Of a DNA stretch of 64,000 nt, positions 1-64,000 are shown piece by piece. Numbering within the stretch: position 1 is the stretch's first letter; each line of letters starts with the position of its first letter. Under the pieces are notes generated by a model. The model saw nothing but the letters and a program-made list of their open reading frames with translations. It did not search any database and was not told where the DNA came from. A program made the translations under genes and the position numbers. Location: the NCBI GenBank assembly GCA_021791195.1, contig JAJYXB010000024.1, positions 1 to 64,000 of the forward strand, in the 5' to 3' direction. The stretch comes from Actinomycetes bacterium. Its GTDB lineage: Bacteria > Actinomycetota > Thermoleophilia > BMS3ABIN01.

Positions 1-346
1 CCGTGACTATAAGTTCCATATTGGTTCCGCTCCCGGATATCGCCGGCAGAACGATTCTTCTTAATCGCCGCCAGGGCCGGTTTTTTAAACATGCAACTGC
101 GTCGTCATCAGCCGGAAAAGCTTTAGCGCCCGCCTGACGCCGGGACGCAAATAAGCTTTATAGCACAAGCGGCGGAAGATTGTAATGCCCTGATGGTAAT
201 GCCCTGGGCGCCAGGACGGCGCAAACTGAGGCCGGGCGCGGAGCAGCGGATGAAGAGGCGAAGCGTCATCCGCCCGCCGGTGCGCCTCATTTAGCGACGC
301 GAATAAGTCTGGCGCGTGCGGGCGGAGCGGGAAAGACGTCCGCGGA
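1..346. other. Left-edge region without a convincing complete gene
   Basis: No reading frame here looks like a real protein; the long minus-strand frame crossing it is Arg/Pro-rich and out of frame with the TPR gene that follows. A minus-strand ATG at 19-17, preceded at a plausible distance by a GGGAG-like ribosome site, could be the first six codons of a gene leaving the window, but six codons cannot establish it. A short GC-rich inverted repeat (43-47 with 76-80) is followed by six T at 81-86 and might be a weak plus-strand terminator; its loop is long. Confidence 0.3.
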
Positions 347-1015
347 TCAGGGCGCCGGCGCAGCCGGAGCGGCTGGAGCTGAAGCCGCCGGAGCGGTGGA
401 GGTGCCGGTTGTGCCGGTGTTGGACGAAGCCGGATGCTCCAGCTGGTTGATCTGATTCTTGATGTCGGCAGCATAGCTGCCGTTCGGCTGCAGCTGCAGA
501 TACTTGTTCCAGGCCTGGATGGCAACCTGGTTCTGGAGCGCTGCTTTTGCCGCCAGCCCCAGCTGCACATATGCGTCAGCGTTGCCTGGGTCGATCTTGG
601 TCGCGTCAGTCAGAACCTTCACAGCCGAGGCGGGATCGTTGAGGTCGGTCATGTAGATGCTGCCCATCCTCAGCCGCACTTCGGCGCTGTTGGGCACGAT
701 CTGCAGATACTTGTTGAACCAGGTGATGGCGTCCTGATACCGCTTGACGTTACTGCCGGCGTACAGGTTCGCCAGCTGCAGCATGGCGTCGGTGTCTTTC
801 GGATTCTGCTTGAGCTGGGTCAGGAAGTAGCTCTCACGATCACCGACAGAACTTTGCGAATCGGCGCTGGGCGTGCTCTGGGCACAGCCGGCGAAGATGT
901 TGCCGCCTACCTTCGAGCCGACTCCCAGCAATATCCCGCTAAGAGCGAATATGGTAGCCAGCGCTATCGCGAACCAGCGCGAAATGCGATTTATCTTTTT
1001 ACGGTCAAGAAGCAT
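347..1015 (-). CDS. Membrane-anchored TPR-repeat protein
   Basis: This 222-residue protein has a basic N-terminus, one hydrophobic segment at about residues 13-33, then tetratricopeptide-like helical repeats at about 58-190 (for example the stretch LQIVPNSAEVRLRMGSIYM), and an Ala/Pro/Thr-rich low-complexity tail. TPR domains act as protein-protein scaffolds, so an anchored adaptor exposed on one face of the membrane is the best reading; no partner is evident. A cysteine follows the hydrophobic segment (IFAGC) but the preceding residues are a poor lipobox, so an uncleaved signal anchor is more likely. A TATAAT element lies about 40 bp upstream of the ATG. The biological role is unknown. Confidence 0.75.
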   Translation of the reverse strand: MLLDRKKINRISRWFAIALATIFALSGILLGVGSKVGGNIFAGCAQSTPSADSQSSVGDRESYFLTQLKQNPKDTDAMLQLANLYAGSNVKRYQDAITWFNKYLQIVPNSAEVRLRMGSIYMTDLNDPASAVKVLTDATKIDPGNADAYVQLGLAAKAALQNQVAIQAWNKYLQLQPNGSYAADIKNQINQLEHPASSNTGTTGTSTAPAASAPAAPAAPAP

Positions 1016-1053
1016 GGATCAAGAGAAAATACTGAAGGAATCAGACTTTAAAT

Positions 1054-1059
1054 ATTATA
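1054..1059 (-). promoter_or_regulatory. -10 element upstream of the TPR gene
   Basis: A perfect TATAAT reads on the minus strand and predicts a transcription start near 1047, about 32 nt before the ATG at 1015. No convincing -35 hexamer was found. Confidence 0.45.
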
Positions 1060-1096
1060 GCTGAAAATTCAGCGAGGTGAAGGAGATCGCCGGATT

Positions 1097-1546
1097 TCAG
1101 CTCCCGCGTTCCGCCGCTTCGACCTTCTTCAGCCGGCGGCGGAAACGCGCTTCTCCCTTGAAGCGCGCCGAGAGGAAGATCCGCACCAGATCCAGAGCAA
1201 GCGCATGCCCCGTAACACGCCCCCCGAGGCAGATCAGGTTCATGTCGTCATCCTCGACACCCTGATGGGCGGAGAACGGGTCGGTGATCAGCGCCGCCCT
1301 GACGCCGCTGATCTTGTTGGCGGCTACACAGGCGCCGACGCCGCTGCCGCAGATGGCGATGCCGCGCTCCACCTCGCCCGCCGCCACCGCCTTTGCCAGC
1401 GGGAAGATGTAGTCGGGGTAATCGTCCGCCGGATCGCGCTCCGCGGCGCCGAAGTCGACGACATCATGGTCCAGCTCGCCGAGCTCGGCTCCCAGCCTGT
1501 TTTTCAGCTCAAGGCCGCCATGGTCGGCGGCAATCCCGATACGCAC
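1097..1546 (-). CDS. rpiB: Ribose-5-phosphate isomerase B
   Basis: RpiB interconverts ribose 5-phosphate and ribulose 5-phosphate in the cytosolic non-oxidative pentose phosphate pathway. The 149-residue product has the family start MRIGIAADHGG, the catalytic region with GIAICGSGVGACVAANK, and the segment AALITDPFSAHQGVEDDDMN typical of RpiB/LacAB sugar isomerases. Length matches the family. The start is a GTG with a GGAGG ribosome site at a good distance. The catalytic position that is Cys in many RpiB enzymes is the Cys of AICGSG. It is a single minus-strand gene between the TPR gene and an amidohydrolase. Confidence 0.95.
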   Translation of the reverse strand: MRIGIAADHGGLELKNRLGAELGELDHDVVDFGAAERDPADDYPDYIFPLAKAVAAGEVERGIAICGSGVGACVAANKISGVRAALITDPFSAHQGVEDDDMNLICLGGRVTGHALALDLVRIFLSARFKGEARFRRRLKKVEAAERGS

Positions 1547-1645
1547 GTCTGTTCCTCCTTTGCCCTGAATTGCCCGCCGCCGGAAGAGTCAAAACCCGGG
1601 CGGGCGCAACGGCTGGTTTCAGCCGCGGCCTGAACCGCGGCAAAC

Positions 1646-3013
1646 CTATCCCCAGAGCTTTGCCTTCACCGCTCTGGCCTCGACAAAGGTCTTCTCTTCG
1701 TCCATTGTCAACAGCACTTTTTTGTCATAAATAGTACGTCCGGCGACCATCGCGAAAAAGACATCTTCCTGATTCGCGCCATAAACCAGCGCCGAGCAGG
1801 GATCGTGGATCGGCGTGAAATGACTGTATTCCATGTCGACGGCGATCAGGTCGGCCTGCTTGCCGGCTTCAAGCGATCCAATGCGGTCATCCATCCCCAG
1901 CGCCCTGGCGCCTCCCAGCGTGGCGATCTGGACGCACTGATCGGCGCCGAGCGCCGCCGCGCTGCGGGAAACGCCGCGGTGCAGAAAGATGGCGGTGCGC
2001 ATCTCGCCGAACATGTCCATGATGTTGCTGCTGGCCGGACTGTCGGTGCCGAACCCGACACGAATGCCGGCCTTGAGGAACTCGGGCAGCGGCGCGATGC
2101 CGCAACCGAGCTTGGCGTTGCTCTTGGGACAGTGGGCGATGGCTACGTCGCTGCGCGCAAGAATCTCTACATCCCGGTCGCTGACGCGCACACAGTGCAC
2201 GGCGATGAAATCGGAGCCGTAGACATCCCACTGCTGCAGATACTTCACCGGTGTGACGCCGAACGGCTCCCGCATGATGTTCTCCCAACCCACCTTTTCG
2301 CGCAGATCCATCGCCAGAACTCCGGAGCCGGAGCGGATATAGACTGACTCGTCCTTGCTCTCAGCCAGGTGACTGCCGAATCTCTTGCCGCGCTCGCGGG
2401 CGAGCTCAGCCACCGCCCGGAACATGTGCGCGCTGACGGTGTAGGTGGAATGGGGAAATATCCCGACGTCGACCAGTTCATCCTGCTGCTCGTCGAGTTT
2501 ATCGATTGCCGCCGCCAGAGAGGCCATCGTCTCCGGCAGCCGGCTGTCGTCCATACCGAACGCTTCCTGATAGACGATTGCCCGCACGCCTGCCTGCTTG
2601 ATCGCGTCGATACTCGTGCCCGAGTACATCGAGTCGGCGACGGTCGTAATGCCCGAGCTCACACATTCCGAGACTCCCAGGCGCGAACTGACCGCGTAGT
2701 CTTCGGCGGACAGCCGCCGCTGGTAATCGATGAACTGCAGCAGCCAGCGGCCGAAATCGAGGTTGTCGATCAGCCCGCGGAAGACCGCGTATTCCAGATG
2801 GCTGTGACAGTTGACAAAGCCCGGCAGCAGGATCGCGTGGTGAAACTCGACTATCTCCGCGCCCGGATAGGCGGCGACAACGCCGTCAGCGGGACCGGTC
2901 CTGACAATCGTATCTCCCTGCACGGCCACGGCGCCGTCGCGGATCGGCTCTGCCACGATCGGCAGTACCCAGTCCGCGCGGAATATTCTGACGCCTTTGT
3001 CCTGACGCTGCAT
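1646..3013 (-). CDS. Amidohydrolase of the MTA/SAH deaminase-like family
   Basis: This 455-residue protein belongs to the amidohydrolase superfamily (TRZ/ATZ, cytosine/MTA/SAH-deaminase branch). It has the HxH metal motif in PGFVNCHSHLEY, the later His of GSHLAES, the His of AVHCVRVSD, and the metal/catalytic Asp in GFGTDSPASSN, so a mononuclear metal hydrolase that deaminates an adenosine-type or triazine-type amine is expected. Substrates in this group include 5'-methylthioadenosine, S-adenosylhomocysteine and aminodeoxyfutalosine; the sequence alone does not decide between them. The beta-sandwich flanks at the N- and C-termini complete the fold. It is encoded divergently from the envelope operon that starts at about 3.2 kb. 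Confidence 0.85.
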   Translation of the reverse strand: MQRQDKGVRIFRADWVLPIVAEPIRDGAVAVQGDTIVRTGPADGVVAAYPGAEIVEFHHAILLPGFVNCHSHLEYAVFRGLIDNLDFGRWLLQFIDYQRRLSAEDYAVSSRLGVSECVSSGITTVADSMYSGTSIDAIKQAGVRAIVYQEAFGMDDSRLPETMASLAAAIDKLDEQQDELVDVGIFPHSTYTVSAHMFRAVAELARERGKRFGSHLAESKDESVYIRSGSGVLAMDLREKVGWENIMREPFGVTPVKYLQQWDVYGSDFIAVHCVRVSDRDVEILARSDVAIAHCPKSNAKLGCGIAPLPEFLKAGIRVGFGTDSPASSNIMDMFGEMRTAIFLHRGVSRSAAALGADQCVQIATLGGARALGMDDRIGSLEAGKQADLIAVDMEYSHFTPIHDPCSALVYGANQEDVFFAMVAGRTIYDKKVLLTMDEEKTFVEARAVKAKLWG

Positions 3014-3140
3014 CTGTGCTATCCCTGACCTTTCTTCACTTACCGGTGGCTGGTGTTTGGCCGCCGGAGGAACAGGTTATCATGAACACCTGTCAGAACA
3101 TGATTTTACAGAAGTATTTCCGCCTGCACCCGGGGGCTTC

Positions 3141-3169
3141 TTGAGCATTCAAACTTCTTTCTATAGGAT
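3141..3169 (+). promoter_or_regulatory. Possible promoter of the envelope operon
   Basis: TTGAGC at 3141-3146, a 17-bp spacer and TAGGAT at 3164-3169 form a plausible housekeeping-sigma promoter, with a start near 3176 ahead of the glycosyltransferase gene. The match is moderate and the call is tentative. Confidence 0.35.
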
Positions 3170-3240
3170 ATTGCGGCCAGAAAGAATATCCTTCCCGGAC
3201 AGCACTCCCGGTTTTGCCCGGTAATTACCCGCCCGCAATC

Positions 3241-4977
3241 ATGAAGTATCCGAAACTTTTATTGCAAAAGCTCAATGAGATCTGGAGCGGCAAGCATCGC
3301 AGCCCCGTAGCGGTCATCGTCACCGCGGGCGGCGTCAGCCTCCTGTCATACATGGTGTTCGCCATCCTGCCGCTGTTCATCCCCGGGGGAGACTTCAGTC
3401 ACTTTCCGCCCTACATGGCGCTGCCGGACGGAGGCTTCGACCTGGAGAACTATTACCTGCTGTATCTGCTGATTGGCATCAATGCCCTACTGCTTTTCGG
3501 CATGTACTTCCTCAGCCTGAAGGCTGTCGCCACTTTACGGGATGACGCCGGCGCAGTGCTCCAGCCAGAGCACCGTCGTCCCTGGCGCAACGACCGGATG
3601 ACTTATTACATCTTCGGGATCACGGCCGTCTTCCACCTCGTGATGCTGGCAACTCCTTTCCTCTTGTCAACAGACATCTTCGATTATATCAGGCATGGAC
3701 GCATTTTCGCCCTTTATGGAGAGAATCCTCTCATAGTGCCGGCCACTTACTTCCCGCACGATCCTTTCTTCCCGATGGGTGGCTGGGTCAACACCGGCTC
3801 GGTCTACGGACCGCTGCACGTCTACGCCACCGGGGCACTGGCCTGGCTCTCGGGCAACGGCATCGGCACCAACATCCTTGTGTTCAAATCCTTCTTCATC
3901 ATCCTGAACCTGGCTAACGTTGCCCTCATCGGCATGATCGCCGCGCGCCTGCGGCCGGGGCTGGAGAAAAAAGCCATGCTCTTTTATGGCTGGAACCCGT
4001 TCATCCTCACGCTGGTGGTAGCCAACGCCCACAACGACATCTTCATGCTCACTTTCGTGCTGCTGGGCATTCTCTGCTACGTGGAAAATCGCCTGCTGTC
4101 GGGAGCCTTCTTCATCATGCTGGCGACGCTGGTCAAGTTCATCGCGCTGCCGATCCTGCTTGTCTACATTGCCCTGGTCATCCGCAGGCAAAAGTCTTTC
4201 GGCCGGCGCGTGTTTATGGGCATAGGCACGGCGGCGGCCACGGTGTTGCCCGCGGTAGTCTCATATGCGCCCCTGTGGGAAGGACGTGACACCTTCAACT
4301 ATCTGATCACCGTGGGACAGAAGACGAACTTCACTGTGGCCGGTATGCTCAGGGATGTCGCCGCCGGGCATCTGCAGCTGTCTCTCTCGAACACGATCGT
4401 GCAGCTGTCGCTGGTGGCCTTGCTGGTCGGCTTCACTTTCTGGCATGTGTTCGGGGTAAAAGACGCAGACGGCCTGCTGTCGGCTGCGGCGGGCATCGCC
4501 TTCCTGGCGCCGCTGGCGCTTTTCTGGTTCCAGCCCTGGTACCTGACTCTGGCGCTGGGGCTGCTGGCGCTGCGGCCCTGGCGGCTGATGTACAGGGCGG
4601 CGCTGTTGTTTTCCTTTACCGTTATGTTCTTTGACAGTTTCTGGTGGCACGCGCCCATGTCGATGAACGTGGAGGAGCCGCTGCGAGTACTGGTGGTCTT
4701 CGGCCCGCCGATAGCGCTGCTGGCTGTGCTAAAAGGCAGGGAGGCGCTGCCGGCGCTTTACCGGCGGTTGATGGCCTGGTCACATCAGGGCCTCGGCGCC
4801 AGGCAGGCGGCGGGGCAGGCCGTTTGTGATCCCGGCGTACGGCGGCTCGTGTTCGAACTCGGCACTCTCCTGGCTGCGGCGCTGGTTCCCATGGCGCTGA
4901 TCGTCTCCAACTCGCCACACCTGAAAGATTTTGTTAGCCTGATTGCAATGAAGCTAAAACTGCTTACCCGGCTCTGA
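3241..4977 (+). CDS. Polytopic membrane glycosyltransferase-like protein (GT87/MptB type)
   Basis: The product (578 residues from ATG 3241; a TTG at 3214 would add nine) has about a dozen hydrophobic segments. Asp residues lie in an early periplasmic loop (STDIFDYIRHGRIFALYGEN), as in lipid-phosphosugar-dependent mannosyl/arabinosyl transferases of the GT-C fold. The pattern NPFILTLVVANAHNDIFML also fits that group. Such enzymes move a sugar from a polyprenyl-phosphate donor onto a cell-envelope glycan on the outer face of the membrane. Neither start has a clear ribosome site. The stop overlaps the start of the MctB-like gene (TGATG), so the two are translationally coupled, and a polysaccharide deacetylase follows, which supports an envelope role. 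The exact donor and acceptor are unknown. Confidence 0.7.
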   Translation: MKYPKLLLQKLNEIWSGKHRSPVAVIVTAGGVSLLSYMVFAILPLFIPGGDFSHFPPYMALPDGGFDLENYYLLYLLIGINALLLFGMYFLSLKAVATLRDDAGAVLQPEHRRPWRNDRMTYYIFGITAVFHLVMLATPFLLSTDIFDYIRHGRIFALYGENPLIVPATYFPHDPFFPMGGWVNTGSVYGPLHVYATGALAWLSGNGIGTNILVFKSFFIILNLANVALIGMIAARLRPGLEKKAMLFYGWNPFILTLVVANAHNDIFMLTFVLLGILCYVENRLLSGAFFIMLATLVKFIALPILLVYIALVIRRQKSFGRRVFMGIGTAAATVLPAVVSYAPLWEGRDTFNYLITVGQKTNFTVAGMLRDVAAGHLQLSLSNTIVQLSLVALLVGFTFWHVFGVKDADGLLSAAAGIAFLAPLALFWFQPWYLTLALGLLALRPWRLMYRAALLFSFTVMFFDSFWWHAPMSMNVEEPLRVLVVFGPPIALLAVLKGREALPALYRRLMAWSHQGLGARQAAGQAVCDPGVRRLVFELGTLLAAALVPMALIVSNSPHLKDFVSLIAMKLKLLTRL

Positions 4978-5867
4978 TGCTTACCTGGCGATATCATCTC
5001 CTGACTCTGGCTGCCATCTTCCTGGCGCTGGCGCTCGGCGTTCTCATCGGCATCGCGCTCAACGACAGCGGCACCGTGAATACCGGACAGACCGACCTCA
5101 TGAACGGCATCCAGAAAGACCTGAACGGCCTGCGCCAGCAGAACGAACTGCTCAGCCAGAAGAACGGCATCAACCAGAGATTCCAGGACGACGCCTTTCC
5201 TTACATCGTTGGTGGGCGGCTGCAGGGGAAGAATGTGGCGATGATATCGGCGGGTGTCGCCGGTGACGACCTGCGCCGCAACCTGGAGTCGGCCATCCAT
5301 GCGGCCGGCGGACAGGTGGTCTCCACTACCGTACTCAATTCGCGCTACGATCCCGTTGCGCTGGCCAGCAAGGTGAAAAATGACCTGAAGAGCATGCCCG
5401 CTTATGCAAACGTCGACGCCAACTCCATCGATCCGGCAGTGGCCAAAGAGCTGGCGCACGAGATCGGCAAGGCCGGCGGCACCGGCTCTCTCACCGGACT
5501 GCAAGGCGTGCTGATCGATTCGACCAGCGGCCGGTATGACACTCCCATCGATGCGGTCGTCATCGTCGCCCGCGCCGACGACCAGCAAACACCGGCATAT
5601 GCGGACATCGAAAAACAGCTGGCGCTTGCGTTCAAAGATCTCGGCATCATCACGGTCGGCGGCGAGGCTTCCGACGCCCCCAGAACCGAGATTCCCATAT
5701 TTCAGAGCGCCGATGTCTCCAGCGTCGACAACCTGGACAGCCGCATCGGCCAGATATCGCTGGTTTATGCCCTCGCGGGCGAAAAAGGCGCCTTTGGCAC
5801 CAGGCCGGCCACGGACATGCTGATCCCGATTTTAAGAACGCCGAAGCCGGCTGCTCCCGCGCCATGA
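4977..5867 (+). CDS. MctB-family (copper transport outer-membrane protein-like)
   Basis: The 296-residue protein starts MLTWRYHLLTLAAIFLALAL, a near-textbook N-terminus of the actinobacterial MctB family. It has one transmembrane anchor (about 6-28), a coiled-coil stretch (about 40-70) and an extracytoplasmic alpha/beta domain. Mycobacterial MctB was described as lowering intracellular copper, but members are widespread and their general role is not settled. It overlaps its neighbours on both sides (TGATG upstream, ATGA downstream), so it is the middle gene of a tight three-gene envelope operon. The C-terminus is Ala/Pro-rich. Confidence 0.85.
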   Translation: MLTWRYHLLTLAAIFLALALGVLIGIALNDSGTVNTGQTDLMNGIQKDLNGLRQQNELLSQKNGINQRFQDDAFPYIVGGRLQGKNVAMISAGVAGDDLRRNLESAIHAAGGQVVSTTVLNSRYDPVALASKVKNDLKSMPAYANVDANSIDPAVAKELAHEIGKAGGTGSLTGLQGVLIDSTSGRYDTPIDAVVIVARADDQQTPAYADIEKQLALAFKDLGIITVGGEASDAPRTEIPIFQSADVSSVDNLDSRIGQISLVYALAGEKGAFGTRPATDMLIPILRTPKPAAPAP

Positions 5868-6832
5868 TGACGATATTTCCAACGTGGGTCAGTTTGGTGG
5901 CGTGTCAATTCCGGAAGCACCGCCCGGGAAGAAACTTCCCACGAATTTCCCGGGCTGCGATCGCACTGGGCGCGCTGGCCCTGCTGGCGGTAACCATCTT
6001 CGGCGCCGGCTGCGGTGAGCAGTCGTCCGGAGCCACATCCACCTACACCGGTGCTTCGCAGCTGGATGGCACACCGGCGACGGTGGCCACTACCACCACA
6101 ACCGCCTCGCAACCGTTTGTGACCCTGGCTTGGCCGCCTGCCCCGCCGCGTCCCGCCAGGGTGTTGCGCGTGCCGATCATGATGTACCACCACGTCGGCA
6201 ATCCGCCCCCGGGGGCCGACCGTATCCGCCGGGGTTTGACGCTGTCGGCCGCCAACCTGGATGCGCAGCTGGCCTGGCTCAGACAGGCGGGAGTCCAGCC
6301 GATCTCCGAGACACAGCTTTTCCAGGCGCTGTTTTACGGGGTTCCGCTACCGGCTCATCCCGTGCTGCTCACCTTCGATGACGGCTACGCGGACAATTAC
6401 ACGGTGGCCCTGCCCATCCTCCACCGGTACGGATTCACGGCAACCTTCTTCATCATCTCCGGGAAGGTGGGCAAGCCCGAATACATGAACTGGGACCAGA
6501 TCGTCAGCCTGGACCGGCAGGGGATGGATATCGGCTCGCATACCGTTGACCACAATGACCTGACGATCCTGTCCGAGGCGACGAGGCAAGGGGAACTTGC
6601 CAATTCTGCCGCGGCGATCGCCGGCCATCTCGGCCACCCGGTTTACTGGTTCTGCTATCCTTCAGGCGATCTGAATCCCAGGGTGGTGGAAGATGTGCGG
6701 GCCGCGGGCTACCTGCTTGCTACTACAGAAAAGGTAAGCGATCGACAAAGCAGCGATGCGCCGCTGACCCTTTCCCGCTACCGGATGAGCAACGCCACTC
6801 CGATGCAGGTATTCAAGGCGCTGGTGCAGTAG
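5864..6832 (+). CDS. Polysaccharide deacetylase (NodB family)
   Basis: This 322-residue exported enzyme carries a NodB-homology domain from about residue 100: the entry MMYHHVG, the catalytic motif LTFDDGYADNY (metal-binding Asp pair), the histidine metal motif SHTVDH, and the late motif FCYPSGDLN. It should remove N- or O-acetyl groups from a cell-wall or exopolysaccharide. The N-terminus has a hydrophobic signal segment at about 31-49 ending in GAGC, a weak lipobox, so it may be a lipoprotein; Thr/Ser-rich linker sequence follows. The start overlaps the previous gene by 4 nt (ATGA). Substrate is not predictable, but the operon partner is a membrane glycosyltransferase. Confidence 0.9.
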   Translation: MMTIFPTWVSLVACQFRKHRPGRNFPRISRAAIALGALALLAVTIFGAGCGEQSSGATSTYTGASQLDGTPATVATTTTTASQPFVTLAWPPAPPRPARVLRVPIMMYHHVGNPPPGADRIRRGLTLSAANLDAQLAWLRQAGVQPISETQLFQALFYGVPLPAHPVLLTFDDGYADNYTVALPILHRYGFTATFFIISGKVGKPEYMNWDQIVSLDRQGMDIGSHTVDHNDLTILSEATRQGELANSAAAIAGHLGHPVYWFCYPSGDLNPRVVEDVRAAGYLLATTEKVSDRQSSDAPLTLSRYRMSNATPMQVFKALVQ

Positions 6833-6845
6833 CTGCCGGCCGCCG

Positions 6846-7679
6846 CTATTTGCCCTCGGTCACCGCTTCGTCCGCGGCGGCGGCCGCTCTGCTGAGCCGG
6901 GCACGGATTCGCAGCAGATCCAAGATCATCCGCAGCGGATCGGTCGTCAGGTTGATGTGGCTGTCGGAGGAGTCCAGCAATAGCCGCACGGGGACCTCTG
7001 TGACGCTGTATCCGAACCGGCGCGCCAGCCCCAGAACCTCCACATCGAAGGCGTAGCCGTTGATGCAGCAGTTGATGAAAATATCATGCGCGGCCTGCGC
7101 GCGGAACCCCTTGAAGCCGCACTGCGTATCGGTAAAACCGCGCAGGGCCAACTGCCTCACCAGAGTTTTGAAAGCCGGTCCCGCCAGCCGCCTCAACAGC
7201 GGTGGCTCGGTGGCGATCTCGGAATCAGGCAGGTTGCGCGACCCGATGGCCAGATCGTAGCGTTTGAGAGCATCGACACAGCGGCTGATGGTTTCAACCG
7301 GGTACGAAAGGTCGGCATCGGTGAAGATGATAAGATCACCGCGCGCCGCCAGCACACCACGCCTCACTGCCGCCCCTTTACCCCGGTTGGTGCGCTCGCG
7401 GATCAGACGCACATCGCGGCGTCTGGCGAAATGCTGTCTTACCAGCTCCGGGCCGTCGTCGCGGCTGCCATCGTCGGAGATGATCACTTCGTAGCTGCGT
7501 TCCTGCCGCGCCAGGTAGTCAGAAATCTGGCAGACGGTGCTGACAATCCGCTCTTCCTCATTGAATACCGGGATGACTATGGAGAGCTCGACGGCAAGCG
7601 AAGGCCGGGCCGGCGCATCCACCGCTTCCGCGGCGCCCGCCGGCCGGGTGGCCATTTCAATGTCAGCGACTGACCTCAT
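6846..7679 (-). CDS. GT2 glycosyltransferase (polyprenyl-phosphate sugar synthase type)
   Basis: The GT-A domain shows SIVIPVFNEEERI, the nucleotide-sugar region VIISDDGSRDDG, and the DxD-type motif IFTDADLSYP, followed by TQCGFKGFRAQAA, as in dolichyl/undecaprenyl-phosphate glucosyl- or mannosyltransferases. Such enzymes load a sugar onto a lipid phosphate at the inner face of the membrane, a donor the GT-C enzyme at 3.2 kb could use. No C-terminal membrane segments are visible. I chose ATG 7679, five bases after the tatC stop with a weak AGG ribosome site; an in-frame ATG at 7721 would lie inside tatC and add 14 basic residues. It is co-transcribed with tatC. Confidence 0.85.
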   Translation of the reverse strand: MRSVADIEMATRPAGAAEAVDAPARPSLAVELSIVIPVFNEEERIVSTVCQISDYLARQERSYEVIISDDGSRDDGPELVRQHFARRRDVRLIRERTNRGKGAAVRRGVLAARGDLIIFTDADLSYPVETISRCVDALKRYDLAIGSRNLPDSEIATEPPLLRRLAGPAFKTLVRQLALRGFTDTQCGFKGFRAQAAHDIFINCCINGYAFDVEVLGLARRFGYSVTEVPVRLLLDSSDSHINLTTDPLRMILDLLRIRARLSRAAAAADEAVTEGK

Positions 7680-7683
7680 GCGG

Positions 7684-8451
7684 TTAACCTGCCGCTTCCC
7701 CCTCTGGTCCCTCTTCGGCAATGTCCGGTTTTTGTTTTTTCGATCTTTGCACCAGACGGCTCAGGTGGATGCTGATCTCATACAATAAAATGAAGGGGAT
7801 CCCCATCGCCAGCATCGAGAACCAGTCATTTGACGGCGTCAGCGCCGCGCTAATTACTGCCCCTGCGAGAATCGCCCACCGGCGGTTCCTGGCCAGCTGC
7901 CGGGAATTGACGATTCCCAGGCGGGCCAGGGTCAGGATGAACGCCGGCAACTCAAAGATGATACCAAACCCGAGCATGAACAGGGTCACAAATGAAAAAT
8001 ATTTGGAGGCCTGCACCTGCTGGTGGAAGAAATCGCTCTGGTAGTTGAGCAGGAAGTCAAGACCGCGTGGCAGCACCATCCACCAGCAAAAAGCGACGCC
8101 GCCCAGAAAGAGCAAAGTGGTGAAAAAAGCAGCGAAGAAAATCGCCCGCTTCTCTTTCGTCTTCAGCCCGGGGGCGACAAATGCCCAAATCTGATACATG
8201 ATCACCGGTGACGCCATCAGGACCCCCGCATAGACTGACACCTTGAAAGCAGTCATGAACGACTCCGCCGGCGCCAGGGTGATCAACTGCTTGCCGTGAA
8301 GTGGCTTGACCAGAAACGCCAGCAAATATCCCTTGAAGATGAAGCAGACGCTCGCCCCGACTGCAAGGGCAAGGGCGGAAATAATTATTCTTTTGCGGAG
8401 TTCCTCCAGATGATCGATAATCGACATCCGGAAGTTGCGGTAATCAGACAA
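7684..8451 (-). CDS. tatC: Twin-arginine translocase subunit TatC
   Basis: TatC is the six-helix receptor for twin-arginine signal peptides in the Tat folded-protein export system. The 255-residue product has the conserved N-terminal motif HLEELRKRI (about 14-22), the second-loop signature GLKTKEKR near FVAPGLKTKE, and six hydrophobic segments. The tail is charged (SKKQKPDIAEEGPEGEAAG). No tatA or tatB is adjacent. A GT2 glycosyltransferase follows five bases downstream, so the two probably share a transcript. Confidence 0.95.
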   Translation of the reverse strand: MSDYRNFRMSIIDHLEELRKRIIISALALAVGASVCFIFKGYLLAFLVKPLHGKQLITLAPAESFMTAFKVSVYAGVLMASPVIMYQIWAFVAPGLKTKEKRAIFFAAFFTTLLFLGGVAFCWWMVLPRGLDFLLNYQSDFFHQQVQASKYFSFVTLFMLGFGIIFELPAFILTLARLGIVNSRQLARNRRWAILAGAVISAALTPSNDWFSMLAMGIPFILLYEISIHLSRLVQRSKKQKPDIAEEGPEGEAAG

Positions 8452-8748
8452 TGGCCCGAGTGATTAGGCCGGTAGCGGCCCGGGAACAGATCCTCGTACC
8501 GGCCGGCTGCTTGGTGATTTCTGTGTACTTGCCTGCTTCGATTTTAACAGCTGGTCCGGCACAGTGCTTCGCTGTTCTTGCGCCGTGTCCGTGACGTGAT
8601 TCCCGGTAGCGGCTGGCAGCAAACCGCGCCGCGCAGCTGCCGCGGCTTTGAGGCTAAGTCATTCTAGGCGACCCTACCGGGCATGTCAATTTGAAGAGAC
8701 CGGGCTCTCAGTTACTTTATCCCTGCAAATATTGCTAAATTAAAAGAC
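8452..8748. other. Divergent intergenic region
   Basis: This gap of nearly 300 bp separates tatC (minus) from the methyltransferase gene (plus). Apart from the extended -10 element at its right end I see no gene, RNA or strong repeat. Confidence 0.5.
8733..8741 (+). promoter_or_regulatory. Extended -10 promoter, leaderless start
   Basis: TGCTAAATT is an extended -10 element ending seven bases before the ATG at 8749, so the transcript is expected to begin at or next to the start codon. No Shine-Dalgarno sequence precedes the ATG. Confidence 0.5.
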
Positions 8749-10134
8749 ATGCCAGAAAAGCCCAAAACAAACGACGAACTCGAGCTCCGGATAGACAGCC
8801 TTGCCTTCGGCGGCCGCGGTGTCGCCCGCACGGATGGGTTTGTCATCTTCGTGGAAGGCGCCCTGCCGGGGGACCTGGTCCGCGCCCGGGTGACCAGATC
8901 AAGACGCTCCTACGCCGAAGCGCGGACTGTGGCGGTGCTGGAGGCCTCGGCAGCCCGGGTCGAGCCGCGCTGCCGCCATTTCGGCATCTGCGGCGGCTGC
9001 AGCTGGCAGTCGCTGGCGTACGAGACCCAGCTTGAGTACAAGCAGAGCCAGGTTAACGAATGCCTTTCCCACATCGGCGGCCTGTCTGGTTTCGAGACCG
9101 AGCCACCGGTCGGCGCCGAGCCGCTGTGGCGCTACCGCAACAAGGTTGAGTATTCTTTCGCCGGCGAAGATGGAGTGGTGAACCTTGGTTTTCATCTCCC
9201 CGGCCAGTGGCGGCGCATTCTTGACATTGAAGATTGCCTGTTGCACTCGGAGGCCACGAACAGGATCAGGGACCGCATCCGCGAGTTCGCGCGCGCAAGC
9301 GGTGTCGCTGTCTTCGACCAGAACTCGGACCGGGGTTTCTGGCGGCATCTGACGCTGCGCGAAGCCGCGCGCACCGGTGAGATCATGGTCAACATCGTCA
9401 CTGCTCCCGGCGAGTTTCCCGGCGCTGATGAACTCAGCCGCCAGCTTATGGGCGAGTTTCCCCGGATAGCCTCGCTGCTCTGGAGCGTCAATGAAACCAG
9501 GGCGGCGGTGGCCACCGGATTCCCGTTCCGCGTCCTGGCCGGCCGTGACCACATCACGGAGGAGGTCTGCGGCCTGAAACTGGCGGTGACGCCGTCATCA
9601 TTTCTGCAAACGAACACGGCGATGGCGGAGCGCCTCTACGAGAAGGCGCTGGAATTCGCCGAGCCCGGCGGGGATGAGCTTGTCTTCGACCTGTACTCCG
9701 GCATCGGCTCGATCGCGCTGGTCTTCGCCCGCCGCTGCCGGGAAGTCTTCGGCATCGAGATCGTGGACGAGGCCGCGCGGCAGGCTATGGAGAACGCCCG
9801 CGCCAACGGACTTGGCAACGCCACATTCAGGCAGGGAAAAGTCAGAAGCGCTCTGAAGCAGATCGTCGAACCGGCGGGGAACGCCGTTCCCGCCGTCCTG
9901 CCACAGATCGTCATCCTCGACCCGCCCCGAGCCGGCGCCAGCAAGAAGGAGGTGCAGCGCATCCTCAAGCTGGAAGCGCGAAGACTGGTTTACGTCTCGT
10001 GCAACGCCTCGACCATGGCCGCCAACGCGGCGCAACTGCGGCAGGGCGGCTACCGGCTTACCCGTGTTGCGGCCATCGACATGTTTCCGCATACCCCGCA
10101 TATCGAGACTGTGGCCAGGTTCGAGCGGGATTAG
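8749..10134 (+). CDS. rlmD: 23S rRNA (uracil-5-)-methyltransferase, RlmD/RumA-TrmA family
   Basis: This SAM-dependent enzyme makes 5-methyluridine in 23S rRNA (RlmD/RlmCD type). The 461-residue protein has an N-terminal TRAM domain (about 8-65), iron-sulfur cysteines in CRHFGICGGCSWQ, the SAM-binding motif DLYSGIGSIAL, the motif DPPRAGASKKEV, and the catalytic cysteine region VYVSCNASTMAANA. Family members can act on rRNA or tRNA (TrmA), so the exact target U is inferred only. The start is leaderless by promoter position. It is a single gene with a 200-bp gap downstream. Confidence 0.9.
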   Translation: MPEKPKTNDELELRIDSLAFGGRGVARTDGFVIFVEGALPGDLVRARVTRSRRSYAEARTVAVLEASAARVEPRCRHFGICGGCSWQSLAYETQLEYKQSQVNECLSHIGGLSGFETEPPVGAEPLWRYRNKVEYSFAGEDGVVNLGFHLPGQWRRILDIEDCLLHSEATNRIRDRIREFARASGVAVFDQNSDRGFWRHLTLREAARTGEIMVNIVTAPGEFPGADELSRQLMGEFPRIASLLWSVNETRAAVATGFPFRVLAGRDHITEEVCGLKLAVTPSSFLQTNTAMAERLYEKALEFAEPGGDELVFDLYSGIGSIALVFARRCREVFGIEIVDEAARQAMENARANGLGNATFRQGKVRSALKQIVEPAGNAVPAVLPQIVILDPPRAGASKKEVQRILKLEARRLVYVSCNASTMAANAAQLRQGGYRLTRVAAIDMFPHTPHIETVARFERD

Positions 10135-10337
10135 CGAAAACAGCGGGCCGCCGCCCTGAACTGGTGATGCGGCTGATTGTTGCCTCTTTACAACAGATAT
10201 CGCGGCCTTCGGCAAGCATTAAAGGATTTCCCCCTGCCGGTGGCAAATAACTAATAGTTTGCAGCACAGAAACTCCGCTGGAGCAAGGGTCGAGGCCTTC
10301 CGCCAGGATCTTCCCCCGCTCCCGAAAGAGGTTTGCA

Positions 10338-10943
10338 TTGTCCATGCCCGAAGACAACTTATACGACAAACACCTCACCCGCGCCATCTCCGAAATCAAC
10401 GAACTCTGCCGTGAGCTGACCCATTGTGAAAGCTGCGCCCACGGACGGGCCGTACCGGTAATCGGCTCCGGGCATCCGCTGGCGGACATCTTCCTGATCA
10501 AGTTCCGGACGCTGCCCAGCGAGTCCTCCGAAGGCGTCGCCTTTTACGGCCGTTCCGGCGAAGCCGTGATGAAGGGCTGCCAGAAGCTGGGCATCGATTC
10601 GCTCATTCTCTACGGTACGGACGTGATCAAATGCGCCAACGTGCCCGAGGAGGAGGCGCTTCAGCGATGCGCGCCCTATCTGATGCGAGAGCTGATGATC
10701 GTGCAGCCGAAGCTGGTAGTGATCATGGGTGAACGAGCCCTGGCGGCGATAAATTCTCTTGAGTTCCCCCTGGCCCAGACGCTGGAGCCGAAAATCGGCG
10801 AAATCCAGCCCTTCACGCCAACTATGGAAGCGCTGGTGACGCCCGAGATCGACAATTCGCTCAGCGATCAGCGCCGAAAGACAGAGTTTTGGAAGGCGTT
10901 CAGGGTTCTCGGTGACTGGTACGAATCATTACCGCCATACTAG
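10338..10943 (+). CDS. Divergent uracil-DNA glycosylase-superfamily protein
   Basis: The 201-residue product aligns by eye with family 4 (iron-sulfur) uracil-DNA glycosylases: N-terminal CxxC at Cys30/Cys33, the stretch YGTDVIKCANVP with Cys99, and Cys111 followed by PKLVVIMGERAL. The four cluster ligands are kept. The catalytic region that normally reads GExPGxxE is replaced by a stretch around residues 52-68 (FLIKFRTLPSESSEGVAF) with no such motif, so it may not excise uracil in the usual way. Start choice is open between TTG 10338, five bases after an AGAGG site, and ATG 10344. The 3' end overlaps the next gene by 32 nt. Confidence 0.65.
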   Translation: MSMPEDNLYDKHLTRAISEINELCRELTHCESCAHGRAVPVIGSGHPLADIFLIKFRTLPSESSEGVAFYGRSGEAVMKGCQKLGIDSLILYGTDVIKCANVPEEEALQRCAPYLMRELMIVQPKLVVIMGERALAAINSLEFPLAQTLEPKIGEIQPFTPTMEALVTPEIDNSLSDQRRKTEFWKAFRVLGDWYESLPPY

Positions 10944-11763
10944 GGTAGAAGAAAGCCGCGTGGGGCGGCTGACGCGCCGCCGGGACCCGAAAGGAAGCCT
11001 CATCCGCAAGCCCTTCCTCACTTTCAGCAGGGAGCTTCAGGCAATGCTCCTGTTTGTCCTTCTGTTCGCGGCCTCTGGCGGCGTCTATCTTTTCCTCAGC
11101 CGCACTGCGGTCGTCGACTCTACTTCCAACCTGTATCTCATCGCCGCCTTCACGCTGGGCTTTGTGATTGCCTGCGCGGTGGCGTCGAGCCTGGCAGTCC
11201 TGACCCTGCTGGGGCACCGGCTGCTGCTTCTGGCTTTTATCTCGGGCGCGGTGGCCATCGCCGCCATCGTCTTTGGCGTGGGTCCGCTGGAAACGGCGGC
11301 CAAACTGGTGTTCGCCGCCTGCGCCGGACTCTGGCTCGGCCTGATGCTGTCATCAATCAGCCAGGTGCTGCTCATCAGCGGCCTCATCATCGTGGTTGAT
11401 TTTTACAGCGTGTTTCTGGGGCCGACGAAGAAGCTGGTGGAAAGCGGCAGCCACTGGCTCGATTACCTTACGATCAGCCTGCCCACCTTCGGCGTTCCGG
11501 CAATTTCGAGAATCGGCATCAGCGACCTGGTCTTTTTTTCGCTGTTCACCGCTTGCACGCTGACTTACCGGCTGCGGCGGATAACTACGGTGATGGCGAT
11601 GACTGCGTCATTTGTGGGTACGATGGCCGTAGGTGTCACCCTCGACCGGGGGGTGCCGGCGCTGCCGCTGCTGTCGATCTCTTTCGTGCTCGCCAACGCC
11701 GACCTGCTTTACCGCCGATTTCTGGAGGAACCGGATGAACTGCGGAAAAGAGGCCGGAGCTGA
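10912..11763 (+). CDS. Presenilin/SPP-like intramembrane aspartyl protease candidate
   Basis: A 283-residue protein with about seven to nine hydrophobic segments. Three marks of the presenilin/signal-peptide-peptidase superfamily occur in order: an Asp in a membrane segment followed by FYSVFLGPTKK (Asp163), a second Asp in the run RIGISDLVFFSLF (Asp205), and PALP (249-252) in the last segment. In characterised members these are YD, GxGD and PAL. Here the second motif is GISD rather than GxGD and the first lacks the Tyr before Asp, so activity is uncertain. The GTG start overlaps the upstream gene; an ATG at 11044 is an alternative that removes the basic N-terminal 44 residues. No substrate is suggested by context. 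Confidence 0.55.
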   Translation: MTGTNHYRHTRVEESRVGRLTRRRDPKGSLIRKPFLTFSRELQAMLLFVLLFAASGGVYLFLSRTAVVDSTSNLYLIAAFTLGFVIACAVASSLAVLTLLGHRLLLLAFISGAVAIAAIVFGVGPLETAAKLVFAACAGLWLGLMLSSISQVLLISGLIIVVDFYSVFLGPTKKLVESGSHWLDYLTISLPTFGVPAISRIGISDLVFFSLFTACTLTYRLRRITTVMAMTASFVGTMAVGVTLDRGVPALPLLSISFVLANADLLYRRFLEEPDELRKRGRS

Positions 11764-11847
11764 CCCTCTCGGCGGCCGGCCACACCCAGGCCGGCCCTGG
11801 CCGTGAACCCGGTTGCCAACGGCGCTAGCCGGCGATAACCTCAGGCC

Positions 11848-12291
11848 ATGCGGATATTCCTGTTCATCTATACCATCTTCATGCTGGCGGGCAGCGTCTT
11901 CACGCTGGGATTGGTGCCGCGAGCGCTCAAAGACCTCGGACAGGAACGCCAACGTCTGCGTCAGGATCTGCCGGAAGCGAGTTTCGAGGCCATGGTCGAA
12001 GCCGGCTATCGTGTCAACAGCATCCTGGTGCTGGTCGAGATACTCTATTATTACCTGCTGCTAAGTTATGACGGTGGGGCATGGCAGTTCTTCTGGGGAG
12101 GGTTCACTTTCGGCGTGATCCACATCGGCTATCTGGTGGGCGGCCGCCTCGAGAAAAGACGGCTGTCTCGTGGCCCTTCCCGAACCGGAGCCGCCCGCAT
12201 GCGCATATGGGTCAGTGCAGTGCTTACCTGTGTGGAGATCGGGTTCCTCGTTTACGTGAGCGTCCTGCTGCTGCAGCCGGCAACCACCTGA
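11848..12291 (+). CDS. Small four-helix membrane protein, unknown function
   Basis: This 147-residue protein has hydrophobic segments at about 1-20, 57-75, 82-100 and 117-138, with a charged region (residues 24-50, rich in Arg, Gln and Glu) between the first two. I do not recognise a family. It follows the presenilin-like gene on the same strand after 84 bp and may share its transcript. The frame has normal codon bias (high third-position GC), which supports coding. Confidence 0.6.
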   Translation: MRIFLFIYTIFMLAGSVFTLGLVPRALKDLGQERQRLRQDLPEASFEAMVEAGYRVNSILVLVEILYYYLLLSYDGGAWQFFWGGFTFGVIHIGYLVGGRLEKRRLSRGPSRTGAARMRIWVSAVLTCVEIGFLVYVSVLLLQPATT

Positions 12292-12316
12292 ACTGAATTG
12301 CCGTCCCGGCGCAATC

Positions 12317-12589
12317 CTACGAACCGTTCAGAGGACGGATCAGCTCGATATTGCTCAGGTTCACCGAAAGAAAATCGGTTTTGTAAAGCAGTTCTGCGGC
12401 GTCGTTGTTTGCGTATACCTCCGCCTCTGTCACAGACAGGAAGGAGATGTCGCGCTGGTTCAGCAGATCGGAAAGGCGACTGCGGTACGCGAGTGACGGC
12501 GGATGGACGGTGCCGACGATCCGGTGCTTGCAGGTCTCGATGCTGACCTGGATGTTCTCAGTCTTCATTTTGGGACCATTGCCACTCAA
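12317..12589 (-). CDS. Conserved small protein of the 'RLSDLLN' type (DUF6812-like)
   Basis: The 90-residue product contains the order HRIVGTVHPP, YRSRLSDLLN, and FLSVTEAEVY, which I recall from small bacterial proteins of unknown function (DUF6812-like) often found beside signalling genes. A beta-rich single domain is likely. It sits immediately downstream of a diguanylate cyclase gene on the same strand, a context that suggests but does not prove a link to c-di-GMP signalling. The 19 residues at the C-terminus (LLYKTDFLSVNLSNIELIR) complete the domain. Confidence 0.6.
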   Translation of the reverse strand: MSGNGPKMKTENIQVSIETCKHRIVGTVHPPSLAYRSRLSDLLNQRDISFLSVTEAEVYANNDAAELLYKTDFLSVNLSNIELIRPLNGS

Positions 12590-12649
12590 ACCCAGCCTCC
12601 CTTTTCAACTGCAGATTATTGTGAAAGCCAGCCTCCGGAGATAATTCCG

Positions 12650-13642
12650 CTAGACGGCCAGCCGCCTCCTGCTGTGCGCTACGCTGACTTTATTGCGACC
12701 GCTCTTTTTTGACACATAAAGAAGCTGATCCACCTTGTCAAGCAATTCCTCTCGCGTGGCCGCACCCAGTGGATAGCTTGCGACTCCGGCGCTGACCGTT
12801 ATTCCTGCCGTCGCGCCGCCGACCGGGATACGGATCTGTGAGATTGACCGCCGCAGGCGCCCGGCGGTCTCGATGCCAGCCGATTCTTCGCCTGGAATCA
12901 GAAGCACAAACTCCTCCCCCCCGAAACGGGCGGCAATGTCGGATTCGCGTTTCTCCCGCCGGAGGGTGGCAGCTACCGCTTTCAGTGCTTCATTCCCGGC
13001 CTGATGGCCGAAACGGTCATTGAACGCCTTGAAGTGATCGACGTCGAACATCACCAGCGTGACGGAGCCGCCGTAACGCTGCGCCCGGTGGACCTCCCGA
13101 TCCAGACAATCCATGAAATAGCCAAAATTATAGAGGCCGGTGAGCGAATCGGTCATCGACGAGCGCAGAGTATGACGATGCGCCAGCTTCTGCCGCCGCT
13201 GGGCCCAGCCGAGTCCCAGGCTGACCGCGGCAAAGGTGAAAACCGCGATCATCAGCTGGGAGTTCTTCGCAAAGGGAGTCTGCACCAGCAGGAGCGCGCT
13301 GATCAGCAAGGAGCCGATGGCGCCTGCCTCGAAGAAAAACCACGCCGACAACAGGATGGGGGCTGCCAGCAGCGGCCAGAGATCTGCCAGCGCCATCGCT
13401 TTGAGCGCTACCCACAGGAAGAAAAATGCCGCGCTGATAAGAAAGAGCATTTTGACGCGGCGGCTTGCCAGCGCGCCGTCAAGCGGTCCGCCGCCCCGCC
13501 TGGCCCGCCTCCGGACCAGCCGGCCGCGGTCAGCAACCGCGCGCGAACCCACCTGGCCCGCATCAGGTCGCGGCCTGCCGCGCCCTGGCCTGGCGGCTCT
13601 GCCGCGGCCGCCCGCTGAACTTGAATCCGCAAATGGTGTCAT
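12650..13642 (-). CDS. Membrane-bound diguanylate cyclase (GGDEF domain)
   Basis: The protein makes cyclic di-GMP from two GTP. Five or so hydrophobic segments (residues 65-160) precede a complete GGDEF domain with DSLTGLYNFGYF, FDVDHFKAFND and the active-site motif RFGGEEF. An RxxD inhibitory site (RESD) lies exactly five residues before GGEEF, so product feedback is expected. The first 64 residues are an odd Arg/Gly-rich run and may not be translated; an internal ATG at 13450 begins directly at the first membrane helix, but neither start has a clear ribosome site. Sensor input is presumably the membrane domain. Confidence 0.85.
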   Translation of the reverse strand: MTPFADSSSAGGRGRAARPGRGRPRPDAGQVGSRAVADRGRLVRRRARRGGGPLDGALASRRVKMLFLISAAFFFLWVALKAMALADLWPLLAAPILLSAWFFFEAGAIGSLLISALLLVQTPFAKNSQLMIAVFTFAAVSLGLGWAQRRQKLAHRHTLRSSMTDSLTGLYNFGYFMDCLDREVHRAQRYGGSVTLVMFDVDHFKAFNDRFGHQAGNEALKAVAATLRREKRESDIAARFGGEEFVLLIPGEESAGIETAGRLRRSISQIRIPVGGATAGITVSAGVASYPLGAATREELLDKVDQLLYVSKKSGRNKVSVAHSRRRLAV

Positions 13643-13730
13643 AAATATGTTTTACGCGCCAGTTTCGTTTCTTCCTGCATGCCGTCACGGCCGCCGGGAG
13701 CCGGCCAGCTTCCGGCGGCTGTGACCTTCA

Positions 13731-16022
13731 CTAGCCGCAGCGAGAGAATCCGCATGAGCGGCAGAAAACGCAGCCCTCGCCGAATTCAAGCCCGGTGCTG
13801 CCGCATTCAGGGCACTCGGGACAATGCGCCAGTTCCGCCATCGACGGCAAGTCGGACGCTTTGGTCACCGCGCCCATCTGCGGCATTTTTTCCAGATGCG
13901 CCAGCAGCGCCTGGGCGATCGCGTCAGGACAGGAGTTCACTTTGCCGCCCTCGCCGAAACCCGGACTGGGACAACGGATTCCCCGGACCGCTTTCACCAC
14001 CGCATCCGCAGCGACTCCCGATCTGAGCGCAAGCGAAATCAGCCGGGCGATCGCCTCCGATTGGGCTCCCTTGCAACCCCCAGCCAGCCCCATCGAAGAA
14101 AAGACCTCGAACAGTCCGTGTTCGTCCTGATTGATAGTAACGTAGATGTTTCCGCAACCAGAGGTAAGCTTGTGAGTGCCTCCGGTGATGAAACCGGGAC
14201 GCGGCCTCGGCTTCACCTGGCCCGGCACGATCGCCGCGGCCTCGGCCTTGCTGACACCACCGATGTTGAGCACCTGCACCTCGCGGCTGCCATCGCGGTA
14301 AATCGTGACTCCCTTGCAGCCCGTGCGGTAAGCCAGCTTGTAAACCTGTTCAACGTCGTCTGTCGTGGCATCGTGCGGAAAGTTGACCGTCTTCGATACG
14401 GCGTTGTCGGTGAACTTCTGAAACGCCGCCTGCATCCTGATGTGCCACTCCGGAATGACGTCGTGAGCGGTGACAAAGAGCGATTTGATGTTTTCGGGCA
14501 CCTCGGGAATATTCGCGATGCTGCCCTTCCTGGCAATCTCCTTCATCAGTTCCGGGCTGTAAAAACCCCCGTCCTTGGCCATCTGCTCGAAAGCGCGATG
14601 GACCTCGACCATCTCGGTGTTGTCCAGGACGTTGCGGATGTAAGAAACCGCGAACAGCGGCTCGATCCCGCTGGAGCAATTGGCGATGATGCTCAGCGTT
14701 CCCGTGGGAGCGATCGTGGTCGTCGTGGCGTTGCGTATCTTGAGCCCGTCACCGGTATCGAAGATGCTGCCGGTGAAATTCGGGAAGGTGCCGCGATCTT
14801 CAGCCAGCCTGACGGAGCATCGCCGCGCCCGCTCCTGGATAAAGGACATGACTTCTTCGGCAATGGTGACGGCTTCTTCGGAATTGTACGGTATCCCCAT
14901 CCCGATCAGCATGTCCGCGAACCCCATCAGCCCGAGACCGATTTTGCGGTTGGCCTTGGTCATCTTCTCGATCTCCGGCAGAGGATAGTTGTTCGCGTCG
15001 ATGACGTTGTCGAGAAAATGAACGGCGCTGTCGATAGTGCGGCCGAGGTGCTCATAGTCGAGCTCGCCAGCCGAGTCAACCATCTTCGCAAGATTGACCG
15101 AGCCCAGGTTGCACGATTCGAAGGGCAGCAACGGCTGTTCGCCGCAGGGGTTGGTGCTTTCGATCTCGCCTATATGCGGTGTCGGATTATCACGGTTGAT
15201 CCGGTCCAGGAAGATGATGCCGGGATCGCCGTTCTTCCACGCCAGATTGACGATCATGTCAAAAACGCGCCGCGCTTCGAGGCTCTTGACGATCTCGCCG
15301 GTGCGGGGATTCACCAGGTCGTATTCAGATTCCTGCTCCACCGCTTCCATGAATTCTTCCGTGAGCGCCACGGAGATGTTGAAATTATTGAGGCGGTTGT
15401 TTTGCTGCTTGCATGTGATGAAATCAAGAATATCCGGGTGATCCACGCGCAGGATGCCCATGTTCGCGCCGCGCCTGGTCCCGCCCTGTTTAATCGTCTC
15501 GGTGGCGGCATCGAACACGGTCATAAATGAGATCGGTCCGCTGGACACGCCCTTCGTCGACAGCACCACATCGCTGCTGGGCCGGATGCGTGAGAAAGAG
15601 AACCCCGTGCCGCCGCCGCTCTTGTGGATCAGCGCGGTATTCTTGATGGCATCGAAGATGCTTTCCATCGAATCCTCGACCGGCAGCACGAAGCAGGCTG
15701 ACAGCTGCCCGAGCTCGCGGCCGGCGTTCATCAACGTCGGTGAGTTCGGCAGGAACTCCAGCCTCGCCATCATCCGGTAAAATTCTTCCTCGGTAGCCTC
15801 CAGGTCGGCTTCAGGACTGTGCGCGGCGTCGACGGCAGCGATGGTGCGCGCCACCCGCCGGAACATCTCTGTCGGCGTTTCAACCGGGTTGCCCTCTTCA
15901 TCTTTCTTGAGGTAACGCTTCTCCAGCACCTTCATGGCATTGGGGGAGAGCTGCGGCTGCAAGGGCAAAGCGGCGAGGCGGGAACCCTTGCCAGCTACCT
16001 TCTGGGATTGGTTGACTAGCAT
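13731..16022 (-). CDS. nrdJ: Adenosylcobalamin-dependent ribonucleoside-diphosphate reductase (class II)
   Basis: Class II RNR reduces ribonucleotides to deoxyribonucleotides with adenosylcobalamin and works with or without oxygen. The 763-residue product shows the first catalytic cysteine region [27 protein letters not shown], the active-site motif [17 protein letters not shown], and a C-terminal zinc-ribbon-like [11 protein letters not shown]...CRSCG. The ATG at 16022 follows a strong AAGGGGAGA ribosome site; an upstream ATG at 16118 lies in non-conserved sequence. It is downstream of nrdR on the same strand and probably co-transcribed. Confidence 0.95.
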
Positions 16023-16174
16023 TTTTTCTCTCCCCTTCCTTTCAGTTTCGGCCAGTGCCAGATTCCGGGCCGCCGGCCGGACGGAAATTCCCGGCGGCCT
16101 GTTTTTGGGTTCCCCCAACCATGACAGGCTACAAAAATGCTACCGGTTAACCACAACCGGAAGCATACTCAGGA

Positions 16175-16618
16175 TTACAGGCTGGACAGCTCCCGCTGAA
16201 ACTCTTCGACGTCCTCGAAGTGGCGATAGACGGAGGCAAACCTGACATAGGCGACCTTGTCAATTTTTTTCAGCCTCGCCAGCACACGCTCGCCAATCTC
16301 CGCGGATGGCGCTTCGGTCTTGAACTCGTTGCGCAACTCCGCCTCGATGTCCGCCACCAGATCTTCGAGCCGCGCTGTTTCGATCGGCCTTTTTTCGCAA
16401 GCGCGCAGCAGCCCCTGCAAGAGCTTCGAACGCGAAAAGACCTCGTGTTCGCCGGTCCGCTTTATCACCACCAGCGGTGCGTCTTCCACTCTTTCATAAG
16501 TCGTAAAACGGCGCTGGCATTCGAGACATTCACGCCGGCGCCGTATGGCATCACGAGACTCGGTGTCTCGGGAATCGACCACTCTTAATTCCGTGGATTC
16601 GCAAAAGGGACATTTCAC
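16175..16618 (-). CDS. nrdR: Transcriptional repressor NrdR
   Basis: NrdR senses ATP/dATP and represses ribonucleotide reductase genes. The 147-residue protein has the zinc ribbon MKCPFCESTELRV...RRECLECQRRFTTYE (two CxxC pairs) and the ATP-cone domain with VIKRTGEHEVFSRSKL. Length and ending (VYRHFEDVEEFQRELSSL) match the family. It lies 152 bp upstream of nrdJ on the same strand, the usual regulator-target pairing. Confidence 0.97.
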   Translation of the reverse strand: MKCPFCESTELRVVDSRDTESRDAIRRRRECLECQRRFTTYERVEDAPLVVIKRTGEHEVFSRSKLLQGLLRACEKRPIETARLEDLVADIEAELRNEFKTEAPSAEIGERVLARLKKIDKVAYVRFASVYRHFEDVEEFQRELSSL

Positions 16619-16658
16619 GCTACTGGCCTAAAACAGACTACATATTGATGGTGATTAG

Positions 16659-16674
16659 TCACAATATACAACAT
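16659..16674. promoter_or_regulatory. Weak NrdR-box-like sequence
   Basis: The 16-mer tcacaatatacaacat matches the palindromic NrdR consensus at about 11 of 16 positions and lies about 40 bp upstream of nrdR. A second, poorer copy lies near 16637-16652. Autoregulation by NrdR is plausible but the match is weak. Confidence 0.25.
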
Positions 16675-16922
16675 TTCGTGGCATCATAGCGATCTCCTGC
16701 TATGAAAGGGGCGTGGATTGTATGCTACAACGGCGGGTTGGCCCGGTAAAGAGACGGCGCGAAAAGTTTATTCCGCAAATTGCACTAATTCGCCAGTCAA
16801 AAGCGAAAAGGCTCAAGTTAAACTTTATAGTTGGCAAAATGACCAGCTGTTGGGGTTTCTGTGGCGGAGAGCAACTCCGGCCGGCCGGGAATCAGGGAGA
16901 CTGACTTGTCTTACGAATGACA

Positions 16923-16941
16923 TTAGGTTAGTCTTATAAGT
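16923..16941 (+). promoter_or_regulatory. DtxR/IdeR iron-box-like operator
   Basis: The left half TTAGGTTAG is identical to the DtxR/IdeR consensus; the right half is degenerate. It overlaps a candidate -10 (TATAAG, 16935-16940), so an iron-loaded repressor bound here would block the permease promoter. Confidence 0.5.
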
Positions 16942-16975
16942 GAGTAATCGCTTGTATAATGCAACGGAGGATATG

Positions 16976-17812
16976 ATGCTAACGGCGATGCTGATAACTT
17001 TGCGTGAGGGACTGGAAGCGGCGCTCGTGATCGCGGTGGTCGCTTCTTTTTTAAGCCGCACCGGCGAAGCGGCTGCGCGTCGCTTCGTCTGGCTCGGTTC
17101 CGCCCTGGCGGGTTTGCTGAGCCTCGGCGCCGGCGCTGGTCTGTTCCTGCTCGCGGGCGAGATGTCCGATGAGACCGGCGAGGCTTTTGGAACCGCCGTG
17201 ACGCTGATCGCGGTAGGCGTACTTACTTACATGGTCTTGTGGATGCGGCGTCACGGCGCCGGCGTCAAGAACGAACTGGAAGAGAAAGTGATTCGCGCCG
17301 CGAAGGCGGCATCACCGCTGGCACTGACGCTGCTGGCGTTCACCGCCGTCAGCCGCGAGGGGCTGGAGACTGTGCTGTTCCTCTTCGCCAGTTCTTCTAC
17401 TTCCGGGACCACCGCGACAGTCACGGGCGGCGTTGCCGGCCTGCTGCTGGCGGCGGCCGTCGGCGCCGGGATCTACCGCGGCAGCTCCCGGCTCAACATG
17501 AAGACATTCTTCAGCCTGACCGGCGTGCTCCTGATCGTGCTGGCAGCCGGCGTGCTTGGTAATGCGCTCGGCGAGTTGACGGACGGCCTGCCGGGGTTCT
17601 TCGCCCGGCCGTTGTGGAATGCCGGCAACTGGCTCGGCGACGGCAGCGGCGCCGGGGCCCTGCTTAAATCGCTGCTGGGATACAGTTCATCGCCACCGCT
17701 GGCACAGGTGCTCGGTTATGGCTTATATCTGGTGACGATGCTCTGGCTGTACCTGCGGCCTCGCCGGCAGCGGCAGAATTTGAACCCGGTGGCGGCCACA
17801 GAGACCGATTGA
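16976..17812 (+). CDS. FTR1-family iron permease
   Basis: This 278-residue, seven-helix protein has the two REGLE iron-binding motifs that define FTR1 permeases (residues 10-14 and 127-131), each inside a membrane segment. It imports iron across the cytoplasmic membrane; in bacteria it commonly works with EfeO/EfeB, but neither is adjacent. The second of two consecutive ATGs (16976) is five bases after a GGAGG site and is preferred; the frame is open from a GTG at 16940, which lies inside the iron-box-like operator. That operator supports iron-dependent repression. Confidence 0.9.
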   Translation: MLTAMLITLREGLEAALVIAVVASFLSRTGEAAARRFVWLGSALAGLLSLGAGAGLFLLAGEMSDETGEAFGTAVTLIAVGVLTYMVLWMRRHGAGVKNELEEKVIRAAKAASPLALTLLAFTAVSREGLETVLFLFASSSTSGTTATVTGGVAGLLLAAAVGAGIYRGSSRLNMKTFFSLTGVLLIVLAAGVLGNALGELTDGLPGFFARPLWNAGNWLGDGSGAGALLKSLLGYSSSPPLAQVLGYGLYLVTMLWLYLRPRRQRQNLNPVAATETD

Positions 17813-17887
17813 GCCCGGTCAGCACTCGCCAGCGCCGCCTGCGCCTGCACGCGCCATCTGCCGACCATCACGCAGCGGGCGCCGGCG

Positions 17888-19699
17888 CTAGGAGCGGCGG
17901 CCCTTTTCCAGACGTTCGGGCAGATCGCCGGGATCGAACACCGCAGGCTGGCAGCTGGCGCCGATGCAGATGTAGGCAACGGGCTGGCCGGCATATCCAT
18001 AGCCGGTCGCCTCCAGGTCCTCGCCGTGCACTTCCGGATCGAGGATCTCTACGGAACGGAACGGGATGCGGGCGCGGTGAGCCGCGCGGATCATCTCCCG
18101 CGTGGCCATCTCAGCCGGCGGTCCCACGATGGTAACCCGCACCGGCGGATCGAGCAGCCGCTGCACCGCGACCGCATATTCGGCAGCCAGCACGCCCCGC
18201 TCCACGTAAACGCCTCCGAAGCAGGCAAGCGCCCTGGCAGCGGCATCACCGAACCGCGGCTGCCCCGTCGTCTGCGCAAGCCGAATCAACCCTCCGGCCG
18301 TCACACTGTTTTCCGTCAACAGCTTTTCGCGCTGTGACAGATATCCCTCTCCCTCGGGACCGGGCAGGCCATCGTAAAAACCGCCATCCTTGTCGTCCTC
18401 GAGCGCTTTCAGCAACCAGCCGCCAACAGCGATCGCGCGGTCCAGCCATAATTCTCCGGCACCTGTTTCATACGCGTCCATGCAGGCTTCCAGCAGCCTG
18501 GCGGCATCGGCAAGCTGTCCCGGCAAGTGAGCCTGGCCATCGAAATAATGGTATACGCCCTGGCCGGTTTCGGCCCCGCTCCACAGCTGTTCCCAGACGA
18601 ATCCCAACGCTCCCAGAGCCAGCTCGTGGTACTGGCTGTCACCGGAGACCTGATATAGCTTCAACAGAGACGACGCCGCCGCGCAGTTCGCGCCGGCATA
18701 CACCGTCGGGTCGACCGCCGGCGGCTCTTTCTGTTCACGACCGGACGCATCCAGATTGTAATATGTCTCATCGGCGTCCTGACTGCCGGCAAACGCGCCG
18801 GTCTTTGGGTCAAGCAGCTTCGCCGCGAGATAGCGTCCGATGTCGCGCGCCACGCTTTCATAGCCCTGCTCCCCAGTCAACAGAAACGCCTGCGCATACA
18901 CTGACATCAGCGCCGCATTATCCTCCAGCAGTTTCTCATAGTGAGGCGAACTCCAGTCACGCTCGGTGGCATACCGAAAGAACCCGCCTTCGATCCGGTC
19001 GTACAGGCCGCCTGTCGCCATCGCGTCCAGAGTAGCCCGCAGCATGATGTCCAGCGTTTCGATGTAACCATCCAGCAGCGTATTCAGCAGCAGATTGAGC
19101 ACGCCGGGGTAGGGAAACTTCGCGACCGGCCCAAAGCCGCCATACTCCTGGTCGTACAGGTCCCCGATCACTTCCAGAAGATTTGCCGCGACCGTCCCGT
19201 CGGGCGGCTGGGCTGCGGGAAGCGACATCTCGGACCGCTGGCGGCGGATACCCTCCACCGCCGCGGTCACCTGGTCGCTGCCGGCGCGGTAGAGTCCGGA
19301 GATGTCCATCAATAACTTTTGCATTTGATCTGATGGAAGATATGTTGTGCCACCGATCAACTCCCCCGCCGGGGTCAGAAATGCCAGCGTCGGCCATCCT
19401 CCCTGATTGTAACGCGCGTTGATGTCCGGCCGCCGGTCGCTGTCCACCCGCACCGGGATGTAATTCTCATTGATCAGCCGGATGACTTCACCGTCTGAGT
19501 AGGTTGTCTCATCCATGACGTGACACCAGTGGCACCATGGCGCCGAGATTGCCAGCAGCACCAGCCTTGACGCCTGGCCGGCCCGGGCGAACGCCCCTGC
19601 GCCCCATGGACGCCAGTCGATCTCAGCGGCGCGGTTCGGCCGCGGTGAAAAACGAAATTCCGGTGACCCTCCATCCTGATTTATTTCCTGCTCTGCCAT
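17888..19699 (-). CDS. DUF255 thioredoxin-fold protein (YyaL/SPATA20-like)
   Basis: The 603-residue protein has an N-terminal thioredoxin-like domain with the CxxC motif in APWCHWCHVMDETTY, then NQGGWPTLAFLTPAG. A long alpha/alpha-barrel part follows, resembling N-acylglucosamine 2-epimerase/glycosidase folds (for example FGPVAKFPYPG, GGGF-type repeats such as GGFFRYAT and GGFYDGLPG). Family members are widespread but lack a firm biochemical role. It is compact compared with typical members of about 680 residues. It is transcribed divergently from mnmE, 152 bp away, and converges on the FTR1 gene. Confidence 0.85.
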   Translation of the reverse strand: MAEQEINQDGGSPEFRFSPRPNRAAEIDWRPWGAGAFARAGQASRLVLLAISAPWCHWCHVMDETTYSDGEVIRLINENYIPVRVDSDRRPDINARYNQGGWPTLAFLTPAGELIGGTTYLPSDQMQKLLMDISGLYRAGSDQVTAAVEGIRRQRSEMSLPAAQPPDGTVAANLLEVIGDLYDQEYGGFGPVAKFPYPGVLNLLLNTLLDGYIETLDIMLRATLDAMATGGLYDRIEGGFFRYATERDWSSPHYEKLLEDNAALMSVYAQAFLLTGEQGYESVARDIGRYLAAKLLDPKTGAFAGSQDADETYYNLDASGREQKEPPAVDPTVYAGANCAAASSLLKLYQVSGDSQYHELALGALGFVWEQLWSGAETGQGVYHYFDGQAHLPGQLADAARLLEACMDAYETGAGELWLDRAIAVGGWLLKALEDDKDGGFYDGLPGPEGEGYLSQREKLLTENSVTAGGLIRLAQTTGQPRFGDAAARALACFGGVYVERGVLAAEYAVAVQRLLDPPVRVTIVGPPAEMATREMIRAAHRARIPFRSVEILDPEVHGEDLEATGYGYAGQPVAYICIGASCQPAVFDPGDLPERLEKGRRS

Positions 19700-19835
19700 A
19701 TCACCTTCTAAACTCGGATTTGCCGCCAGGGAAACATTTTAAACGAAACGCAGACCGGTTGAAGCTTGCGGCGATCGTAACCGCTGCCCTGCCGCCAGCG
19801 GCCCCGCGAGTGCCAATAACTGCCTGGGCGGCCAC

Positions 19836-19844
19836 TGCTATAAT
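19836..19844 (+). promoter_or_regulatory. Extended -10 promoter of mnmE, leaderless
   Basis: TGCTATAAT is a perfect extended -10 element. It ends seven bases before the mnmE ATG, so transcription should begin at the start codon. Confidence 0.6.
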
Positions 19845-19851
19845 AGCGTTT

Positions 19852-21228
19852 ATGGGAGAGGCCCCGACAATTGCGGCGATCTCGACCTCTCTGGGGGCCG
19901 GCGCCATCGGCATCGTCCGCCTGTCCGGGGCGGCCGCGATTAGTATCTGCGACAAGGTATTTCGTGGCAAGCTGCCTCTGGCAGAAGCCGGCTCGCACAC
20001 CATCCACCTGGGAACGATATTTGACACTACGTCGGGTGAGATCGTGGACGAGGTCCTGGTCAGCGTCATGAGGGCGCCGGCAACTTACACACGTGAAGAC
20101 ATCGTGGAAGTTAATTGCCACGGGAACGCGGTGGCCCAGCAAAAAGTCCTTTCCCTCTTCCTTGACCATGGCGCGCAACTGGCCACTCCCGGCGAATTCA
20201 CCCGGCGCGCCTTCCTGAACGGCCGCATCGACCTGGCTCAGGCGGAAAGTGTCGCGCGCATTGTCTCGGCCAAGACAGAGGCCGGTCTGAAGATGGCCGT
20301 AAGCCAACTCGAAGGGGTGCTTTCCAGGGAGATCGCCTCAATCCGCAGTTCCATCCTGAGAGTCCTGGCCACCTTCGAAGCCGGCATCGATTTTTCCGAT
20401 GAGGATGTCGATGAGATCGATGCCTCCGATGCCGGCAAACAGCTACGGCAGCTCCGGGACCGAATCGATGAACTGATTGAAACAGCGCTCACGGGCCGCG
20501 TGCTTAGCGAAGGCGTGCTAACCGCGATTGTCGGCAAGCCCAATGTGGGCAAATCGAGCCTGCTGAATTCCCTGGTGATGCGGGAGCGCGCCATAGTCAC
20601 AGAGATCCCCGGCACCACACGCGATACAATCGAGGAAATCATCAGTGTGGGCGGCATTCCTCTGAAGCTGACCGATACTGCCGGACTCAGGCCCGCGAAC
20701 GATGAAGTCGAGAAACTCGGCGTCGAACGTAGCCGTCAGGCAATTCGGGAAGCGGACCTGATACTCTGCCTGTTCGACGGCAGCCAGCGCGAGGACGACC
20801 ACGACCGGGCGCTGATGACGTCGGTTCCGGCCGACAGAACGATATATGTGATCAACAAGTGTGATCTGTTCCGCGGCCGCCCTCCTGTTTTTAACCAGGG
20901 ACTATTGCCATCGCGCCCCGTCGTGATCTCGGCCATGACCCGCCAGGGGCTGCGTATCCTCAAGGAGAAAGTCGCTGACAAGGTGCTGGGAAGATCCTTC
21001 CCCTCACCGCAAAGCCCGGTTGTGACACAGGAGCGGCACCGCCGTTTGCTGGCTGACGCCTCGGAAGCAATCGGCCGCGCGGAGCAGGGTCTGCGGGTGC
21101 GATTGGGCGAAGAGCTCATCGCCGAGGAGCTGCGTCTGGCCCTGAATTCGCTGGGTGAGATTACCGGCGAGACGTTCATGGAAGACCTCCTGGACGTGAT
21201 TTTCCAGGAATTCTGCATCGGAAAATAG
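19852..21228 (+). CDS. mnmE: tRNA modification GTPase MnmE
   Basis: MnmE with MnmG installs the carboxymethylaminomethyl group on U34 of certain tRNAs. The 458-residue product begins with APTIAAISTSLGAGAIGIVRLSG (tetrahydrofolate-binding domain), continues with the G domain (GKPNVGKSSLLNSL, DTAGLR, NKCD) and ends with the invariant C-terminal FCIGK. ATG 19852 is chosen because homology begins there and the promoter makes it leaderless; the frame is open far upstream without conservation. It heads a cluster mnmE, MnmG-like, mnmG, rsmG, parA, parB. Confidence 0.97.
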   Translation: MGEAPTIAAISTSLGAGAIGIVRLSGAAAISICDKVFRGKLPLAEAGSHTIHLGTIFDTTSGEIVDEVLVSVMRAPATYTREDIVEVNCHGNAVAQQKVLSLFLDHGAQLATPGEFTRRAFLNGRIDLAQAESVARIVSAKTEAGLKMAVSQLEGVLSREIASIRSSILRVLATFEAGIDFSDEDVDEIDASDAGKQLRQLRDRIDELIETALTGRVLSEGVLTAIVGKPNVGKSSLLNSLVMRERAIVTEIPGTTRDTIEEIISVGGIPLKLTDTAGLRPANDEVEKLGVERSRQAIREADLILCLFDGSQREDDHDRALMTSVPADRTIYVINKCDLFRGRPPVFNQGLLPSRPVVISAMTRQGLRILKEKVADKVLGRSFPSPQSPVVTQERHRRLLADASEAIGRAEQGLRVRLGEELIAEELRLALNSLGEITGETFMEDLLDVIFQEFCIGK

Positions 21229-21242
21229 CCGTTTGGCAAACG

Positions 21243-22325
21243 ATGAGTCCTTCCGGTAACAGCCCTAAAAGATATGATGTGATAGTCGTCGGCGCCGGTC
21301 CAGCTGGCTGCGAAGCCGCTGTTTCCGCCGCAAATCTTGGCGCCAAAACGCTGTGCCTCACCATCAATCTGGACAGCATCGCCCTTCATCCCGCGGGTCC
21401 GGTGCTTGCGGACGGAAAAGACGATCCGCGCTCTGCCTTGCTTCAGGAGCTTCGCGCGACCGGCGGGGTCCTGCCTGAAATTCTCATGCGCGAGGGGACA
21501 ACGGCTGATGTCCCCGAAAAGGGAAGGGTGCTGATAGACAGGCGCCGCGTCAGCCTGGCGTACAAAGCGCGGCTTGAGCATACAGAAGGCGTTGAGCTGA
21601 GGCAGGGGCTGGTCGTCTCGCTGGCACCGCAGGACGGTTACTGGGTAGTCAGGACAAAACTGGAGGAGGCATTCAGCGCCAGCTGCGTCATTGTCGCGGC
21701 GGGCACCTATTTGAACGGGACCGTAACCGAGGCGGGTGTCTCGGTTCCCGGAGGCCGCCATGGTGAGATTCCGTCAAATAGCCTCGCCGCATGCCTTGCC
21801 GCGCTCGGCATAAATCTGGAACCAGCCAATGCAACCTGCTTTGCCCGCGTCGCCGCAGGGAGCGCCGGCCTGCCACCCGACGGTGAGGCCCTGGGCGAAC
21901 TCTATGCCCTCGGCATCGAGCTGGATGGCAGCCGGGCGCATGCGCTCCAGATCATCCGCAGCTCCCCCGGGTGCGGCAAGCCGCCCGCGGCGACAGCCGC
22001 TCCCGGAGGCTTGACGCGTGCCTGGATTACCCGCTCTCAGTTCACTGTCAGGCATCTGATTTTATCGGCGGATCAGGTGGGCAGGGATTTACAGTCGCGC
22101 CCGCATCCCGGGCTGTTTTTTGCCGGCCGGGCCGCCGGGAGCTGCAACTATGCCGAAGCGGCGGTCCTTGGCATGTTTGCCGGCGACAACGCCGCTGTCA
22201 GAGCGAAATGTCTGGCTGGTGGTCGGTTGATAAAAGATCTGAAGAATATTAAGAAGCTCATCGCCGCCATAGCCGAACAGCAGGCGCGACCAGTCACCAT
22301 CAGAAAACCGCCGCCCGGATGTTAG
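21243..22325 (+). CDS. Shortened MnmG-like FAD protein (paralog beside mnmG)
   Basis: This 360-residue protein resembles MnmG over its FAD domain only: the dinucleotide motif VIVVGAGPAGCEAA near the N-terminus, the middle motif CVIVAAGTYLNGTV, and the late FAD motif FFAGRAAGSCNYAEAAVLGM. It lacks the MnmG catalytic stretch CNPAIGG (here LHPAGPV) and the whole C-terminal helical tRNA/MnmE-binding domain (about 270 residues shorter). It is intact, with good codon bias, lies 14 bp after mnmE and overlaps mnmG by 7 bp. It could be a diverged redox partner, a TrmFO/MnmG offshoot, or a decaying duplicate. Confidence 0.75.
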   Translation: MSPSGNSPKRYDVIVVGAGPAGCEAAVSAANLGAKTLCLTINLDSIALHPAGPVLADGKDDPRSALLQELRATGGVLPEILMREGTTADVPEKGRVLIDRRRVSLAYKARLEHTEGVELRQGLVVSLAPQDGYWVVRTKLEEAFSASCVIVAAGTYLNGTVTEAGVSVPGGRHGEIPSNSLAACLAALGINLEPANATCFARVAAGSAGLPPDGEALGELYALGIELDGSRAHALQIIRSSPGCGKPPAATAAPGGLTRAWITRSQFTVRHLILSADQVGRDLQSRPHPGLFFAGRAAGSCNYAEAAVLGMFAGDNAAVRAKCLAGGRLIKDLKNIKKLIAAIAEQQARPVTIRKPPPGC

Positions 22326-24217
22326 CACAAATTAATAAAGTATCAACAAACGCCTGTGGTTTGCCCGGTTTCGACGTCATCGTAGTCGGTGGCGGGCACG
22401 CCGGCTGCGAAGCTGCCCTGGCGGCGGCTCGCATGGGTTGCTCCACCCTTTTGCTTACTCTTTCCCTGGAGAAGATTGCCCTAATGCCCTGCAATCCCGC
22501 GATCGGTGGAGTCGGCAAGGGCCAGCTGACACGGGAAATAGACGCACTTGGGGGGGAACAGGGGCGCAACACTGACCGCTCTTTTATTCAGATGAAGATG
22601 CTGAATACCGGTAAAGGCCCCGCTGTTCAGGCATTGCGGGCCCAGGCAGACAAGAAGCTCTACGAGGACAACATGAAAAGAGCCCTGGTCCGGGAGCCGA
22701 ACCTGCAAATCCTCGAAGGCACAGTCGCAGCTCTCAATGTTTCACGTGAAACAATTGAGGGCCTCACTCTCACCGATGGCAGTTTCATCCCCGCAAGATC
22801 CGTTGTTTTGGCCTGCGGCACCTTCATGCGCGGGAAGATTGTTGTCGGCGACCAGATCTTCCCGGCTGGCAGGATGGGAGAACCGCCGGCCATCGAGCTT
22901 TCCGCAAGCCTGACTCATGAGGGGCTGGAACTGTCACGATTCCAGTCCGCCACACCCCCGCGCATCGATGCCCGCTCAATAAATCCTGACAGGATGAAAG
23001 TCGAACCCGGGGACCTCGATCCCGAGCTGTTTTCCATCTCCAGCAAACCCGATAACCGGCGGCAGATCCCCTGCTATTTAACGAACACCACAGCAAGAAC
23101 CCACGAAGTGGTGCGAAATCATCTTCATCTTTCTCCGATCAAGACCGGTTCTGTCAGCAGCAAGGGCCCGCGTTACTGCCCTTCGATTGACCGAAAGGTG
23201 ATCAATTTTCCCGACCGTGACCGTCATCCGATTTTTGTCGAACCAGAGGGCCGGGATACCACAGAAATGTACCTTCAGGGACTGACTACCAGCCTCCCGG
23301 TGTGGGTACAGGAAAAGGTGATCCGAACCGTCCCGGGCCTGGAGAACTCCCGGCTCATGCGGCCCGGCTATGCCGTCGAATACGATTACGTCATTCCCGA
23401 CCAGCTCACTCTTTCTTTAGAGACCAAGGCACTGAAGCGCCTCTTCCTGGCCGGCCAGATTAATGGCACATCGGGCTACGAAGAGGCCGCGGCGCAGGGG
23501 CTTGTTGCCGGGATTAACGCGGCTCTGGGCGTCCAGGGCCACGAACCCATGATTCTCAGGCGAGATGAGGCTTATATCGGCGTTCTTATCGATGACCTGG
23601 TGACCAAGGGAGTTGACGAGCCTTACCGCATGTTCACCTCACGTGCGGAATACCGCCTGTTACTAAGACACGACAATGCTCACAGCAGGCTGGCAGAAAC
23701 TGGAAACCGGCTGGGCCTGGTCTCCGATGCCACCCTTGCTGAGGTCTTCAGCCATCGGCAACGAATTCATGCCTTGCTGGCAACTTTGAAAAATACGCGC
23801 CTGCAACCATCAGAGCGGCTGAACGGTGCCTTGAAATCCCGCGGCTCGGCCACGATTCGAGAGGACCAGGCCGCTTGGCAGCTGCTAAAACGGCCTGAGC
23901 TTCACCTCGAAGACCTTAAGCCGTTCATCGCCATCCTTTCAAACCAGGCAGACGGAACCATCAAAAACGCCGAAATCGAGCTCAAATACTCCGGTTATAT
24001 CGCTCGGCAACAGGAGGAGATAGACCGTTGCGCCAGCCTTGAGGATACCCCGATCCCTCCTGATTTCAGTTTTTTCGATCTGGAAGGCATCACAATCGAG
24101 GCGCGCGAAAAGCTCTCCCGCATCCGGCCGTCCTCGCTAGGCCAGGCTTCCCGGATCGCAGGCGTTTCTCCCGCTGATATTTCAGTCCTGTCTATTTTTC
24201 TGCGGGCGTTCCGTTGA
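22319..24217 (+). CDS. mnmG: tRNA uridine-5-carboxymethylaminomethyl modification enzyme MnmG
   Basis: MnmG (GidA) is the FAD- and NADH-using partner of MnmE in U34 modification. The 632-residue product has FDVIVVGGGHAGCEAALAAARMG, the catalytic cysteine motif MPCNPAIGGVGKG, GQINGTSGYEEAAAQGLVAG and the C-terminal helical domain ending in LSRIRPSSLGQASRIAGVSP. Length is typical. It overlaps both neighbours. A perfect 16-bp parS sequence is embedded in its coding region at 22738-22753. Confidence 0.97.
   Translation: MLAQINKVSTNACGLPGFDVIVVGGGHAGCEAALAAARMGCSTLLLTLSLEKIALMPCNPAIGGVGKGQLTREIDALGGEQGRNTDRSFIQMKMLNTGKGPAVQALRAQADKKLYEDNMKRALVREPNLQILEGTVAALNVSRETIEGLTLTDGSFIPARSVVLACGTFMRGKIVVGDQIFPAGRMGEPPAIELSASLTHEGLELSRFQSATPPRIDARSINPDRMKVEPGDLDPELFSISSKPDNRRQIPCYLTNTTARTHEVVRNHLHLSPIKTGSVSSKGPRYCPSIDRKVINFPDRDRHPIFVEPEGRDTTEMYLQGLTTSLPVWVQEKVIRTVPGLENSRLMRPGYAVEYDYVIPDQLTLSLETKALKRLFLAGQINGTSGYEEAAAQGLVAGINAALGVQGHEPMILRRDEAYIGVLIDDLVTKGVDEPYRMFTSRAEYRLLLRHDNAHSRLAETGNRLGLVSDATLAEVFSHRQRIHALLATLKNTRLQPSERLNGALKSRGSATIREDQAAWQLLKRPELHLEDLKPFIAILSNQADGTIKNAEIELKYSGYIARQQEEIDRCASLEDTPIPPDFSFFDLEGITIEAREKLSRIRPSSLGQASRIAGVSPADISVLSIFLRAFR
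22738..22753. promoter_or_regulatory. parS site (ParB-binding), perfect consensus
   Basis: TGTTTCACGTGAAACA matches the universal ParB/Spo0J nucleation site at all 16 positions. It lies inside mnmG, encoding part of LNVSRETIEG, about 3 kb upstream of parB. It marks the origin-proximal segregation region. Confidence 0.95.
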
Positions 24218-24909
24218 TCTGGCAGGGCCTGGCTCAATCCGGATACGGGCTTTCCCAGGCGCAGATGGACCGGCTGGTGGCCCTGCATGATCTTCTTTCT
24301 GAACCCGAAAACCGCGGTCTAACCTCGGTTCCACCGGACCAGATTGGTGAAGTCCACATACTTGACAGCCTCAACCTGCTCGATTTTCCCGAAGCCACGC
24401 GTGCACATTCATCCGTTGACGTTGGCAGCGGCGGCGGATTTCCGGGCTTGCCGTTGTCAATTGCCAGGCCGGATTTGAACGTGACGCTGATCGAAGCCAA
24501 CAAGCGAAAAAGCGCATTCCTTTCACGTGCCGTTTCCATTCTTGGCTTGTCGAACGTCCGCGTGCTCGCAATGCGGGCTGAAGATGCTGCCCGTACGGAA
24601 CTTCGGGACTCGTTCGATCTTGCGCTGGCACGCGCGGTAGGACCGCTGCCTGTTGTCCTGGAATTTACCTTGCCGCTACTGGGCACGGGGGGAAATTCCC
24701 TGCTTCAGCGCGGTGCCCGGGAGCCAGGCGATCTGGAGGCAGCTGAAATCGCCTCATCCCTCCTCGGCGGCGAACTCAAACGGGTTGAGGCAGTCAGCCC
24801 GTATCCCGGCGCCAGAAATTTGCACATCTGGGTGGTGGCCAAGAAAACATCCACGCCCCAGCGCTTCCCGCGCCGGGTCGGTGTAGCCAAAAAACGGCCC
24901 CTGGCCTGA
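24214..24909 (+). CDS. rsmG: 16S rRNA (guanine-N7)-methyltransferase RsmG
   Basis: RsmG (GidB) methylates G527 of 16S rRNA using SAM. The 231-residue protein carries LTSVPPDQIGEVHILDSLNLL, the SAM motif VDVGSGGGFPGLPLSIARP, and LARAVGPLPVVLEF. Translation starts at a TTG overlapping the mnmG stop (TTGA), so it is coupled to mnmG. The C-terminal tail (TPQRFPRRVGVAKKRPL) is the usual one. Confidence 0.95.
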   Translation: MIWQGLAQSGYGLSQAQMDRLVALHDLLSEPENRGLTSVPPDQIGEVHILDSLNLLDFPEATRAHSSVDVGSGGGFPGLPLSIARPDLNVTLIEANKRKSAFLSRAVSILGLSNVRVLAMRAEDAARTELRDSFDLALARAVGPLPVVLEFTLPLLGTGGNSLLQRGAREPGDLEAAEIASSLLGGELKRVEAVSPYPGARNLHIWVVAKKTSTPQRFPRRVGVAKKRPLA

Positions 24910-24990
24910 AAACCCTGCGGGTCTCCTCTGGAAATACATTTGAATCCTGGCTTTTTCCCGACTCAGCTTCTAGTGTCCGTCCGGAGCATC

Positions 24991-24999
24991 TGTTAAAAT
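24991..24999 (+). promoter_or_regulatory. Extended -10 promoter of parA, leaderless
   Basis: TGTTAAAAT is an extended -10 ending six bases before the GTG start of parA, predicting a leaderless transcript. It separates parAB from the modification genes upstream. Confidence 0.55.
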
Positions 25000-25005
25000 T
25001 CCACC

Positions 25006-25800
25006 GTGCAGGCTAATTCTTCTTTTCAGGCAAGAGCCGGTTTGGGCAGGACCTACGCGGTCGCAAATCAAAAGGGCGGCGTGGGCAAGACCACAACCTG
25101 TATAAACACCGCTGTCTGCCTGGCCGAAGCGGGCGCCACAGTCCTTCTCATTGACCTCGATCCTCAGAGTAATGCCACTCATGGCTTCGGCGTTCATGAC
25201 ATATCCGGGCCGACTGTTTATGATGTCCTGCTCAATGGCGCCCACATCGAATCCGCCATCGTCAGTACCGAAATACCCCATTTCTTCCTGGTTCCCTCGA
25301 CTCCGCACCTGGCGGGCGCTGAGGTCGAGCTTCCCGCCCGGGATAACCGGGAGTTCATTTTGGCGCACAGCCTGCAGAGCATAGCCCCCGATTTCGATTA
25401 CCTGTTTATCGATTGTCCCCCGTCGTTGAGCCTGCTGACTCTCAATGGCCTGGTGGCAGCCGACCGCCTGATCATTCCGGTCCAATGCGAGTATTACGCC
25501 CTTGAAGGCCTCGGCCAGCTCCTGTCGACCGTCGAGGCGGTGCGCATTAACTTTAATCCCAAACTGGAAATCGCCGGCCTATTGATGACCATGTTCGATC
25601 CGCGCACCAGACTTTCAAGCCAGGTCATCAACCAGGTTCGGACTCATTTTCCCGAGCTCATATATCGCACCGTCATCCCGCGTAATGTCAGGTTGAGCGA
25701 GGCGCCTAGTTTTGGTAAACCGATCTCGCGTTATGATCCTACCTGCGCTGGTTCTGACGCTTATTTTGACCTTGCAACGGAGGTGGTCGAACGTGAATGA
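25006..25800 (+). CDS. parA: Chromosome partitioning ATPase ParA (Soj)
   Basis: ParA is the Walker ATPase that drives origin segregation with ParB. The 264-residue protein has the deviant Walker A motif NQKGGVGKTTTCIN, LIDLDPQSNATHGFG, the Walker B region YLFIDCPPSLSLLTLNG, and the closing FGKPISRYDPTCAG. The GTG start at 25006 lies at the predicted transcription start. It overlaps parB by 8 bp. Confidence 0.95.
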   Translation: MQANSSFQARAGLGRTYAVANQKGGVGKTTTCINTAVCLAEAGATVLLIDLDPQSNATHGFGVHDISGPTVYDVLLNGAHIESAIVSTEIPHFFLVPSTPHLAGAEVELPARDNREFILAHSLQSIAPDFDYLFIDCPPSLSLLTLNGLVAADRLIIPVQCEYYALEGLGQLLSTVEAVRINFNPKLEIAGLLMTMFDPRTRLSSQVINQVRTHFPELIYRTVIPRNVRLSEAPSFGKPISRYDPTCAGSDAYFDLATEVVERE

Positions 25801-26707
25801 AAAGCAGCCGGCAAATCAGCGTCTGGGGCGGGGACTGGACGCCCTGTTTAGTAACTCAAATATTACAGCTGGTAAAGCTACGGGTAAAGCTACGTCTGTA
25901 GCGGATGTCAACCAGGATGAAAGTTCATACCAACTATTATCCATTAATCAACTCAAGGGGAATCCCAAGCAGCCGCGCACCCTTTTTGATGAAAACGCGC
26001 TGAACGATCTTGCCGATTCGATCAGATCTGTGGGACTGGTCCAGCCTGTCGTGGTCCGGCGGCTCGGTTCCGGCTACGAGATTGTCGCTGGTGAGCGCCG
26101 CTGGCGAGCCGCTCAGCTGGCAGGTCTGGAGAAGATCCCCGTGATAATCAGGGATGCGGGCGACGCTGAAGCGCTCGAACTGGCCCTGATCGAAAATCTG
26201 AGCCGGGAAGATCTGAATCCGATCGATACTGCGCGGGCCTACGCCAACCTGCAGGAAGATTTCGGCACCACGCAGGAAGAGCTTGCCGGCAAGCTGGGCC
26301 GCAGCCGTTCCGCAATTGCCAATACCCTGCGTCTGCTCGATCTTCCCGACGAGGTGCAGTCGCTGATTGAAAAAGGCAAGCTGTCCGAGGGCCACGGCCG
26401 GACCCTGCTGTCGATTCCCGATCGTTTGCGGCAGCGGCGACTGGCAGCCCGGGCGGCCGCCGGAGGGATGTCTGTGCGGCAACTTGAAGCCGCGGCAAAA
26501 AAAGAGGGCGCGACCAGCCGCCGCAAGGAGCCACGAGTGGTTCCGGTGAGTCAGGAACTGATGGACGAGACCACTGATGCCATTTATTCCGCCTTCCGGC
26601 TGCCGGTCAAGGTAAGATGGACCGCGGCCGGCGGCCGCATCGAAGTTGAATTCAGCAGTGACGAACAACTTCACCGTGTGGTCGATGTGCTGGAGAACAA
26701 GCCCTGA
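25793..26707 (+). CDS. parB: Chromosome partitioning protein ParB (Spo0J)
   Basis: ParB is the CTP-binding clamp that loads at parS and slides along DNA. The 304-residue product starts at GTG 25793, nine bases after CGGAGG, inside the end of parA. It has the N-terminal GRGLDALF motif, box II VAGERRWRAAQLAGL (CTP site), LIENLSREDLNPID, and a helix-turn-helix GRSRSAIANTLRLLDLP, with a C-terminal dimerisation segment. The longer frame from 25712 is not used. A perfect parS lies 3 kb upstream. Confidence 0.95.
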   Translation: MNEKQPANQRLGRGLDALFSNSNITAGKATGKATSVADVNQDESSYQLLSINQLKGNPKQPRTLFDENALNDLADSIRSVGLVQPVVVRRLGSGYEIVAGERRWRAAQLAGLEKIPVIIRDAGDAEALELALIENLSREDLNPIDTARAYANLQEDFGTTQEELAGKLGRSRSAIANTLRLLDLPDEVQSLIEKGKLSEGHGRTLLSIPDRLRQRRLAARAAAGGMSVRQLEAAAKKEGATSRRKEPRVVPVSQELMDETTDAIYSAFRLPVKVRWTAAGGRIEVEFSSDEQLHRVVDVLENKP

Positions 26708-27030
26708 TGGCAGGCGATTCTGGGAGATCGCTGGAACAGGTGCTGTCGCCATACCTGGAAATCAGCGGTGTTAACACCGCAGCCCTGGTTTCCAGCGACG
26801 GCCTGCCGGTCGCAAGTGCCGGCGGCGCCGGAGTGAACCTGGAGGCGCTGGCAGTCCGCGCTGCCATCCTCGCAGCCGCCACGGCCGAGCTGTCGTCCGA
26901 ACTCGGCGGCCGGCCGCGCATACTGGCGCTCGACAATGACGGCATGGGAGTCATCCTGGCGCCGCTGACGTCAGATCTGCTGCTGGTGATAGTGGGCGCC
27001 AAGAAGATACTGGGGCTCATCCGTCAGTGA
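26707..27030 (+). CDS. Roadblock/LC7-domain protein
   Basis: The 107-residue protein is a single roadblock/LC7 fold: LVSSDGLPVASAGGAG, a helix of Ala-rich residues, and VILAPLTSDLLLVIVGAKK. In bacteria such proteins partner small GTPases (MglB type) or act as polarity or dimer scaffolds. It starts one base before the end of parB (TGATG), so it is coupled to parAB. No cognate MglA-type GTPase is in the window. A role in origin or pole positioning is an inference from context only. Confidence 0.8.
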   Translation: MAGDSGRSLEQVLSPYLEISGVNTAALVSSDGLPVASAGGAGVNLEALAVRAAILAAATAELSSELGGRPRILALDNDGMGVILAPLTSDLLLVIVGAKKILGLIRQ

Positions 27031-27109
27031 GCCGAGGCGGGCCGCTCGCTATGCCTGGGAGCGCCCTGGCCTTGGCCGCCGGCAAGCACACCCCACCTGC
27101 GAGACAAAA

Positions 27110-29131
27110 TTAACCGTCGACATCGGGGGGTGCGTTCAGGTTGGGCGTCGTGAGGGTATTCGGCGTCGTCCTGCCGGCGTTACCGTAAGCGTTACCACGG
27201 GCATCGGGTGAGTCGCCGCCGGAATACAAGACGTACTGCCCCTGCAGCTTCTTGAAGACGATCTTGTCATGCGGCGGCGTGAAATCCCGCTTCGGCATGT
27301 TTTTTTCGGCGGCCAGCATGAAGCCTTTCCAGATGTCAACCGGCAGACCTCCTCCCCATACCTGGGCCCCGTGCACGTGCGTCATCGGAATCTGCTGGTC
27401 CGGATACCCGATCCATACCGCCGTGGAATAGTCGGGTGTGAAGCCGACAAACCAGGCGTCCTGCAGGTTTTCCGTCGATCCGGTCTTGCCCGCCGCCGGT
27501 CGCCCCAGCTTGGCCCGTTGGGATGTCCCGCCCTGAACGTCCTGCTTCATGACCTGCGTCACGGTGTAGGCCACCGCATCGCTGACCACCTGCTTCTGTT
27601 CCGGCTGGGCCTGGAAATCGACGCTCCCGTCCGGCATCTCGACGCGGGTGATCGCGGCCGGTGTCGAATATTTCCCGTTTTCGTCCAGCGTGGCATACGC
27701 CGAAGCCATTTCCATCGGCGATACGCCCTGGTCCAGTCCGCCCAGTGCGATCGACGGGTTATCGGACATCGGGCTCTTGATGCCGAGCCGTTCGGCCGCA
27801 TCGCGAGCCTTGTCCGGGCCGATGTCCATCACCAGCTGGGCATAGACGGTGTTATCTGAGTGCAGCATGCCCTGCGCCAAACTTGATGCTCCGTAATATT
27901 TATGGTCATAAGTGGCCACATTCCACGTGCCGCCCTGGGGCAGCCCGATCTTGATCTGCTTGGACATGTAAAATGTCTTCCAGGGATTCACGCCCCGCTC
28001 CACCGCCGCGGTAAGCACGAACGGCTTGAAACAGGAACCCGGCTGTCGCTTCGCCTGCACCGCCAGGTTGAACTGTGATTTCTGAAAATCGGTGCTGCTG
28101 ACCATGGCTCTGATATAACCGGTGGCCGGATCGATTGAGACCAGCGCCGCAGCCGGGTCGCCGCTTTGGTTCAGCGTCTTCTTGATCGCCGCCAGACCGG
28201 CCGCCTGAAGGTTGGGCTCGATCGTCGTATATACCTTGAGACCGCCTTCAAAAACCTTCTTTTCCCCATATTTCTGGATCAGCTGCTGTTTGACGTATTC
28301 GACAAAATACGGATCGCTGGCAGAAGCGCTGTTTCCCTGGTGGACATCAATCGGCTCCGCGGCCGCGTAATTGGCTTCTGGCTGGGTGATGTAACCCAGA
28401 TCCGCCATCTTTTGCAGGACCGTATTCCGGCGCGCCACTGCGGCCTGCATGTCCTCCTTGGGAGAGAAGGCCGAAGGAGCCTGCGGCAGGCCGGCCAGTG
28501 TCGCGCACTCGGCCAGGTCGAGCTGCTTGACGCTTTTGCCGAAATAAGTCTGCGCTGCCGCCTCAACCCCGTAGGCATTTTCGCCGTAGTAGATTGAATT
28601 AAGGTAGCGCTCGAGGATCGTATCCTTCGAAACCATGCGGTCCAGTTCTGTGGCCAGCACCGCTTCATCAATCTTGCGGGTAAAGGTGCGCGCATCTGAA
28701 ACGTACAGCGTTTTAACAAGCTGCTGTGTTATGGTACTTCCGCCCTCAGCCAGCCGTCCCTGACCGATGTCAGTGAGCAGGGCGCGGGCAATCGCCTGAT
28801 AATCCACACCGCCGTGCTCATAAAAACGCTCGTCCTCGATGGCGATGGTGGCCTGCTTCAGGTAATTGGGAATCTCTTTGAACGGGACGACGGTCCGGTT
28901 CTCAGTGCCGTAAATCTCTGCCAGCAGGCTGCCGTCCGCGGCATAAATCTTGGAGGTCTGGCCCAGCGACATGTAGTCGTCGGATTGGAGCTTCGGCAGA
29001 TCATGGACGATCGCCTGCACCGTCTGGACCCCCATAATGGCGAAAAAAACCAGGCCCAGCACGATGACGGAGAGCAGTATCAGTCTGAAAGGGTGTCGTT
29101 TCCTGCGCTTAAGCTTCCGCCGACGGGGCAT
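27110..29131 (-). CDS. Class A penicillin-binding protein (PBP1A type)
   Basis: This bifunctional peptidoglycan synthase polymerises lipid II and cross-links the strands outside the membrane. The 673-residue protein has a basic cytoplasmic tail, one membrane anchor (about 15-38), a GT51 transglycosylase domain with catalytic Glu100 in EDERFYEHGG and GGSTITQQLVKTLY, and a transpeptidase domain with the nucleophile motif SCFK (Ser366), SDN (425-427) and GKTGSTE (around 546-552). The C-terminus is Gly/Asn/Thr-rich. It converges with the parAB-roadblock operon. Confidence 0.95.
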   Translation of the reverse strand: MPRRRKLKRRKRHPFRLILLSVIVLGLVFFAIMGVQTVQAIVHDLPKLQSDDYMSLGQTSKIYAADGSLLAEIYGTENRTVVPFKEIPNYLKQATIAIEDERFYEHGGVDYQAIARALLTDIGQGRLAEGGSTITQQLVKTLYVSDARTFTRKIDEAVLATELDRMVSKDTILERYLNSIYYGENAYGVEAAAQTYFGKSVKQLDLAECATLAGLPQAPSAFSPKEDMQAAVARRNTVLQKMADLGYITQPEANYAAAEPIDVHQGNSASASDPYFVEYVKQQLIQKYGEKKVFEGGLKVYTTIEPNLQAAGLAAIKKTLNQSGDPAAALVSIDPATGYIRAMVSSTDFQKSQFNLAVQAKRQPGSCFKPFVLTAAVERGVNPWKTFYMSKQIKIGLPQGGTWNVATYDHKYYGASSLAQGMLHSDNTVYAQLVMDIGPDKARDAAERLGIKSPMSDNPSIALGGLDQGVSPMEMASAYATLDENGKYSTPAAITRVEMPDGSVDFQAQPEQKQVVSDAVAYTVTQVMKQDVQGGTSQRAKLGRPAAGKTGSTENLQDAWFVGFTPDYSTAVWIGYPDQQIPMTHVHGAQVWGGGLPVDIWKGFMLAAEKNMPKRDFTPPHDKIVFKKLQGQYVLYSGGDSPDARGNAYGNAGRTTPNTLTTPNLNAPPDVDG

Positions 29132-29326
29132 AAGGGGTGACCTTAAAAAGAGTTTTCCGGAAATTTCGGCTCGAATCTTAACACAGATGCGGCCTCGCTG
29201 GCAGCCCCGGTGTAAAGCCAGGCCCGGCAGCCACGGCGGCCACCGCGTACGAAAAACCTGCCGCGCCCTCCCTGGCAGGCAACTCCGGCCGTCGCAGCCG
29301 GGTTAACTGGCAATCAAACCCGTTGA

Positions 29327-29653
29327 TTACTTGACATGCTGGATGTATTTCATGAATACTTCGAACGCCTCTTCCACCGCCATGTCGTCGAGCCCCATCT
29401 CCTCAGTGCTGTGGCGCAGGCATTCTTTCATCCGGTTGCTGATGAGAAAAACACCGACCCGGTCCAGAGCCGCCCTGGTGGCCGCCAGCTGGGTGAGCAC
29501 ATCCTCGCAGCGCTTGTCCTCCGAAATCATCCGTTGCAGGCCGCGCACCTGGCCCTCAATCCGGCGAAGCCTGTTGATGACCTTTTCTGTGTCTGTCTTC
29601 GCTACCGCTGCCATCACCTTGTCTTTGAACCGGTCCGGCGTACCTTGCTCCAC
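29327..29653 (-). CDS. CsoR/RcnR-family repressor, CstR-like residue pattern
   Basis: The 108-residue all-helical protein has the family core VINRLRRIEGQVRGLQRMI. Ligand positions are Cys49 and Cys78, 29 residues apart as in CsoR, but the position four residues before Cys78, which is His in copper-sensing CsoR, is Arg74. Two Cys without the His is the pattern of CstR persulfide sensors, so sulfane-sulfur sensing is a better guess than copper. GTG 29653 is the assigned start; an ATG 39 bp in is an alternative. A TACCC/GGGTA inverted repeat lies about 100 bp upstream. No sulfur or copper gene is adjacent. Confidence 0.85.
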   Translation of the reverse strand: MEQGTPDRFKDKVMAAVAKTDTEKVINRLRRIEGQVRGLQRMISEDKRCEDVLTQLAATRAALDRVGVFLISNRMKECLRHSTEEMGLDDMAVEEAFEVFMKYIQHVK

Positions 29654-29749
29654 GCGAAGAGGTTCCTCTGGAAATCATTCCGGGCATTTTATCAGCCCGG
29701 CAGCCCAAGATAAATATGGGGAGTTGAATTTAGGCGCCTTCGAGGCTGT

Positions 29750-29763
29750 TACCCCTGCGGGTA
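29750..29763. promoter_or_regulatory. Inverted repeat, candidate CsoR/CstR-type operator
   Basis: TACCC, four bases, GGGTA. CsoR-family repressors bind GC-centred TACCC-type inverted repeats, and this one lies about 100 bp upstream of the CsoR-like gene, so autoregulation is likely. Confidence 0.5.
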
Positions 29764-29866
29764 TCATTATCCCACGCGCATTTGAAACTCGTCAAGAAAA
29801 CACAGCTGGCGGGATTGCGGGCGGATCTTTACCTCGCCATATTTCGCGGCGTTTAAATTACGGGAC

Positions 29867-29934
29867 GCTAAATTGCGCTCCACTGCTAAATTTTCGCTCC
29901 GTAATATTTTCCCTCCGCTAAATTTTCGTCTCCG
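29867..29934 (+). repeat. Imperfect short direct repeats (GCTAAATT units)
   Basis: Three copies begin with GCTAAATT at 29867, 29885 and 29917. The last two share GCTAAATTTTCG followed by CTCCG, with one extra base in the final copy. A related GTCAAATTTC follows at about 29934. The offsets are 18 and 32 bp. They contain no coding frame and might be protein-binding sites. Confidence 0.5.
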
Positions 29935-29954
29935 TCAAATTTCACCGGGTAAAA

Positions 29955-29982
29955 TTGGCAGGGCGCCAAATTTGGCTAGAAT
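29955..29982 (+). promoter_or_regulatory. Promoter of DUF1848 gene with palindromic operator in the spacer
   Basis: TTGGCA (29955-29960), a 16-bp spacer and TAGAAT (29977-29982) form a good promoter. The spacer contains the perfect 12-bp palindrome GCCAAATTTGGC (29965-29976), and the -35 itself forms TTGGC-N5-GCCAA with it. A regulator binding here would cover the promoter. Confidence 0.6.
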
Positions 29983-30023
29983 GTCAGTGAAAGCTTTCCA
30001 ACGAACCGGACGCCCTGATTAAA

Positions 30024-30860
30024 ATGCCTGATGCCCAAGTGATCAGCTGCTCGCGCAGAACCGACATTCCCCGCTGTTATTCCGGCTGGCTCGAGGAGGT
30101 GCTGGCCCTGGGCAGCGTCACCTTCAGGGCTCCACGCGGCGCCGCCCGCCACATCTCGCTTGCCCCGGAGGATGTTCACTCGATGGTGCTGTGGTCGAAG
30201 GATTACGCTCCTCTGCTTCAGCGACCGTCGCTGGTAAAGCAGCTTCAACGCCTCAACTGTTATTTCCATTTCACCATCACCGGCCTGGGGCGGACCGGAT
30301 GGGAGCCGGAAATCCCTCCCTGGTCAGCAGCGCTGGCGCAGATGACGGTGCTGGTACGGCTGTTTGGCGCCCGGCGAGTCAACTGGCGTTTCGATCCGGT
30401 CGTCCACTGGTCATCTGATGACAAACGGCGCTCGAACCTGTCGCTGTTTCCCCGAATCGCGGCCCAGGTGGCCGGGCTGGGTGTCGGGTCCTGCACCTTT
30501 TCTCTGGTGCAGCTGTACCGGAAAAACGAACGGCGGGCGCAACGCTCCGGGCTGGAAATTATCCGGCTTGCCGGTGACGAAGGCCTCGAGGCCGCCGCCC
30601 AGCTGGCGGAATGGTCGACCGGGTTTGGCCTGGGACTCTACAGCTGTGCCGAGGAAGCCTGGTTACAGGTGCCCGGGGTCTCCCGGGCCAGCTGCGTCGA
30701 CGCCGGGCTGCTGAACGCCCTCAGGCCTGACGGCATGAAGGCTTCCGCAGCCAAAGATGGTTCGCAGCGCCGGCAATGCGGCTGTTCGCGCAGCATTGAC
30801 ATCGGCAGCTACACGCAACGCTGCGGCGCAGCCCAATGCCTCTACTGCTACGCAAACTGA
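30024..30860 (+). CDS. DUF1848 family protein
   Basis: The 278-residue product begins with VISCSRRTDIPRCYSGWL, continues with MVLWSKDYAPLL and FHFTITGLGR, and ends with a cysteine cluster: CGCSRSIDIGSYTQRCGAAQCLYCYAN. These are the marks of DUF1848, a family of unknown function whose TIM-barrel-like layout and C-terminal CxxCYA motif recall iron-sulfur proteins related to radical SAM enzymes. Metal or cluster binding by the terminal cysteines is likely. Its promoter contains a palindromic operator. No neighbour reveals the substrate. Confidence 0.85.
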   Translation: MPDAQVISCSRRTDIPRCYSGWLEEVLALGSVTFRAPRGAARHISLAPEDVHSMVLWSKDYAPLLQRPSLVKQLQRLNCYFHFTITGLGRTGWEPEIPPWSAALAQMTVLVRLFGARRVNWRFDPVVHWSSDDKRRSNLSLFPRIAAQVAGLGVGSCTFSLVQLYRKNERRAQRSGLEIIRLAGDEGLEAAAQLAEWSTGFGLGLYSCAEEAWLQVPGVSRASCVDAGLLNALRPDGMKASAAKDGSQRRQCGCSRSIDIGSYTQRCGAAQCLYCYAN

Positions 30861-30923
30861 TTTGCGCAGCGCTCCTTGCCCGGACCAGACCACTGTCGCG
30901 GCGGTGCTGTCTGCAACTGGCAG

Positions 30924-31100
30924 TTATTGCTTTGACGTCAAAAGCCCGAACGTGGCGATGCCCAGCAATACGGTGATGAAGCCGAAAATATAAAGCGCCG
31001 TCACCTCCTGGCCGCTGGAGAGCCACCACGCACTCGTGAAAATGACGATCCCGAACAGAATCTGAATTGCCGCCAGGATCGTGGCACGATCGGTTTTCAT
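30924..31100 (-). CDS. Small two-helix membrane protein (58 residues)
   Basis: This short minus-strand gene starts at ATG 31100 after a GGAGG ribosome site (about seven bases) and encodes 58 residues: MKTDRATILAAIQILFG, a first membrane helix to about residue 27, a short polar turn with SSGQEVT, and a second helix to about residue 54, ending TSKQ. The topology and ribosome site make it convincing despite its size. Function is unknown; small proteins of this kind often modulate a membrane partner. Confidence 0.7.
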   Translation of the reverse strand: MKTDRATILAAIQILFGIVIFTSAWWLSSGQEVTALYIFGFITVLLGIATFGLLTSKQ

Positions 31101-31612
31101 GTCAAACCTCCGGTGTTTTAGCAGTAATTCTAAAAGAGCCGCTTATTTCCTGCCGGCACCCTCCCTTTGACCGCCTTGCCTTTCTTTCCCCCTGCAACCT
31201 CGTTATAAGCAGGTAACGCAGAAAAACCCGAGTCCTGGCCACGGTTTGCGGGCAGCTATATGACGGGCCGGGGGAGCTCCCGGAGCATGACTGCAACAAG
31301 CCAAGAGGGCGATCATGGACGACGTACCGCTTACCGTCGCAAGCCGGCTTTCGGTTATCGAAGCTCCGTAAGCATATGCACCAAGCCCGTTCCAAGTGGA
31401 TCTGGTACCGCTTTTCGCGCAAGTTCATGCGTTCATGCGGATACAAGCACCAGGAGCTGTTCGACCGGTGGCGGACAGTCGAACAATCTGGAATGCTTGA
31501 GGGCGACAGCCGCGCTCTCACGCGATAGACTTCAGGTGGACAGCCGGCCGGCTGTTCCGTGTTATTTTTCATACTTAACCTTTTTGTCAACGTCACAGAA
31601 CAGGATGGTCCC
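31101..31612. other. Intergenic region upstream of pyrE
   Basis: About 510 bp without a convincing gene. A 50-codon plus-strand frame at 31376-31528 has a protein-like composition (W, Y, F and basic residues) but no ribosome site and no recognisable family, so it is not called. The remaining sequence shows no strong repeat or RNA signature. Confidence 0.4.
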
Positions 31613-32170
31613 ATGTCCCGCATTGAAACGCTGCGCGAACGCCTTAGCTTCCTGCTGAAGGAAAAAGCCTATCTCACCGGAGATTTCATCCTCACTTCGG
31701 GCAGACACAGCGACCATTATTTCGACTGCAAACGCGTCACTCTCGATCCGGAGGGGCTGGCGATCGCCTCAGAGCTGCTCGTCGACAGGATGAAGCAGGC
31801 AGGCATTGCCGCGGTCGGCGGCCTGGCGATCGGCGCAGACCCGATCGTTGCCGGAGTAGCGGCGATAAGCTGGCAGCTCGGCGCGCCCGTCCAGGGATTC
31901 ATCGTTCGCAAGGAACCCAAGGCCCACGGCACCAGCAAATGGATCGAGGGTTGCGTCGCCGCAGGCGTGCGCGTCGCGGTCGTCGACGATGTGGTCACAA
32001 GCGGGGGCTCGATCATCAAGGCTATCGACAGATGCCGGCAGGAGGGTCTGGAGCCTGCCATCGCGTACACTCTCGTCGACCGGGAGGAGGGCGGAGCGGA
32101 GGCGATCGAAAACGAGGGCGTTCCTTTTGAACCCCTGTTCAGATACAGCGAGCTTTTTGGTTCTGCCTGA
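31613..32170 (+). CDS. pyrE: Orotate phosphoribosyltransferase
   Basis: PyrE converts orotate and PRPP to OMP in pyrimidine synthesis. The 185-residue product has the N-terminal FILTSGRHSDHYFDCKR, the hood region GGLAIGADPIVAG, and the PRPP-binding motif VAVVDDVVTSGGSIIKAI. The ATG at 31613 follows an AGGA ribosome site; the frame is open upstream from 31559 without conservation. Other pyr genes are not adjacent. It precedes the korAB genes by 130 bp on the same strand. Confidence 0.95.
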   Translation: MSRIETLRERLSFLLKEKAYLTGDFILTSGRHSDHYFDCKRVTLDPEGLAIASELLVDRMKQAGIAAVGGLAIGADPIVAGVAAISWQLGAPVQGFIVRKEPKAHGTSKWIEGCVAAGVRVAVVDDVVTSGGSIIKAIDRCRQEGLEPAIAYTLVDREEGGAEAIENEGVPFEPLFRYSELFGSA

Positions 32171-32301
32171 TCACCGAAAGCAGGTGATGAGTTTGGGTAG
32201 AACAGCTCAGGCGCGCCCGCGATCCCTGCGTCTCCTGCGCCACGCGCTGAGCAAATCAGCCAGGAAGTTTAACCGGCCGCCTCCGCGGACATTCACACTC
32301 C

Positions 32302-34026
32302 ATGGAGTATTCGGTCAGAATTGGTGGTGAGGCGGGTCAGGGGATCCAGACCATCAGCAGCATCCTGGGCAAGGTGCTGGTGCGGACGGGCTTTCACGTG
32401 TTCACGCACCAGGACTATATGTCACGCATCCGCGGCGGGCACAACTTCACCCAGATTCGCTTTGCCGACCGCCCAATCGCCTGCTCGCGGCGGCAGGTCG
32501 ACATCCTGATCGCGCTCGACCAGCAAACGGTAGACGTTCATCGCGGCGACCTGGCTCCGGACGGGCTGGTCATCCATGATTCGGAGACGATCGGCAGGAA
32601 GTACGACCGCCCGGAGTTCATCGATGTGCCGGCCCGCCGGCTGGCGATGGAAACAGCAGGCAAGCGGCTGATGGAAAACACCGTCGCGGCAGGCGCGGCA
32701 TCGGGCATGCTCCGCCTCGAATTGGCGCCGCTGGAGAAGCTCCTGTCGCAAACGTTCGCCGGCAAAGGGCAGGAGGCCGTCGACGGGAACATCGCCGCCG
32801 CGCGCGCCGGCTACGATTTTGTGCTCAACAATTGCCCCCGTTGCGCGTTCACGCCAGCCACAAGCGAACCGCCGGCCCGGCGCATGCTCATCGACGGCAA
32901 CTCCGCGGTCGGGATGGGCGCATTGCTGAGCGGCTGCCGGTTTTACGCCGCTTACCCAATGACGCCTTCGACCGGCGTCCTCAATTTCATGGCCGGGCAA
33001 AGCCGGCGTCACAGTCTCGTCGTCGAGCAGGCCGAGGATGAGATCAGCGCAATCAACATGGCCATCGGCGCATCTTACGCTGGCGTCCGCTCGATGACCG
33101 GCACGGCCGGCGGCGGCTTCGCGCTCATGGTGGAAGGTCTCTCCCTGGCGGGGATGACCGAAACGCCGGTGGTCATCTTTGTCGGTCAGCGGCCGGCGCC
33201 GGCGACCGGGCTGCCAACCCGCACCGAGCAGGGCGACCTCCTCTACGTACTGAACGCCGCCCACGGCGAGTTCCCCCGCGTAGTGATGGCGCCAGGCAGT
33301 CCCGAGCAGGCGTTCTACCTCACGGGCAAGGCATTCGAGCTGGCGGAGAAATATCAGGTTCCCGCGGTCATCCTTTCCGATACGTATCTGGCCGACGCCG
33401 GGTGGACGCTGGACGGGCTGGACGCCGCCCGGATCGAATACCGGGATCACCGTTTGCGCGCGGACGCCCTGGAGCGACTGGAGCGTTACCAGCGGCACGC
33501 GTTCACCGAAAGCGGTGTGTCCCCGCTGGCTGAGCCCGGCGCTTCCCGCCACCTTGTCGTCACCGACAGCGACGAGCATGACGAGGACGGCCATATCATC
33601 GAAGACGCCGCTACCAGAATAAAGATGGTGGACAAAAGGCTGCGGAAGAAGCTGCCGCTGATAAGAGCGGAGATGGAGCCGCCGCGGCTCTATGGCGAGG
33701 AGCGGCCGGAGATCGTCCTGGCCGGCTGGGGATCGAATTACGGGGTGCTGAAAGAGGCGGTTGACGAACTGCGCGAGCGTCACAGCATCGCCATGCTGCA
33801 CTGGAGTGAGATCTGGCCGCTGCCGGCGACTGACAGATACGACTATCTCGCGGTTCTCAGGCGCGCCCGGCGCACCATCTGCATCGAGAACAATGCCGGC
33901 TCCCAGTTCGCTCGGCTGCTCCGGAGCGAAACCGGCTTTCAGTTCAGCAACCGGGTCAACCGGTTCGACGGCAGGCCGTTCCTGCTGGAAGATATGTTGC
34001 AGGAGGTGGGAAAGATCATTGGCTGA
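32302..34026 (+). CDS. korA: 2-oxoacid:ferredoxin oxidoreductase, fused gamma-alpha subunit
   Basis: With KorB this enzyme oxidises a 2-oxoacid and CoA to acyl-CoA and CO2, passing electrons to ferredoxin. The first about 180 residues form the gamma domain (SVRIGGEAGQGIQTISSILG, YMSRIRGGHNFTQIRF); the remainder is the alpha subunit with AYPMTPSTGVLNFM, EQAEDEISAINMAIGASYAG and GLPTRTEQGDLLY. The gamma-alpha fusion is typical of 2-oxoglutarate (Kor) and some broad 2-oxoacid enzymes; substrate is inferred. It overlaps korB by 8 bp. Confidence 0.9.
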   Translation: MEYSVRIGGEAGQGIQTISSILGKVLVRTGFHVFTHQDYMSRIRGGHNFTQIRFADRPIACSRRQVDILIALDQQTVDVHRGDLAPDGLVIHDSETIGRKYDRPEFIDVPARRLAMETAGKRLMENTVAAGAASGMLRLELAPLEKLLSQTFAGKGQEAVDGNIAAARAGYDFVLNNCPRCAFTPATSEPPARRMLIDGNSAVGMGALLSGCRFYAAYPMTPSTGVLNFMAGQSRRHSLVVEQAEDEISAINMAIGASYAGVRSMTGTAGGGFALMVEGLSLAGMTETPVVIFVGQRPAPATGLPTRTEQGDLLYVLNAAHGEFPRVVMAPGSPEQAFYLTGKAFELAEKYQVPAVILSDTYLADAGWTLDGLDAARIEYRDHRLRADALERLERYQRHAFTESGVSPLAEPGASRHLVVTDSDEHDEDGHIIEDAATRIKMVDKRLRKKLPLIRAEMEPPRLYGEERPEIVLAGWGSNYGVLKEAVDELRERHSIAMLHWSEIWPLPATDRYDYLAVLRRARRTICIENNAGSQFARLLRSETGFQFSNRVNRFDGRPFLLEDMLQEVGKIIG

Positions 34027-34873
34027 GACAGTCGACTTCGAGGGCCAGCAACCGGCATGGTGCCCGGGCTGCGGCAACTTCAACATCCTCAAGAGTTTTA
34101 AGGCGGCGATGGCCGAACTGGGACTTCAGCCGCACGAGCTGGTGGTCGTTTCCGGCATCGGTCAGGCGAGCAAGCTGCCTCACTATACGATGTGCAACAC
34201 GTTTAACGGGCTGCATGGCCGGACACTACCGGTCGCCACCGCCATCCGCCTGGTCAACCATGATATGCCGGTGATCGCCGTTGCCGGCGACGGTGATTGT
34301 TATGGCGAAGGCGGAAACCATTTCCTGCATGCCATGCGCCGGAATGTCAATGTCAAGCTTTTCGTGCACGACAACCAGATCTACGGCCTCACCAAGGGCC
34401 AGGCATCGCCCACTTCCGGGCGGGGCATGGTCACAACGGCGCAGCCTGCCGGCGTCCTGCTCGAGCCCTTGAACCCGGTCGCGCTGGCGGTTGCCATGGA
34501 CGCCGCTTTTGTCGCCCGGGGATACGCGGGCGACAGGCTTTTCCTCCAGGAGCTGATGGCCAAAGCAATGCGGTTTAGGGGGTTCGCATTGCTTGATATA
34601 CTGCATCCTTGTATTACGTTTAACAGGCTAAATACCTACCGCTGGTACCAGGAGCGCGTATATCGCATCAGCGACAGCCATGACCCGTCTGACCGTGAAG
34701 CCGCCTTCCGGCTTGCGCTCGAATTCGGCGACCGCATTCCCACCGGTGTCATCTACCGCAACGAGCGCCCCACCCTGGAAGAACTGGTCCCGGTCATCGC
34801 CGGCAAGGATCCGCTAGTGCATCAACCTTTCTCGCGCGCGGAGGCTGAAACGGAGCTGAAGCGTTTCTACTAG
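34019..34873 (+). CDS. korB: 2-oxoacid:ferredoxin oxidoreductase, beta subunit
   Basis: The beta subunit binds thiamine diphosphate and an iron-sulfur cluster. The 284-residue product has PAWCPGCGNFNIL (cluster ligands), SGIGQASKLPHYT, the ThDP motif AVAGDGDCYGEGGNH, and LFVHDNQIYGLTKGQASPTS. TTG 34019 is chosen: it overlaps the korA stop, has AGGAGGTGGG upstream, and homology begins a few residues later. The two-subunit layout without a separate delta subunit fits the KorAB type. Confidence 0.93.
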   Translation: MAETVDFEGQQPAWCPGCGNFNILKSFKAAMAELGLQPHELVVVSGIGQASKLPHYTMCNTFNGLHGRTLPVATAIRLVNHDMPVIAVAGDGDCYGEGGNHFLHAMRRNVNVKLFVHDNQIYGLTKGQASPTSGRGMVTTAQPAGVLLEPLNPVALAVAMDAAFVARGYAGDRLFLQELMAKAMRFRGFALLDILHPCITFNRLNTYRWYQERVYRISDSHDPSDREAAFRLALEFGDRIPTGVIYRNERPTLEELVPVIAGKDPLVHQPFSRAEAETELKRFY

Positions 34874-35436
34874 GAGGCCGCCGATTTGTCGGCGCGCTGG
34901 AACAGAAGCGCGGCGCATCGCGCGCAGAAATCCGGACCCTTGACGTCCGTGTCCGCAATGGTATTGGAAAAATGCATGATGCATGTGATCTCAGGACAGT
35001 GCGCCAGTCCAAAAACGTGACCGAGCTCGTGGATTGACTCCTTGACGGCGCGCTCGCGATACAGCCCGGCCGTAATATCTCCGCGCTCCGGTTTGAGCCT
35101 CGCCAGCGAGATGACCGACACCCCACTGCGCTGGTCTGCCTCCCCAAATATGTAGTTGAGCCCGGGGATGAACAGGTCGTCTTGCGTGACACCCAGCAGC
35201 ACCTGTCCGGGGGGAGCGGCCGGGAAGAGCTCCGCCAGCATCCCGAGAAACGCGCTGGAGCGGTACTGCCGGCGGCGGCGGCTCCAGGCCGCCCCAGGCA
35301 CCGCGACCGGGTCATTGACCTTTGCCAGCAGGCCGAATATGGACGCAGCCTCCGCTCCCACTTCCCCGGCAAATACCGGATTGACCCCATGAAACGGCTG
35401 AATGGCCAAAAGTCGTGTTTCGGTTAGATAAGGCAA
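34870..35436 (-). CDS. Archaemetzincin-like zinc metalloprotease
   Basis: The 188-residue protein ends with the archaemetzincin signature: the zinc motif HELGHVFGLAHC, then CIM (Met-turn region), then FCARC for the second, structural zinc site, in the order and spacing of AmzA. Catalytic Glu is the E of HELGH. The N-terminal part contains QVLLGVTQDDLFIPGLNYIF. Physiological substrates of archaemetzincins are not known. The gene is convergent with korB, overlapping by 4 bp. Confidence 0.9.
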   Translation of the reverse strand: MPYLTETRLLAIQPFHGVNPVFAGEVGAEAASIFGLLAKVNDPVAVPGAAWSRRRRQYRSSAFLGMLAELFPAAPPGQVLLGVTQDDLFIPGLNYIFGEADQRSGVSVISLARLKPERGDITAGLYRERAVKESIHELGHVFGLAHCPEITCIMHFSNTIADTDVKGPDFCARCAALLFQRADKSAAS

Positions 35437-35590
35437 AATCTCCGGCTCCGATTCTCATCAGTGTTTTTTCCTTCTATCCTTAATTGGCTCAGGTCAATCC
35501 CGGACTTGATGGTTTCCATGCCCAGGGCAAAGCAAGCCGGCGATGTTGTAGAATTCCCATCAGACGAAGCTCACCTCCGGGAGGCGTGAC

Positions 35591-37057
35591 ATGCCGGACA
35601 ACCGGCACACCTTGGCTGTTCACTACTTTTATCTTCTCAGGGATGCCGAAGCAGACCTGGCCGCACTCTGGAATGCGTTGACCGAAGGTGGCGGCCCGGC
35701 TTCCTCGGGAACTCTTGATCTCGGTCTGAGCAATGCCGGTTTTGCCGGCAGCTGCCAGATCGTGCATAGGGTGCGCGGCGCTGAAATGGATCTCTGCCTG
35801 GGAATGCTGCCGCGGCTGGCCGTGGTGGAGATTTACGTCCGCGGCGATTCAGACGAGCATGCCGGCATCTCCGGATGGAAGCGGGCGTTGGGCGTCATCG
35901 ACGAGGCTCGTCGCAAAACCGGCGATCTGGGAATTTCGCTGTTTGGCGAAACCACTGCGCTTGTCAGCGCTGAAAAAAGCAGCGACGTGCTGGCCGCGGC
36001 CGCCAGACCCCTGGCAAGTGAGCGGGGTCTGGCCGCCAACGAGACACCGGCAGAAGATGCGGGCGCATCCCGAATATCCATCGGCCGCATGGCCGAACCG
36101 GACGGCAACGGCTTTTTCGTCTGCGGTCTCTCTCCGGAACTGGCCGCCGGCAGCGAACCGCTGTTGCTCGACCTGGACCGGCATGGCGACAAGCACCGCT
36201 TCTACGTTGTCGCCGCAGCCGAGCCGGACACGCTGCTTTCCACTCATCTGCCGCAGATCGATGCGGCGATCAGATTCCTGGTCAGCCAGGTCACCCACTT
36301 CGCGCAGCAGCGCAGCACCATTGCTGCCGAACGGGCAGTGATCGATCGTCAGGTAGGTGAGCTCCTGCACCGCCAGGTCGTCCTGGCCGGCGCCGCCGCG
36401 GAAGCGCCCGAGCAGCTGGATGAAAAAATCGCCGCGCTGTCGCGGTTGTTCGGCATGCTGGCAACCGATTCACTGCTGATACGCCAGGCGGAGGATCATC
36501 TGCGCGGCAGCCGGGAGGCGCTGGAAGCGGCGCTCAGACCGTGTCTCGCCGGCGGCGGGGCGCCAGATGAAATCGGCGCGCATTACCGGGACATGGCAAC
36601 AGCGGAACTGGATTCGGCCCACGTCGAGGCGGACAAACTCAGCTTCTCGCGTGGCAACGCCCAGGCCGCCATCGAAGTCGTCAGGATACAGGTGGAGCTG
36701 CTGCGGGCCGGGGAAGAGGCAGCGATACAGAGCCAGACACGGGAGCTGCTTTCCCGCAGCCTCGTCGTGCAACAGGAGCGCCTGGCGCTGCAGGTTGCGG
36801 CGGGTTTTGTCGAGTTCGTGCTGCTTTTTTACTATGTTCTGAAATCATGGGAGGGCGTCATCGGTCAGCCGGCAATCGATCAGATCCCGCCGCTGGTCCG
36901 CATGGCAACCGTCGGCTTCATGTCGCTGGGGGCGACGATCGGCACTCATTTTCTCGCCAAGGCTCTTCACAACCGTTCCTGGAAGAGTCCCGGTTTATGG
37001 GTTTCCGTGGCGGTTTTACTGGCGACGCTGACGGTAATGATTACAATTTCAAGCTAG
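35591..37057 (+). CDS. Large protein with coiled coil and C-terminal membrane helices, unknown
   Basis: The 488-residue protein has a soluble N-terminal part (1-260) with no family I recognise, a helical Gln/Glu/Ala-rich central part (about 265-400) that should form coiled coils, and about three hydrophobic segments near the C-terminus (about 403-420, 437-455 and 469-486). A long helical stalk before terminal helices resembles the layout of CorA-like or chemosensor-type membrane proteins, but no GxN motif is present. It has a good GGGAGG ribosome site. A 67-residue ferritin-like protein follows after 16 bp, so the two may act together. Confidence 0.6.
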   Translation: MPDNRHTLAVHYFYLLRDAEADLAALWNALTEGGGPASSGTLDLGLSNAGFAGSCQIVHRVRGAEMDLCLGMLPRLAVVEIYVRGDSDEHAGISGWKRALGVIDEARRKTGDLGISLFGETTALVSAEKSSDVLAAAARPLASERGLAANETPAEDAGASRISIGRMAEPDGNGFFVCGLSPELAAGSEPLLLDLDRHGDKHRFYVVAAAEPDTLLSTHLPQIDAAIRFLVSQVTHFAQQRSTIAAERAVIDRQVGELLHRQVVLAGAAAEAPEQLDEKIAALSRLFGMLATDSLLIRQAEDHLRGSREALEAALRPCLAGGGAPDEIGAHYRDMATAELDSAHVEADKLSFSRGNAQAAIEVVRIQVELLRAGEEAAIQSQTRELLSRSLVVQQERLALQVAAGFVEFVLLFYYVLKSWEGVIGQPAIDQIPPLVRMATVGFMSLGATIGTHFLAKALHNRSWKSPGLWVSVAVLLATLTVMITISS

Positions 37058-37073
37058 TGTGACTGGAGGATAC

Positions 37074-37277
37074 ATGCCCGTGAACGTGATTCAGCTTATT
37101 GAGGAAGCGATCGAGTACGAGAGGATGGCCGCCGAACGGTACCGTCAGGGGGCGCAGGCAGCGGACGATCCGGAGACCCGGACGTTGTTCGAGCAGCTGG
37201 TCCGGTGGGAGGAAGACCACGAGCGGATCCTGCATGAGCGGCTCACGACACTCAAGCTCATCCGTGGCCAGCAATGA
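37074..37277 (+). CDS. Minimal ferritin-like/rubrerythrin-type helical hairpin (67 residues)
   Basis: From ATG 37074 (after GGAGG) this 67-residue protein has two helices: EEAIEYERMAAERYRQGA and LFEQLVRWEEDHERILHERL. The first holds a Glu with nearby Tyr and Glu, the second an ExxH-type EEDH, as in half of a ferritin/rubrerythrin four-helix bundle. A dimer could rebuild a di-iron site, as in encapsulated ferritins. It follows an unknown membrane protein on the same strand. Iron binding is an inference. Confidence 0.65.
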   Translation: MPVNVIQLIEEAIEYERMAAERYRQGAQAADDPETRTLFEQLVRWEEDHERILHERLTTLKLIRGQQ

Positions 37278-37350
37278 CCGGAGCGCGCACGTGATGCGTA
37301 AACGGGCGATGCGACGCGGAACCGGGCGCCTGTGGCGGGGAACCCTGCGC

Positions 37351-37920
37351 CTACGACGGCGGTGGCGCGGCTTCTGTCTTGAAGGCCGTCAGGCTGCCAC
37401 TCGCCCAGGCGTAATAGGTGCGTTTCTCAGCTGACGGGCAGCAATCCCGGTCACCAGGTGCATAGACGCCTTCGCTCTCCACGAGCTGAGGTCCCTGCAC
37501 CTGCACTTCGCCGGCGGCCACTCCTTGCCGCCCGAACAGCTTCACCGCTTTGCCTGCGTTGTCCAGCCCGTATACGTACCAGTCCAGCGGCCGGCGCGCA
37601 CCCTGTCCGCGCACCAGGATGAGCGCCTCTTCCTGACCGTCGCCTTTCAGGTCCAGGAACCGGGTGCTCCGAACGGATTTGCCTCCAGTCAGCGCCGGCG
37701 CCAGCACCTGGGAGAAATCGACCTGCTCGATGGCGGCTTTGCTCCCGCCTGCAGCCCCGCTGCCGGCAGTCTTCTGCGCGACACTGCCAGCCACTGTCAG
37801 ATCGCTTTTGTGCGCCGGCCCGCCGACCGCGGAAAGCACATAAAGAAACACGACCGTGCCCACTCCGACAGCCAGTGCTACCACAGTAGCCAGACGCGGA
37901 TGTTCCTGCCAGAAATTCAA
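37351..37920 (-). CDS. Membrane-anchored LppP/LprE-like protein
   Basis: The 189-residue protein has one N-terminal membrane anchor (about 11-33) without a lipobox cysteine, a Gly/Ala-rich linker, and an extracytoplasmic domain with DLKGDGQEEALILVRGQG and RDCCPSAEKRTYYAWASGSL. The last pattern (Cys-Pro followed by a YxW strand) resembles actinobacterial LppP/LprE proteins of unknown role. It overlaps the upstream small membrane-protein gene by 4 bp, so the two form an operon. Confidence 0.65.
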   Translation of the reverse strand: MNFWQEHPRLATVVALAVGVGTVVFLYVLSAVGGPAHKSDLTVAGSVAQKTAGSGAAGGSKAAIEQVDFSQVLAPALTGGKSVRSTRFLDLKGDGQEEALILVRGQGARRPLDWYVYGLDNAGKAVKLFGRQGVAAGEVQVQGPQLVESEGVYAPGDRDCCPSAEKRTYYAWASGSLTAFKTEAAPPPS

Positions 37921-38159
37921 CTGCCGGCCCCGCCTTCATCCCCGCCGCCGGGAAAGCCCCTGCGCCCGATGAAAAACAAAACGGCAACCGGCACGAACCA
38001 GACCATGGCCCAGAATACCAGTGTCACCGCTATTGCGGCGCTGTCGACGGCGCTATCACTGGTGCCCGGCCCCAGCATCTCGAACAAGAAAGCCGACAGG
38101 CCGGAAAGGCATACCACAGACCAAACAATTATCAAGATGGTTCTGACGTTTTTTGTCAT
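37917..38159 (-). CDS. Small two-helix membrane protein (80 residues)
   Basis: Two hydrophobic segments (about 7-27 and 42-64), joined by a short Ser/Asp/Gly loop, and a Gly-rich tail. Its stop overlaps the start of the LppP/LprE-like gene (4 bp). No family is recognised. Confidence 0.6.
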   Translation of the reverse strand: MTKNVRTILIIVWSVVCLSGLSAFLFEMLGPGTSDSAVDSAAIAVTLVFWAMVWFVPVAVLFFIGRRGFPGGGDEGGAGS

Positions 38160-38258
38160 GGAAGAATGATATCAGGTCGCAGTGCCGTAGCGGCAGGTTC
38201 GCACCTGCCCCGGGCGGAATCGACCTGGGATTCAGGCGCTGGATGTTTCCGTTGCTGT

Positions 38259-38951
38259 TTAAAAATATCCGAGATCCCGCAGCTGAGCCATGATCTGTTC
38301 CTTTTCCTGGGCCCGGCCCTCCCGCTCGGGACCATCGCCGCGCGGCCGCAAGCTCTTGACGGTGCAGGGCTCGCATCCCAGGCTGCGGTATCCCTGGTCG
38401 TACAGGCTGCAGTATGGCAGCCTGTATTTTTCGATGTATGCCCAGATGTCCAGTTCGCTGAAATGAAGGATGGGCTGCACGCGGGTGTGTCCGGGCCGTT
38501 CGGAAAAATATTCCTCGTTGACCCGGGCGGGCTGTTCGTCCCAGCGGACGCCCGTTATCAGCGCTTTCCAGCCATGCTTCTCCACGGCCGCGTCGATAGC
38601 CTGCGCCTTCATCACCAGGCAGCACTGCTCGTGATCGACGGCGAGATTGATCTTCTTGAGCCCATCGTGATTTGTGGTAATAATCAGGTCGAGGTTCCAT
38701 TCATCAGCCAGCCTGTCGCGGAACCCGATGACCTCTTTGAACTTGACCGTCGTGTCGAGATTAAGCACCGGAATCGCCACTTGCCCGCCACCGATGCGTT
38801 TGAGCATATGTAGTACCGTCAGCGAATCCTTGCCGCCCGTGAAAGTCGTGGCGATCTTGCCGTGGAAACGCCCCAGAGCCTGTTCAAGAATCTCCATGCT
38901 TCTTGCTTCTTTGGCCTCAAGCGTTGTCAGGCCTGACTTTTCGCTGCTCAT
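38259..38951 (-). CDS. PAPS/APS-reductase-family PP-loop protein
   Basis: The product (230 residues from ATG 38951; an open frame continues to 39086) has the PP-loop motif TTFTGGKDSLTVLHML, a CC pair in HEQCC, the motif ALITGVRWDEQPAR and a late LGCEPC. The CC plus CxxC arrangement is that of [4Fe-4S] adenylyl-sulfate reductases (CysH), while EQPAR and length recall CysD. It probably acts on an adenylylated sulfur compound. AGGGGTGG precedes the chosen ATG. No cysN, sulfite reductase or other assimilation gene is adjacent, so the pathway is open. It follows an ABC-class ATPase gene. Confidence 0.75.
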   Translation of the reverse strand: MSSEKSGLTTLEAKEARSMEILEQALGRFHGKIATTFTGGKDSLTVLHMLKRIGGGQVAIPVLNLDTTVKFKEVIGFRDRLADEWNLDLIITTNHDGLKKINLAVDHEQCCLVMKAQAIDAAVEKHGWKALITGVRWDEQPARVNEEYFSERPGHTRVQPILHFSELDIWAYIEKYRLPYCSLYDQGYRSLGCEPCTVKSLRPRGDGPEREGRAQEKEQIMAQLRDLGYF

Positions 38952-39054
38952 ATCCACCCCTGGCGCTTGCGGATCGCCGCAGCTGACATCGCAGCCAGGC
39001 AACCCTGTTTTGCTTAAACCATATTTTAGCGGAAGCCCTGACGAATTTCCGGGT

Positions 39055-40839
39055 TTAATTGGGGCTGTCGTCGCCTGAGAGGACAACTTGAGCCGCTCCC
39101 CCGGAGGCCGGTCCTGCTTTCAGACTGCGTAGCCGGTTGAGCATGGCGGCGATCTCGTACCGGCGCGGCAACGCATAGTCGCCGGCGACCGCGCCGCCTT
39201 CGGCTGACGGCCCAAAAACAGGCGCGATGACATCAAGCCCGCCCTCTTCAACCTCGGCCAGCATCCTGTCGAGCACCTGTCCCAGCGTCGCCTTCCCGTC
39301 AAACAGGCCGCGCCGGTGCGCGCTCCAGACAAGGTCGCCGATGGCCCTCGTCTGGCTGGGATCGACCAGTTGCTCGACGGCGGCCAGATCGACAGTCTGC
39401 CTGCCGAACTCGATCGTGCCCAGGCCCCTGGACGAAACCTTCTCGCGCGGACCGCGCCGCGGATTAAGCCCGCCCGCCAGCGGCACCCTGGCGGTCAGGG
39501 GTCCGAAAACTGCGGCCTCGCTCCGGCGCCGGCCGGGCCGGGAAGACGCTACCGCGCGCGCCTGAGCCGTCACCACCCGCGGTTGATAATCCTCCATAGC
39601 CAGGACAGTATCGGCGACATCGAAATAATCGCCTGACCCGCCCATCACCAGCACCGTGGAGACCCCGTGCTCCTTGTACATATTGTGCACCTGATCAATC
39701 AACGGCGTAATCGGCTCCTTGTCCTTGGAAATCAGCCGCTGCATCAACTCATCGCGGATCATGAAATTGGTCGCCGATGTATCTTCGTCGATCAGCAGCA
39801 GCCTGGAACCGGCTTCCAGCGCCTCGATGATGTTCGCCGCCTGCGACGTGCTGCCACTGGCGTTCTCGGTCGAGAAGGCCGATGTATCCTGGCCGAACGG
39901 CAGGTTGGAGATAAAGGGGCTGATATTCACCTTTTCCACCCGGCGGCCGTCTTCTGCCCTGATCTTGACGGCGTCATCCCGTGTCGCCACCACTTCGCGG
40001 CCGTCGCCGGTGACATGGCAGTAAACACCCCGCTCCAGCGCCTTCAGCAGCGTCGACTTCCCATGATAGCCACCGCCAATGATCAACGTCACGCCTTCGG
40101 GAATGCCCATCCCGGATGTCCAGCCGCGATTGGGAAGATCGAAGCCGACGCGCAGCTCCGGGGGGCTCCGAAATCCCACCGCGCGATCACCGGCCAGAGG
40201 CGCCTCGCTGATGCCGCTGGCCCGTGGCAGAACGGAGCCGTCAGCGACGAAAGCGACCAGTTTTTCACGCGCCAGCCGGCTCCGAAGCCACTCCTGGTCC
40301 TCGGCAGCCTTTACGTGCGCCGCCGCTTCCTCGCGGTTTATATTGTCATAAAACAGCGATGACTCAACCAAGCGCGGCACCTCGTCCAGCAGGACGGCCG
40401 CCGCCTCCCGGCCCAGGCAGCGCCGGCCGGCCGCCGGCAGGCCCACGACAAACCGGATCTCGGCGTAGCGTTCATTGATCGTGGCGGCGTTGCGCTCGAG
40501 AATTTCCTGTCCACCGCTGTCTACTCCCACAAATCCCGACTTGCCGGTGCCGCGGTGGCCCTTGACGTTCTTTCTGATCGAGCGGGCAAAGAGCCGCACC
40601 AGAAAATCCTGCATTGCCACCCGTCTGACCTTGCCGGAAAAAAGCTGCGGATCGAAGCCGGCTATTTCCTGCGCTACGCGTACCCGCATCCGTGAGGGAG
40701 CTGCGAACGGGTCCGCCTGAACCCGGTCTATGAACAGCGTGAAGCGTGCAAACGAATGGCTACCGCCCAGATTGTGATATTCCTTGTAGCCTTTGCCTTC
40801 AAGCCGTTCGAGCATCCGCCCCAGGTCGACTGCGTCCAT
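39055..40839 (-). CDS. Predicted ATPase of the ABC class (PF09818 type)
   Basis: The 594-residue soluble protein has a Walker A motif GGGYHGKST (255-263), an extended Walker B RLLLIDEDTSATNFMIRD, and a signature-like FSTENASGSTSQAANI, the layout of the single-chain ABC-class ATPases with no membrane domain. The role of this family is not settled. The C-terminal part (about 450-590) is typical of members. It starts at ATG 40839 after GGAGGTGG. The CysH-like gene follows on the same strand. Confidence 0.85.
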   Translation of the reverse strand: MDAVDLGRMLERLEGKGYKEYHNLGGSHSFARFTLFIDRVQADPFAAPSRMRVRVAQEIAGFDPQLFSGKVRRVAMQDFLVRLFARSIRKNVKGHRGTGKSGFVGVDSGGQEILERNAATINERYAEIRFVVGLPAAGRRCLGREAAAVLLDEVPRLVESSLFYDNINREEAAAHVKAAEDQEWLRSRLAREKLVAFVADGSVLPRASGISEAPLAGDRAVGFRSPPELRVGFDLPNRGWTSGMGIPEGVTLIIGGGYHGKSTLLKALERGVYCHVTGDGREVVATRDDAVKIRAEDGRRVEKVNISPFISNLPFGQDTSAFSTENASGSTSQAANIIEALEAGSRLLLIDEDTSATNFMIRDELMQRLISKDKEPITPLIDQVHNMYKEHGVSTVLVMGGSGDYFDVADTVLAMEDYQPRVVTAQARAVASSRPGRRRSEAAVFGPLTARVPLAGGLNPRRGPREKVSSRGLGTIEFGRQTVDLAAVEQLVDPSQTRAIGDLVWSAHRRGLFDGKATLGQVLDRMLAEVEEGGLDVIAPVFGPSAEGGAVAGDYALPRRYEIAAMLNRLRSLKAGPASGGAAQVVLSGDDSPN

Positions 40840-41029
40840 ATCCCACCTCCATCGTTTATTCTACCGCTGCAGCTGCTTCCTGTCGTGGGGTTCACTGCAG
40901 AATGCTAGCACTGCCGCCGGACGGAAAATCCGGCCTGAGACAGGCGGCGCCTGCCGGCCGGCATTCCCCGATCCATGGATTTGTTCCCGGTGCTGTTCCC
41001 GGCCACCCTTGTTTTTGCGCCAGGCGGGG

Positions 41030-41035
41030 TAGAAT
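41030..41035 (+). promoter_or_regulatory. -10 element of fxsA, near-leaderless
   Basis: TAGAAT ends nine bases before the GTG start of fxsA, with no ribosome site between, consistent with a transcript of almost no leader. Confidence 0.4.
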
Positions 41036-41044
41036 ATCAAAGCC

Positions 41045-41509
41045 GTGTTTCCCAGACTGCTGATACTCTTCATCGTGGTGCCGCTGATGGAGCTGCTGGT
41101 CATCATCGAGATCGGCTCCCGGATCGGCTATCTCTACACCATCGTGCTGCTGATTCTGATCAGCTTCAGCGGCGCGGCGCTGGCCAGGCGTGAAGGCTAC
41201 CGGGCCATCGCCCAGATCCAGGCCGATGTGGCTGCCGGCCGCATGCCCGCCGATTCACTCATCGACGGCGCGCTCATCCTGCTGGCGGCCGCGCTTTTGA
41301 TCACTCCCGGCTACATCACCGACGTCGCCGGCCTGGCGCTACTGTTGCCGCCGGCGCGCCGGCGGGCGCACAGATACGTCAGGAGGCGCGTCCGCAGCGC
41401 GGCGGAAGCGCGCACTTTCCGCGTCTGGACCGGCGGTCCGCCCTCAGGCGGATCCGGAGCGGCCGGCAGTCAGGAGCCCGAGCAACGGCGCAAGGAGATC
41501 AAGAACTGA
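41045..41509 (+). CDS. fxsA: FxsA family membrane protein
   Basis: The 154-residue protein has the FxsA fold: two close N-terminal helices (LLILFIVVPLMELLVIIEIG, IVLLILISFSGAALARREG), the conserved ALARREGYRAI, and the motif LLAAALLITPGYITDVAGL. FxsA in E. coli relieves F-plasmid exclusion of phage T7 when overexpressed; its normal role is unknown. The C-terminal 45 residues are basic and disordered. The stop overlaps the CTG start proposed for the next gene. Confidence 0.88.
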   Translation: MFPRLLILFIVVPLMELLVIIEIGSRIGYLYTIVLLILISFSGAALARREGYRAIAQIQADVAAGRMPADSLIDGALILLAAALLITPGYITDVAGLALLLPPARRRAHRYVRRRVRSAAEARTFRVWTGGPPSGGSGAAGSQEPEQRRKEIKN

Positions 41510-42993
41510 AGACCGTCAACAGGTTCCTGCTGTATGTCATCGTATTCGCCGGCGGCATGACTACCATGGCGGTGGAGATGTCGGCCTCGCGTCTGCTGGC
41601 CCCTTTTTTCGGCGATTCTCTCTTTATCTGGGCCAACCTGATCGGCCTGATCCTCGTCTACCTGACTGCCGGCTACTACGCCGGCGGCCGCATTGCCGAC
41701 CGCTGGCCGCGGCCACGGCTGCTTTTTTTTCTGACCATGATCTCATCGGTGGCAATCGCCGTGGTGCCGTTCATCGCCCGCCCGATCATGGGGATGGCAA
41801 TCAACGGCATCGACCAGGTCAACGCCGGGGCCTTTCTGGGATCGTTCGGCGTCACCGTGTTTCTGTTCGCGGTTCCGGTGACCATTCTCGGCACCGTAAC
41901 GCCGTTTGCCATCCGGCTGCGCATCACCAGCGTCGAGACTTCAGGCAACGTTTCCGGAGGACTTTACGCGCTCTCCACCGTCGGCAGCATCCTGGGCACG
42001 TTCCTGCCCGTGTTGCTGCTCATCCCCTGGATCGGCACCCGCGATACGATGCTGATCTTCGCCGGCGCACTGGCGACGATCTCGGCGATCGGGCTGGGCG
42101 GCTACTACCTGGCTGCGCCGCCGCTGATCTTCGCCGTCCTGCTGATCCCCCCGGGCGCCATCAAGCCGACGCCCGGCACCATCCTCGAAGCCGAGTCGCC
42201 GTACCATTACGTGCAGGTGGTCGATCAGGGCGGCACCCGTTACCTGAAGCTGAACGAAGGCTGGGCAGTACATTCCGCCTATAATCCTGACCGGCAGCTA
42301 ACGGGAGGCTACTGGGATTACTTCCTGGTGGCGCCCTGGTTCGGCTCGGACCGGCCGCCGCGCCAGGCGCTGAACATCGGTAGCGCCGCCGGCACCATCT
42401 GCAAGGAGATCATCCAGACCTATCCGGGGGTGCACGTGGACGGTGTCGAACTCGATCCCGGGATCGTCGATGCCGGCCGCCGTTATTTCGATATGGACGA
42501 CCCCGGCTTGACGGTCTTTGTGGAAGACGGCCGGCCATTCATCAAGACGAGCAAAAAGAGTTATGACCTGATCGCCGTGGATGCGTTCCGCCAGCCATAC
42601 ATTCCCTTTTACCTGACCACGCAGGAATTCTTCCAGGAAGTTGACGCTCATCTCAATAGTGGTGGCACCGTCATGATCAACGTGGGCATGGTGCCCGGCG
42701 ACACCCACCTGGCGGACGCAATCTCCGCCACCATGCGGTCGGTCTTCCCCTCGGTCTATTCCTTTCCCGCCGGCAGCTTCAACCGGGAGCTGGTGGCGAC
42801 CAAAAAGCAGAGCGCCGTGACTGACCTGGCAGGCCGGAAAAACCTGTTGCCTCCGTCGATCAGCGGCCTGGCGGATCAGGTGCTTGGCGGCCTGACGGAG
42901 GTGCAGCCTGGAGGCACGATCCTCACCGACGACAAGGCGCCGGTGGAATGGCTCACCGATCAGATGATCGTCCATTACGCCGCCGGCCAGTAG
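41506..42993 (+). CDS. Membrane-fused spermidine-synthase-like protein
   Basis: N-terminal hydrophobic segments (seven or so) are followed by a Rossmann methyltransferase-like spermidine-synthase domain: LNIGSAAGTICKEIIQTYP, VDGVELDPGIVDAGR, and DLIAVDAFRQPYIPFYLTT. Such fusions transfer an aminopropyl-like or related group in unknown reactions; the Asp-rich polyamine site is only partly kept. I place the start at CTG 41506: AAGGAG lies eight bases before it, and it restores the first membrane helix (KTVNRFLLYVIVFAGGMTTM). The first ATG at 41557 would cut that helix. Confidence 0.75.
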   Translation: MKTVNRFLLYVIVFAGGMTTMAVEMSASRLLAPFFGDSLFIWANLIGLILVYLTAGYYAGGRIADRWPRPRLLFFLTMISSVAIAVVPFIARPIMGMAINGIDQVNAGAFLGSFGVTVFLFAVPVTILGTVTPFAIRLRITSVETSGNVSGGLYALSTVGSILGTFLPVLLLIPWIGTRDTMLIFAGALATISAIGLGGYYLAAPPLIFAVLLIPPGAIKPTPGTILEAESPYHYVQVVDQGGTRYLKLNEGWAVHSAYNPDRQLTGGYWDYFLVAPWFGSDRPPRQALNIGSAAGTICKEIIQTYPGVHVDGVELDPGIVDAGRRYFDMDDPGLTVFVEDGRPFIKTSKKSYDLIAVDAFRQPYIPFYLTTQEFFQEVDAHLNSGGTVMINVGMVPGDTHLADAISATMRSVFPSVYSFPAGSFNRELVATKKQSAVTDLAGRKNLLPPSISGLADQVLGGLTEVQPGGTILTDDKAPVEWLTDQMIVHYAAGQ

Positions 42994-43072
42994 CCGGCAT
43001 TTCAACTGGCGAGCGGCCAGGCTGTGGTGGCCGCATTCGCCCAGGCCGACGGATATTTTCAGCGCCACCAGG

Positions 43073-43098
43073 AGCCCGGGGGAAGAAATTCCCGGGCT
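43073..43098 (+). terminator. Possible terminator after the spermidine-synthase-like gene
   Basis: AGCCCGGG pairs with CCCGGGCT across a 10-base loop, followed by a weak T-rich stretch (ttctatctt). It separates the upstream gene from the fluoride-controlled transcripts. Confidence 0.4.
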
Positions 43099-43121
43099 TC
43101 TATCTTCGGCAACACTTTTGC

Positions 43122-43127
43122 TATACT
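43122..43127 (+). promoter_or_regulatory. -10 element for the first fluoride riboswitch transcript
   Basis: TATACT predicts a start near 43134, eight bases before the aptamer. The -35 is unclear. Confidence 0.4.
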
Positions 43128-43141
43128 CTCGTAAATTCGAA

Positions 43142-43192
43142 GGTGATGAAGCTCACCGCAACTGCGCCAGCCGGCGCTAATGGCTTCTTCAG
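43142..43192 (+). ncRNA. Fluoride riboswitch 1 (crcB motif)
   Basis: The aptamer shows GGTGATGAAGCTCACC (first stem and loop), the CAACTGCGCC strand that pairs in the pseudoknot, a GGCGC arm and the conserved CTAATGGCTTCT, in the order of the Thermotoga-type fluoride riboswitch. It lies about 75 nt before crcB, the family's best-known target. Binding of fluoride should let transcription continue past the terminator that shares its last arm. Confidence 0.93.
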
Positions 43193-43216
43193 GATATTCT
43201 GTTGAAGTTTTTTTTT
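43184..43216 (+). terminator. Riboswitch 1 expression-platform terminator
   Basis: CTTCTTCAG pairs with CTGTTGAAG (a two-base internal mismatch in the middle) across a six-base loop, followed by nine T. The left arm overlaps the aptamer's 3' conserved segment, so ligand binding and termination exclude each other. Confidence 0.8.
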
Positions 43217-43265
43217 GCCCGCCGGCGGTCAGCGTTCGCCGGAGAAAACTGGACTTGCTTATCAT

Positions 43266-43640
43266 ATGGAAAATATTCTTGTAATCGGAACCGGCGGCTT
43301 CTTTGGCGCCGCCAGCCGCTACGCAATCGCTTTCTGGATCGGTGAGCGCTGGGGCCGCAGCTTCCCCCTGGGAACGCTCGTGATTAACGTAAGCGGCAGC
43401 TTCCTGATCGGCCTGCTGATGTATCTGCTGAGCGAAAAGCTGCTGGTGAACCCGCTGTGGCGCTCGCTGCTGGTGATTGGTTTTCTGGGCGCCTACACTA
43501 CCTTTTCCACCTTTGAATATGAAACAGGTAATCTGCTTAACGACGGCGAACTACTCTACGCTGCCATCAACATCGTGGCCAGTGTTCTTTGCGGCCTGGT
43601 GGCGCTAAAGCTCGGCGAGCTGCTTGGCAGGATAATCTAG
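43266..43640 (+). CDS. crcB: Fluoride channel CrcB/FluC
   Basis: FluC exports fluoride as a dual-topology dimeric channel. The 124-residue protein has four membrane segments, with GTLVINVSGSFLIG (pore Asn and Ser region) and GFLGAYTTFSTF (fluoride-coordinating Thr/Ser and phenylalanines). ATG 43266 fits the family start (MENILVIGTGGFFGAASRYA); it has no strong ribosome site. It is under fluoride riboswitch 1 and eight bases before a DUF190 gene. Confidence 0.96.
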   Translation: MENILVIGTGGFFGAASRYAIAFWIGERWGRSFPLGTLVINVSGSFLIGLLMYLLSEKLLVNPLWRSLLVIGFLGAYTTFSTFEYETGNLLNDGELLYAAINIVASVLCGLVALKLGELLGRII

Positions 43641-43648
43641 GAGGCGCA

Positions 43649-43999
43649 TTGTTTACCGGACCGGCGAAGAAGCTGATAATTTATGTTGATGAGAAAGACA
43701 AGATTCATCATAAGCCGGTCTACGAAGCCGTGGTGGATATACTTTACCGCAACCACATCCTGGGCCTGAGCGTGTTCAGGGGCATCGGCGGCTACGGCTC
43801 CAACGGGGTGCTGCACACGACCAAGATTCTGGAGCTCTCCACCGACCTGCCGGTAAAGATCGAAGCCATCGACTCCGAAGCCAGGATCTTTGAAGTGCTG
43901 CCCGATATTGCCGAAATCGTGGAGAAGGGCATGATCGAAGTGTCTGATACAAATGTCATCAAGTGCTGCCGAAAAAAGGAGAATGCCGAAACGGGTTGA
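43649..43999 (+). CDS. DUF190 (PII-like) protein
   Basis: The 116-residue product shows KLIIYVDEKDKIHHKPVYEA, GLSVFRGIGGYGSNGVLHT and DLPVKIEAIDSEARI, typical of DUF190, a PII-like trimeric fold. It is often encoded beside crcB and probably regulates fluoride export; this is inferred. The TTG start at 43649 lies just after an AGGAGG site that overlaps the crcB stop, so the genes are coupled. Confidence 0.88.
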   Translation: MFTGPAKKLIIYVDEKDKIHHKPVYEAVVDILYRNHILGLSVFRGIGGYGSNGVLHTTKILELSTDLPVKIEAIDSEARIFEVLPDIAEIVEKGMIEVSDTNVIKCCRKKENAETG

Positions 44000-44070
44000 A
44001 TTCTTGCTGCAACCCCCTGCCGTGCCGGCATGTGGGGCTGAGTTTTACCAGGGCGCGGCATCGGGTATCA

Positions 44071-44076
44071 TATAAT
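44071..44076 (+). promoter_or_regulatory. -10 element for the second fluoride riboswitch transcript
   Basis: A perfect TATAAT, with a predicted start near 44083, seven bases before the second aptamer. It gives the dynamin-Ehr genes their own promoter. Confidence 0.55.
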
Positions 44077-44089
44077 CAAACAGTGGTAA

Positions 44090-44138
44090 GGCGATGAAGC
44101 TCGCCTAAACCGTCCCCGAGGACTAATGGCTTCTGCAG
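44090..44138 (+). ncRNA. Fluoride riboswitch 2 (crcB motif) upstream of the dynamin-Ehr operon
   Basis: GGCGATGAAGCTCGCC, then TAAACCGTCCCC, GAGGAC and TAATGGCTTCTGCAG follow the same order as riboswitch 1, with an even closer match to the Thermotoga aptamer. It is independent of riboswitch 1: it has its own -10 and its own terminator, and the next gene is a dynamin-like GTPase rather than crcB. Confidence 0.93.
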
Positions 44139-44164
44139 ACCAGAGATCTGTGGAGGCTTTTTTT
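44129..44164 (+). terminator. Riboswitch 2 terminator; also hides the ribosome site
   Basis: An 11-bp stem (44129-44139 with 44147-44157, some G-U pairs) and a seven-base loop, followed by seven T (44158-44164). The left arm overlaps the aptamer's conserved GGCTTCTGCAG. The right arm contains TGGAGG, the ribosome site of the dynamin gene, and the T-run abuts its ATG. Both transcription and translation should be off without fluoride. Confidence 0.9.
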
Positions 44165-45940
44165 ATGAAAAAACTCGAGACATACTCGACCAATCGGGAA
44201 GAGCTGGGGCAAATGCTGGCGAGGCTGGCCGACGTCGTGAGCACGGAAGAGTCCCGCCGGACGCTCGCAGAAATTGCCCACAATGTCAGCCAGAACCGTT
44301 TCACACTGATCGTTGCCGGGCAGTTCAAGCGGGGCAAGACCACATTCATCAACGCATTGCTGGGCAGCGATCTGCTACCGGTGGCAATCATCCCGGTCAC
44401 ATCGATTATCACCGTGATCGGATACGGCGATGAACTTGGAATTGAACTCTTCTTCCAGGACGGCGGCCGCCGGGAGATCAGCCAGGCGGAGCTGCCGCAC
44501 TTTATCACGGAAAAGCAAAATCCACAAAACCGGGAAAATGTTGACCGGGTTGAAATTCACTATCCTTCACCTTACCTGAAAAACCACGTCGAGCTGATTG
44601 ACACGCCGGGTGTGGCCTCGATCCATAGCCACAATACCGAGACCACATACGGTTATCTGCCAAAAGCAGACGCCGCCATCTTCCTGGTCAGCGTCGATCC
44701 ACCCCTGACAGCGGCAGAGCTTCATTTCCTCAACGACCTGCGCACCTACGCCAACCGCATTTTCTTCGTGCAAAACAAAATTGACACGGTCAGCGAAAGC
44801 GACCGTGTCGAATCGCTGGAATTCACCCGCCGCGCCATCGAAGAGAATCTGGGGCTTGAGAACTTCAAGATTTACCCACTTTCTGCCAGGAACGCGCTGG
44901 AGGGCAAACTGGCGGGGGATCTGGACGCGGTCGAGGACAGCGGCCTGCCGGCCTTCGAACGCATGCTGGAGGAATTCCTGCTGACGGAGAAAGGCAATGT
45001 CATCATCAGCTCGGCTGTCAACAAGACACGGAGCGTGATTGACCAGGAGGTTTTTTCTTTAAGTTTGACGCAGCGCGCCCTGAAGGAACCGTTGGCTGAA
45101 CTGGAAAAAAAGATAAGCCTGTTTGAAGAGGCCCGGCAGGAGATCGAGCTGGAGCGTTCAGACAGCGAGTCGCTGGTGGGGCAGGAAGCAAGGCGCCTGG
45201 TCGACCGGTTGCTGCTGCCAGACCTGGATGCGCTCAAGGAGGAGAAGACGCGCACACTGACCCTGGAGATAAACGCCCTGGCCCGGGATACAGCTGAACT
45301 GGGCAACCGGGAGTTCGCCGAGACGATCAATGAATATCTTCACGACCGCGTGCATGACATCTTTAATGAATGGCGCGTGGCCGAGCAGGACCGGATCGAA
45401 CAGGAGCTCGCCCGGATCATCAGGCGTCTTGTGGAGCGCACCAACCGCATTATCGAAAGACTGACGGCCGTCTCCTCGCAGATTTTTGGCGCCAGCCTGA
45501 GCGGCTTCAGCGTCAGTGAATCCCTCGAAGGCGCATCGTCGTTCAGCTTCAAGATCGATGAAGACGTCAAGGTGGCCCTGGAGAGTATCACGGAAGCCGC
45601 CACGCTGATCATGCCCCGGCGTCTGGCGCACCGCAGAATTTTGAGCGAGGCGCGCGAGCGCACCGCGAAACAGATCGACCGGCATTGCGGGCGGTTGCGC
45701 CATGACCTGACCGGACAGATACTCGAAACCGTCGAGGCATTTCGCAGGCGACTGGCGGCGGTCGTTGAAAACACAAGCAGCGGGATCGAGGAGGCGCTTG
45801 ACACCGGCCGGCGCGCCCAGGCAAAAAGCGCGGCGGAGCTAAGGGAGTTTGAGGAAGAGCTCAACAACCGGCTCGCCGTGCTCAACCAGGTCTCCGAGGA
45901 TCTCGCGCAGTTGCGCCACAACTTGTCTGACACCGCATAA
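44165..45940 (+). CDS. Dynamin-family GTPase under fluoride riboswitch control
   Basis: The 591-residue protein has a dynamin-type GTPase domain: G1 GQFKRGKT (52-59), switch Thr79, G3 DTPG (146-149) and G4 NKID (204-207). A long helical, Glu/Arg-rich region (from about 300) forms the stalk; no transmembrane helix is evident. Bacterial dynamin-like proteins reshape or protect membranes. ATG 44165 is right after the terminator T-run, with GGAGG eight bases upstream. The next gene of the membrane complex starts 34 bp downstream on the same strand. Confidence 0.9.
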   Translation: MKKLETYSTNREELGQMLARLADVVSTEESRRTLAEIAHNVSQNRFTLIVAGQFKRGKTTFINALLGSDLLPVAIIPVTSIITVIGYGDELGIELFFQDGGRREISQAELPHFITEKQNPQNRENVDRVEIHYPSPYLKNHVELIDTPGVASIHSHNTETTYGYLPKADAAIFLVSVDPPLTAAELHFLNDLRTYANRIFFVQNKIDTVSESDRVESLEFTRRAIEENLGLENFKIYPLSARNALEGKLAGDLDAVEDSGLPAFERMLEEFLLTEKGNVIISSAVNKTRSVIDQEVFSLSLTQRALKEPLAELEKKISLFEEARQEIELERSDSESLVGQEARRLVDRLLLPDLDALKEEKTRTLTLEINALARDTAELGNREFAETINEYLHDRVHDIFNEWRVAEQDRIEQELARIIRRLVERTNRIIERLTAVSSQIFGASLSGFSVSESLEGASSFSFKIDEDVKVALESITEAATLIMPRRLAHRRILSEARERTAKQIDRHCGRLRHDLTGQILETVEAFRRRLAAVVENTSSGIEEALDTGRRAQAKSAAELREFEEELNNRLAVLNQVSEDLAQLRHNLSDTA

Positions 45941-45974
45941 ACGTATCTGTGTTACGAAGATCCCAGGGAGCTTC

Positions 45975-46925
45975 ATGGCAGATAAAATTGTGCTGAATCT
46001 GGCCCAGGTGCTATTTGTGATTGCCTTTTCTCCGCTCGCCGCGGGTGTGCTGGCACGGCTCAAGGAAGTGGTGCAGTCAAGGCGGGGGCCGGGCATTTTT
46101 CAGCCATACCGTGATTTATGGAAGCTCTTTCACAAAGACGAAATCGTCTCGGAGGAAAGCTCCTGGATCTTTCGCTTTGCTCCATATCTGATTTTTATCA
46201 TTCCCGTCTATGTGACGCTGCTGATCCCGGTGCTGACGAGTTTTCCGCTTTTTTTCGCCTTTATGGGCGATATGATCGGCGGCGGCTTTGCGCTGGCGCT
46301 GGGCGGTTTCTTCGCCACGCTGGCGGCGATTGACGCCGCCAATCCTTATGGCCCGATGGGCGCCAGCCGGACGCGGATGGTGGGATTTCTGGCCGAACCG
46401 GTTTTCATGATTGTGTTTTTCACCGTTTCGTTTGTCGCCGGCTCGACGATTCCATATATCGTCCAGCAACAATGGATAAACCCGGTGGCGAATTTTTTCA
46501 TGCCCGCCCACGTGCTGCTGCTGCTTGCCTTTCTCATGTTGATTCTGGCTGAGGGAGGCCGCCTCCCCGTGGATAATCCATCCGGCCATTTTGAACTGGC
46601 GATGATCGACGAATCCAAGTCGCTCGAATATTCGGGCCGTGGTTTGGCGCTGGTGAAATGGGGCGGCCATATGAAGCTGTTCGTCCTCATGTGCATCTAT
46701 CTCAATGTGCTGGTGGCCCCCTGGGGGCTGGCCGGAGAACAATCCTTCGGCGCTGTGCTGCTGGCAATCCCCCAGGTGCTTTTGAAGATTTTTGTCTTCC
46801 TGCTCGTGCTGGTGATCATTGAATCCTCGCTCGCCAAACTGCGGCTGTTTCGCATCTCGGAGTTCCTGGGCGCCGCATTTGTCATCTGTGTAGCGGCGAT
46901 GGTCTCGCAGATATTTCCGCTTTGA
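45975..46925 (+). CDS. Hydrogenase-4-type membrane subunit, HyfC/NuoH family
   Basis: This 316-residue, eight-helix protein is the quinone/ion-module anchor subunit (NuoH, HycD/HyfC): it has SRRGPGIFQPYRDLWKLF, AIDAANPYGPMGASRTRMV and the acidic loop ILAEGGRLPVDNPSGHFEL. It connects the soluble arm to the antiporter-like subunits. It starts 34 bp after the dynamin gene with AGGGAG upstream. The complex it belongs to lacks the Ni site (see the large subunit). Confidence 0.9.
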   Translation: MADKIVLNLAQVLFVIAFSPLAAGVLARLKEVVQSRRGPGIFQPYRDLWKLFHKDEIVSEESSWIFRFAPYLIFIIPVYVTLLIPVLTSFPLFFAFMGDMIGGGFALALGGFFATLAAIDAANPYGPMGASRTRMVGFLAEPVFMIVFFTVSFVAGSTIPYIVQQQWINPVANFFMPAHVLLLLAFLMLILAEGGRLPVDNPSGHFELAMIDESKSLEYSGRGLALVKWGGHMKLFVLMCIYLNVLVAPWGLAGEQSFGAVLLAIPQVLLKIFVFLLVLVIIESSLAKLRLFRISEFLGAAFVICVAAMVSQIFPL

Positions 46926-46937
46926 AAGGAAGATGAT

Positions 46938-47633
46938 GTGACAGATCAGCTCCTGGATAACCTGAATGCGCTGGTCACAGGATTGTTTTTGCTGACCGCT
47001 TTTGGCATCGTGGCGATGCGGCAGACGCGCGGCGTTTTTAACCTCTTTATCATCCAGTCCATTCTGCTGGCCCTGTCAGCCCTGATCCTGGGCCTGCGTC
47101 ACGGGTCAGAGGATCTTTACGGGGTGGCCCTGGTGAATATCATCATCAAGCCGCTGATCCTTCCCTGGCTGTTGCGTATTACAGTGCCGGAGGAGGTCTA
47201 TACGCGCCGGGAGGTCAGCCAGGCGCTGAATATCCCGACTTCCCTGCTCATCGCCTTGGCGCTGGCGATCCTGGCTTACTTCATCAGCCAGCCGCTGCTG
47301 AATGCGGTGGCGCCGGAATTTCAGGGTCCGAATGTGCCGATCGGCATCGCCGGCCTGCTGCTGGGGGCGTTTGCCATCACGGTGAGACGGGAGGCGATCC
47401 CGCTGCTTGTTGGCATCCTGGCGATGGAGAACGGCGCATTTTTGAGTGGCATTGCCATTTCTCGCGGCCTGCCACTACTGGTAGAGTTGGCCATCGCCAC
47501 TGATGGCCTGGTCGTTGTCTTTATCATGGGCGTGTTGACCCGCGCCGCAAAAAGGCATATCGGCACGACGGCTGTCGGCGAGCTGGCCCGCCTGAAAGAA
47601 ATGGCGCCGGCTGCCGGCGAGGGGGAAGAATGA
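46938..47633 (+). CDS. Hydrogenase-4 component E-like membrane subunit (HyfE)
   Basis: The 231-residue protein, with about seven hydrophobic segments, resembles HyfE: LFLLTAFGIVAMRQTRGVFNLF near the N-terminus and ENGAFLSGIAISRGLPLLVEL near the C-terminus (NuoK-like core). It starts at GTG 46938, 12 bp after HyfC, and overlaps the next gene by 4 bp. Confidence 0.88.
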   Translation: MTDQLLDNLNALVTGLFLLTAFGIVAMRQTRGVFNLFIIQSILLALSALILGLRHGSEDLYGVALVNIIIKPLILPWLLRITVPEEVYTRREVSQALNIPTSLLIALALAILAYFISQPLLNAVAPEFQGPNVPIGIAGLLLGAFAITVRREAIPLLVGILAMENGAFLSGIAISRGLPLLVELAIATDGLVVVFIMGVLTRAAKRHIGTTAVGELARLKEMAPAAGEGEE

Positions 47634-49153
47634 GCGTCGTTTTCATCCTGTTCCTGCCCCTGATTGCATCGGCGCTTATCCTGCTGCCGCTTCGGCAAGC
47701 CTGGGCGGGCATGATCACCCTTGCCTCTTCGCTGGCGGTGCTGTTTCTGGCCGCGCGGGTGGCGCTGCTGGTTTCTGCCGGCAACATAGTGACTTCCGTG
47801 CTCGGCATCGGCTTGCTGAAATGGATTTCTGTCGATGGCTTAAGCAGCCTGATATTGCTGCTGATCGCCTTTATCGGCGCCACCGCGGCCCTGTATTCTG
47901 TCGGTTACATGGCGCACGGAAGCTTCACGCCCCGCAAAATACGCATCTACTACATCAATTTCAACATGTTTGTCTTCTCCATGCTCGCCATTCCCATTCT
48001 CGCCGAGCCGACGCTTGTTTGGATCTCTGTAGCGCTGACAACGCTCACTTCAGCCCTGATTGTATCTTTTGATGATACGCGCGAAGCGCTGGAGGCGGCA
48101 TGGAAGTATGTTGTGCTCTCGCTTATGGGAGCCGGCGTGGCGCTGTTTGGATTCCTGCTGCTGTACTCGGCCCTGCAGGCTTCCGGCAGCGACGCCACGT
48201 TCTCCTGGAGCGGCCTGATCCAGGCTGCGCCCAGGATGCCCCCAGCCTTGCTGCAGGTTGCGTTCCTGCTGATCCTCATCGGCCTGGGAACCAAAGCCGG
48301 GCTCGTGCCGATGCACACCTGGCTGCCAGACGCCCACAGCCAGGCGCCTTCACCGGTGTGCGCCCTGCTTTCCGGGATTGAAACCTCGGCCATTCTTTAC
48401 GTGATCATGCGGCTGTTCCCGATCATGTCCGCTTCACCGGATGCCCACGCCGGCACCCTGGCGATCATTCTTGGCCTGGTCTCTGCCGGAACCGCGGCTT
48501 TCCTGCTGCTACAGGCCAGCGATTACAAGCGCATGTTTGCTTTTTCCACCGTGGAACACATGGGCATTATTCTGACCGCCATCGGACTGGGCGCCGCCGG
48601 CGCGAACTACGCTGCCCTGCAACAGGTCATCAGCCACAGTGTGACCAAGTCATTCTGTTTCTTTGCCGCCGGGATCGTGCTGATGAATCTGGGAACGCGG
48701 AAAATCACTTCGGTGCGAGGGCTGATTTCCAAATCTCCCTTTACCGGCGCCGCGCTTGTTTTTGGAGGCTTGGCAATCACCGGCGCGCCGCCGCTGGCGG
48801 TTTTTTTAAGTGAGTTCTCCATTCTGAAGGCGGGGCTGGCGCAGGCAGATTATCTGGCCATGGGACTCCTGTCATTTTTTATCCTGGTCGCCTTCTTTGG
48901 CATCATGATGAAAATCAACCAGATGGTGTTTGGCAAATCGGGAAATGAAACCGGGGGCGCCCTACCCCCGGTTTCCGGAACCGGGTCCGGGCAACAGCAG
49001 TCAGACAGTTGTGATGCCGGCAGGTTTCATCTGCCTGTCACCTGCCGGCTGGCGATGATACTGGCGGCCTTGCCTGTGCTGGTGCTTGGCCTCTATATTC
49101 CCCAACCGCTGCAGAACCTGCTAACGCAGGCAACTGCCGCCCTGACGAGATAA
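47630..49153 (+). CDS. Antiporter-like subunit, HyfF/NuoM-N family
   Basis: The 507-residue protein has about 14 hydrophobic segments and the proton-conducting-transporter motif: ALEAAWKYVVLSLMG, GLVPMHTWLPDAHSQAPSPV, and the key Lys in DYKRMFAFSTVEHMG. It should carry one proton or sodium path. The start overlaps HyfE by 4 bp; the HyfG-like gene follows after 8 bp. Confidence 0.92.
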   Translation: MSVVFILFLPLIASALILLPLRQAWAGMITLASSLAVLFLAARVALLVSAGNIVTSVLGIGLLKWISVDGLSSLILLLIAFIGATAALYSVGYMAHGSFTPRKIRIYYINFNMFVFSMLAIPILAEPTLVWISVALTTLTSALIVSFDDTREALEAAWKYVVLSLMGAGVALFGFLLLYSALQASGSDATFSWSGLIQAAPRMPPALLQVAFLLILIGLGTKAGLVPMHTWLPDAHSQAPSPVCALLSGIETSAILYVIMRLFPIMSASPDAHAGTLAIILGLVSAGTAAFLLLQASDYKRMFAFSTVEHMGIILTAIGLGAAGANYAALQQVISHSVTKSFCFFAAGIVLMNLGTRKITSVRGLISKSPFTGAALVFGGLAITGAPPLAVFLSEFSILKAGLAQADYLAMGLLSFFILVAFFGIMMKINQMVFGKSGNETGGALPPVSGTGSGQQQSDSCDAGRFHLPVTCRLAMILAALPVLVLGLYIPQPLQNLLTQATAALTR

Positions 49154-49161
49154 TCGCGATC

Positions 49162-50739
49162 ATGGCGCTCCTGCTGAAAGAACAAATTGATAAGCGGTGG
49201 CCGGACCAGGCAAAGTGCACCTGCACCGGCGGCCCTCACCTGTATGAAATCACTTGTGCCCGGGAGACGCTGGCGGAGCTCTGCGGCTGGCTTTTTATTG
49301 ATATGCGACTTAAATTTGCTACTCTTGTTGTCGAAGAGGCGTCCCGGGAGTGGCGACTGCGTTACATTTTTTATGGTGGCGCCGGCGCCGTGTGGGTGCA
49401 TGTTCTGGCCAGCTCGCCCTGCTCTGAGGAATCTTTTCCCAGTATTGTCGAATCTGTTCATGCTGCGGACTGGCACGAGCGCGAGGCCGAGGACATGTTT
49501 GGCCTGACATTCGCCGGCCATCCCCGCCTCGGTGATTTTATCCTGCACGATGACGCCTGGCAGGAAAACGTCCAGCCGATGCGGCATCATTTTGACCCGC
49601 AGATGGCTATCCGCTTCCGCAAACCCGCCGCTGACTGGCGGCCGCACCGCATCGTGCAGGAAGAGGGCGCGTTTGTCATGCCGGTGGGGCCGAAATTCTC
49701 CGGCGCCACCGAATCAGTTCATTTTCTGCTGGAAACCGTGGGCGAGGATGTCATCCGCTTTACCCCCCGCCTGTTTTATAAATGGCGAGCGATAGAGAAG
49801 CTGGCGGAAGCCAAACCCGCCGGGCGGGTCCTGCTGCTGGCAGAACGCTTTGCCGCGACAACCGCCTTCGCTCACGGACTGGCGTATTGCCAGGCTGTCG
49901 AGCGGATTTGCGGGGCAGAAGTCCCGCCGCGGGCGGCAGCCCTGCGTATTTTTCTGGCGGAACTCGAGCGGCTGCGGCAGCATGCCGGCGCGATTCAGGA
50001 AATCTGCGAATCCACGGCGCTGGTCGTTGCCGCCAGCGGGGCCGGGATCGTGGAAGAAGATTTGCTGCGCATCTCTGGTGAGCTCACCGGCCATCGCTAC
50101 CTGTTTGGCATGCTGGCGCCGGGAGGCTTGCTGGTCGACTTGCCAGACCTGGCCTGCCAGCGGGCGCTGCGAGGCTCACAACAAGTCCTGCGACAACTGG
50201 AAAAACTCGAAGCGCGGCTGCGTGTTTCCAGCAGTTTTCTCGACCGCCTCGAAGAGGTTGGCCTGGTGGCTCACCAGGTGGCGACTGCTTACGGCTTGCT
50301 GGGGCCGGTTGCGCGCGCCTCGGCAGACGCTCATGATCTGCGCCGCGAACATCCCTATTCAGGCTACGAGAAATTTCAGTTCGAGGTGCCCAGCGAGGAG
50401 GAAGGCGACGGTTACGCGCGGCTGCGGGTGCTGTTTGCCGAATGCCGGCAATCGGTGCGCATCATGGAGCAGGCGCTCGACACGGTCGCGGGCGGCAGCG
50501 TTTGCCGATCCTTCCCGTTTCGCGCGGGCGCCGCCCTGGGCTGGGCCGAAGCGCCGCGCGGCGCCACGTTTCATTGGGTGCGCCTCGATGATCAGGGGTA
50601 CATCGACCGCTACCATGTCACGGCGCCTTCGTTTGCAAACTGGCACGGGTTCCATGCCGCCGTCGAAAATTTTGCCTTTCAGGATTTTCCCATCATGCTC
50701 GCATCCTTCGACCTTTCCGTATCCGAGGCCGACAGATGA
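49162..50739 (+). CDS. Ehr-type large subunit (HyfG/NuoCD-like) lacking all Ni-binding cysteines
   Basis: The 525-residue protein joins a NuoC-like part (to about 145, with ADWHEREAEDMFGLTFAGHP) to a hydrogenase/NuoD-like part (about 170-525). The N-terminal Ni motif ERxCGxC reads ERFAATTAFAHG, with Ala231 and Thr234 in the Cys positions, and the C-terminal motif DPCxxC reads DLSVSE, with Ser519 and Glu522. All four ligands are gone, so it cannot be a NiFe hydrogenase. It matches the energy-converting hydrogenase-related (Ehr) complexes. The redox partner, if any, is unknown. Confidence 0.85.
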   Translation: MALLLKEQIDKRWPDQAKCTCTGGPHLYEITCARETLAELCGWLFIDMRLKFATLVVEEASREWRLRYIFYGGAGAVWVHVLASSPCSEESFPSIVESVHAADWHEREAEDMFGLTFAGHPRLGDFILHDDAWQENVQPMRHHFDPQMAIRFRKPAADWRPHRIVQEEGAFVMPVGPKFSGATESVHFLLETVGEDVIRFTPRLFYKWRAIEKLAEAKPAGRVLLLAERFAATTAFAHGLAYCQAVERICGAEVPPRAAALRIFLAELERLRQHAGAIQEICESTALVVAASGAGIVEEDLLRISGELTGHRYLFGMLAPGGLLVDLPDLACQRALRGSQQVLRQLEKLEARLRVSSSFLDRLEEVGLVAHQVATAYGLLGPVARASADAHDLRREHPYSGYEKFQFEVPSEEEGDGYARLRVLFAECRQSVRIMEQALDTVAGGSVCRSFPFRAGAALGWAEAPRGATFHWVRLDDQGYIDRYHVTAPSFANWHGFHAAVENFAFQDFPIMLASFDLSVSEADR

Positions 50740-50767
50740 ATACAATCGCTAAACGGGCTTGGATCAT

Positions 50768-51523
50768 ATGAGCCACTGGGTCTTCAATGGCATCCGGACG
50801 GGCATAAAAACCTCCGCCTATCCCCGCCGCCCCGAGACCGCCGCCGGCGTCACCCCGGGGCTGCCCCGGGGGAGAAAGCTCGATGCCGGGGAAGCAAAAG
50901 CACTGATGGATACCTGCCCGGCAGAGGTATTCCGCCTGGAAGATGGCAGGGTGCTGGCGGACGTCCGCCGCTGCATCCACTGCTATCGCTGCATGCGCAT
51001 CGCCCCGCATCCGGCGCTCTGGGAGCAGTCTTATGAATGGGCGCTTCAGCCAGGCCGGGAAACCGGATTCGTTTCTGCTTTTAAAAAATCGATCAACATC
51101 TGTGTCGTGGATGCCGGTGATTGCGGCTCGTGCCTGAACGAAGTCAGACAGTTGAACAACCCGTATTACAACATCCACAGGCTGGGATTTTTTATCACCC
51201 CCACGCCTCGTCATGCGGATGTATTGCTGGTGGTGGGTCCGGTGACGGATCACATGAGCCTGGCGCTGCAAAAAGTCTATAACGCCATGCCCACCCCGAA
51301 ACTGGTGGTGGCTGTTGGCGTCTGCGCCCTTAGCGGCGGTGTATTTGCTGAAAGCTTTGCCTGCGCCGGCGGTGTGACAGACGTGCTGCCGATTGATGTG
51401 GAGGTGCCGGGCAACCCGCCGCCGCCGCTGGCGATCATTCACGGCCTCCTGGTGGCGACGGGGCGCAAGGCGCCGGTTGACATGCCGGCCACACCCTACC
51501 AATCCGGTGGGTCCGGCCCATGA
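50768..51523 (+). CDS. Ehr small subunit: ferredoxin half fused to NuoB-like domain
   Basis: This 251-residue protein has an N-terminal iron-sulfur segment (Cys50-Pro plus CIHCYRC, Cys69/72/75, enough for one [4Fe-4S] cluster), then a NuoB/HyfI-like domain with DCGSC (Cys119/122), VGVCALSGG (Cys186) and EVPGNPPPP. The last motif is normally PGCPP; Asn216 replaces the fourth ligand of the proximal cluster. ATG 50768 is used; a TTG at 50759 is possible. The next gene overlaps by 4 bp. Confidence 0.82.
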   Translation: MSHWVFNGIRTGIKTSAYPRRPETAAGVTPGLPRGRKLDAGEAKALMDTCPAEVFRLEDGRVLADVRRCIHCYRCMRIAPHPALWEQSYEWALQPGRETGFVSAFKKSINICVVDAGDCGSCLNEVRQLNNPYYNIHRLGFFITPTPRHADVLLVVGPVTDHMSLALQKVYNAMPTPKLVVAVGVCALSGGVFAESFACAGGVTDVLPIDVEVPGNPPPPLAIIHGLLVATGRKAPVDMPATPYQSGGSGP

Positions 51524-53694
51524 TGGCAACGTCGGCGGCACGGGTGTTCATCGTCATCACCGGTTTCTTCGCCCTCTGCGGCGCTGGCGTTCTGCTTTCT
51601 TTGATTGCGCCGCGCCAGCGGCAGGGCAGCGTGCTCGCCGTAGCCGGTTGCCTGGCGGCAGCGGCGCTGATCCTGGCAGGTAGCGCCACACTCATCCTGG
51701 GCGAAAATTTCAGGCAGCCGCTATGGTCGCTGCCCAACCTTGGGACGATGACAATCAGCCTCGACCAGCTTTCAGCGGTATTCCTGCTGGTTACGGGACT
51801 GGTGCTGTTTCCGGCATCAATTTTTGCCGGCTCCCAGCTGAAGCGGCGGTCGAGCCCCACGGGCCGCGTGTTTACGGTGCTGCTGCTGGCGCTCTATGCC
51901 GCCATCGGCCTGATCTTTATTTCCGGTGACGCCTTTTTGTTCCTGCTGGCGTGGGAAGCAATGTCCATTTTTTCCTACCTGCTCATTGTCTTTTTCCGCA
52001 AGCAAAACAATGACGCATCCGGTGCCGGTTATCTTTTTCTGGCCATGGGCGAGGCGGGCACACTGGCTGCTGTGCTGGGGTTTCTCTTGCTCGGCGTAAA
52101 CGCCGGCTCGCTTGATTTCGCTGCCATCCATGCCGCCGCGCCGGGATTTGGCCCAGGTGTCAGGTGGGCGGTTTTTTTGCTCTCGTTTTTCGGATTCGGC
52201 GTCAAGGCCGGGCTGGCGCCAGTGAATTTCTGGCTGCCGCGCGCCTATGCTGCCGCATCACGGGCATTTGTGCCAGTACTGGCGGGCGCCACCCTGAACC
52301 TGGGCCTTTACGGACTTCTGCGAGTGAATGCCGGCCTGATGCCCGCGACCGGCTCAGGGCCAGGTCTGATCGCGCTTATTGCCGGCACGATAACAGCCCT
52401 GGTCGGCATTCTCTATGCCACGACAGAGAATGATCTTAAAGTCATTCTGGCGCACAGCTCGATTGAAAACGTTGGCATCGTCGTCACCGGCTTTGGCGCC
52501 GGCATGATATTCGTGGGGACGGACCATCCGGTGCCGGCGGCGATTGCCTTTGTGGCCGCACTTTATCACCTGGTCAATCATTCACTCTTCAAGACCCTGC
52601 TGTTTATCGGCGCTGGCGAAGTGGAAAGCCAGACCGGCACCCGTGACCTGAACAAACTCGGGGGATTGATCAAGTGGATGCCAATGGCCTCGCTGGCCTT
52701 CCTGGTCGGCACGCTCTCAATCTCGGCTCTGCCGCCACTGAACGGCTTCGTCAGTGAATGGCTGATACTGCAGACCATGCTGCGCTCGGCAGAGTTATCC
52801 TCCGCGGGCGTGAAGCTGGCTTTCTCCCTGGCCGGCGCCGGCCTGGCGCTGACGGCGGCGCTGGCAGTCACCTGTTTTGTCAAAGTGTTTGCCATGGGCT
52901 TTCTGGGGATGCGGCGCCGTGATGAAAATCCGCGGGTTGTTGAGGCTAAATCCGGCACGCTGGTGCCGATGTTTTTGCTAGGGGCACTCTGCCTCGGATT
53001 AGGGCTGCTGCCTACATATGTGATCCCGGCGCTTGGTCCGGCCGTCCGGCCACTGGCAGGAGCGAGCGCGACCGATGCCCTGGTGCCGCCTTTCTTCACC
53101 TCCAGCCCGGCACACAACACCTTGCCTCCTGCTTTTGTCCAGGACTTTCAAGGCCTGGGCGCCCAGGTGGGGCAAAACCTGCTGCCGGGCCGGGGCCTGG
53201 TGGTGCTGCACCGGGGCGGCGCGGAAAACCCTGTGATCTTCGCCATGTCTCCCTTTTACATGGCAATCATCCTGGTCATCCTGCTGCTCGCGACATATGT
53301 TGTCATCCGCATCTGGCTGACACGCGGGCGCAGTCTGGCCAGGCGCAAACGCTGGGACGGCGGCGTGCGGCGGCTGCTGCCGGAAATGACCTACACGGCG
53401 ACCGGCTTTTCCAATCCGGTGCGGGTGATCTTTGATGCCGTATTCAGGCCAACGGCCGTGGAGGACACCAGCGAGTCGGTAACCAGGCATTTCCGTACCG
53501 CTATCCGGCGCGAGCGAGAGCGCACCTACCTGGTCGACCGGCTGGTTTTCTATCCCGTCAGGGCGGTGCTGATGCGGATTGCGCGCACCCTGGCCCGTCT
53601 GCACCAGGGCCGGCTTAACACTTATGCCGCATATGTGCTGGCTGCTTTGCTGCTGATGCTCCTCGGGTTCCTGGTGTTCCAGTCATCGTGGTGA
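51520..53694 (+). CDS. Antiporter-like subunit with long C-terminus, HyfB/NuoL family
   Basis: The 724-residue protein has about 16 hydrophobic segments. The proton-conducting core includes LLAWEAMSIFSYLLIVFFRK, FGFGVKAGLAPVNFWLPRAY and NDLKVILAHSSIENVGI. The C-terminal part has a soluble segment (RKRWDGGVRRLLPEMTYTATG) and a last helix, as in HyfB. It is the last intact gene of the run; the enolase remnant begins six bases later. Confidence 0.92.
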   Translation: MMATSAARVFIVITGFFALCGAGVLLSLIAPRQRQGSVLAVAGCLAAAALILAGSATLILGENFRQPLWSLPNLGTMTISLDQLSAVFLLVTGLVLFPASIFAGSQLKRRSSPTGRVFTVLLLALYAAIGLIFISGDAFLFLLAWEAMSIFSYLLIVFFRKQNNDASGAGYLFLAMGEAGTLAAVLGFLLLGVNAGSLDFAAIHAAAPGFGPGVRWAVFLLSFFGFGVKAGLAPVNFWLPRAYAAASRAFVPVLAGATLNLGLYGLLRVNAGLMPATGSGPGLIALIAGTITALVGILYATTENDLKVILAHSSIENVGIVVTGFGAGMIFVGTDHPVPAAIAFVAALYHLVNHSLFKTLLFIGAGEVESQTGTRDLNKLGGLIKWMPMASLAFLVGTLSISALPPLNGFVSEWLILQTMLRSAELSSAGVKLAFSLAGAGLALTAALAVTCFVKVFAMGFLGMRRRDENPRVVEAKSGTLVPMFLLGALCLGLGLLPTYVIPALGPAVRPLAGASATDALVPPFFTSSPAHNTLPPAFVQDFQGLGAQVGQNLLPGRGLVVLHRGGAENPVIFAMSPFYMAIILVILLLATYVVIRIWLTRGRSLARRKRWDGGVRRLLPEMTYTATGFSNPVRVIFDAVFRPTAVEDTSESVTRHFRTAIRRERERTYLVDRLVFYPVRAVLMRIARTLARLHQGRLNTYAAYVLAALLLMLLGFLVFQSSW

Positions 53695-53700
53695 TCATTT

Positions 53701-54350
53701 ATGCCCTTTTGCAAAATGTCCGCGGGTATTTTTTATAAAGTGTTGACTCCAGGGGCAATCCCACAATCATGGCGGAGATTCGGCTCGATTCGGGAGCCTC
53801 CGGCGTGGCCATGGTGCCTTCGGGTGCCTCTACGGGAAAGCGGGAAGCACTCGAGCTTCGAGACTCCGAAGACCGGAGGTTCGGCGGCAAGGGAGTCAGA
53901 ACGGCGATTGAGAATATTGAGAATATCATCAAACCTGAGCTGGTTGGACAGCGCGTTTTCCATCAGCTCGAAATTGATCTGTGAACCGGGAGAAGACGTA
54001 TCCATCGCTCTCGACCCGGCAGCCAGCGAATTTTACCAGAACGGCACGTATGTTTTTGATCGTGAAGACAGAACCAGCGGGGAGATGATTGATTATTATG
54101 ACTACCTGGTTCGCTCCTATCCAATTATTTCGATCGAAGATGGTCTGGCTGAAAATGATTGGGAAGGATGGCGGCAGCTGACGGAAAGGCTGGGTGGAAA
54201 AATCGAGCTGGTCGGAGACGATATTTTCGTCACCTATGCCGCGATTTTCCGTAAAGGCATAAAGGAAGGCATCACCAACGCCATCCTGATCAAACCTAAC
54301 CAGATCGGCCCGCTCCGAAAGGGTCTCCAAATACAACCGGCTGATGTGGA
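53701..54350 (+). pseudogene. eno: Decayed enolase gene at the end of the fluoride operon
   Basis: Two enolase pieces are legible in different frames. The N-terminal piece reads [29 protein letters not shown] and LGKGV-like [13 protein letters not shown], up to a stop at 53982-53984. A one-base loss at about 53746 (GTGTTG then ACTCC where GACTCC is expected) throws its beginning out of frame. The second piece starts [17 protein letters not shown], continues [14 protein letters not shown] and LVGDDIFVT, and ends after ILIKPNQIG. About 160 codons between the two are gone, and so is the C-terminal quarter with the catalytic Lys and SHRSGE. It cannot make an active enzyme. Confidence 0.9.
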
Positions 54351-54456
54351 TTGAGAAACTGCTGACATAGACTGCCGGGGTCTTTTTGATCCACAGCCGG
54401 GTGTTGATTTATGTTCCAATACGTCAGAGATGTAAAATATCAGGTAGGGTGTATTT

Positions 54457-55158
54457 ATGCGCACGCTGGTCCTCTCCGACATCCACGGCAACATCGATGC
54501 TCTCGAAGCGATTGATGAGCGCTGCGATGCGGTCCTGTTTTTGGGAGACGTGGTTGATTACGGGCCCGACCCCGCCGCCTGCATCGACTGGCTCCGGAAG
54601 CGCGAGGCCATCCGCGTGCGCGGCAACCATGACAACGCCGTCGCCTTCAGGATGGAATGCGGCTGCGGCGAGAAGTTTCTGCATCTTTCCCGGGCCACGC
54701 GCGAGTACTCGTGGAGCGTTCTGGACGACGAGAGGCTCGCCTGGATCGGCGAGCCGGAAACGAGCCTGAACCTGCAGTCCGGCGGCCAGCGCATCCTGGC
54801 GGTGCATGCTGCGCCCAGCGACAACCTGTTCAGATACGTGACCCCGGAAACAAGCGACGAGGATCTGGCCGCCGAGGCGGCCCTGACGGACGCGGATATC
54901 GTCCTCATGGGACACACTCACCGGCCATTCCGGCGCGCCGCCGGCGGGAAACTGATGCTCAACGTCGGCAGCGTCGGCCAGCCGCGGGACGGTATCGCCA
55001 TGGCCAGCTACGCGGTTATCGAAGACGGCGAGGTGCAGCTCAAGCGGGCGCAATATGACATCGAGGCAGCAGTGGCCAGGCTCAGGCGGCTGCCGCTCGA
55101 TGAATTGGTAATCAGCGAGCTCGTCCACATCCTTGAGCACGCAGGAATGCCGGAATAG
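54457..55158 (+). CDS. Calcineurin-like metallophosphoesterase
   Basis: The 233-residue protein has the four metal motifs of the family: SDIHGN (7-12), GDVVDYGPD, RGNHDN and GHTH. It should hydrolyse phosphodiesters or phosphomonoesters with two metal ions; the closest small bacterial relatives are YfcE/MJ0936-type enzymes. A TAAAAT element lies at 54433-54438. It is followed with no gap by an MFS transporter gene (stop 55158, start 55159). Confidence 0.9.
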   Translation: MRTLVLSDIHGNIDALEAIDERCDAVLFLGDVVDYGPDPAACIDWLRKREAIRVRGNHDNAVAFRMECGCGEKFLHLSRATREYSWSVLDDERLAWIGEPETSLNLQSGGQRILAVHAAPSDNLFRYVTPETSDEDLAAEAALTDADIVLMGHTHRPFRRAAGGKLMLNVGSVGQPRDGIAMASYAVIEDGEVQLKRAQYDIEAAVARLRRLPLDELVISELVHILEHAGMPE

Positions 55159-56433
55159 ATGGAAGGCCAGCTGCCGGTCGACGACGCGCCTGATGCCAAA
55201 GGGCTGGATGCGGCCGCGGAAGTCGAGGCCGGCGCTCTTCCCGCGGCGCCCCAGCCGCCCTCGCCGGTACCAGGCATCAGCCGCAATGTGTTCATCCTCG
55301 GCATCACGAGTTTTCTTACCGACCTTTCGACCGAGATGATCTACCCCCTGGTGCCGCTCTTTCTCACCTCCGTGCTGGGAGCGCCCTTTTTCGTTGTCGG
55401 ACTGATCGAGGGGATCGCCGAAAGCACCGCCAGCGTCCTGAAGATCTTTTCCGGCTGGCTGTCTGACCGCATGCGCCGCCGGCTGCCCCTGACGATGCTG
55501 GGGTACAGCATTTCCGCCCTGGCCAAGCCCCTGCTGGCATTGGCCACCATCTGGCCGGCCGTGCTCGTGCTCCGCTTCGGCGACCGGCTCGGCAAGGGCA
55601 TCCGCAACCCGCCCCGCGACGCCCTCATCGCGGACTCCTCCCAGCCGTCCTGCCGCGGCCGCGTCTTCGGCTTCCACCGGACCATGGATACCGCCGGCGC
55701 CGCTTTGGGCGCGCTGGCGGCGCTGGCCACGCTGGGATTCATGGGCGAACGTTACCGGCTCATCTTCCTCCTCTCGGCCATTCCGGCGGCGCTGGGAGTC
55801 GGCAGTCTCTTCCTTATCCGGGAGTACGTCCACCCGCATAAACGCTCGCGGCCGCCGCGGCTGTCCCTGTCGCAGCTCGACCACCGTTTCAAAATGTTCC
55901 TGTTGGCCAGCGCCATCTTCTCGCTGGGCAACTCCAGCGATGCATTCCTGATTCTCAGGGCGAAGAACCTCGGTCTGTCGGCGTTCGCGGCCGTCTTCGC
56001 CTACGTGATCTACAACGTGGTATACGGTGCCGTTTCGATGCCGGCGGGCTCGCTGTCGGACCGCATCGGCCGCCGGTGGATGATCGCGGGCGGATTCGTG
56101 GTTTTCTCGCTGGTCTACCTGGGTTTTGCCATCGCTGGTGGAGCGGCACTGGTGTGGCCCCTGTTCGGAATCTACGGCCTTTACATGGCGATGACCGAGG
56201 GCGTCGGCAAGGCCTTCGCTGCCGACATGGCCCCCGCCCGCATCCGCGGCACGGCAATGGGTACCTATCAAACGGTGATCGGGCTGCTGTCCTTTTTCGC
56301 CAGCCTGATCGCGGGGATCCTCTGGGATGCGGTCGGCCCGTACGCTCCCTTTGTCTTTGGCGCCGGCCTGAGCCTGCTGGCCGCAGCCGTGCTCCTGGCC
56401 GCGCTGGGCAACAAAGCCACTGCTTCTGTCTGA
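55159..56433 (+). CDS. MFS transporter
   Basis: The 424-residue protein has 11-12 hydrophobic segments after a 35-residue polar N-terminus. The loop-2/3 motif is GWLSDRMRRRLPL, and a second copy is GSLSDRIGRRWMI in the other half; DRLGKGIRNPPRDALIADS occurs between helices. It belongs to the major facilitator family and probably exports or imports a small solute of unknown identity. The start abuts the phosphoesterase stop, so the genes are linked. Confidence 0.88.
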   Translation: MEGQLPVDDAPDAKGLDAAAEVEAGALPAAPQPPSPVPGISRNVFILGITSFLTDLSTEMIYPLVPLFLTSVLGAPFFVVGLIEGIAESTASVLKIFSGWLSDRMRRRLPLTMLGYSISALAKPLLALATIWPAVLVLRFGDRLGKGIRNPPRDALIADSSQPSCRGRVFGFHRTMDTAGAALGALAALATLGFMGERYRLIFLLSAIPAALGVGSLFLIREYVHPHKRSRPPRLSLSQLDHRFKMFLLASAIFSLGNSSDAFLILRAKNLGLSAFAAVFAYVIYNVVYGAVSMPAGSLSDRIGRRWMIAGGFVVFSLVYLGFAIAGGAALVWPLFGIYGLYMAMTEGVGKAFAADMAPARIRGTAMGTYQTVIGLLSFFASLIAGILWDAVGPYAPFVFGAGLSLLAAAVLLAALGNKATASV

Positions 56434-56447
56434 CGAGCGCGGGGTAC

Positions 56448-56453
56448 TATAAT
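56448..56453 (+). promoter_or_regulatory. -10 element of the small gene-galT operon
   Basis: A perfect TATAAT predicts a start near 56460 and a leader of about 60 nt before the ATG at 56520. Confidence 0.45.
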
Positions 56454-56519
56454 TTAAGGACAAATTTAGGATGAAATGCCGCTGATGCCGATCAATTAAA
56501 ACCGAGAAGGACGGAAGTC

Positions 56520-56837
56520 ATGTCAATCCAGCAAAAAAAGACCCCTGAAGAAGATTCAGGGAAAAATTCCGCCAGCGGAGAAACGGAGTCGCAGCCAATC
56601 GTTGTGCATAGCCACGCCGGCTACAAGCAGAACGAACGGCCGCGCGCGTTTGAACTGGACGGGCGCCGTCTCACGGTCCTCTCGATCAGGAAAACCTGGC
56701 AGGAAGAACTGGCCGACGGCAGCGGCCGCAAAACGGTCTTCCGCGTTCATGCCCACGACGGGCGCAGCTACGATCTGGCCGTCGACGCCGCCACCGGCCA
56801 GTGGACACTGGAACCGTTCAAGCGCGCCCGTGCCTGA
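56520..56837 (+). CDS. Small soluble protein, unknown, coupled to galT
   Basis: The 105-residue product has a disordered N-terminus (about 1-28) and a beta-rich domain: AFELDGRRLTVLSIRKTWQEE, KTVFRVHAHDGRSYDLAVD and TGQWTLEPF. No family is recognised with confidence. Its end overlaps the GTG start of galT by 8 bp, so it is co-translated. Confidence 0.65.
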   Translation: MSIQQKKTPEEDSGKNSASGETESQPIVVHSHAGYKQNERPRAFELDGRRLTVLSIRKTWQEELADGSGRKTVFRVHAHDGRSYDLAVDAATGQWTLEPFKRARA

Positions 56838-57837
56838 ACCAGCTCCCATCCATCCGCAGCCCGAGCTCAGACGCGATCCGATCACGGGCGACTGGGTGAT
56901 ACTCGCCGCCGGCCGCGGCCGGCGTCCGCACGCCCCCGCCCCGTCCGGCAAAAAGGAGCAGCCATCTGAAGATTGTCCTTTCTGTCCCGGACGGGAAGAC
57001 CGCACCCCGCCCGAGATATGCGCCATCCGCGAAGGCGGCGGCCGGGACTGTTCTGGCTGGAGCGTACGCACCATGCCCAACAAGTTCCCCATCCTGGTCA
57101 GCGGCGCGCCCCGCGCCGGCTCCGAACGCACCATCTCTCCCGACCGCCGGCCCGCCACCGGCAGCAGCGAGGTGATCGTGGATTCGCCGGTCCACGGCAA
57201 AGCGCCCTGGGAAGTCGGTGCCGGCCAGGTGCAAGAGATGCTGGAGATGTACCGCGACCGCTTCTTAGCCCTGAAGGCGGAGGGTCGCACCAGTTACGTG
57301 CACATCATTCGCAATCATGGCGCCGCGGCCGCGTCATCGCTCGGACATCCGCACTCGCAGCTGTTCGGACTGCCGTTCATCCCGCCGGTGATCGATGCCG
57401 AGCTCAATGGATTTGCCAGCGCCTATCCGGGCGAAGCCGGCTGCATCCTTTGTGATATCGTCCGCGACACGGAGGCAGAGGGAAGCCGGCTGGTTATGGC
57501 CACCGGCGGCTTTGTTGTTTTCAGCCCGTTCGCGGCACGATTGCCCTATGAAACGTGGATCGTTCCCCGGAGGCATCAGCCGCGGTTCGAGGACTGTGAC
57601 CGGCTCGACGAGCTGTCAGAGGTGATGACCGAGGTGTTGCTACGCTACCGCGACCGGCTCGATGACCCGCCCCTCAACTACTGGATCCACAGCTATCCGC
57701 TCCACGGAGAATCGCGTCCCTACCACTGGCACCTGGAGATCCTGCCGCGACTGACGGTGCCCGGCGGTCTGGAGCTTGGCGCAGACGTCTGGGTCAACAT
57801 CGTGGCGCCGGAAGAAGCGGCGGCGCTGCTGCGCTAG
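56830..57837 (+). CDS. galT: Galactose-1-phosphate uridylyltransferase
   Basis: GalT swaps uridylyl groups between UDP-glucose and galactose 1-phosphate. The 335-residue product has the N-terminal RDPITGDWVILAAGRGRRPH, the first zinc site CPFCPG, the active HPH motif SLGHPHSQLFGLPF, CILC and the closing YHWHLEILPRL. The GTG start at 56830 is used because conservation starts a few residues later. Other Leloir genes are absent; such solitary copies may act on other hexose 1-phosphates. Confidence 0.92.
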   Translation: MPEPAPIHPQPELRRDPITGDWVILAAGRGRRPHAPAPSGKKEQPSEDCPFCPGREDRTPPEICAIREGGGRDCSGWSVRTMPNKFPILVSGAPRAGSERTISPDRRPATGSSEVIVDSPVHGKAPWEVGAGQVQEMLEMYRDRFLALKAEGRTSYVHIIRNHGAAAASSLGHPHSQLFGLPFIPPVIDAELNGFASAYPGEAGCILCDIVRDTEAEGSRLVMATGGFVVFSPFAARLPYETWIVPRRHQPRFEDCDRLDELSEVMTEVLLRYRDRLDDPPLNYWIHSYPLHGESRPYHWHLEILPRLTVPGGLELGADVWVNIVAPEEAAALLR

Positions 57838-57990
57838 CGGGCTTATCCGCCGGTGGCAGTTCGCCGGAGAAGCCCTTGCCTTTACTTGCGCCCCAGGCTT
57901 CTCATGCGGGGTGGCCTTGCTGACCCAAGGCGGATAAAACGGGGTCGAAGGTGGTAACATACCTGCGAGCAGAAGGAGGTGCAGAACCGC

Positions 57991-59052
57991 ATGAAAGCTG
58001 ACAGGGAAATCCGGCTGACGCGGCTCGCGCATGGCTCCGGCTGAGCGTGTAAGCTGAGTCCGTCGGACTTGCAGGAAGTTCTTAAAATAATGCCGCCGCA
58101 CCGGGACGCAAATATCCTCGGTGGATTCGACTCCGGTGAGGATTGTTCCATTTACCGCATCTCGGAAGACACGGCCATCGTGCAGACGGTCGATTATTTC
58201 ACGCCAGTGGTGGACGATCCCTACCAGTACGGCGCCATCGCGGTGGCCAACGCGCTCAGCGACATCTACGCGATGGGCGCCAGGCCACTGTTCGCGCTGA
58301 ATGTCGTCGGCTTTCACGCCAAAGGGCTGCCCCTGGAAATCCTCAAGCAGATCATGCGCGGCGGGCTGGAAAAGGCGCGGGAGGCCGGCATCGAGATCAT
58401 CGGCGGCCACACCGTTGACGACCGCGAGCCCAAGTACGGAGTCGCGGTGACAGCGCTGGGAAATCCGGCGGACCTGGTTTACAACTCTACCGCCCAGCCT
58501 GGCGACGTACTGTTCCTTACCAAACCGCTCGGACTGGGCATTCTCACCACGGGAATCAAGCGCGGCACCACCAGCCAGGCCGGCATCGACCGGGCGATCG
58601 AGGTCATGTCCCGGTTAAACTGCGACGCGTCTGAGGCGATGGTGAGCGTGGGCGTCAGCGCCTGCACTGACATCACCGGCTATGGTCTGCTGGGCCACAT
58701 GGTCGAGATGACCCGCGGCAGTGGAGTCGGCGCCCGCATTCACGCGCGAGCGGTTCCCGTGATCCAGGCTGCGCGTGACATGATCGGCGCGGACCTTGGC
58801 GCCGTGCCCGGCGGTTCCAGGAGAAACCTCGAATACGTCAAGCGGTATGTGAATTTCGACCCCGGCATCACGGAGGAGGAGCGGCTGATACTGGCCGACG
58901 CGCAAACGTCCGGTGGACTGCTGATCGCCTGCCCGGCGGAAAAGGCCGACCAGCTGGAACAGGCGCTGCGCCAGGCCGGCACGATCACCGCGGCCCGCAT
59001 CGGGATCATGGAAGCCGAGGACGATACCGGCCGCATCGACGTCGTCCCTTAA
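57991..59052 (+). CDS. selD: Selenide, water dikinase SelD, itself a selenoprotein (UGA at 58042)
   Basis: SelD makes selenophosphate from selenide and ATP. From ATG 57991 (after AAGGAGG) the frame reads RLTRLAHGSG, then UGA at 58042-58044, then ACKLSPSDLQEVL and the rest of SelD (QTVDYFTPVVDDPYQYG, GGHTVDDREPKYG). In SelD this site is Cys or Sec (GSG-U/C-xCK), so the UGA is almost certainly Sec18. ORF callers that stop at UGA would start at TTG 58069 and lose the active site. The product is 353 residues. It implies the cell has selB, selA and selC elsewhere. A hairpin follows the UGA. Confidence 0.96.
58042..58074 (+). promoter_or_regulatory. UGA-Sec codon and bacterial SECIS-like hairpin in selD
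   Basis: After the UGA, CTGAGTCC (58054-58061) can pair with GGACT (58065-58069) and CAG (58072-58074) with a two-base bulge, leaving the loop GTC 18-20 bases after the UGA. A G at the first loop position and this distance fit bacterial SECIS elements recognised by SelB. Confidence 0.75.
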
Positions 59053-59094
59053 AGCGGGCGTTTTTCCGCAGTGAGCGCAGCGGCAGGGCGGGCT

Positions 59095-62000
59095 TCAGGC
59101 GGCCCGGGGACGCTCTGTCCGCAGCACCGCCTGCAGCACTGCCTCGAACTCTTCCAGATTGAACGGCTTGGAAAGATAGGGCTTGCCGAGTTCGGTGAGA
59201 TATCCCTGGGTGCTCGGGTTGATCGAATCACCGGAGATGAAGATGAACCGGTCGGTCATCGCCGGATCCATTTCGCGCACAGCCTTGAACAGCGAGGGGC
59301 CGTCCATGCCGGGCATCTTGACGTCGCTGACAATGCAGTCAAATGCACGCTGCTTCAGCATCGTCAGCGCCGCCTTGCCGTCTTTGGCCGTTTCCACCTC
59401 GTGGCCGTTTCGCCGCAATGTTTCCGCCAGCACTTCGCGGATGCTGTTTTCGTCGTCGACCAGCAGCACTTTTCCGGTAAGGTGTTCCGGCCGCTGCGGC
59501 TCACGCTCGGGTGCGCCGGTCACCGCGACCGTCACCACCGGCAGCTCGACGACAATCGCCGCTCCGGGACCGGCGCCCGACTCCACCCAGATGCGGCCGT
59601 CGTGTTCCTCGACGACGCCGTAGCAGACGCTGAGTCCGAGCCCGGTGCCCTTGCCTACGTCCTTGGTGGTAAAAAAGGGTTCGAAAATGCGGTCCTGCAA
59701 CTCTTCCGGGATCCCCGGACCGTCGTCCGCAAAGACAACGCGGATGTTGCCCTGGGTTTTTCCGGTGGAAACCTTCAACGATCCCGAGCCGCTGGTTTCC
59801 AGCATCGCCTGTTCAGCATTGGTGATCAGATTGAGAAAGGCCTGCTGTAGCTGGTGCGGGTCGGCCATCGTCTGCGGCAGATCTTCGCCGAGACTGGTCT
59901 CGATCTGGATGTTGTTGACCCGCAAATCATAACTCTTCAGCTCCAGCGAATCCTTCACGACAGCATTAACGTCGACCGGGCTCCGTTCGGCCTTGTGCTT
60001 GCGAGCGAAAGATAGCAGATGCCGAACGATCCTGGTGGCGCGCTCGGCTTCACGGCGGATGGCCTCGGCGTCGCGCCTCACGTTTTCATCGATGTCCTGC
60101 GATAGCAGCAGCTGCGAATAACCGATGACGCCCGTCAGCGGGTTGTTGATCTCGTGGGCGACGCCGGATACCAGCCGTCCGACCGCCACCATCTTCTCTG
60201 ACTGCAGAAGTTGCTGGCGCATGCGTTTGGCCTCGGTGATGTCGCGCAGGAAATGAACCGCGCCCACGCTCCGGCCTTCGGCGTCGAACATCGTATCAAC
60301 AGTAAGCTCGAGCACGCGCCCATCCGGCGTTTCCTGCTCGGCCTGCACGGGTCCGTCCCCCAGCGAAGCGCGGGACATGGGACAATCGCCTGGTTCATGC
60401 GAGGAGTCATGGATCACTTCGTAGCAACTCCGTCCCAGAAGGTCATTAATGGTTGCGCCAAACATCGCCGCGCCGGCGGCATTCAGCCGCTTAATGTTGT
60501 GATTTTTGCCGACGATCACGATGCCTTCGGTGATGCTGTCAAAGGTTGCTTCCCATTCGGTCTTGGCACGAGAAACGTCTTCGAACAGCTGCTGGTTGGC
60601 GATCGCCAGCGCCACGTAGCTGGCGACCGGTTTCAGCTCTTCCAGATCCGCATCGCGGTAGGCATTTTTTTTCATGCTGGAGAGGTTCAGCGAGCCTATC
60701 ACCTGCCCCTTGGCCACCACCGGCATCAAAAGCTGCGAACGGAATCCTTCGGCCGCCAGCTGCTCCTGTCCCAAGCTGACGCTGCCGGCGGTGATATCCC
60801 CGGAAAAGTAGGGCTCACCCGACCTGATGACCATCCCGGGAAGCGATCCGGCAGCGGGGAATATCAGCTCTTCTTTCCACTCCCGGGGACCTTTGCCGCT
60901 CTGGGCCAGGCGCCTGAGCATACCGCCACCAACGTCGATGGCAATGCTAAGCCGGTCAAAACCTACAAGCTTCCGTGTCTCGCTGATGAACTCATCGAAT
61001 ACCTCGTCCAGCTCCAGGCTTGATCCAAGCGCCGCCAGCAACCTGCTTCTGGCCAGTGCTTTCTCCGTATGCTGCAACGACTCCTGATAAAGGATGGCAT
61101 TGTCCAGAGCGGAGCCGACCTGCATCCCGGCCAGAGTCATCAGTCTCATGTCGTCCTCGGAAAACTCTCCCCGGCGGCTGGCGACCAGGGATATGACCCC
61201 CAGGTTCCTGTTCTTCGATTTTAGCGGCGCCCCCACGTATGAAAGCAGCCCGGCTTCGACAACCTCCGGTGTAACCGACTTCGAATCTCTCAGGTCGTTG
61301 TCAATCAGCGAGCTTTCTATTTCCAGGATGTGCTGGGGACAACCCTGTCCCGTGGGCAGGCGTTCCACCTTTGCCAGCAAACTTTCGTCCATGCCCTTGG
61401 CGGCCGCAAGGACCAGGTCGCCGCTGACATCTTCCAGCAGATGGATGGTGGCGGCATCAGCCTGGCGCATCTCCAGCACCTTCTCCAGGGCGGAACGCAT
61501 CATGGTCGCCGGATCCAGCGACTCGGACATCGCCTCGTTCATGCTGTTGAGGCTGGCCAGCTCCCGGCTGTGCCGTTCAAGATTGCGGTTGATACGCTGC
61601 AGCTCTGTAATATCATGCATGACTACCGTGCGGCCGCCTTCCTGTCCTTCATCATTAAGGATAGGCACTACTTCCACGCTGTAACAGCGGCCCCCGACTT
61701 CGATCTCCAGCTCCTGCACGGCGTTGCGGTGAAAGACCCCGCACCGCTCGCAGGCATCCCTTTTCTGCCGGAAAGTCCCCTGGATCCCGTTGGAGCAGTG
61801 CGTAGCACACATCAGCCAGCAGCGCTTGTCCTTGCTGTTGTAAGAAGGGCAATCCTGCTTTTCGCAGTTCCTGACTTCCCGGCAGCGGATCATTTCGGCA
61901 GGCTTTATGCTGTGCAGCAACGCCTTCTCCAGCTGCGGCACGCCAACCTCGGTGGTGCGTTCCAGCTCCAGCGCCGTTTTGCCCAGTGCTTTCTCCGCGG

Positions 62001-62919
62001 CGGGATTGACTGAAATGATCACGCCATCCCGGTCCGCAACCAGAATGCCGTCACCGATGCTCTGGTGTATCGACCGGATGCGCGCTTTCTCTTCCTCCAG
62101 CTGCGTAGTCCGCCTCAGCAGCGAGTCCGCCATGAAATTGAACGAATTGCCCAGCTGGGCCAGCTCATCATTCCCGCTGGCCACCGGTACCTGGCAGCCC
62201 AGATTTCCCCGGGACATTTCACGGGCGGCCGCCGACATCCGTTTGATCGGCACCAGCAGCCGCCGGCCGGAAATGCCGGCCACGACCAGGCCGATGAGAA
62301 CGGCGGCGATCGAGCCGATCCAGCCCATCCGGGAGGCCGCATTTTCCGAGCGCGACTGGACAGCGGCGGTGTTGTTCAGATCTTTCGTGTAGGCGCTGCT
62401 GATTTTTGACCGAAGGGCTAACATCTGGTCATACTGCCGCCGCAACTGCTCCTCCTGAGCGCCCAGATTGGAGCCGGGCTTGCCCGCTTGCGGGACAACG
62501 ACGTTGAGGAACGTTGCCTGCGTCTGCTGGTGCAGGGCAGCGCACTGGCTGAGCCAGTTGCGTTCTTCGCCGGTGGCCGCCATCTTCTCGGCCTGATGAT
62601 GGCTGTTGTCGACCGCGGCGGCGGCGGCGGTAAAGGCGGCGAGCGAAGCCTGGTGGTCCGTCACCCCTCTGTAGTGGTCCAGAAACAGCTCGTGCATGGC
62701 CAGCAGCTCCTGCTGCAGGCCATCCTTCATTTTGGCCAGATCGGCCAGCGCCAGGTTGCGATTCGCCAGATCCGCCTGGGTGCTGTTGGAGATAATCACA
62801 TAACGATAAAAAAGCGCCAGCGGCAGAGAAAATACAAGCACGACCGCCAGGGCCGGGACTGCTATCTTCAGTCCCAGCCGGCTGCGAAAGACGCTCAGGA
62901 ATTCTTTGACTCGGCTCAT
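59095..62919 (-). CDS. Hybrid sensor histidine kinase with a two-CW module
   Basis: This 1274-residue membrane kinase has, in order: helix 1 (19-42), an extracytoplasmic helical sensor (43-198), helix 2 (199-217), HAMP (217-270), PAS (280-440) that holds a cysteine-rich two-CW module (346-395), GAF (464-610), GAF (633-778), PAS (785-895), HisKA with His922 in GVAHEINNPL, HATPase (1022-1125; DDGPGI, GTGLGL), and a receiver (1149-1265) with phospho-acceptor Asp1199 and Lys1251. The two-CW cysteines probably bind a metal or cluster and may sense redox state. The built-in receiver suggests phosphorelay. No partner regulator is adjacent. Confidence 0.93.
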   Translation of the reverse strand: MSRVKEFLSVFRSRLGLKIAVPALAVVLVFSLPLALFYRYVIISNSTQADLANRNLALADLAKMKDGLQQELLAMHELFLDHYRGVTDHQASLAAFTAAAAAVDNSHHQAEKMAATGEERNWLSQCAALHQQTQATFLNVVVPQAGKPGSNLGAQEEQLRRQYDQMLALRSKISSAYTKDLNNTAAVQSRSENAASRMGWIGSIAAVLIGLVVAGISGRRLLVPIKRMSAAAREMSRGNLGCQVPVASGNDELAQLGNSFNFMADSLLRRTTQLEEEKARIRSIHQSIGDGILVADRDGVIISVNPAAEKALGKTALELERTTEVGVPQLEKALLHSIKPAEMIRCREVRNCEKQDCPSYNSKDKRCWLMCATHCSNGIQGTFRQKRDACERCGVFHRNAVQELEIEVGGRCYSVEVVPILNDEGQEGGRTVVMHDITELQRINRNLERHSRELASLNSMNEAMSESLDPATMMRSALEKVLEMRQADAATIHLLEDVSGDLVLAAAKGMDESLLAKVERLPTGQGCPQHILEIESSLIDNDLRDSKSVTPEVVEAGLLSYVGAPLKSKNRNLGVISLVASRRGEFSEDDMRLMTLAGMQVGSALDNAILYQESLQHTEKALARSRLLAALGSSLELDEVFDEFISETRKLVGFDRLSIAIDVGGGMLRRLAQSGKGPREWKEELIFPAAGSLPGMVIRSGEPYFSGDITAGSVSLGQEQLAAEGFRSQLLMPVVAKGQVIGSLNLSSMKKNAYRDADLEELKPVASYVALAIANQQLFEDVSRAKTEWEATFDSITEGIVIVGKNHNIKRLNAAGAAMFGATINDLLGRSCYEVIHDSSHEPGDCPMSRASLGDGPVQAEQETPDGRVLELTVDTMFDAEGRSVGAVHFLRDITEAKRMRQQLLQSEKMVAVGRLVSGVAHEINNPLTGVIGYSQLLLSQDIDENVRRDAEAIRREAERATRIVRHLLSFARKHKAERSPVDVNAVVKDSLELKSYDLRVNNIQIETSLGEDLPQTMADPHQLQQAFLNLITNAEQAMLETSGSGSLKVSTGKTQGNIRVVFADDGPGIPEELQDRIFEPFFTTKDVGKGTGLGLSVCYGVVEEHDGRIWVESGAGPGAAIVVELPVVTVAVTGAPEREPQRPEHLTGKVLLVDDENSIREVLAETLRRNGHEVETAKDGKAALTMLKQRAFDCIVSDVKMPGMDGPSLFKAVREMDPAMTDRFIFISGDSINPSTQGYLTELGKPYLSKPFNLEEFEAVLQAVLRTERPRAA

Positions 62920-63299
62920 CGCACGGATCTCAACATGTGGCTCCCGCCGTTTGTCGCCAGCTCAGCTGTTCTGCTCGGCTGCCTACCCTTTCCTATCGAC
63001 CCGCAGGTGCGGACCTTTATTTGCGTTGGCGGCAATCAGTCTGAAACCGGGGGGAACAGGTGAATAAATTTTCGTCAGGCTCCCCGAAACCCGCCCTTAG
63101 CATGTGGCGAAAGTCACAATCATCTTCATATTAAACCTTCCTAATATCATTAACAATATTAGGAAGTCGCCCGGCCGGAGAAAGTGACCGCAGAGGAGGG
63201 CTTGGTCAAAGAAGGGACCGCTGATCGGAGAGCGGCGGTCGTTCGGGGAGAGGCGGTCATTCGGAAAGACGGCCAGCGGAGGAGAGGCGCCCTGCCGCC
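62920..63299. other. Intergenic region between proA and the kinase gene
   Basis: 380 bp without a gene. It contains the strong AT-rich inverted repeat at 63137-63166 and a purine-rich stretch of repeated GGAGAGGCGGTC-like units near 63225-63290. Confidence 0.55.
63137..63166. promoter_or_regulatory. Perfect 11-bp inverted repeat, AT-rich
   Basis: CTTCCTAATAT, an eight-base spacer, ATATTAGGAAG. There is no T-run next to it on either strand, so an operator (about 220 bp upstream of the kinase start) is more likely than a terminator. Confidence 0.6.
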
Positions 63300-64000
63300 T
63301 TATTCCCGGATCTGACCCGAGCCGCGGACGACGTAGCGCGTGCTTGTCATCTCCTCGATGCCCATGGGACCGCGGGGGTACACGCGGTCGGTGTTGATGC
63401 CGCTGGCCGGGCCGATGCCGAAAGGCAGGCCGTCGGTCAGCCGGGTGGAAGCATTCCAGTACGTGGCGGCACTGTCGATCATGCTCAGAAAGCGCTCGGC
63501 CGTCAGCGAGTCTTCAGTGACAATAGCGTCCGCGAGCCCGGAGTGGTACCGGCGGATGTGGGCAATGGCCTCGTCAAAGCCGGACACGACCTTGAGCGAC
63601 AGGATCAGGTCGAGGTATTCAGTATCCCAGTCGGCCTCGGTAGCGGCAGCCCAGGTGGAAACGGTCTGCCGCGCCCGTTCGTCCGCACGCACCTCGACGC
63701 CGGCGGCACCCAGGCTTTCGGCCAGAAGCGGCAGGACGGCGTCCGCGACCGATTCGTCGACCAGAACCGTCTCCACCGAATTGCACGTGCTGGGACGGTT
63801 CGCTTTGGCGTTGAGCACGATTCTTGCCGCCATCTGCGGGTCTGCCCGCGACTCCACGTAGATGTGACAGAGGCCGCGGTAGTGCTTCATCACCGGTATC
63901 TTTGATTTCTCCGTCACCGCCTGGATCAGGCGGTGGCTGCCGCGGGCGATGACCAGATCGACAAGGCCGGCCAGGCCGAGCAGTTCGTCGACCGCAGCGC
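63300..64000 (-). CDS. proA: Glutamate-5-semialdehyde dehydrogenase ProA, C-terminal part (gene runs off the window)
   Basis: ProA reduces glutamyl 5-phosphate to the semialdehyde in proline synthesis. The visible 233 residues include LVDLVIARGSHRLIQAV, HYRGLCHIYVESRAD, the active-site region RPSTCNSVETVLV with the catalytic Cys, and the end GPMGIEEMTSTRYVVRGSGQIRE. The frame stays open to base 64000; the GTG near 63917 is internal, not the start. The N-terminal part lies beyond the window. Confidence 0.95.
   Translation of the reverse strand, partial: AAVDELLGLAGLVDLVIARGSHRLIQAVTEKSKIPVMKHYRGLCHIYVESRADPQMAARIVLNAKANRPSTCNSVETVLVDESVADAVLPLLAESLGAAGVEVRADERARQTVSTWAAATEADWDTEYLDLILSLKVVSGFDEAIAHIRRYHSGLADAIVTEDSLTAERFLSMIDSAATYWNASTRLTDGLPFGIGPASGINTDRVYPRGPMGIEEMTSTRYVVRGSGQIRE

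Follow-up and report, generated by a model that had tools for sequence, protein, structure and literature searches.

The hydrogenase-like operon in the window (the whole stretch of 64,000 nucleotides that was analysed) is part of a fluoride island. Judged by its subunits and motifs, the encoded complex is an Ehr complex, a relative of complex I and of the group-4 hydrogenases without the Ni-Fe site. The Ehr kind itself is already known; its fluoride-wired variant is new. As best explanation, held with somewhat more confidence than doubt, we propose a fluoride-induced Ehr complex that translocates H+ and/or Na+ and thereby restores pH and proton-motive force. The broader proposal is that this Ehr clade is dedicated to fluoride tolerance, having lost the Ni-Fe site and in some members the proximal cluster too, and having been recast as a fluoride-induced H+/Na+-translocating complex; here we consider the chances evenly balanced.

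All features of the island lie on the + strand. The first fluoride riboswitch aptamer (RF01734) was located at 43133..43196 (Rfam 39.6 bits, gathering threshold 34), with a terminator-like hairpin (43182-43209) overlapping its 3′ end. It lies 5′ of crcB/fluc, which encodes the CrcB/Fluc fluoride channel (43266..43640; Pfam PF02537, E=1.8e-28), followed by a gene for a DUF190 protein, a frequent CrcB partner (43649..43999; PF02641, E=8.6e-31). The second RF01734 aptamer (44081..44142; 45.4 bits) heads the dynamin-Ehr operon and is preceded by a promoter-like site (44044-44071). Its 3′ part is overlapped by an intrinsic terminator hairpin (44128..44158), consisting of a 12-bp stem followed by T7 (-15.6 kcal/mol, z=-3.1), as is usual for a transcription-ON expression platform; by the known riboswitch mechanism, fluoride binding would switch transcription on. 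Both copies of RF01734 in the 2.15-Mb genome fall within the window. The aptamer and overlapping terminator upstream of the operon place it in the fluoride-riboswitch regulon, and the riboswitch supplies a physiological context that was absent from the initial annotation.

The dynamin-like GTPase is encoded at 44165..45940 (PF00350, E=3e-26), with GGAGG immediately 5′ of the ATG at 44165. An alternative start at 44126 was rejected, as it falls within aptamer 2. The spacing between the dynamin stop and the first Ehr gene is 34 nt. At the end of the island lies a broken enolase remnant (53769..54354; Pfam Enolase_C, E=5e-35, C-terminal part), with a broken frame and the middle missing. An enolase coding sequence was observed at or near the position of this remnant in loci L001, L003, and L030. 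Dynamin-like GTPases were also seen next to or immediately downstream of fluoride riboswitches in other genomes, at five of 30 sampled riboswitch loci (L097, L102, L107, L108, L112) and in a fluoride island of B. cenocepacia (L084); in the literature searched, no paper joining fluoride riboswitch and dynamin was found.

The HyfG/NuoCD-like large subunit (49162..50739; 525 aa) was aligned to E. coli HycE/HyfG. Where the latter carry RVCGICGFAH and DPCYSCTDR, the window sequence reads RFAATTAFAH and DLSVSEADR, confirming that the four Ni cysteines are replaced by Ala231, Thr234, Ser519, and Glu522, as had been proposed in the initial annotation. The C-terminal tail measures 0 aa versus 32 aa in HycE/HyfG, so that the protein ends where the processed enzyme does, and the operon has no gene for a [NiFe]-hydrogenase endopeptidase (HycI-type). 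Some true group-4 enzymes likewise lack a C-terminal tail. The quinone-site His and Tyr of the 49-kDa subunit of complex I are also missing, GPQHPSTHG and RxDY of NuoD corresponding to GPKFSGATE and RFAA. Structures were predicted using AlphaFold2 with locus-derived alignments, each subunit being folded singly. In both models most of the fold was predicted confidently. For the large subunit the mean pLDDT was 82, residues 160-205 and the C-terminus being poorly predicted. The best Foldseek match was FHL HycE (7z0s_E, TM 0.89); complex I CD was also matched.

Genes labelled 'formate hydrogen lyase' were listed in 2010 as lying downstream of the crcB motif (PMC2864571), and a 2024 review takes the fluoride-linked 'formate hydrogen lyase' as a metabolic shift (PMC11139923); the label has been understood as pointing to fermentation. 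The 2010 report and the fact that HycE is the best solved structural match would fit a working formate hydrogenlyase or hydrogenase, supporting fermentation when enolase is blocked. Such an enzyme is hardly credible, given that all four Ni ligands are missing in every ortholog, that the operon encodes no formate dehydrogenase, HycI protease, or HycH, and that there is no tail to cleave. H2 chemistry at a Ni-Fe site is refuted by the absent ligands. Missing Ni maturation as the cause of their loss was ruled out, since HypD is encoded elsewhere in the genome. Because there is no Ni-Fe site for hydrogenase chemistry, the label 'formate hydrogen lyase' is, by the motifs read here, wrong for this clade. 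In the open-access literature searched, no paper was found to remark that the fluoride-linked complex lacks its Ni ligands.

A scan of 84,980 species yielded 33 orthologs with 46-79% identity. These carried labels (MAGs and genomes) of Nitrospirae, Verrucomicrobia, Planctomycetes, Proteobacteria, Acidobacteria, Spirochaetes, and others; L034 (28% identity) proved to be an ordinary NuoD. Orthologs with intact Ni cysteines were looked for and none was found (0/33), while E522 and D524 did not vary at all and S519 hardly varied. All six frames are open, as noted earlier, and pairwise dN/dS values of 0.08-0.24 indicate purifying selection. The view that the complex is not a hydrogenase thus holds, and degeneration of the window copy is rejected because the orthologs lack the Ni cysteines as well and dN/dS is low. 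A decaying pseudo-complex carried in a mobile fluoride island might be read from the broken enolase adjoining the operon, the patchy distribution, and the variability of residue 216 of the small subunit. With six open frames under such selection, and with gene order and motifs retained in loci assigned to many phyla, decay is very improbable. Conservation of the substitutions differed between the subunits: absence of the Ni cysteines extends to 33/33 orthologs, but Asn216 of the small subunit occurs in only part of the clade.

The small subunit (50768..51523) consists of a one-cluster ferredoxin part (HyfH/NuoI-like) fused to a NuoB/HyfI-like domain. Its start at ATG 50768 is backed by 32 orthologs, so the numbering of Asn216 is right; from the upstream TTG at 50759 this Asn would be residue 219. 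Loss of one proximal-cluster ligand was verified, Asn216 standing in PGxPP with the other three cysteines (C119, C122, C186; CGSC and GVC) kept. C119 and C186 are invariant in 32/32 window-clade sequences, as are C50, C69, C72, and C75 of the ferredoxin part, which is therefore real. By motif order, we take its cluster to be the NuoI cluster that adjoins N2 in the Thermus complex I structure. A B. multivorans relative carries the full two-cluster ferredoxin set fused to the same domain. The AlphaFold2 model (mean pLDDT 83) gave structural matches to HycG, MbhJ, and PSST.

Among 33 scored window-clade members, the fourth proximal ligand is Asn in 15, His in three, Gln in one, Gly in one, and Cys in 13; Asn is confined to part of the clade and distant members have Cys. 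Over the whole tree, about six changes between Cys and non-Cys were counted at this position. Residue 216 was compared with residue 232 of the large subunit, which with few exceptions is Ala alongside Asn, His, or Gln and Gly alongside Cys; this apparent covariation is suggestive but not independent of phylogeny. All four proximal-cluster cysteines have been lost, with the fused ferredoxin kept, in M. branderi (L049 7435-8229), Allomeiothermus (L047 7272-8144), and L069, the small subunits of which apparently belong to complex I-like machines without N2. The earlier suggestion that electrons still enter therefore stands in part: the ferredoxin cluster is invariant, but onward transfer is not fixed, some sister-clade relatives lacking all four proximal ligands. 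Repeated loss of these ligands raises the question whether complex I-like machines can run without the last electron-transfer step.

A tree built without the ligand columns supported the window clade (35 rows) at 100/100, a sister clade (7 rows) at 99/97, and both together at 94/93, some deep branches being long. The joint clade excludes hydrogenase-3/4, the Ni-cysteine-bearing L070 and L072, the Ehr of rhizobia and Azospirillum, and a second Ehr in the genome of the window itself (G000:C24:31023-38179; L055, L036, L074). The latter has no Ni ligands, retains only one of the four proximal-cluster ligands (STNAC, GDDA, PGDP), and is not riboswitch-linked.

Upstream sequence was available for 31 window-clade loci (window included), and 29 of these have the riboswitch at the Rfam cut-off. 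In the other two (L017, L033) it was detected by our own model trained without them. For the riboswitch alignment, the known two-stem structure (R2) took the place of a wrong RNAalifold structure (R1). A genome search found the riboswitch in two further window-clade genomes. In the sister clade it was present at eight of nine loci (Burkholderia, Caballeronia, M. branderi, G087, G098, G109, and G119 among the carriers), the ninth (L077) showing a weak match only, at the expected place. For both clades combined, the riboswitch lies upstream of the operon in 41/42 relatives, versus 0/14 control loci (E. coli hyf, hyc, and nuo; true FHL; other Ehr; NuoD), giving a Fisher p=2.6e-12 that ignores relatedness. 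Between aptamer and first gene the median spacing is 175 nt, with 25/30 cases below 600 nt; CrcB, DUF190, or dynamin sit inside several of the longer gaps. The pattern recurred in a second sample, 396 genomes from the same phylum, where the riboswitch and the Ehr lie at coinciding positions in 8/9 fluoride-clade cases and 0/8 others, G058 being assigned to the fluoride sister clade according to the tree. The genes that accompany the operon in the relatives belong to the fluoride regulon (pyrophosphatase, UspA, enolase, CrcB, DUF190, MutS), and the riboswitch-linked complex is spread over bacteria of many phyla. L081 and L084 are dense fluoride islands: genome G098 has seven riboswitch matches, which lie mostly on its contig C39 (L081), and a B. 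cenocepacia plasmid (L084) has six within 15 kb.

Four genes encode the membrane arm. The first Ehr gene specifies a HyfC/NuoH-like subunit (45975..46925; PF00146) and is followed by those for a HyfE-like subunit (46938..47633; NCBIfam hydrogenase 4 membrane subunit, below the curated cut-off) and a HyfF-like antiporter subunit (47630..49153). A HyfB/NuoL-like antiporter subunit (51520..53694; NCBIfam hydrogenase 4 subunit B, 506 bits, curated cut-off 667) is encoded behind the small subunit. Proton-channel residues are mostly retained, the HyfB-like subunit keeping TM5 Glu146 and TM7 Lys229. The statement that the membrane subunits keep key charged residues accordingly applies to most channel residues, but the TM5 glutamate of HyfF is Ala136 in the window and its nearest relative L001, Thr in L028/L029, and present in others. 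All aligned window-clade members have a clade-specific glutamate in TM8 of HyfF, E251 (SGxET/LES), at a position that is Leu (Ser in HyfD) in group-4 relatives, B. multivorans, and M. branderi. Loss of the glutamate at 136 and gain of Glu251 may possibly represent a moved ion-pair partner. The subunit set points to the ion-translocating architecture of complex I/Ehr type that had been predicted. A second HyfB-like antiporter subunit was observed in tandem behind the operon in L003 (13558-15735), L030 (6015-8177), and L013 (13438-14628).

In the mechanism that we favour, the fluoride-bound riboswitch would block the overlapping terminator, so that the genes for the dynamin-like GTPase and the six Ehr subunits are transcribed. 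Inward diffusion of HF and efflux of F- via Fluc, which is encoded immediately 5′ under its own fluoride riboswitch, would together amount to a net proton leak. By moving H+ and/or Na+, the membrane arm (NuoH, HyfE, HyfF, HyfB) would restore cytoplasmic pH and proton-motive force. According to a published review, fluoride export needs proton-motive force, the cytoplasm is acidified by entering HF, and, after exporters, Na+/H+ antiporters form the next-most-common class of riboswitch genes (PMC11139923). In the window clade, the ferredoxin cluster and the modified proximal cluster (3 Cys + Asn) probably take electrons from a cytoplasmic ferredoxin-like donor, the invariant ferredoxin cysteines speaking for electron input. 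The former Ni-Fe cavity would be a redox-inert or differently used site and H2 therefore not the product. The loss of the HyfF TM5 glutamate in the window copy counts against this explanation.

Complete loss of the proximal cluster in some sister-clade members makes the redox input uncertain. M. branderi, in which riboswitch control was kept, speaks against redox chemistry as the sole driving force of the pump across the family. Absence of the quinone His/Tyr alongside the Ni ligands, together with loss of the proximal cluster among relatives, points to a modified or redox-free cycle. The same observations (neither Ni nor quinone ligands present; M. branderi and L069 without all four proximal-cluster ligands), together with the frequency of Na+/H+ antiporters among fluoride-riboswitch genes (PMC11139923), would suit a redox-free Mrp-like Na+/H+ antiporter acting under fluoride stress, its cytoplasmic arm serving as structural or regulatory cap and its ferredoxin cluster being structural or a redox sensor. 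This reading is possible but doubtful: the ferredoxin cysteines, C119, and C186, invariant in 32/32, are hard to explain without a working cluster. A direct F-/HF pump driven by reduced ferredoxin would agree with the tight fluoride-riboswitch control and with a patchy occurrence within a genus (3/6 species searched). It is unlikely, as a CrcB exporter with its own riboswitch is already present beside the complex and every subunit resembles cation/H+ machinery; moreover, we know of no anion path in the complex I/group-4 superfamily. The fluoride-induced, H+- and/or Na+-moving Ehr complex remains our preferred explanation; at least in this clade the complex is not a hydrogenase, and a part in maintaining ion balance under fluoride stress is the likelier role.

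Ehr complexes without CxxC are known in Nitrospira, ammonia-oxidising archaea, and Sulfobacillus (PMC10284858, PMC10432482, PMC4378227); these papers and PMC6349859 give their function as unknown. To a kind of complex reported for years without known function, the fluoride riboswitch gives, in this clade, a testable job. If true, an Ehr complex would for the first time have a physiological role, and 'formate hydrogen lyase' would give way to it in the fluoride regulon.

Compared with known Ehr, the window complex shares the group-4 large subunit without CxxC and the Mrp/complex I-like membrane subunits; its group-4-like subunit set, its lack of Ni ligands, its antiporter-like subunits, and its grouping with Ni-free sequences in the tree are those of an Ehr. 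It differs in its fluoride riboswitch, the gene order C-E-F-G-I-B, the ferredoxin fused to the small subunit, and HyfF E251, whereas the unfused Ehr loci examined outside both clades, including the second one of its own genome, have no riboswitch and a different gene order. E. coli hyc/hyf (FHL/hydrogenase-4) has the same six core subunits and the highest structural similarity (7z0s). Unlike hyc/hyf, the window complex is without Ni cysteines (0/4 of those in the two CxxC motifs of group-4 [NiFe]-hydrogenases), formate dehydrogenase, HycI-type tail and protease, HyfD, and separate HyfH, and has a fluoride riboswitch instead; its operon comprises C-E-F-G-I-B and dynamin only, with neither formate dehydrogenase nor a HycB-type partner. 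Complex I shares the 30-kDa/49-kDa fusion (as NuoCD), the NuoB-like, NuoH-like, and antiporter-like subunits, and, in NuoD, a large subunit ending in ...DR without tail. In contrast to complex I, the operon encodes no NADH module, NuoA, or NuoJ (complex I is encoded at another place in the genome), the quinone-site His/Tyr are absent, and one proximal-cluster ligand is replaced. The NuoB/C/D-like arm sets the complex apart from Mrp antiporters (MrpA-G), which have no such arm. Finally, the system described here shares with the fluoride-riboswitch regulon (crcB RNA, RF01734; E. cloacae FRM operon, PMC5533749) the same RNA and crcB, eno, ppa, uspA, and mutS, and adds to it the complex previously labelled 'formate hydrogen lyase' and a dynamin-like GTPase.

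Follow-up and report, generated by a model that had tools for sequence, protein, structure and literature searches.

Introduction

The closest described relatives of the protein considered here are two selenide water dikinases (selenophosphate synthetases, SelD): that of Aquifex aeolicus with its native selenocysteine (Sec), PDB entries 2yye and 2zod, and that of E. coli, PDB 3u0o. The A. aeolicus enzyme (SelD/SPS2) and the one encoded at our locus are alike in family, Sec position, motif and the presence of two AIR-synthase domains, and we see no substantive difference between them. The E. coli enzyme is homologous over most of the protein, however, it has Cys where Sec is predicted here.

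Sec-containing SelD is described in PMC9312934 as one of the two selenoproteins found most widely in bacteria and has long been known; actinobacterial selenoproteomes that include SelD appear in a listing dating from 2006 (PMC1794560). The bacterial model of the SECIS element, as restated in PMC13188914, has a loop of 3–9 nt, a stem of 4–16 bp and a G in the first two loop positions, together with a spacing of 16–37 nt and an energy of −7.5 kcal/mol or lower.

Here we analyse the selD gene in a 64,000-nucleotide stretch of DNA (the window) from an actinobacterial genome of the order BMS3ABIN01, in which an in-frame UGA hides the true start of the gene from standard gene calling.

Results

The selD gene continues upstream through a UGA codon

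The gene, its UGA with the conservation of the latter, the hairpin and the genes of the decoding machinery were all established by computation (Table 1). The selD frame starts with ATG 57991, reaches the TGA after 17 codons (ATG included) and stays open from there to TAA 59050–59052. With the TGA, codon 18, translated as Sec, the product begins with MKADREIRLTRLAHGSGUACKLSPSDL. Its score against TIGR00476 (selD) then increases from 334.9 to 367.7 bits, and profile position 1 is included in the match. Both this score and that against NF002098 (349.5 bits) are above the curated cut-offs (125 and 299 bits, respectively), and the Pfam domains are AIRS and AIRS_C. The best solved relative is 3u0o, which has Cys at the position of the UGA; the motif HGSG-U-ACK aligns with HGAGCGCK of that protein and follows the catalytic pattern G-x-G-C/U-x-C/A/S-K.

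Table 1. Features of the selD locus and of the Sec system of the genome. Positions without prefix are those of the window; the prefix G000:C gives the contig of the genome.
Feature	Position	Strand	Remarks and basis
selD, selenide water dikinase (selenophosphate synthetase)	57991..59052	+	353 aa with Sec18; TGA=U translation, profiles, Pfam
In-frame UGA, predicted selenocysteine codon, catalytic Cys/Sec position	58042..58044	+	Cys alignment, conservation in the order
Shine-Dalgarno sequence AAGGAGGT	57973..57980	+	10 nt upstream of ATG 57991; direct reading
TTG, plain table-11 start call	58069..58071	+	within the SECIS 3' arm; not the real start
SECIS hairpin (predicted) UGAGUCC-GUC-GGACUUG	58055..58071	+	7 bp, two G-U; stem rule, model fit, codon freezing
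selA	G000:C9:49111-50466		589.5 bits
selB	G000:C9:47153-49033	-	adjoins selA; 360.4 bits
selC, tRNA-Sec	G000:C9:38100-38191		70.6 bits; ARAGORN tRNA-SeC, anticodon tca (UCA)
Formate dehydrogenase alpha subunit (predicted Sec)	L101, G000:C15:60318-61586		DHCART-U-HAP; one in-frame UGA
NiFeSe hydrogenase large subunit (predicted Sec)	L145, G000:C6:15341-16810		C-terminal HTFDP-U-MACAVHV...
AhpC/Prx-like (peroxiredoxin/thioredoxin-like) domain fused to pyridine-nucleotide-disulphide (flavin) oxidoreductase	L149:1465-3097, G000:C4:22955-24586		U-Q-G-C

The sequence-only reading had assigned a SelD N-terminus to the 26 codons before the apparent TTG start, with the UGA at the catalytic Cys/Sec position and a strong ribosome site ahead of the ATG, and had held that standard gene calling truncates the gene. 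All of this stands: the codon count is right (57991–58068), the upstream part adds 33 bits to the TIGR00476 match, the ribosome site is spaced by 10 nt from the ATG, and a plain table-11 ORF call indeed starts at TTG 58069, so that the first 26 codons are lost. This call is also what speaks for the alternative, namely that selD really begins at the TTG, with an untranslated region upstream, and yields a short SelD. However, such a product would be devoid of Sec, of the ACK motif and of the catalytic N-terminus, the strong ribosome site precedes the ATG and not the TTG, and the protein sequence upstream of the TTG is conserved in 17 species. We consider a start at the TTG very improbable. It is practically certain that 57991–59052 encodes a Sec-containing SelD of the standard kind and, judging from known families, the protein is predicted to synthesize selenophosphate.

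Conservation of the UGA

SelD was found in 17 of the order's 19 genomes, where the protein of the window is 65–78% identical to its relatives, and each of these genes has exactly one TGA at the same codon. Phylum-wide, 96 of the 150 matches listed carry a TGA and 54 do not. TGA at the same codon is also present in homologues from records named Nitrospirae, Chloroflexi, Clostridiales, Acidobacteria, Planctomycetota and others, with Cys in a few. Among homologues the UGA is conserved as a Sec/Cys pair, as expected of a bacterial selenoprotein gene. The two genomes of the order in which SelD was not found (G001, 86% complete, and G009, 94% complete) nevertheless contain selA and a UGA-containing FdhA, and the missing SelD is most likely due to assembly gaps.

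The distribution of the TGA bears on the possibility that it is a nonsense mutation or a sequencing error and that selD is a pseudogene here, a reading that has the presence of the stop codon in its favour and nothing more. A sequencing error is in practice excluded by the conservation of the UGA in 16 other species. The single TGA at one and the same codon in 17 genomes of the order, a TGA in most of the listed matches of the phylum, the intact Sec machinery and the frozen SECIS codons described below all argue against a pseudogene, which we regard as improbable in the extreme.

Sec decoding machinery and other predicted selenoproteins

The sequence-only reading had made the Sec assignment depend on the presence of selA, selB and selC, and all three are found in the genome, on one contig (C9). 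Each of the order's 19 genomes has selA. Between selC and selB lies the gene of a repetitive protein of 2731 residues that looks Ig-like by eye (L088:4798-12993, G000:C9).

The UGA could also be read as Trp or another residue via an altered code, since the selD frame is equally open under TGA=W. However, tRNA-Sec, SelA and SelB are all present, each of four different proteins has its single UGA at the position of a redox-active Cys, and elsewhere in the window UGA behaves as a normal stop, as at 46923 between hydrogenase genes. An altered code is thus as improbable as the pseudogene, and the UGA is best read as Sec.

Other selenoproteins of the genome were sought family by family, so that four, selD included, is a minimum count. 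The search for further redox genes interrupted by UGA, which had also been proposed, gave at least three more with canonical motifs. For the formate dehydrogenase alpha subunit, one TGA recurs in the top matches from most of the order's genomes. The Prx-like/flavin oxidoreductase fusion is a probable selenoprotein: 15 copies of full or almost full length, drawn from 14 of the 19 genomes, carry one in-frame TGA, and its gene has a 7-bp hairpin that is largely conserved in relatives. Its oxidoreductase domain resembles NF049943, the NCBIfam type III sulfide quinone reductase, selenoprotein subtype, below the cut-off (236.9 vs 525 bits). A limited literature search on such a selenoprotein fusion found nothing.

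Within the window, a codon-usage scan, which is blind to short N-terminal cases like selD, found no further selenoprotein. It gave two candidates with positive margin, and both were rejected: that at 46923 is the ordinary stop between two adjacent same-frame hydrogenase-membrane genes, and that at 40693 lies opposite a well-formed minus-strand gene. The region 45849–50640 is a membrane-bound hydrogenase-like cluster (group 4, complex-I-like) with NADHdh, Oxidored_q2 and Proton_antipo_M domains and with a weak NiFe large-subunit match at 50515–50640. Convergent with selD, a 1274-residue hybrid histidine kinase (HAMP, PAS, GAF, HisKA, HATPase, receiver) is encoded on the minus strand at 59095–62919.

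Predicted SECIS hairpin after the UGA

A SECIS-like hairpin after the UGA had been noted from the letters of the window; it is real, but its best placement is the one given in Table 1. Counted from the U of the UGA, nt 14–20 pair with nt 24–30 (58055–58061 with 58065–58071), and the apical loop GUC (58062–58064) is 17 nt downstream of the UGA. With a loop of 3 nt that starts with GU, a stem of 7 bp, this spacing and an energy of −8.4 kcal/mol (nt 10–36), the hairpin is inside all limits of the bacterial model (PMC13188914).

The predicted minimum-energy fold differs from the chosen hairpin when longer segments are folded. That of 58042–58085 (CUGA/UCGG upper stem, loop GUCCG) was rejected, because two of its upper pairs fail in 12 of the 17 relatives, while the AGUCC/GGACU register is kept. 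An alternative GGACUU/AAGUUC hairpin was also discarded, as relatives do not preserve its 3' arm. A scan of 57900–58200 against Rfam returned a chance match only.

All four UGA genes of the genome have an uninterrupted stem of 7 bp or more whose loop begins at nt 21–23 from the U of the UGA; among the 2,023 other TGAs of the 64-kb window, only 1.2% show this stem length and spacing. In this respect the genome provides its own control, with a single SelB and a single geometry.

In the order's 17 species with SelD, the register of the hairpin is kept almost invariably. Counting Sec as +1, the selD codons +4 (AAG), +6 (AGT), +7 (CCG), +8 (TCG) and +9 (GAC) are invariant in these species wherever the residue is conserved; serine has six codons. 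No other five-codon stretch of selD is as frozen as +6 to +10, where the mean excess synonymous identity is 0.61, compared with a mean of 0.094 (sd 0.121) for the 138 five-codon windows along selD. This synonymous freezing reflects selection on the RNA and not on the protein alone. Within the order the stem is too little varied to show any covariation.

Two hairpin positions in selD

In most Sec-selD genes examined outside the order, the loop of the strongest hairpin is 33 nt past the UGA, 16 nt further downstream than here, and this hairpin is typically GCGCAG-GUN-CUGCGC. This distal hairpin, with at least 6 of 7 pairs, is present in 32 of 45 Sec-SelDs outside the order and in none of 11 Cys-SelDs, although part of the signal may be derived from the protein, because A-Q-V-L-R, when encoded by common codons, tends towards a palindrome. 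The proximal hairpin, with the loop at 17 nt, is also found in a few unrelated lineages. Some selD genes have both hairpins together; this order keeps the proximal one only. At least one of the two occurs in 56 of 62 Sec-SelDs, whereas Cys-SelDs mostly lack it (1 of 11). The trade-off between the two positions is suggestive but falls short of significance if the order enters as a single observation (Fisher p = 0.097). We propose, tentatively and with somewhat more doubt than confidence, that the SECIS element has been relocated within the selD gene family; genes with both hairpins would then be the intermediate state.

Discussion

On the basis of known families we infer Sec insertion, SelB binding and catalysis as follows. 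The ribosome would initiate at AUG 57991, while SelA would make Sec-tRNA-Sec from Ser-tRNA-Sec. At UGA 58042, SelB bound to the 58055–58071 hairpin would deliver the Sec-tRNA-Sec, and termination would thereby be avoided. The 353-residue SelD would then use Sec18 in the conversion of selenide and ATP to selenophosphate, which would feed SelA and thus the other selenoproteins of the cell as well as the synthesis of SelD itself.

Since Sec-SelD is already known in bacteria and in Actinobacteria, the reading is right but ordinary: the start of one gene is corrected and no new principle is added. The two hairpin positions could nevertheless serve as a natural series for probing the distances from the UGA at which SelB can function. 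Last but not least, the genome has at least four predicted selenoproteins, and the whole of an order known here from metagenome-assembled genomes alone is predicted to use selenocysteine.
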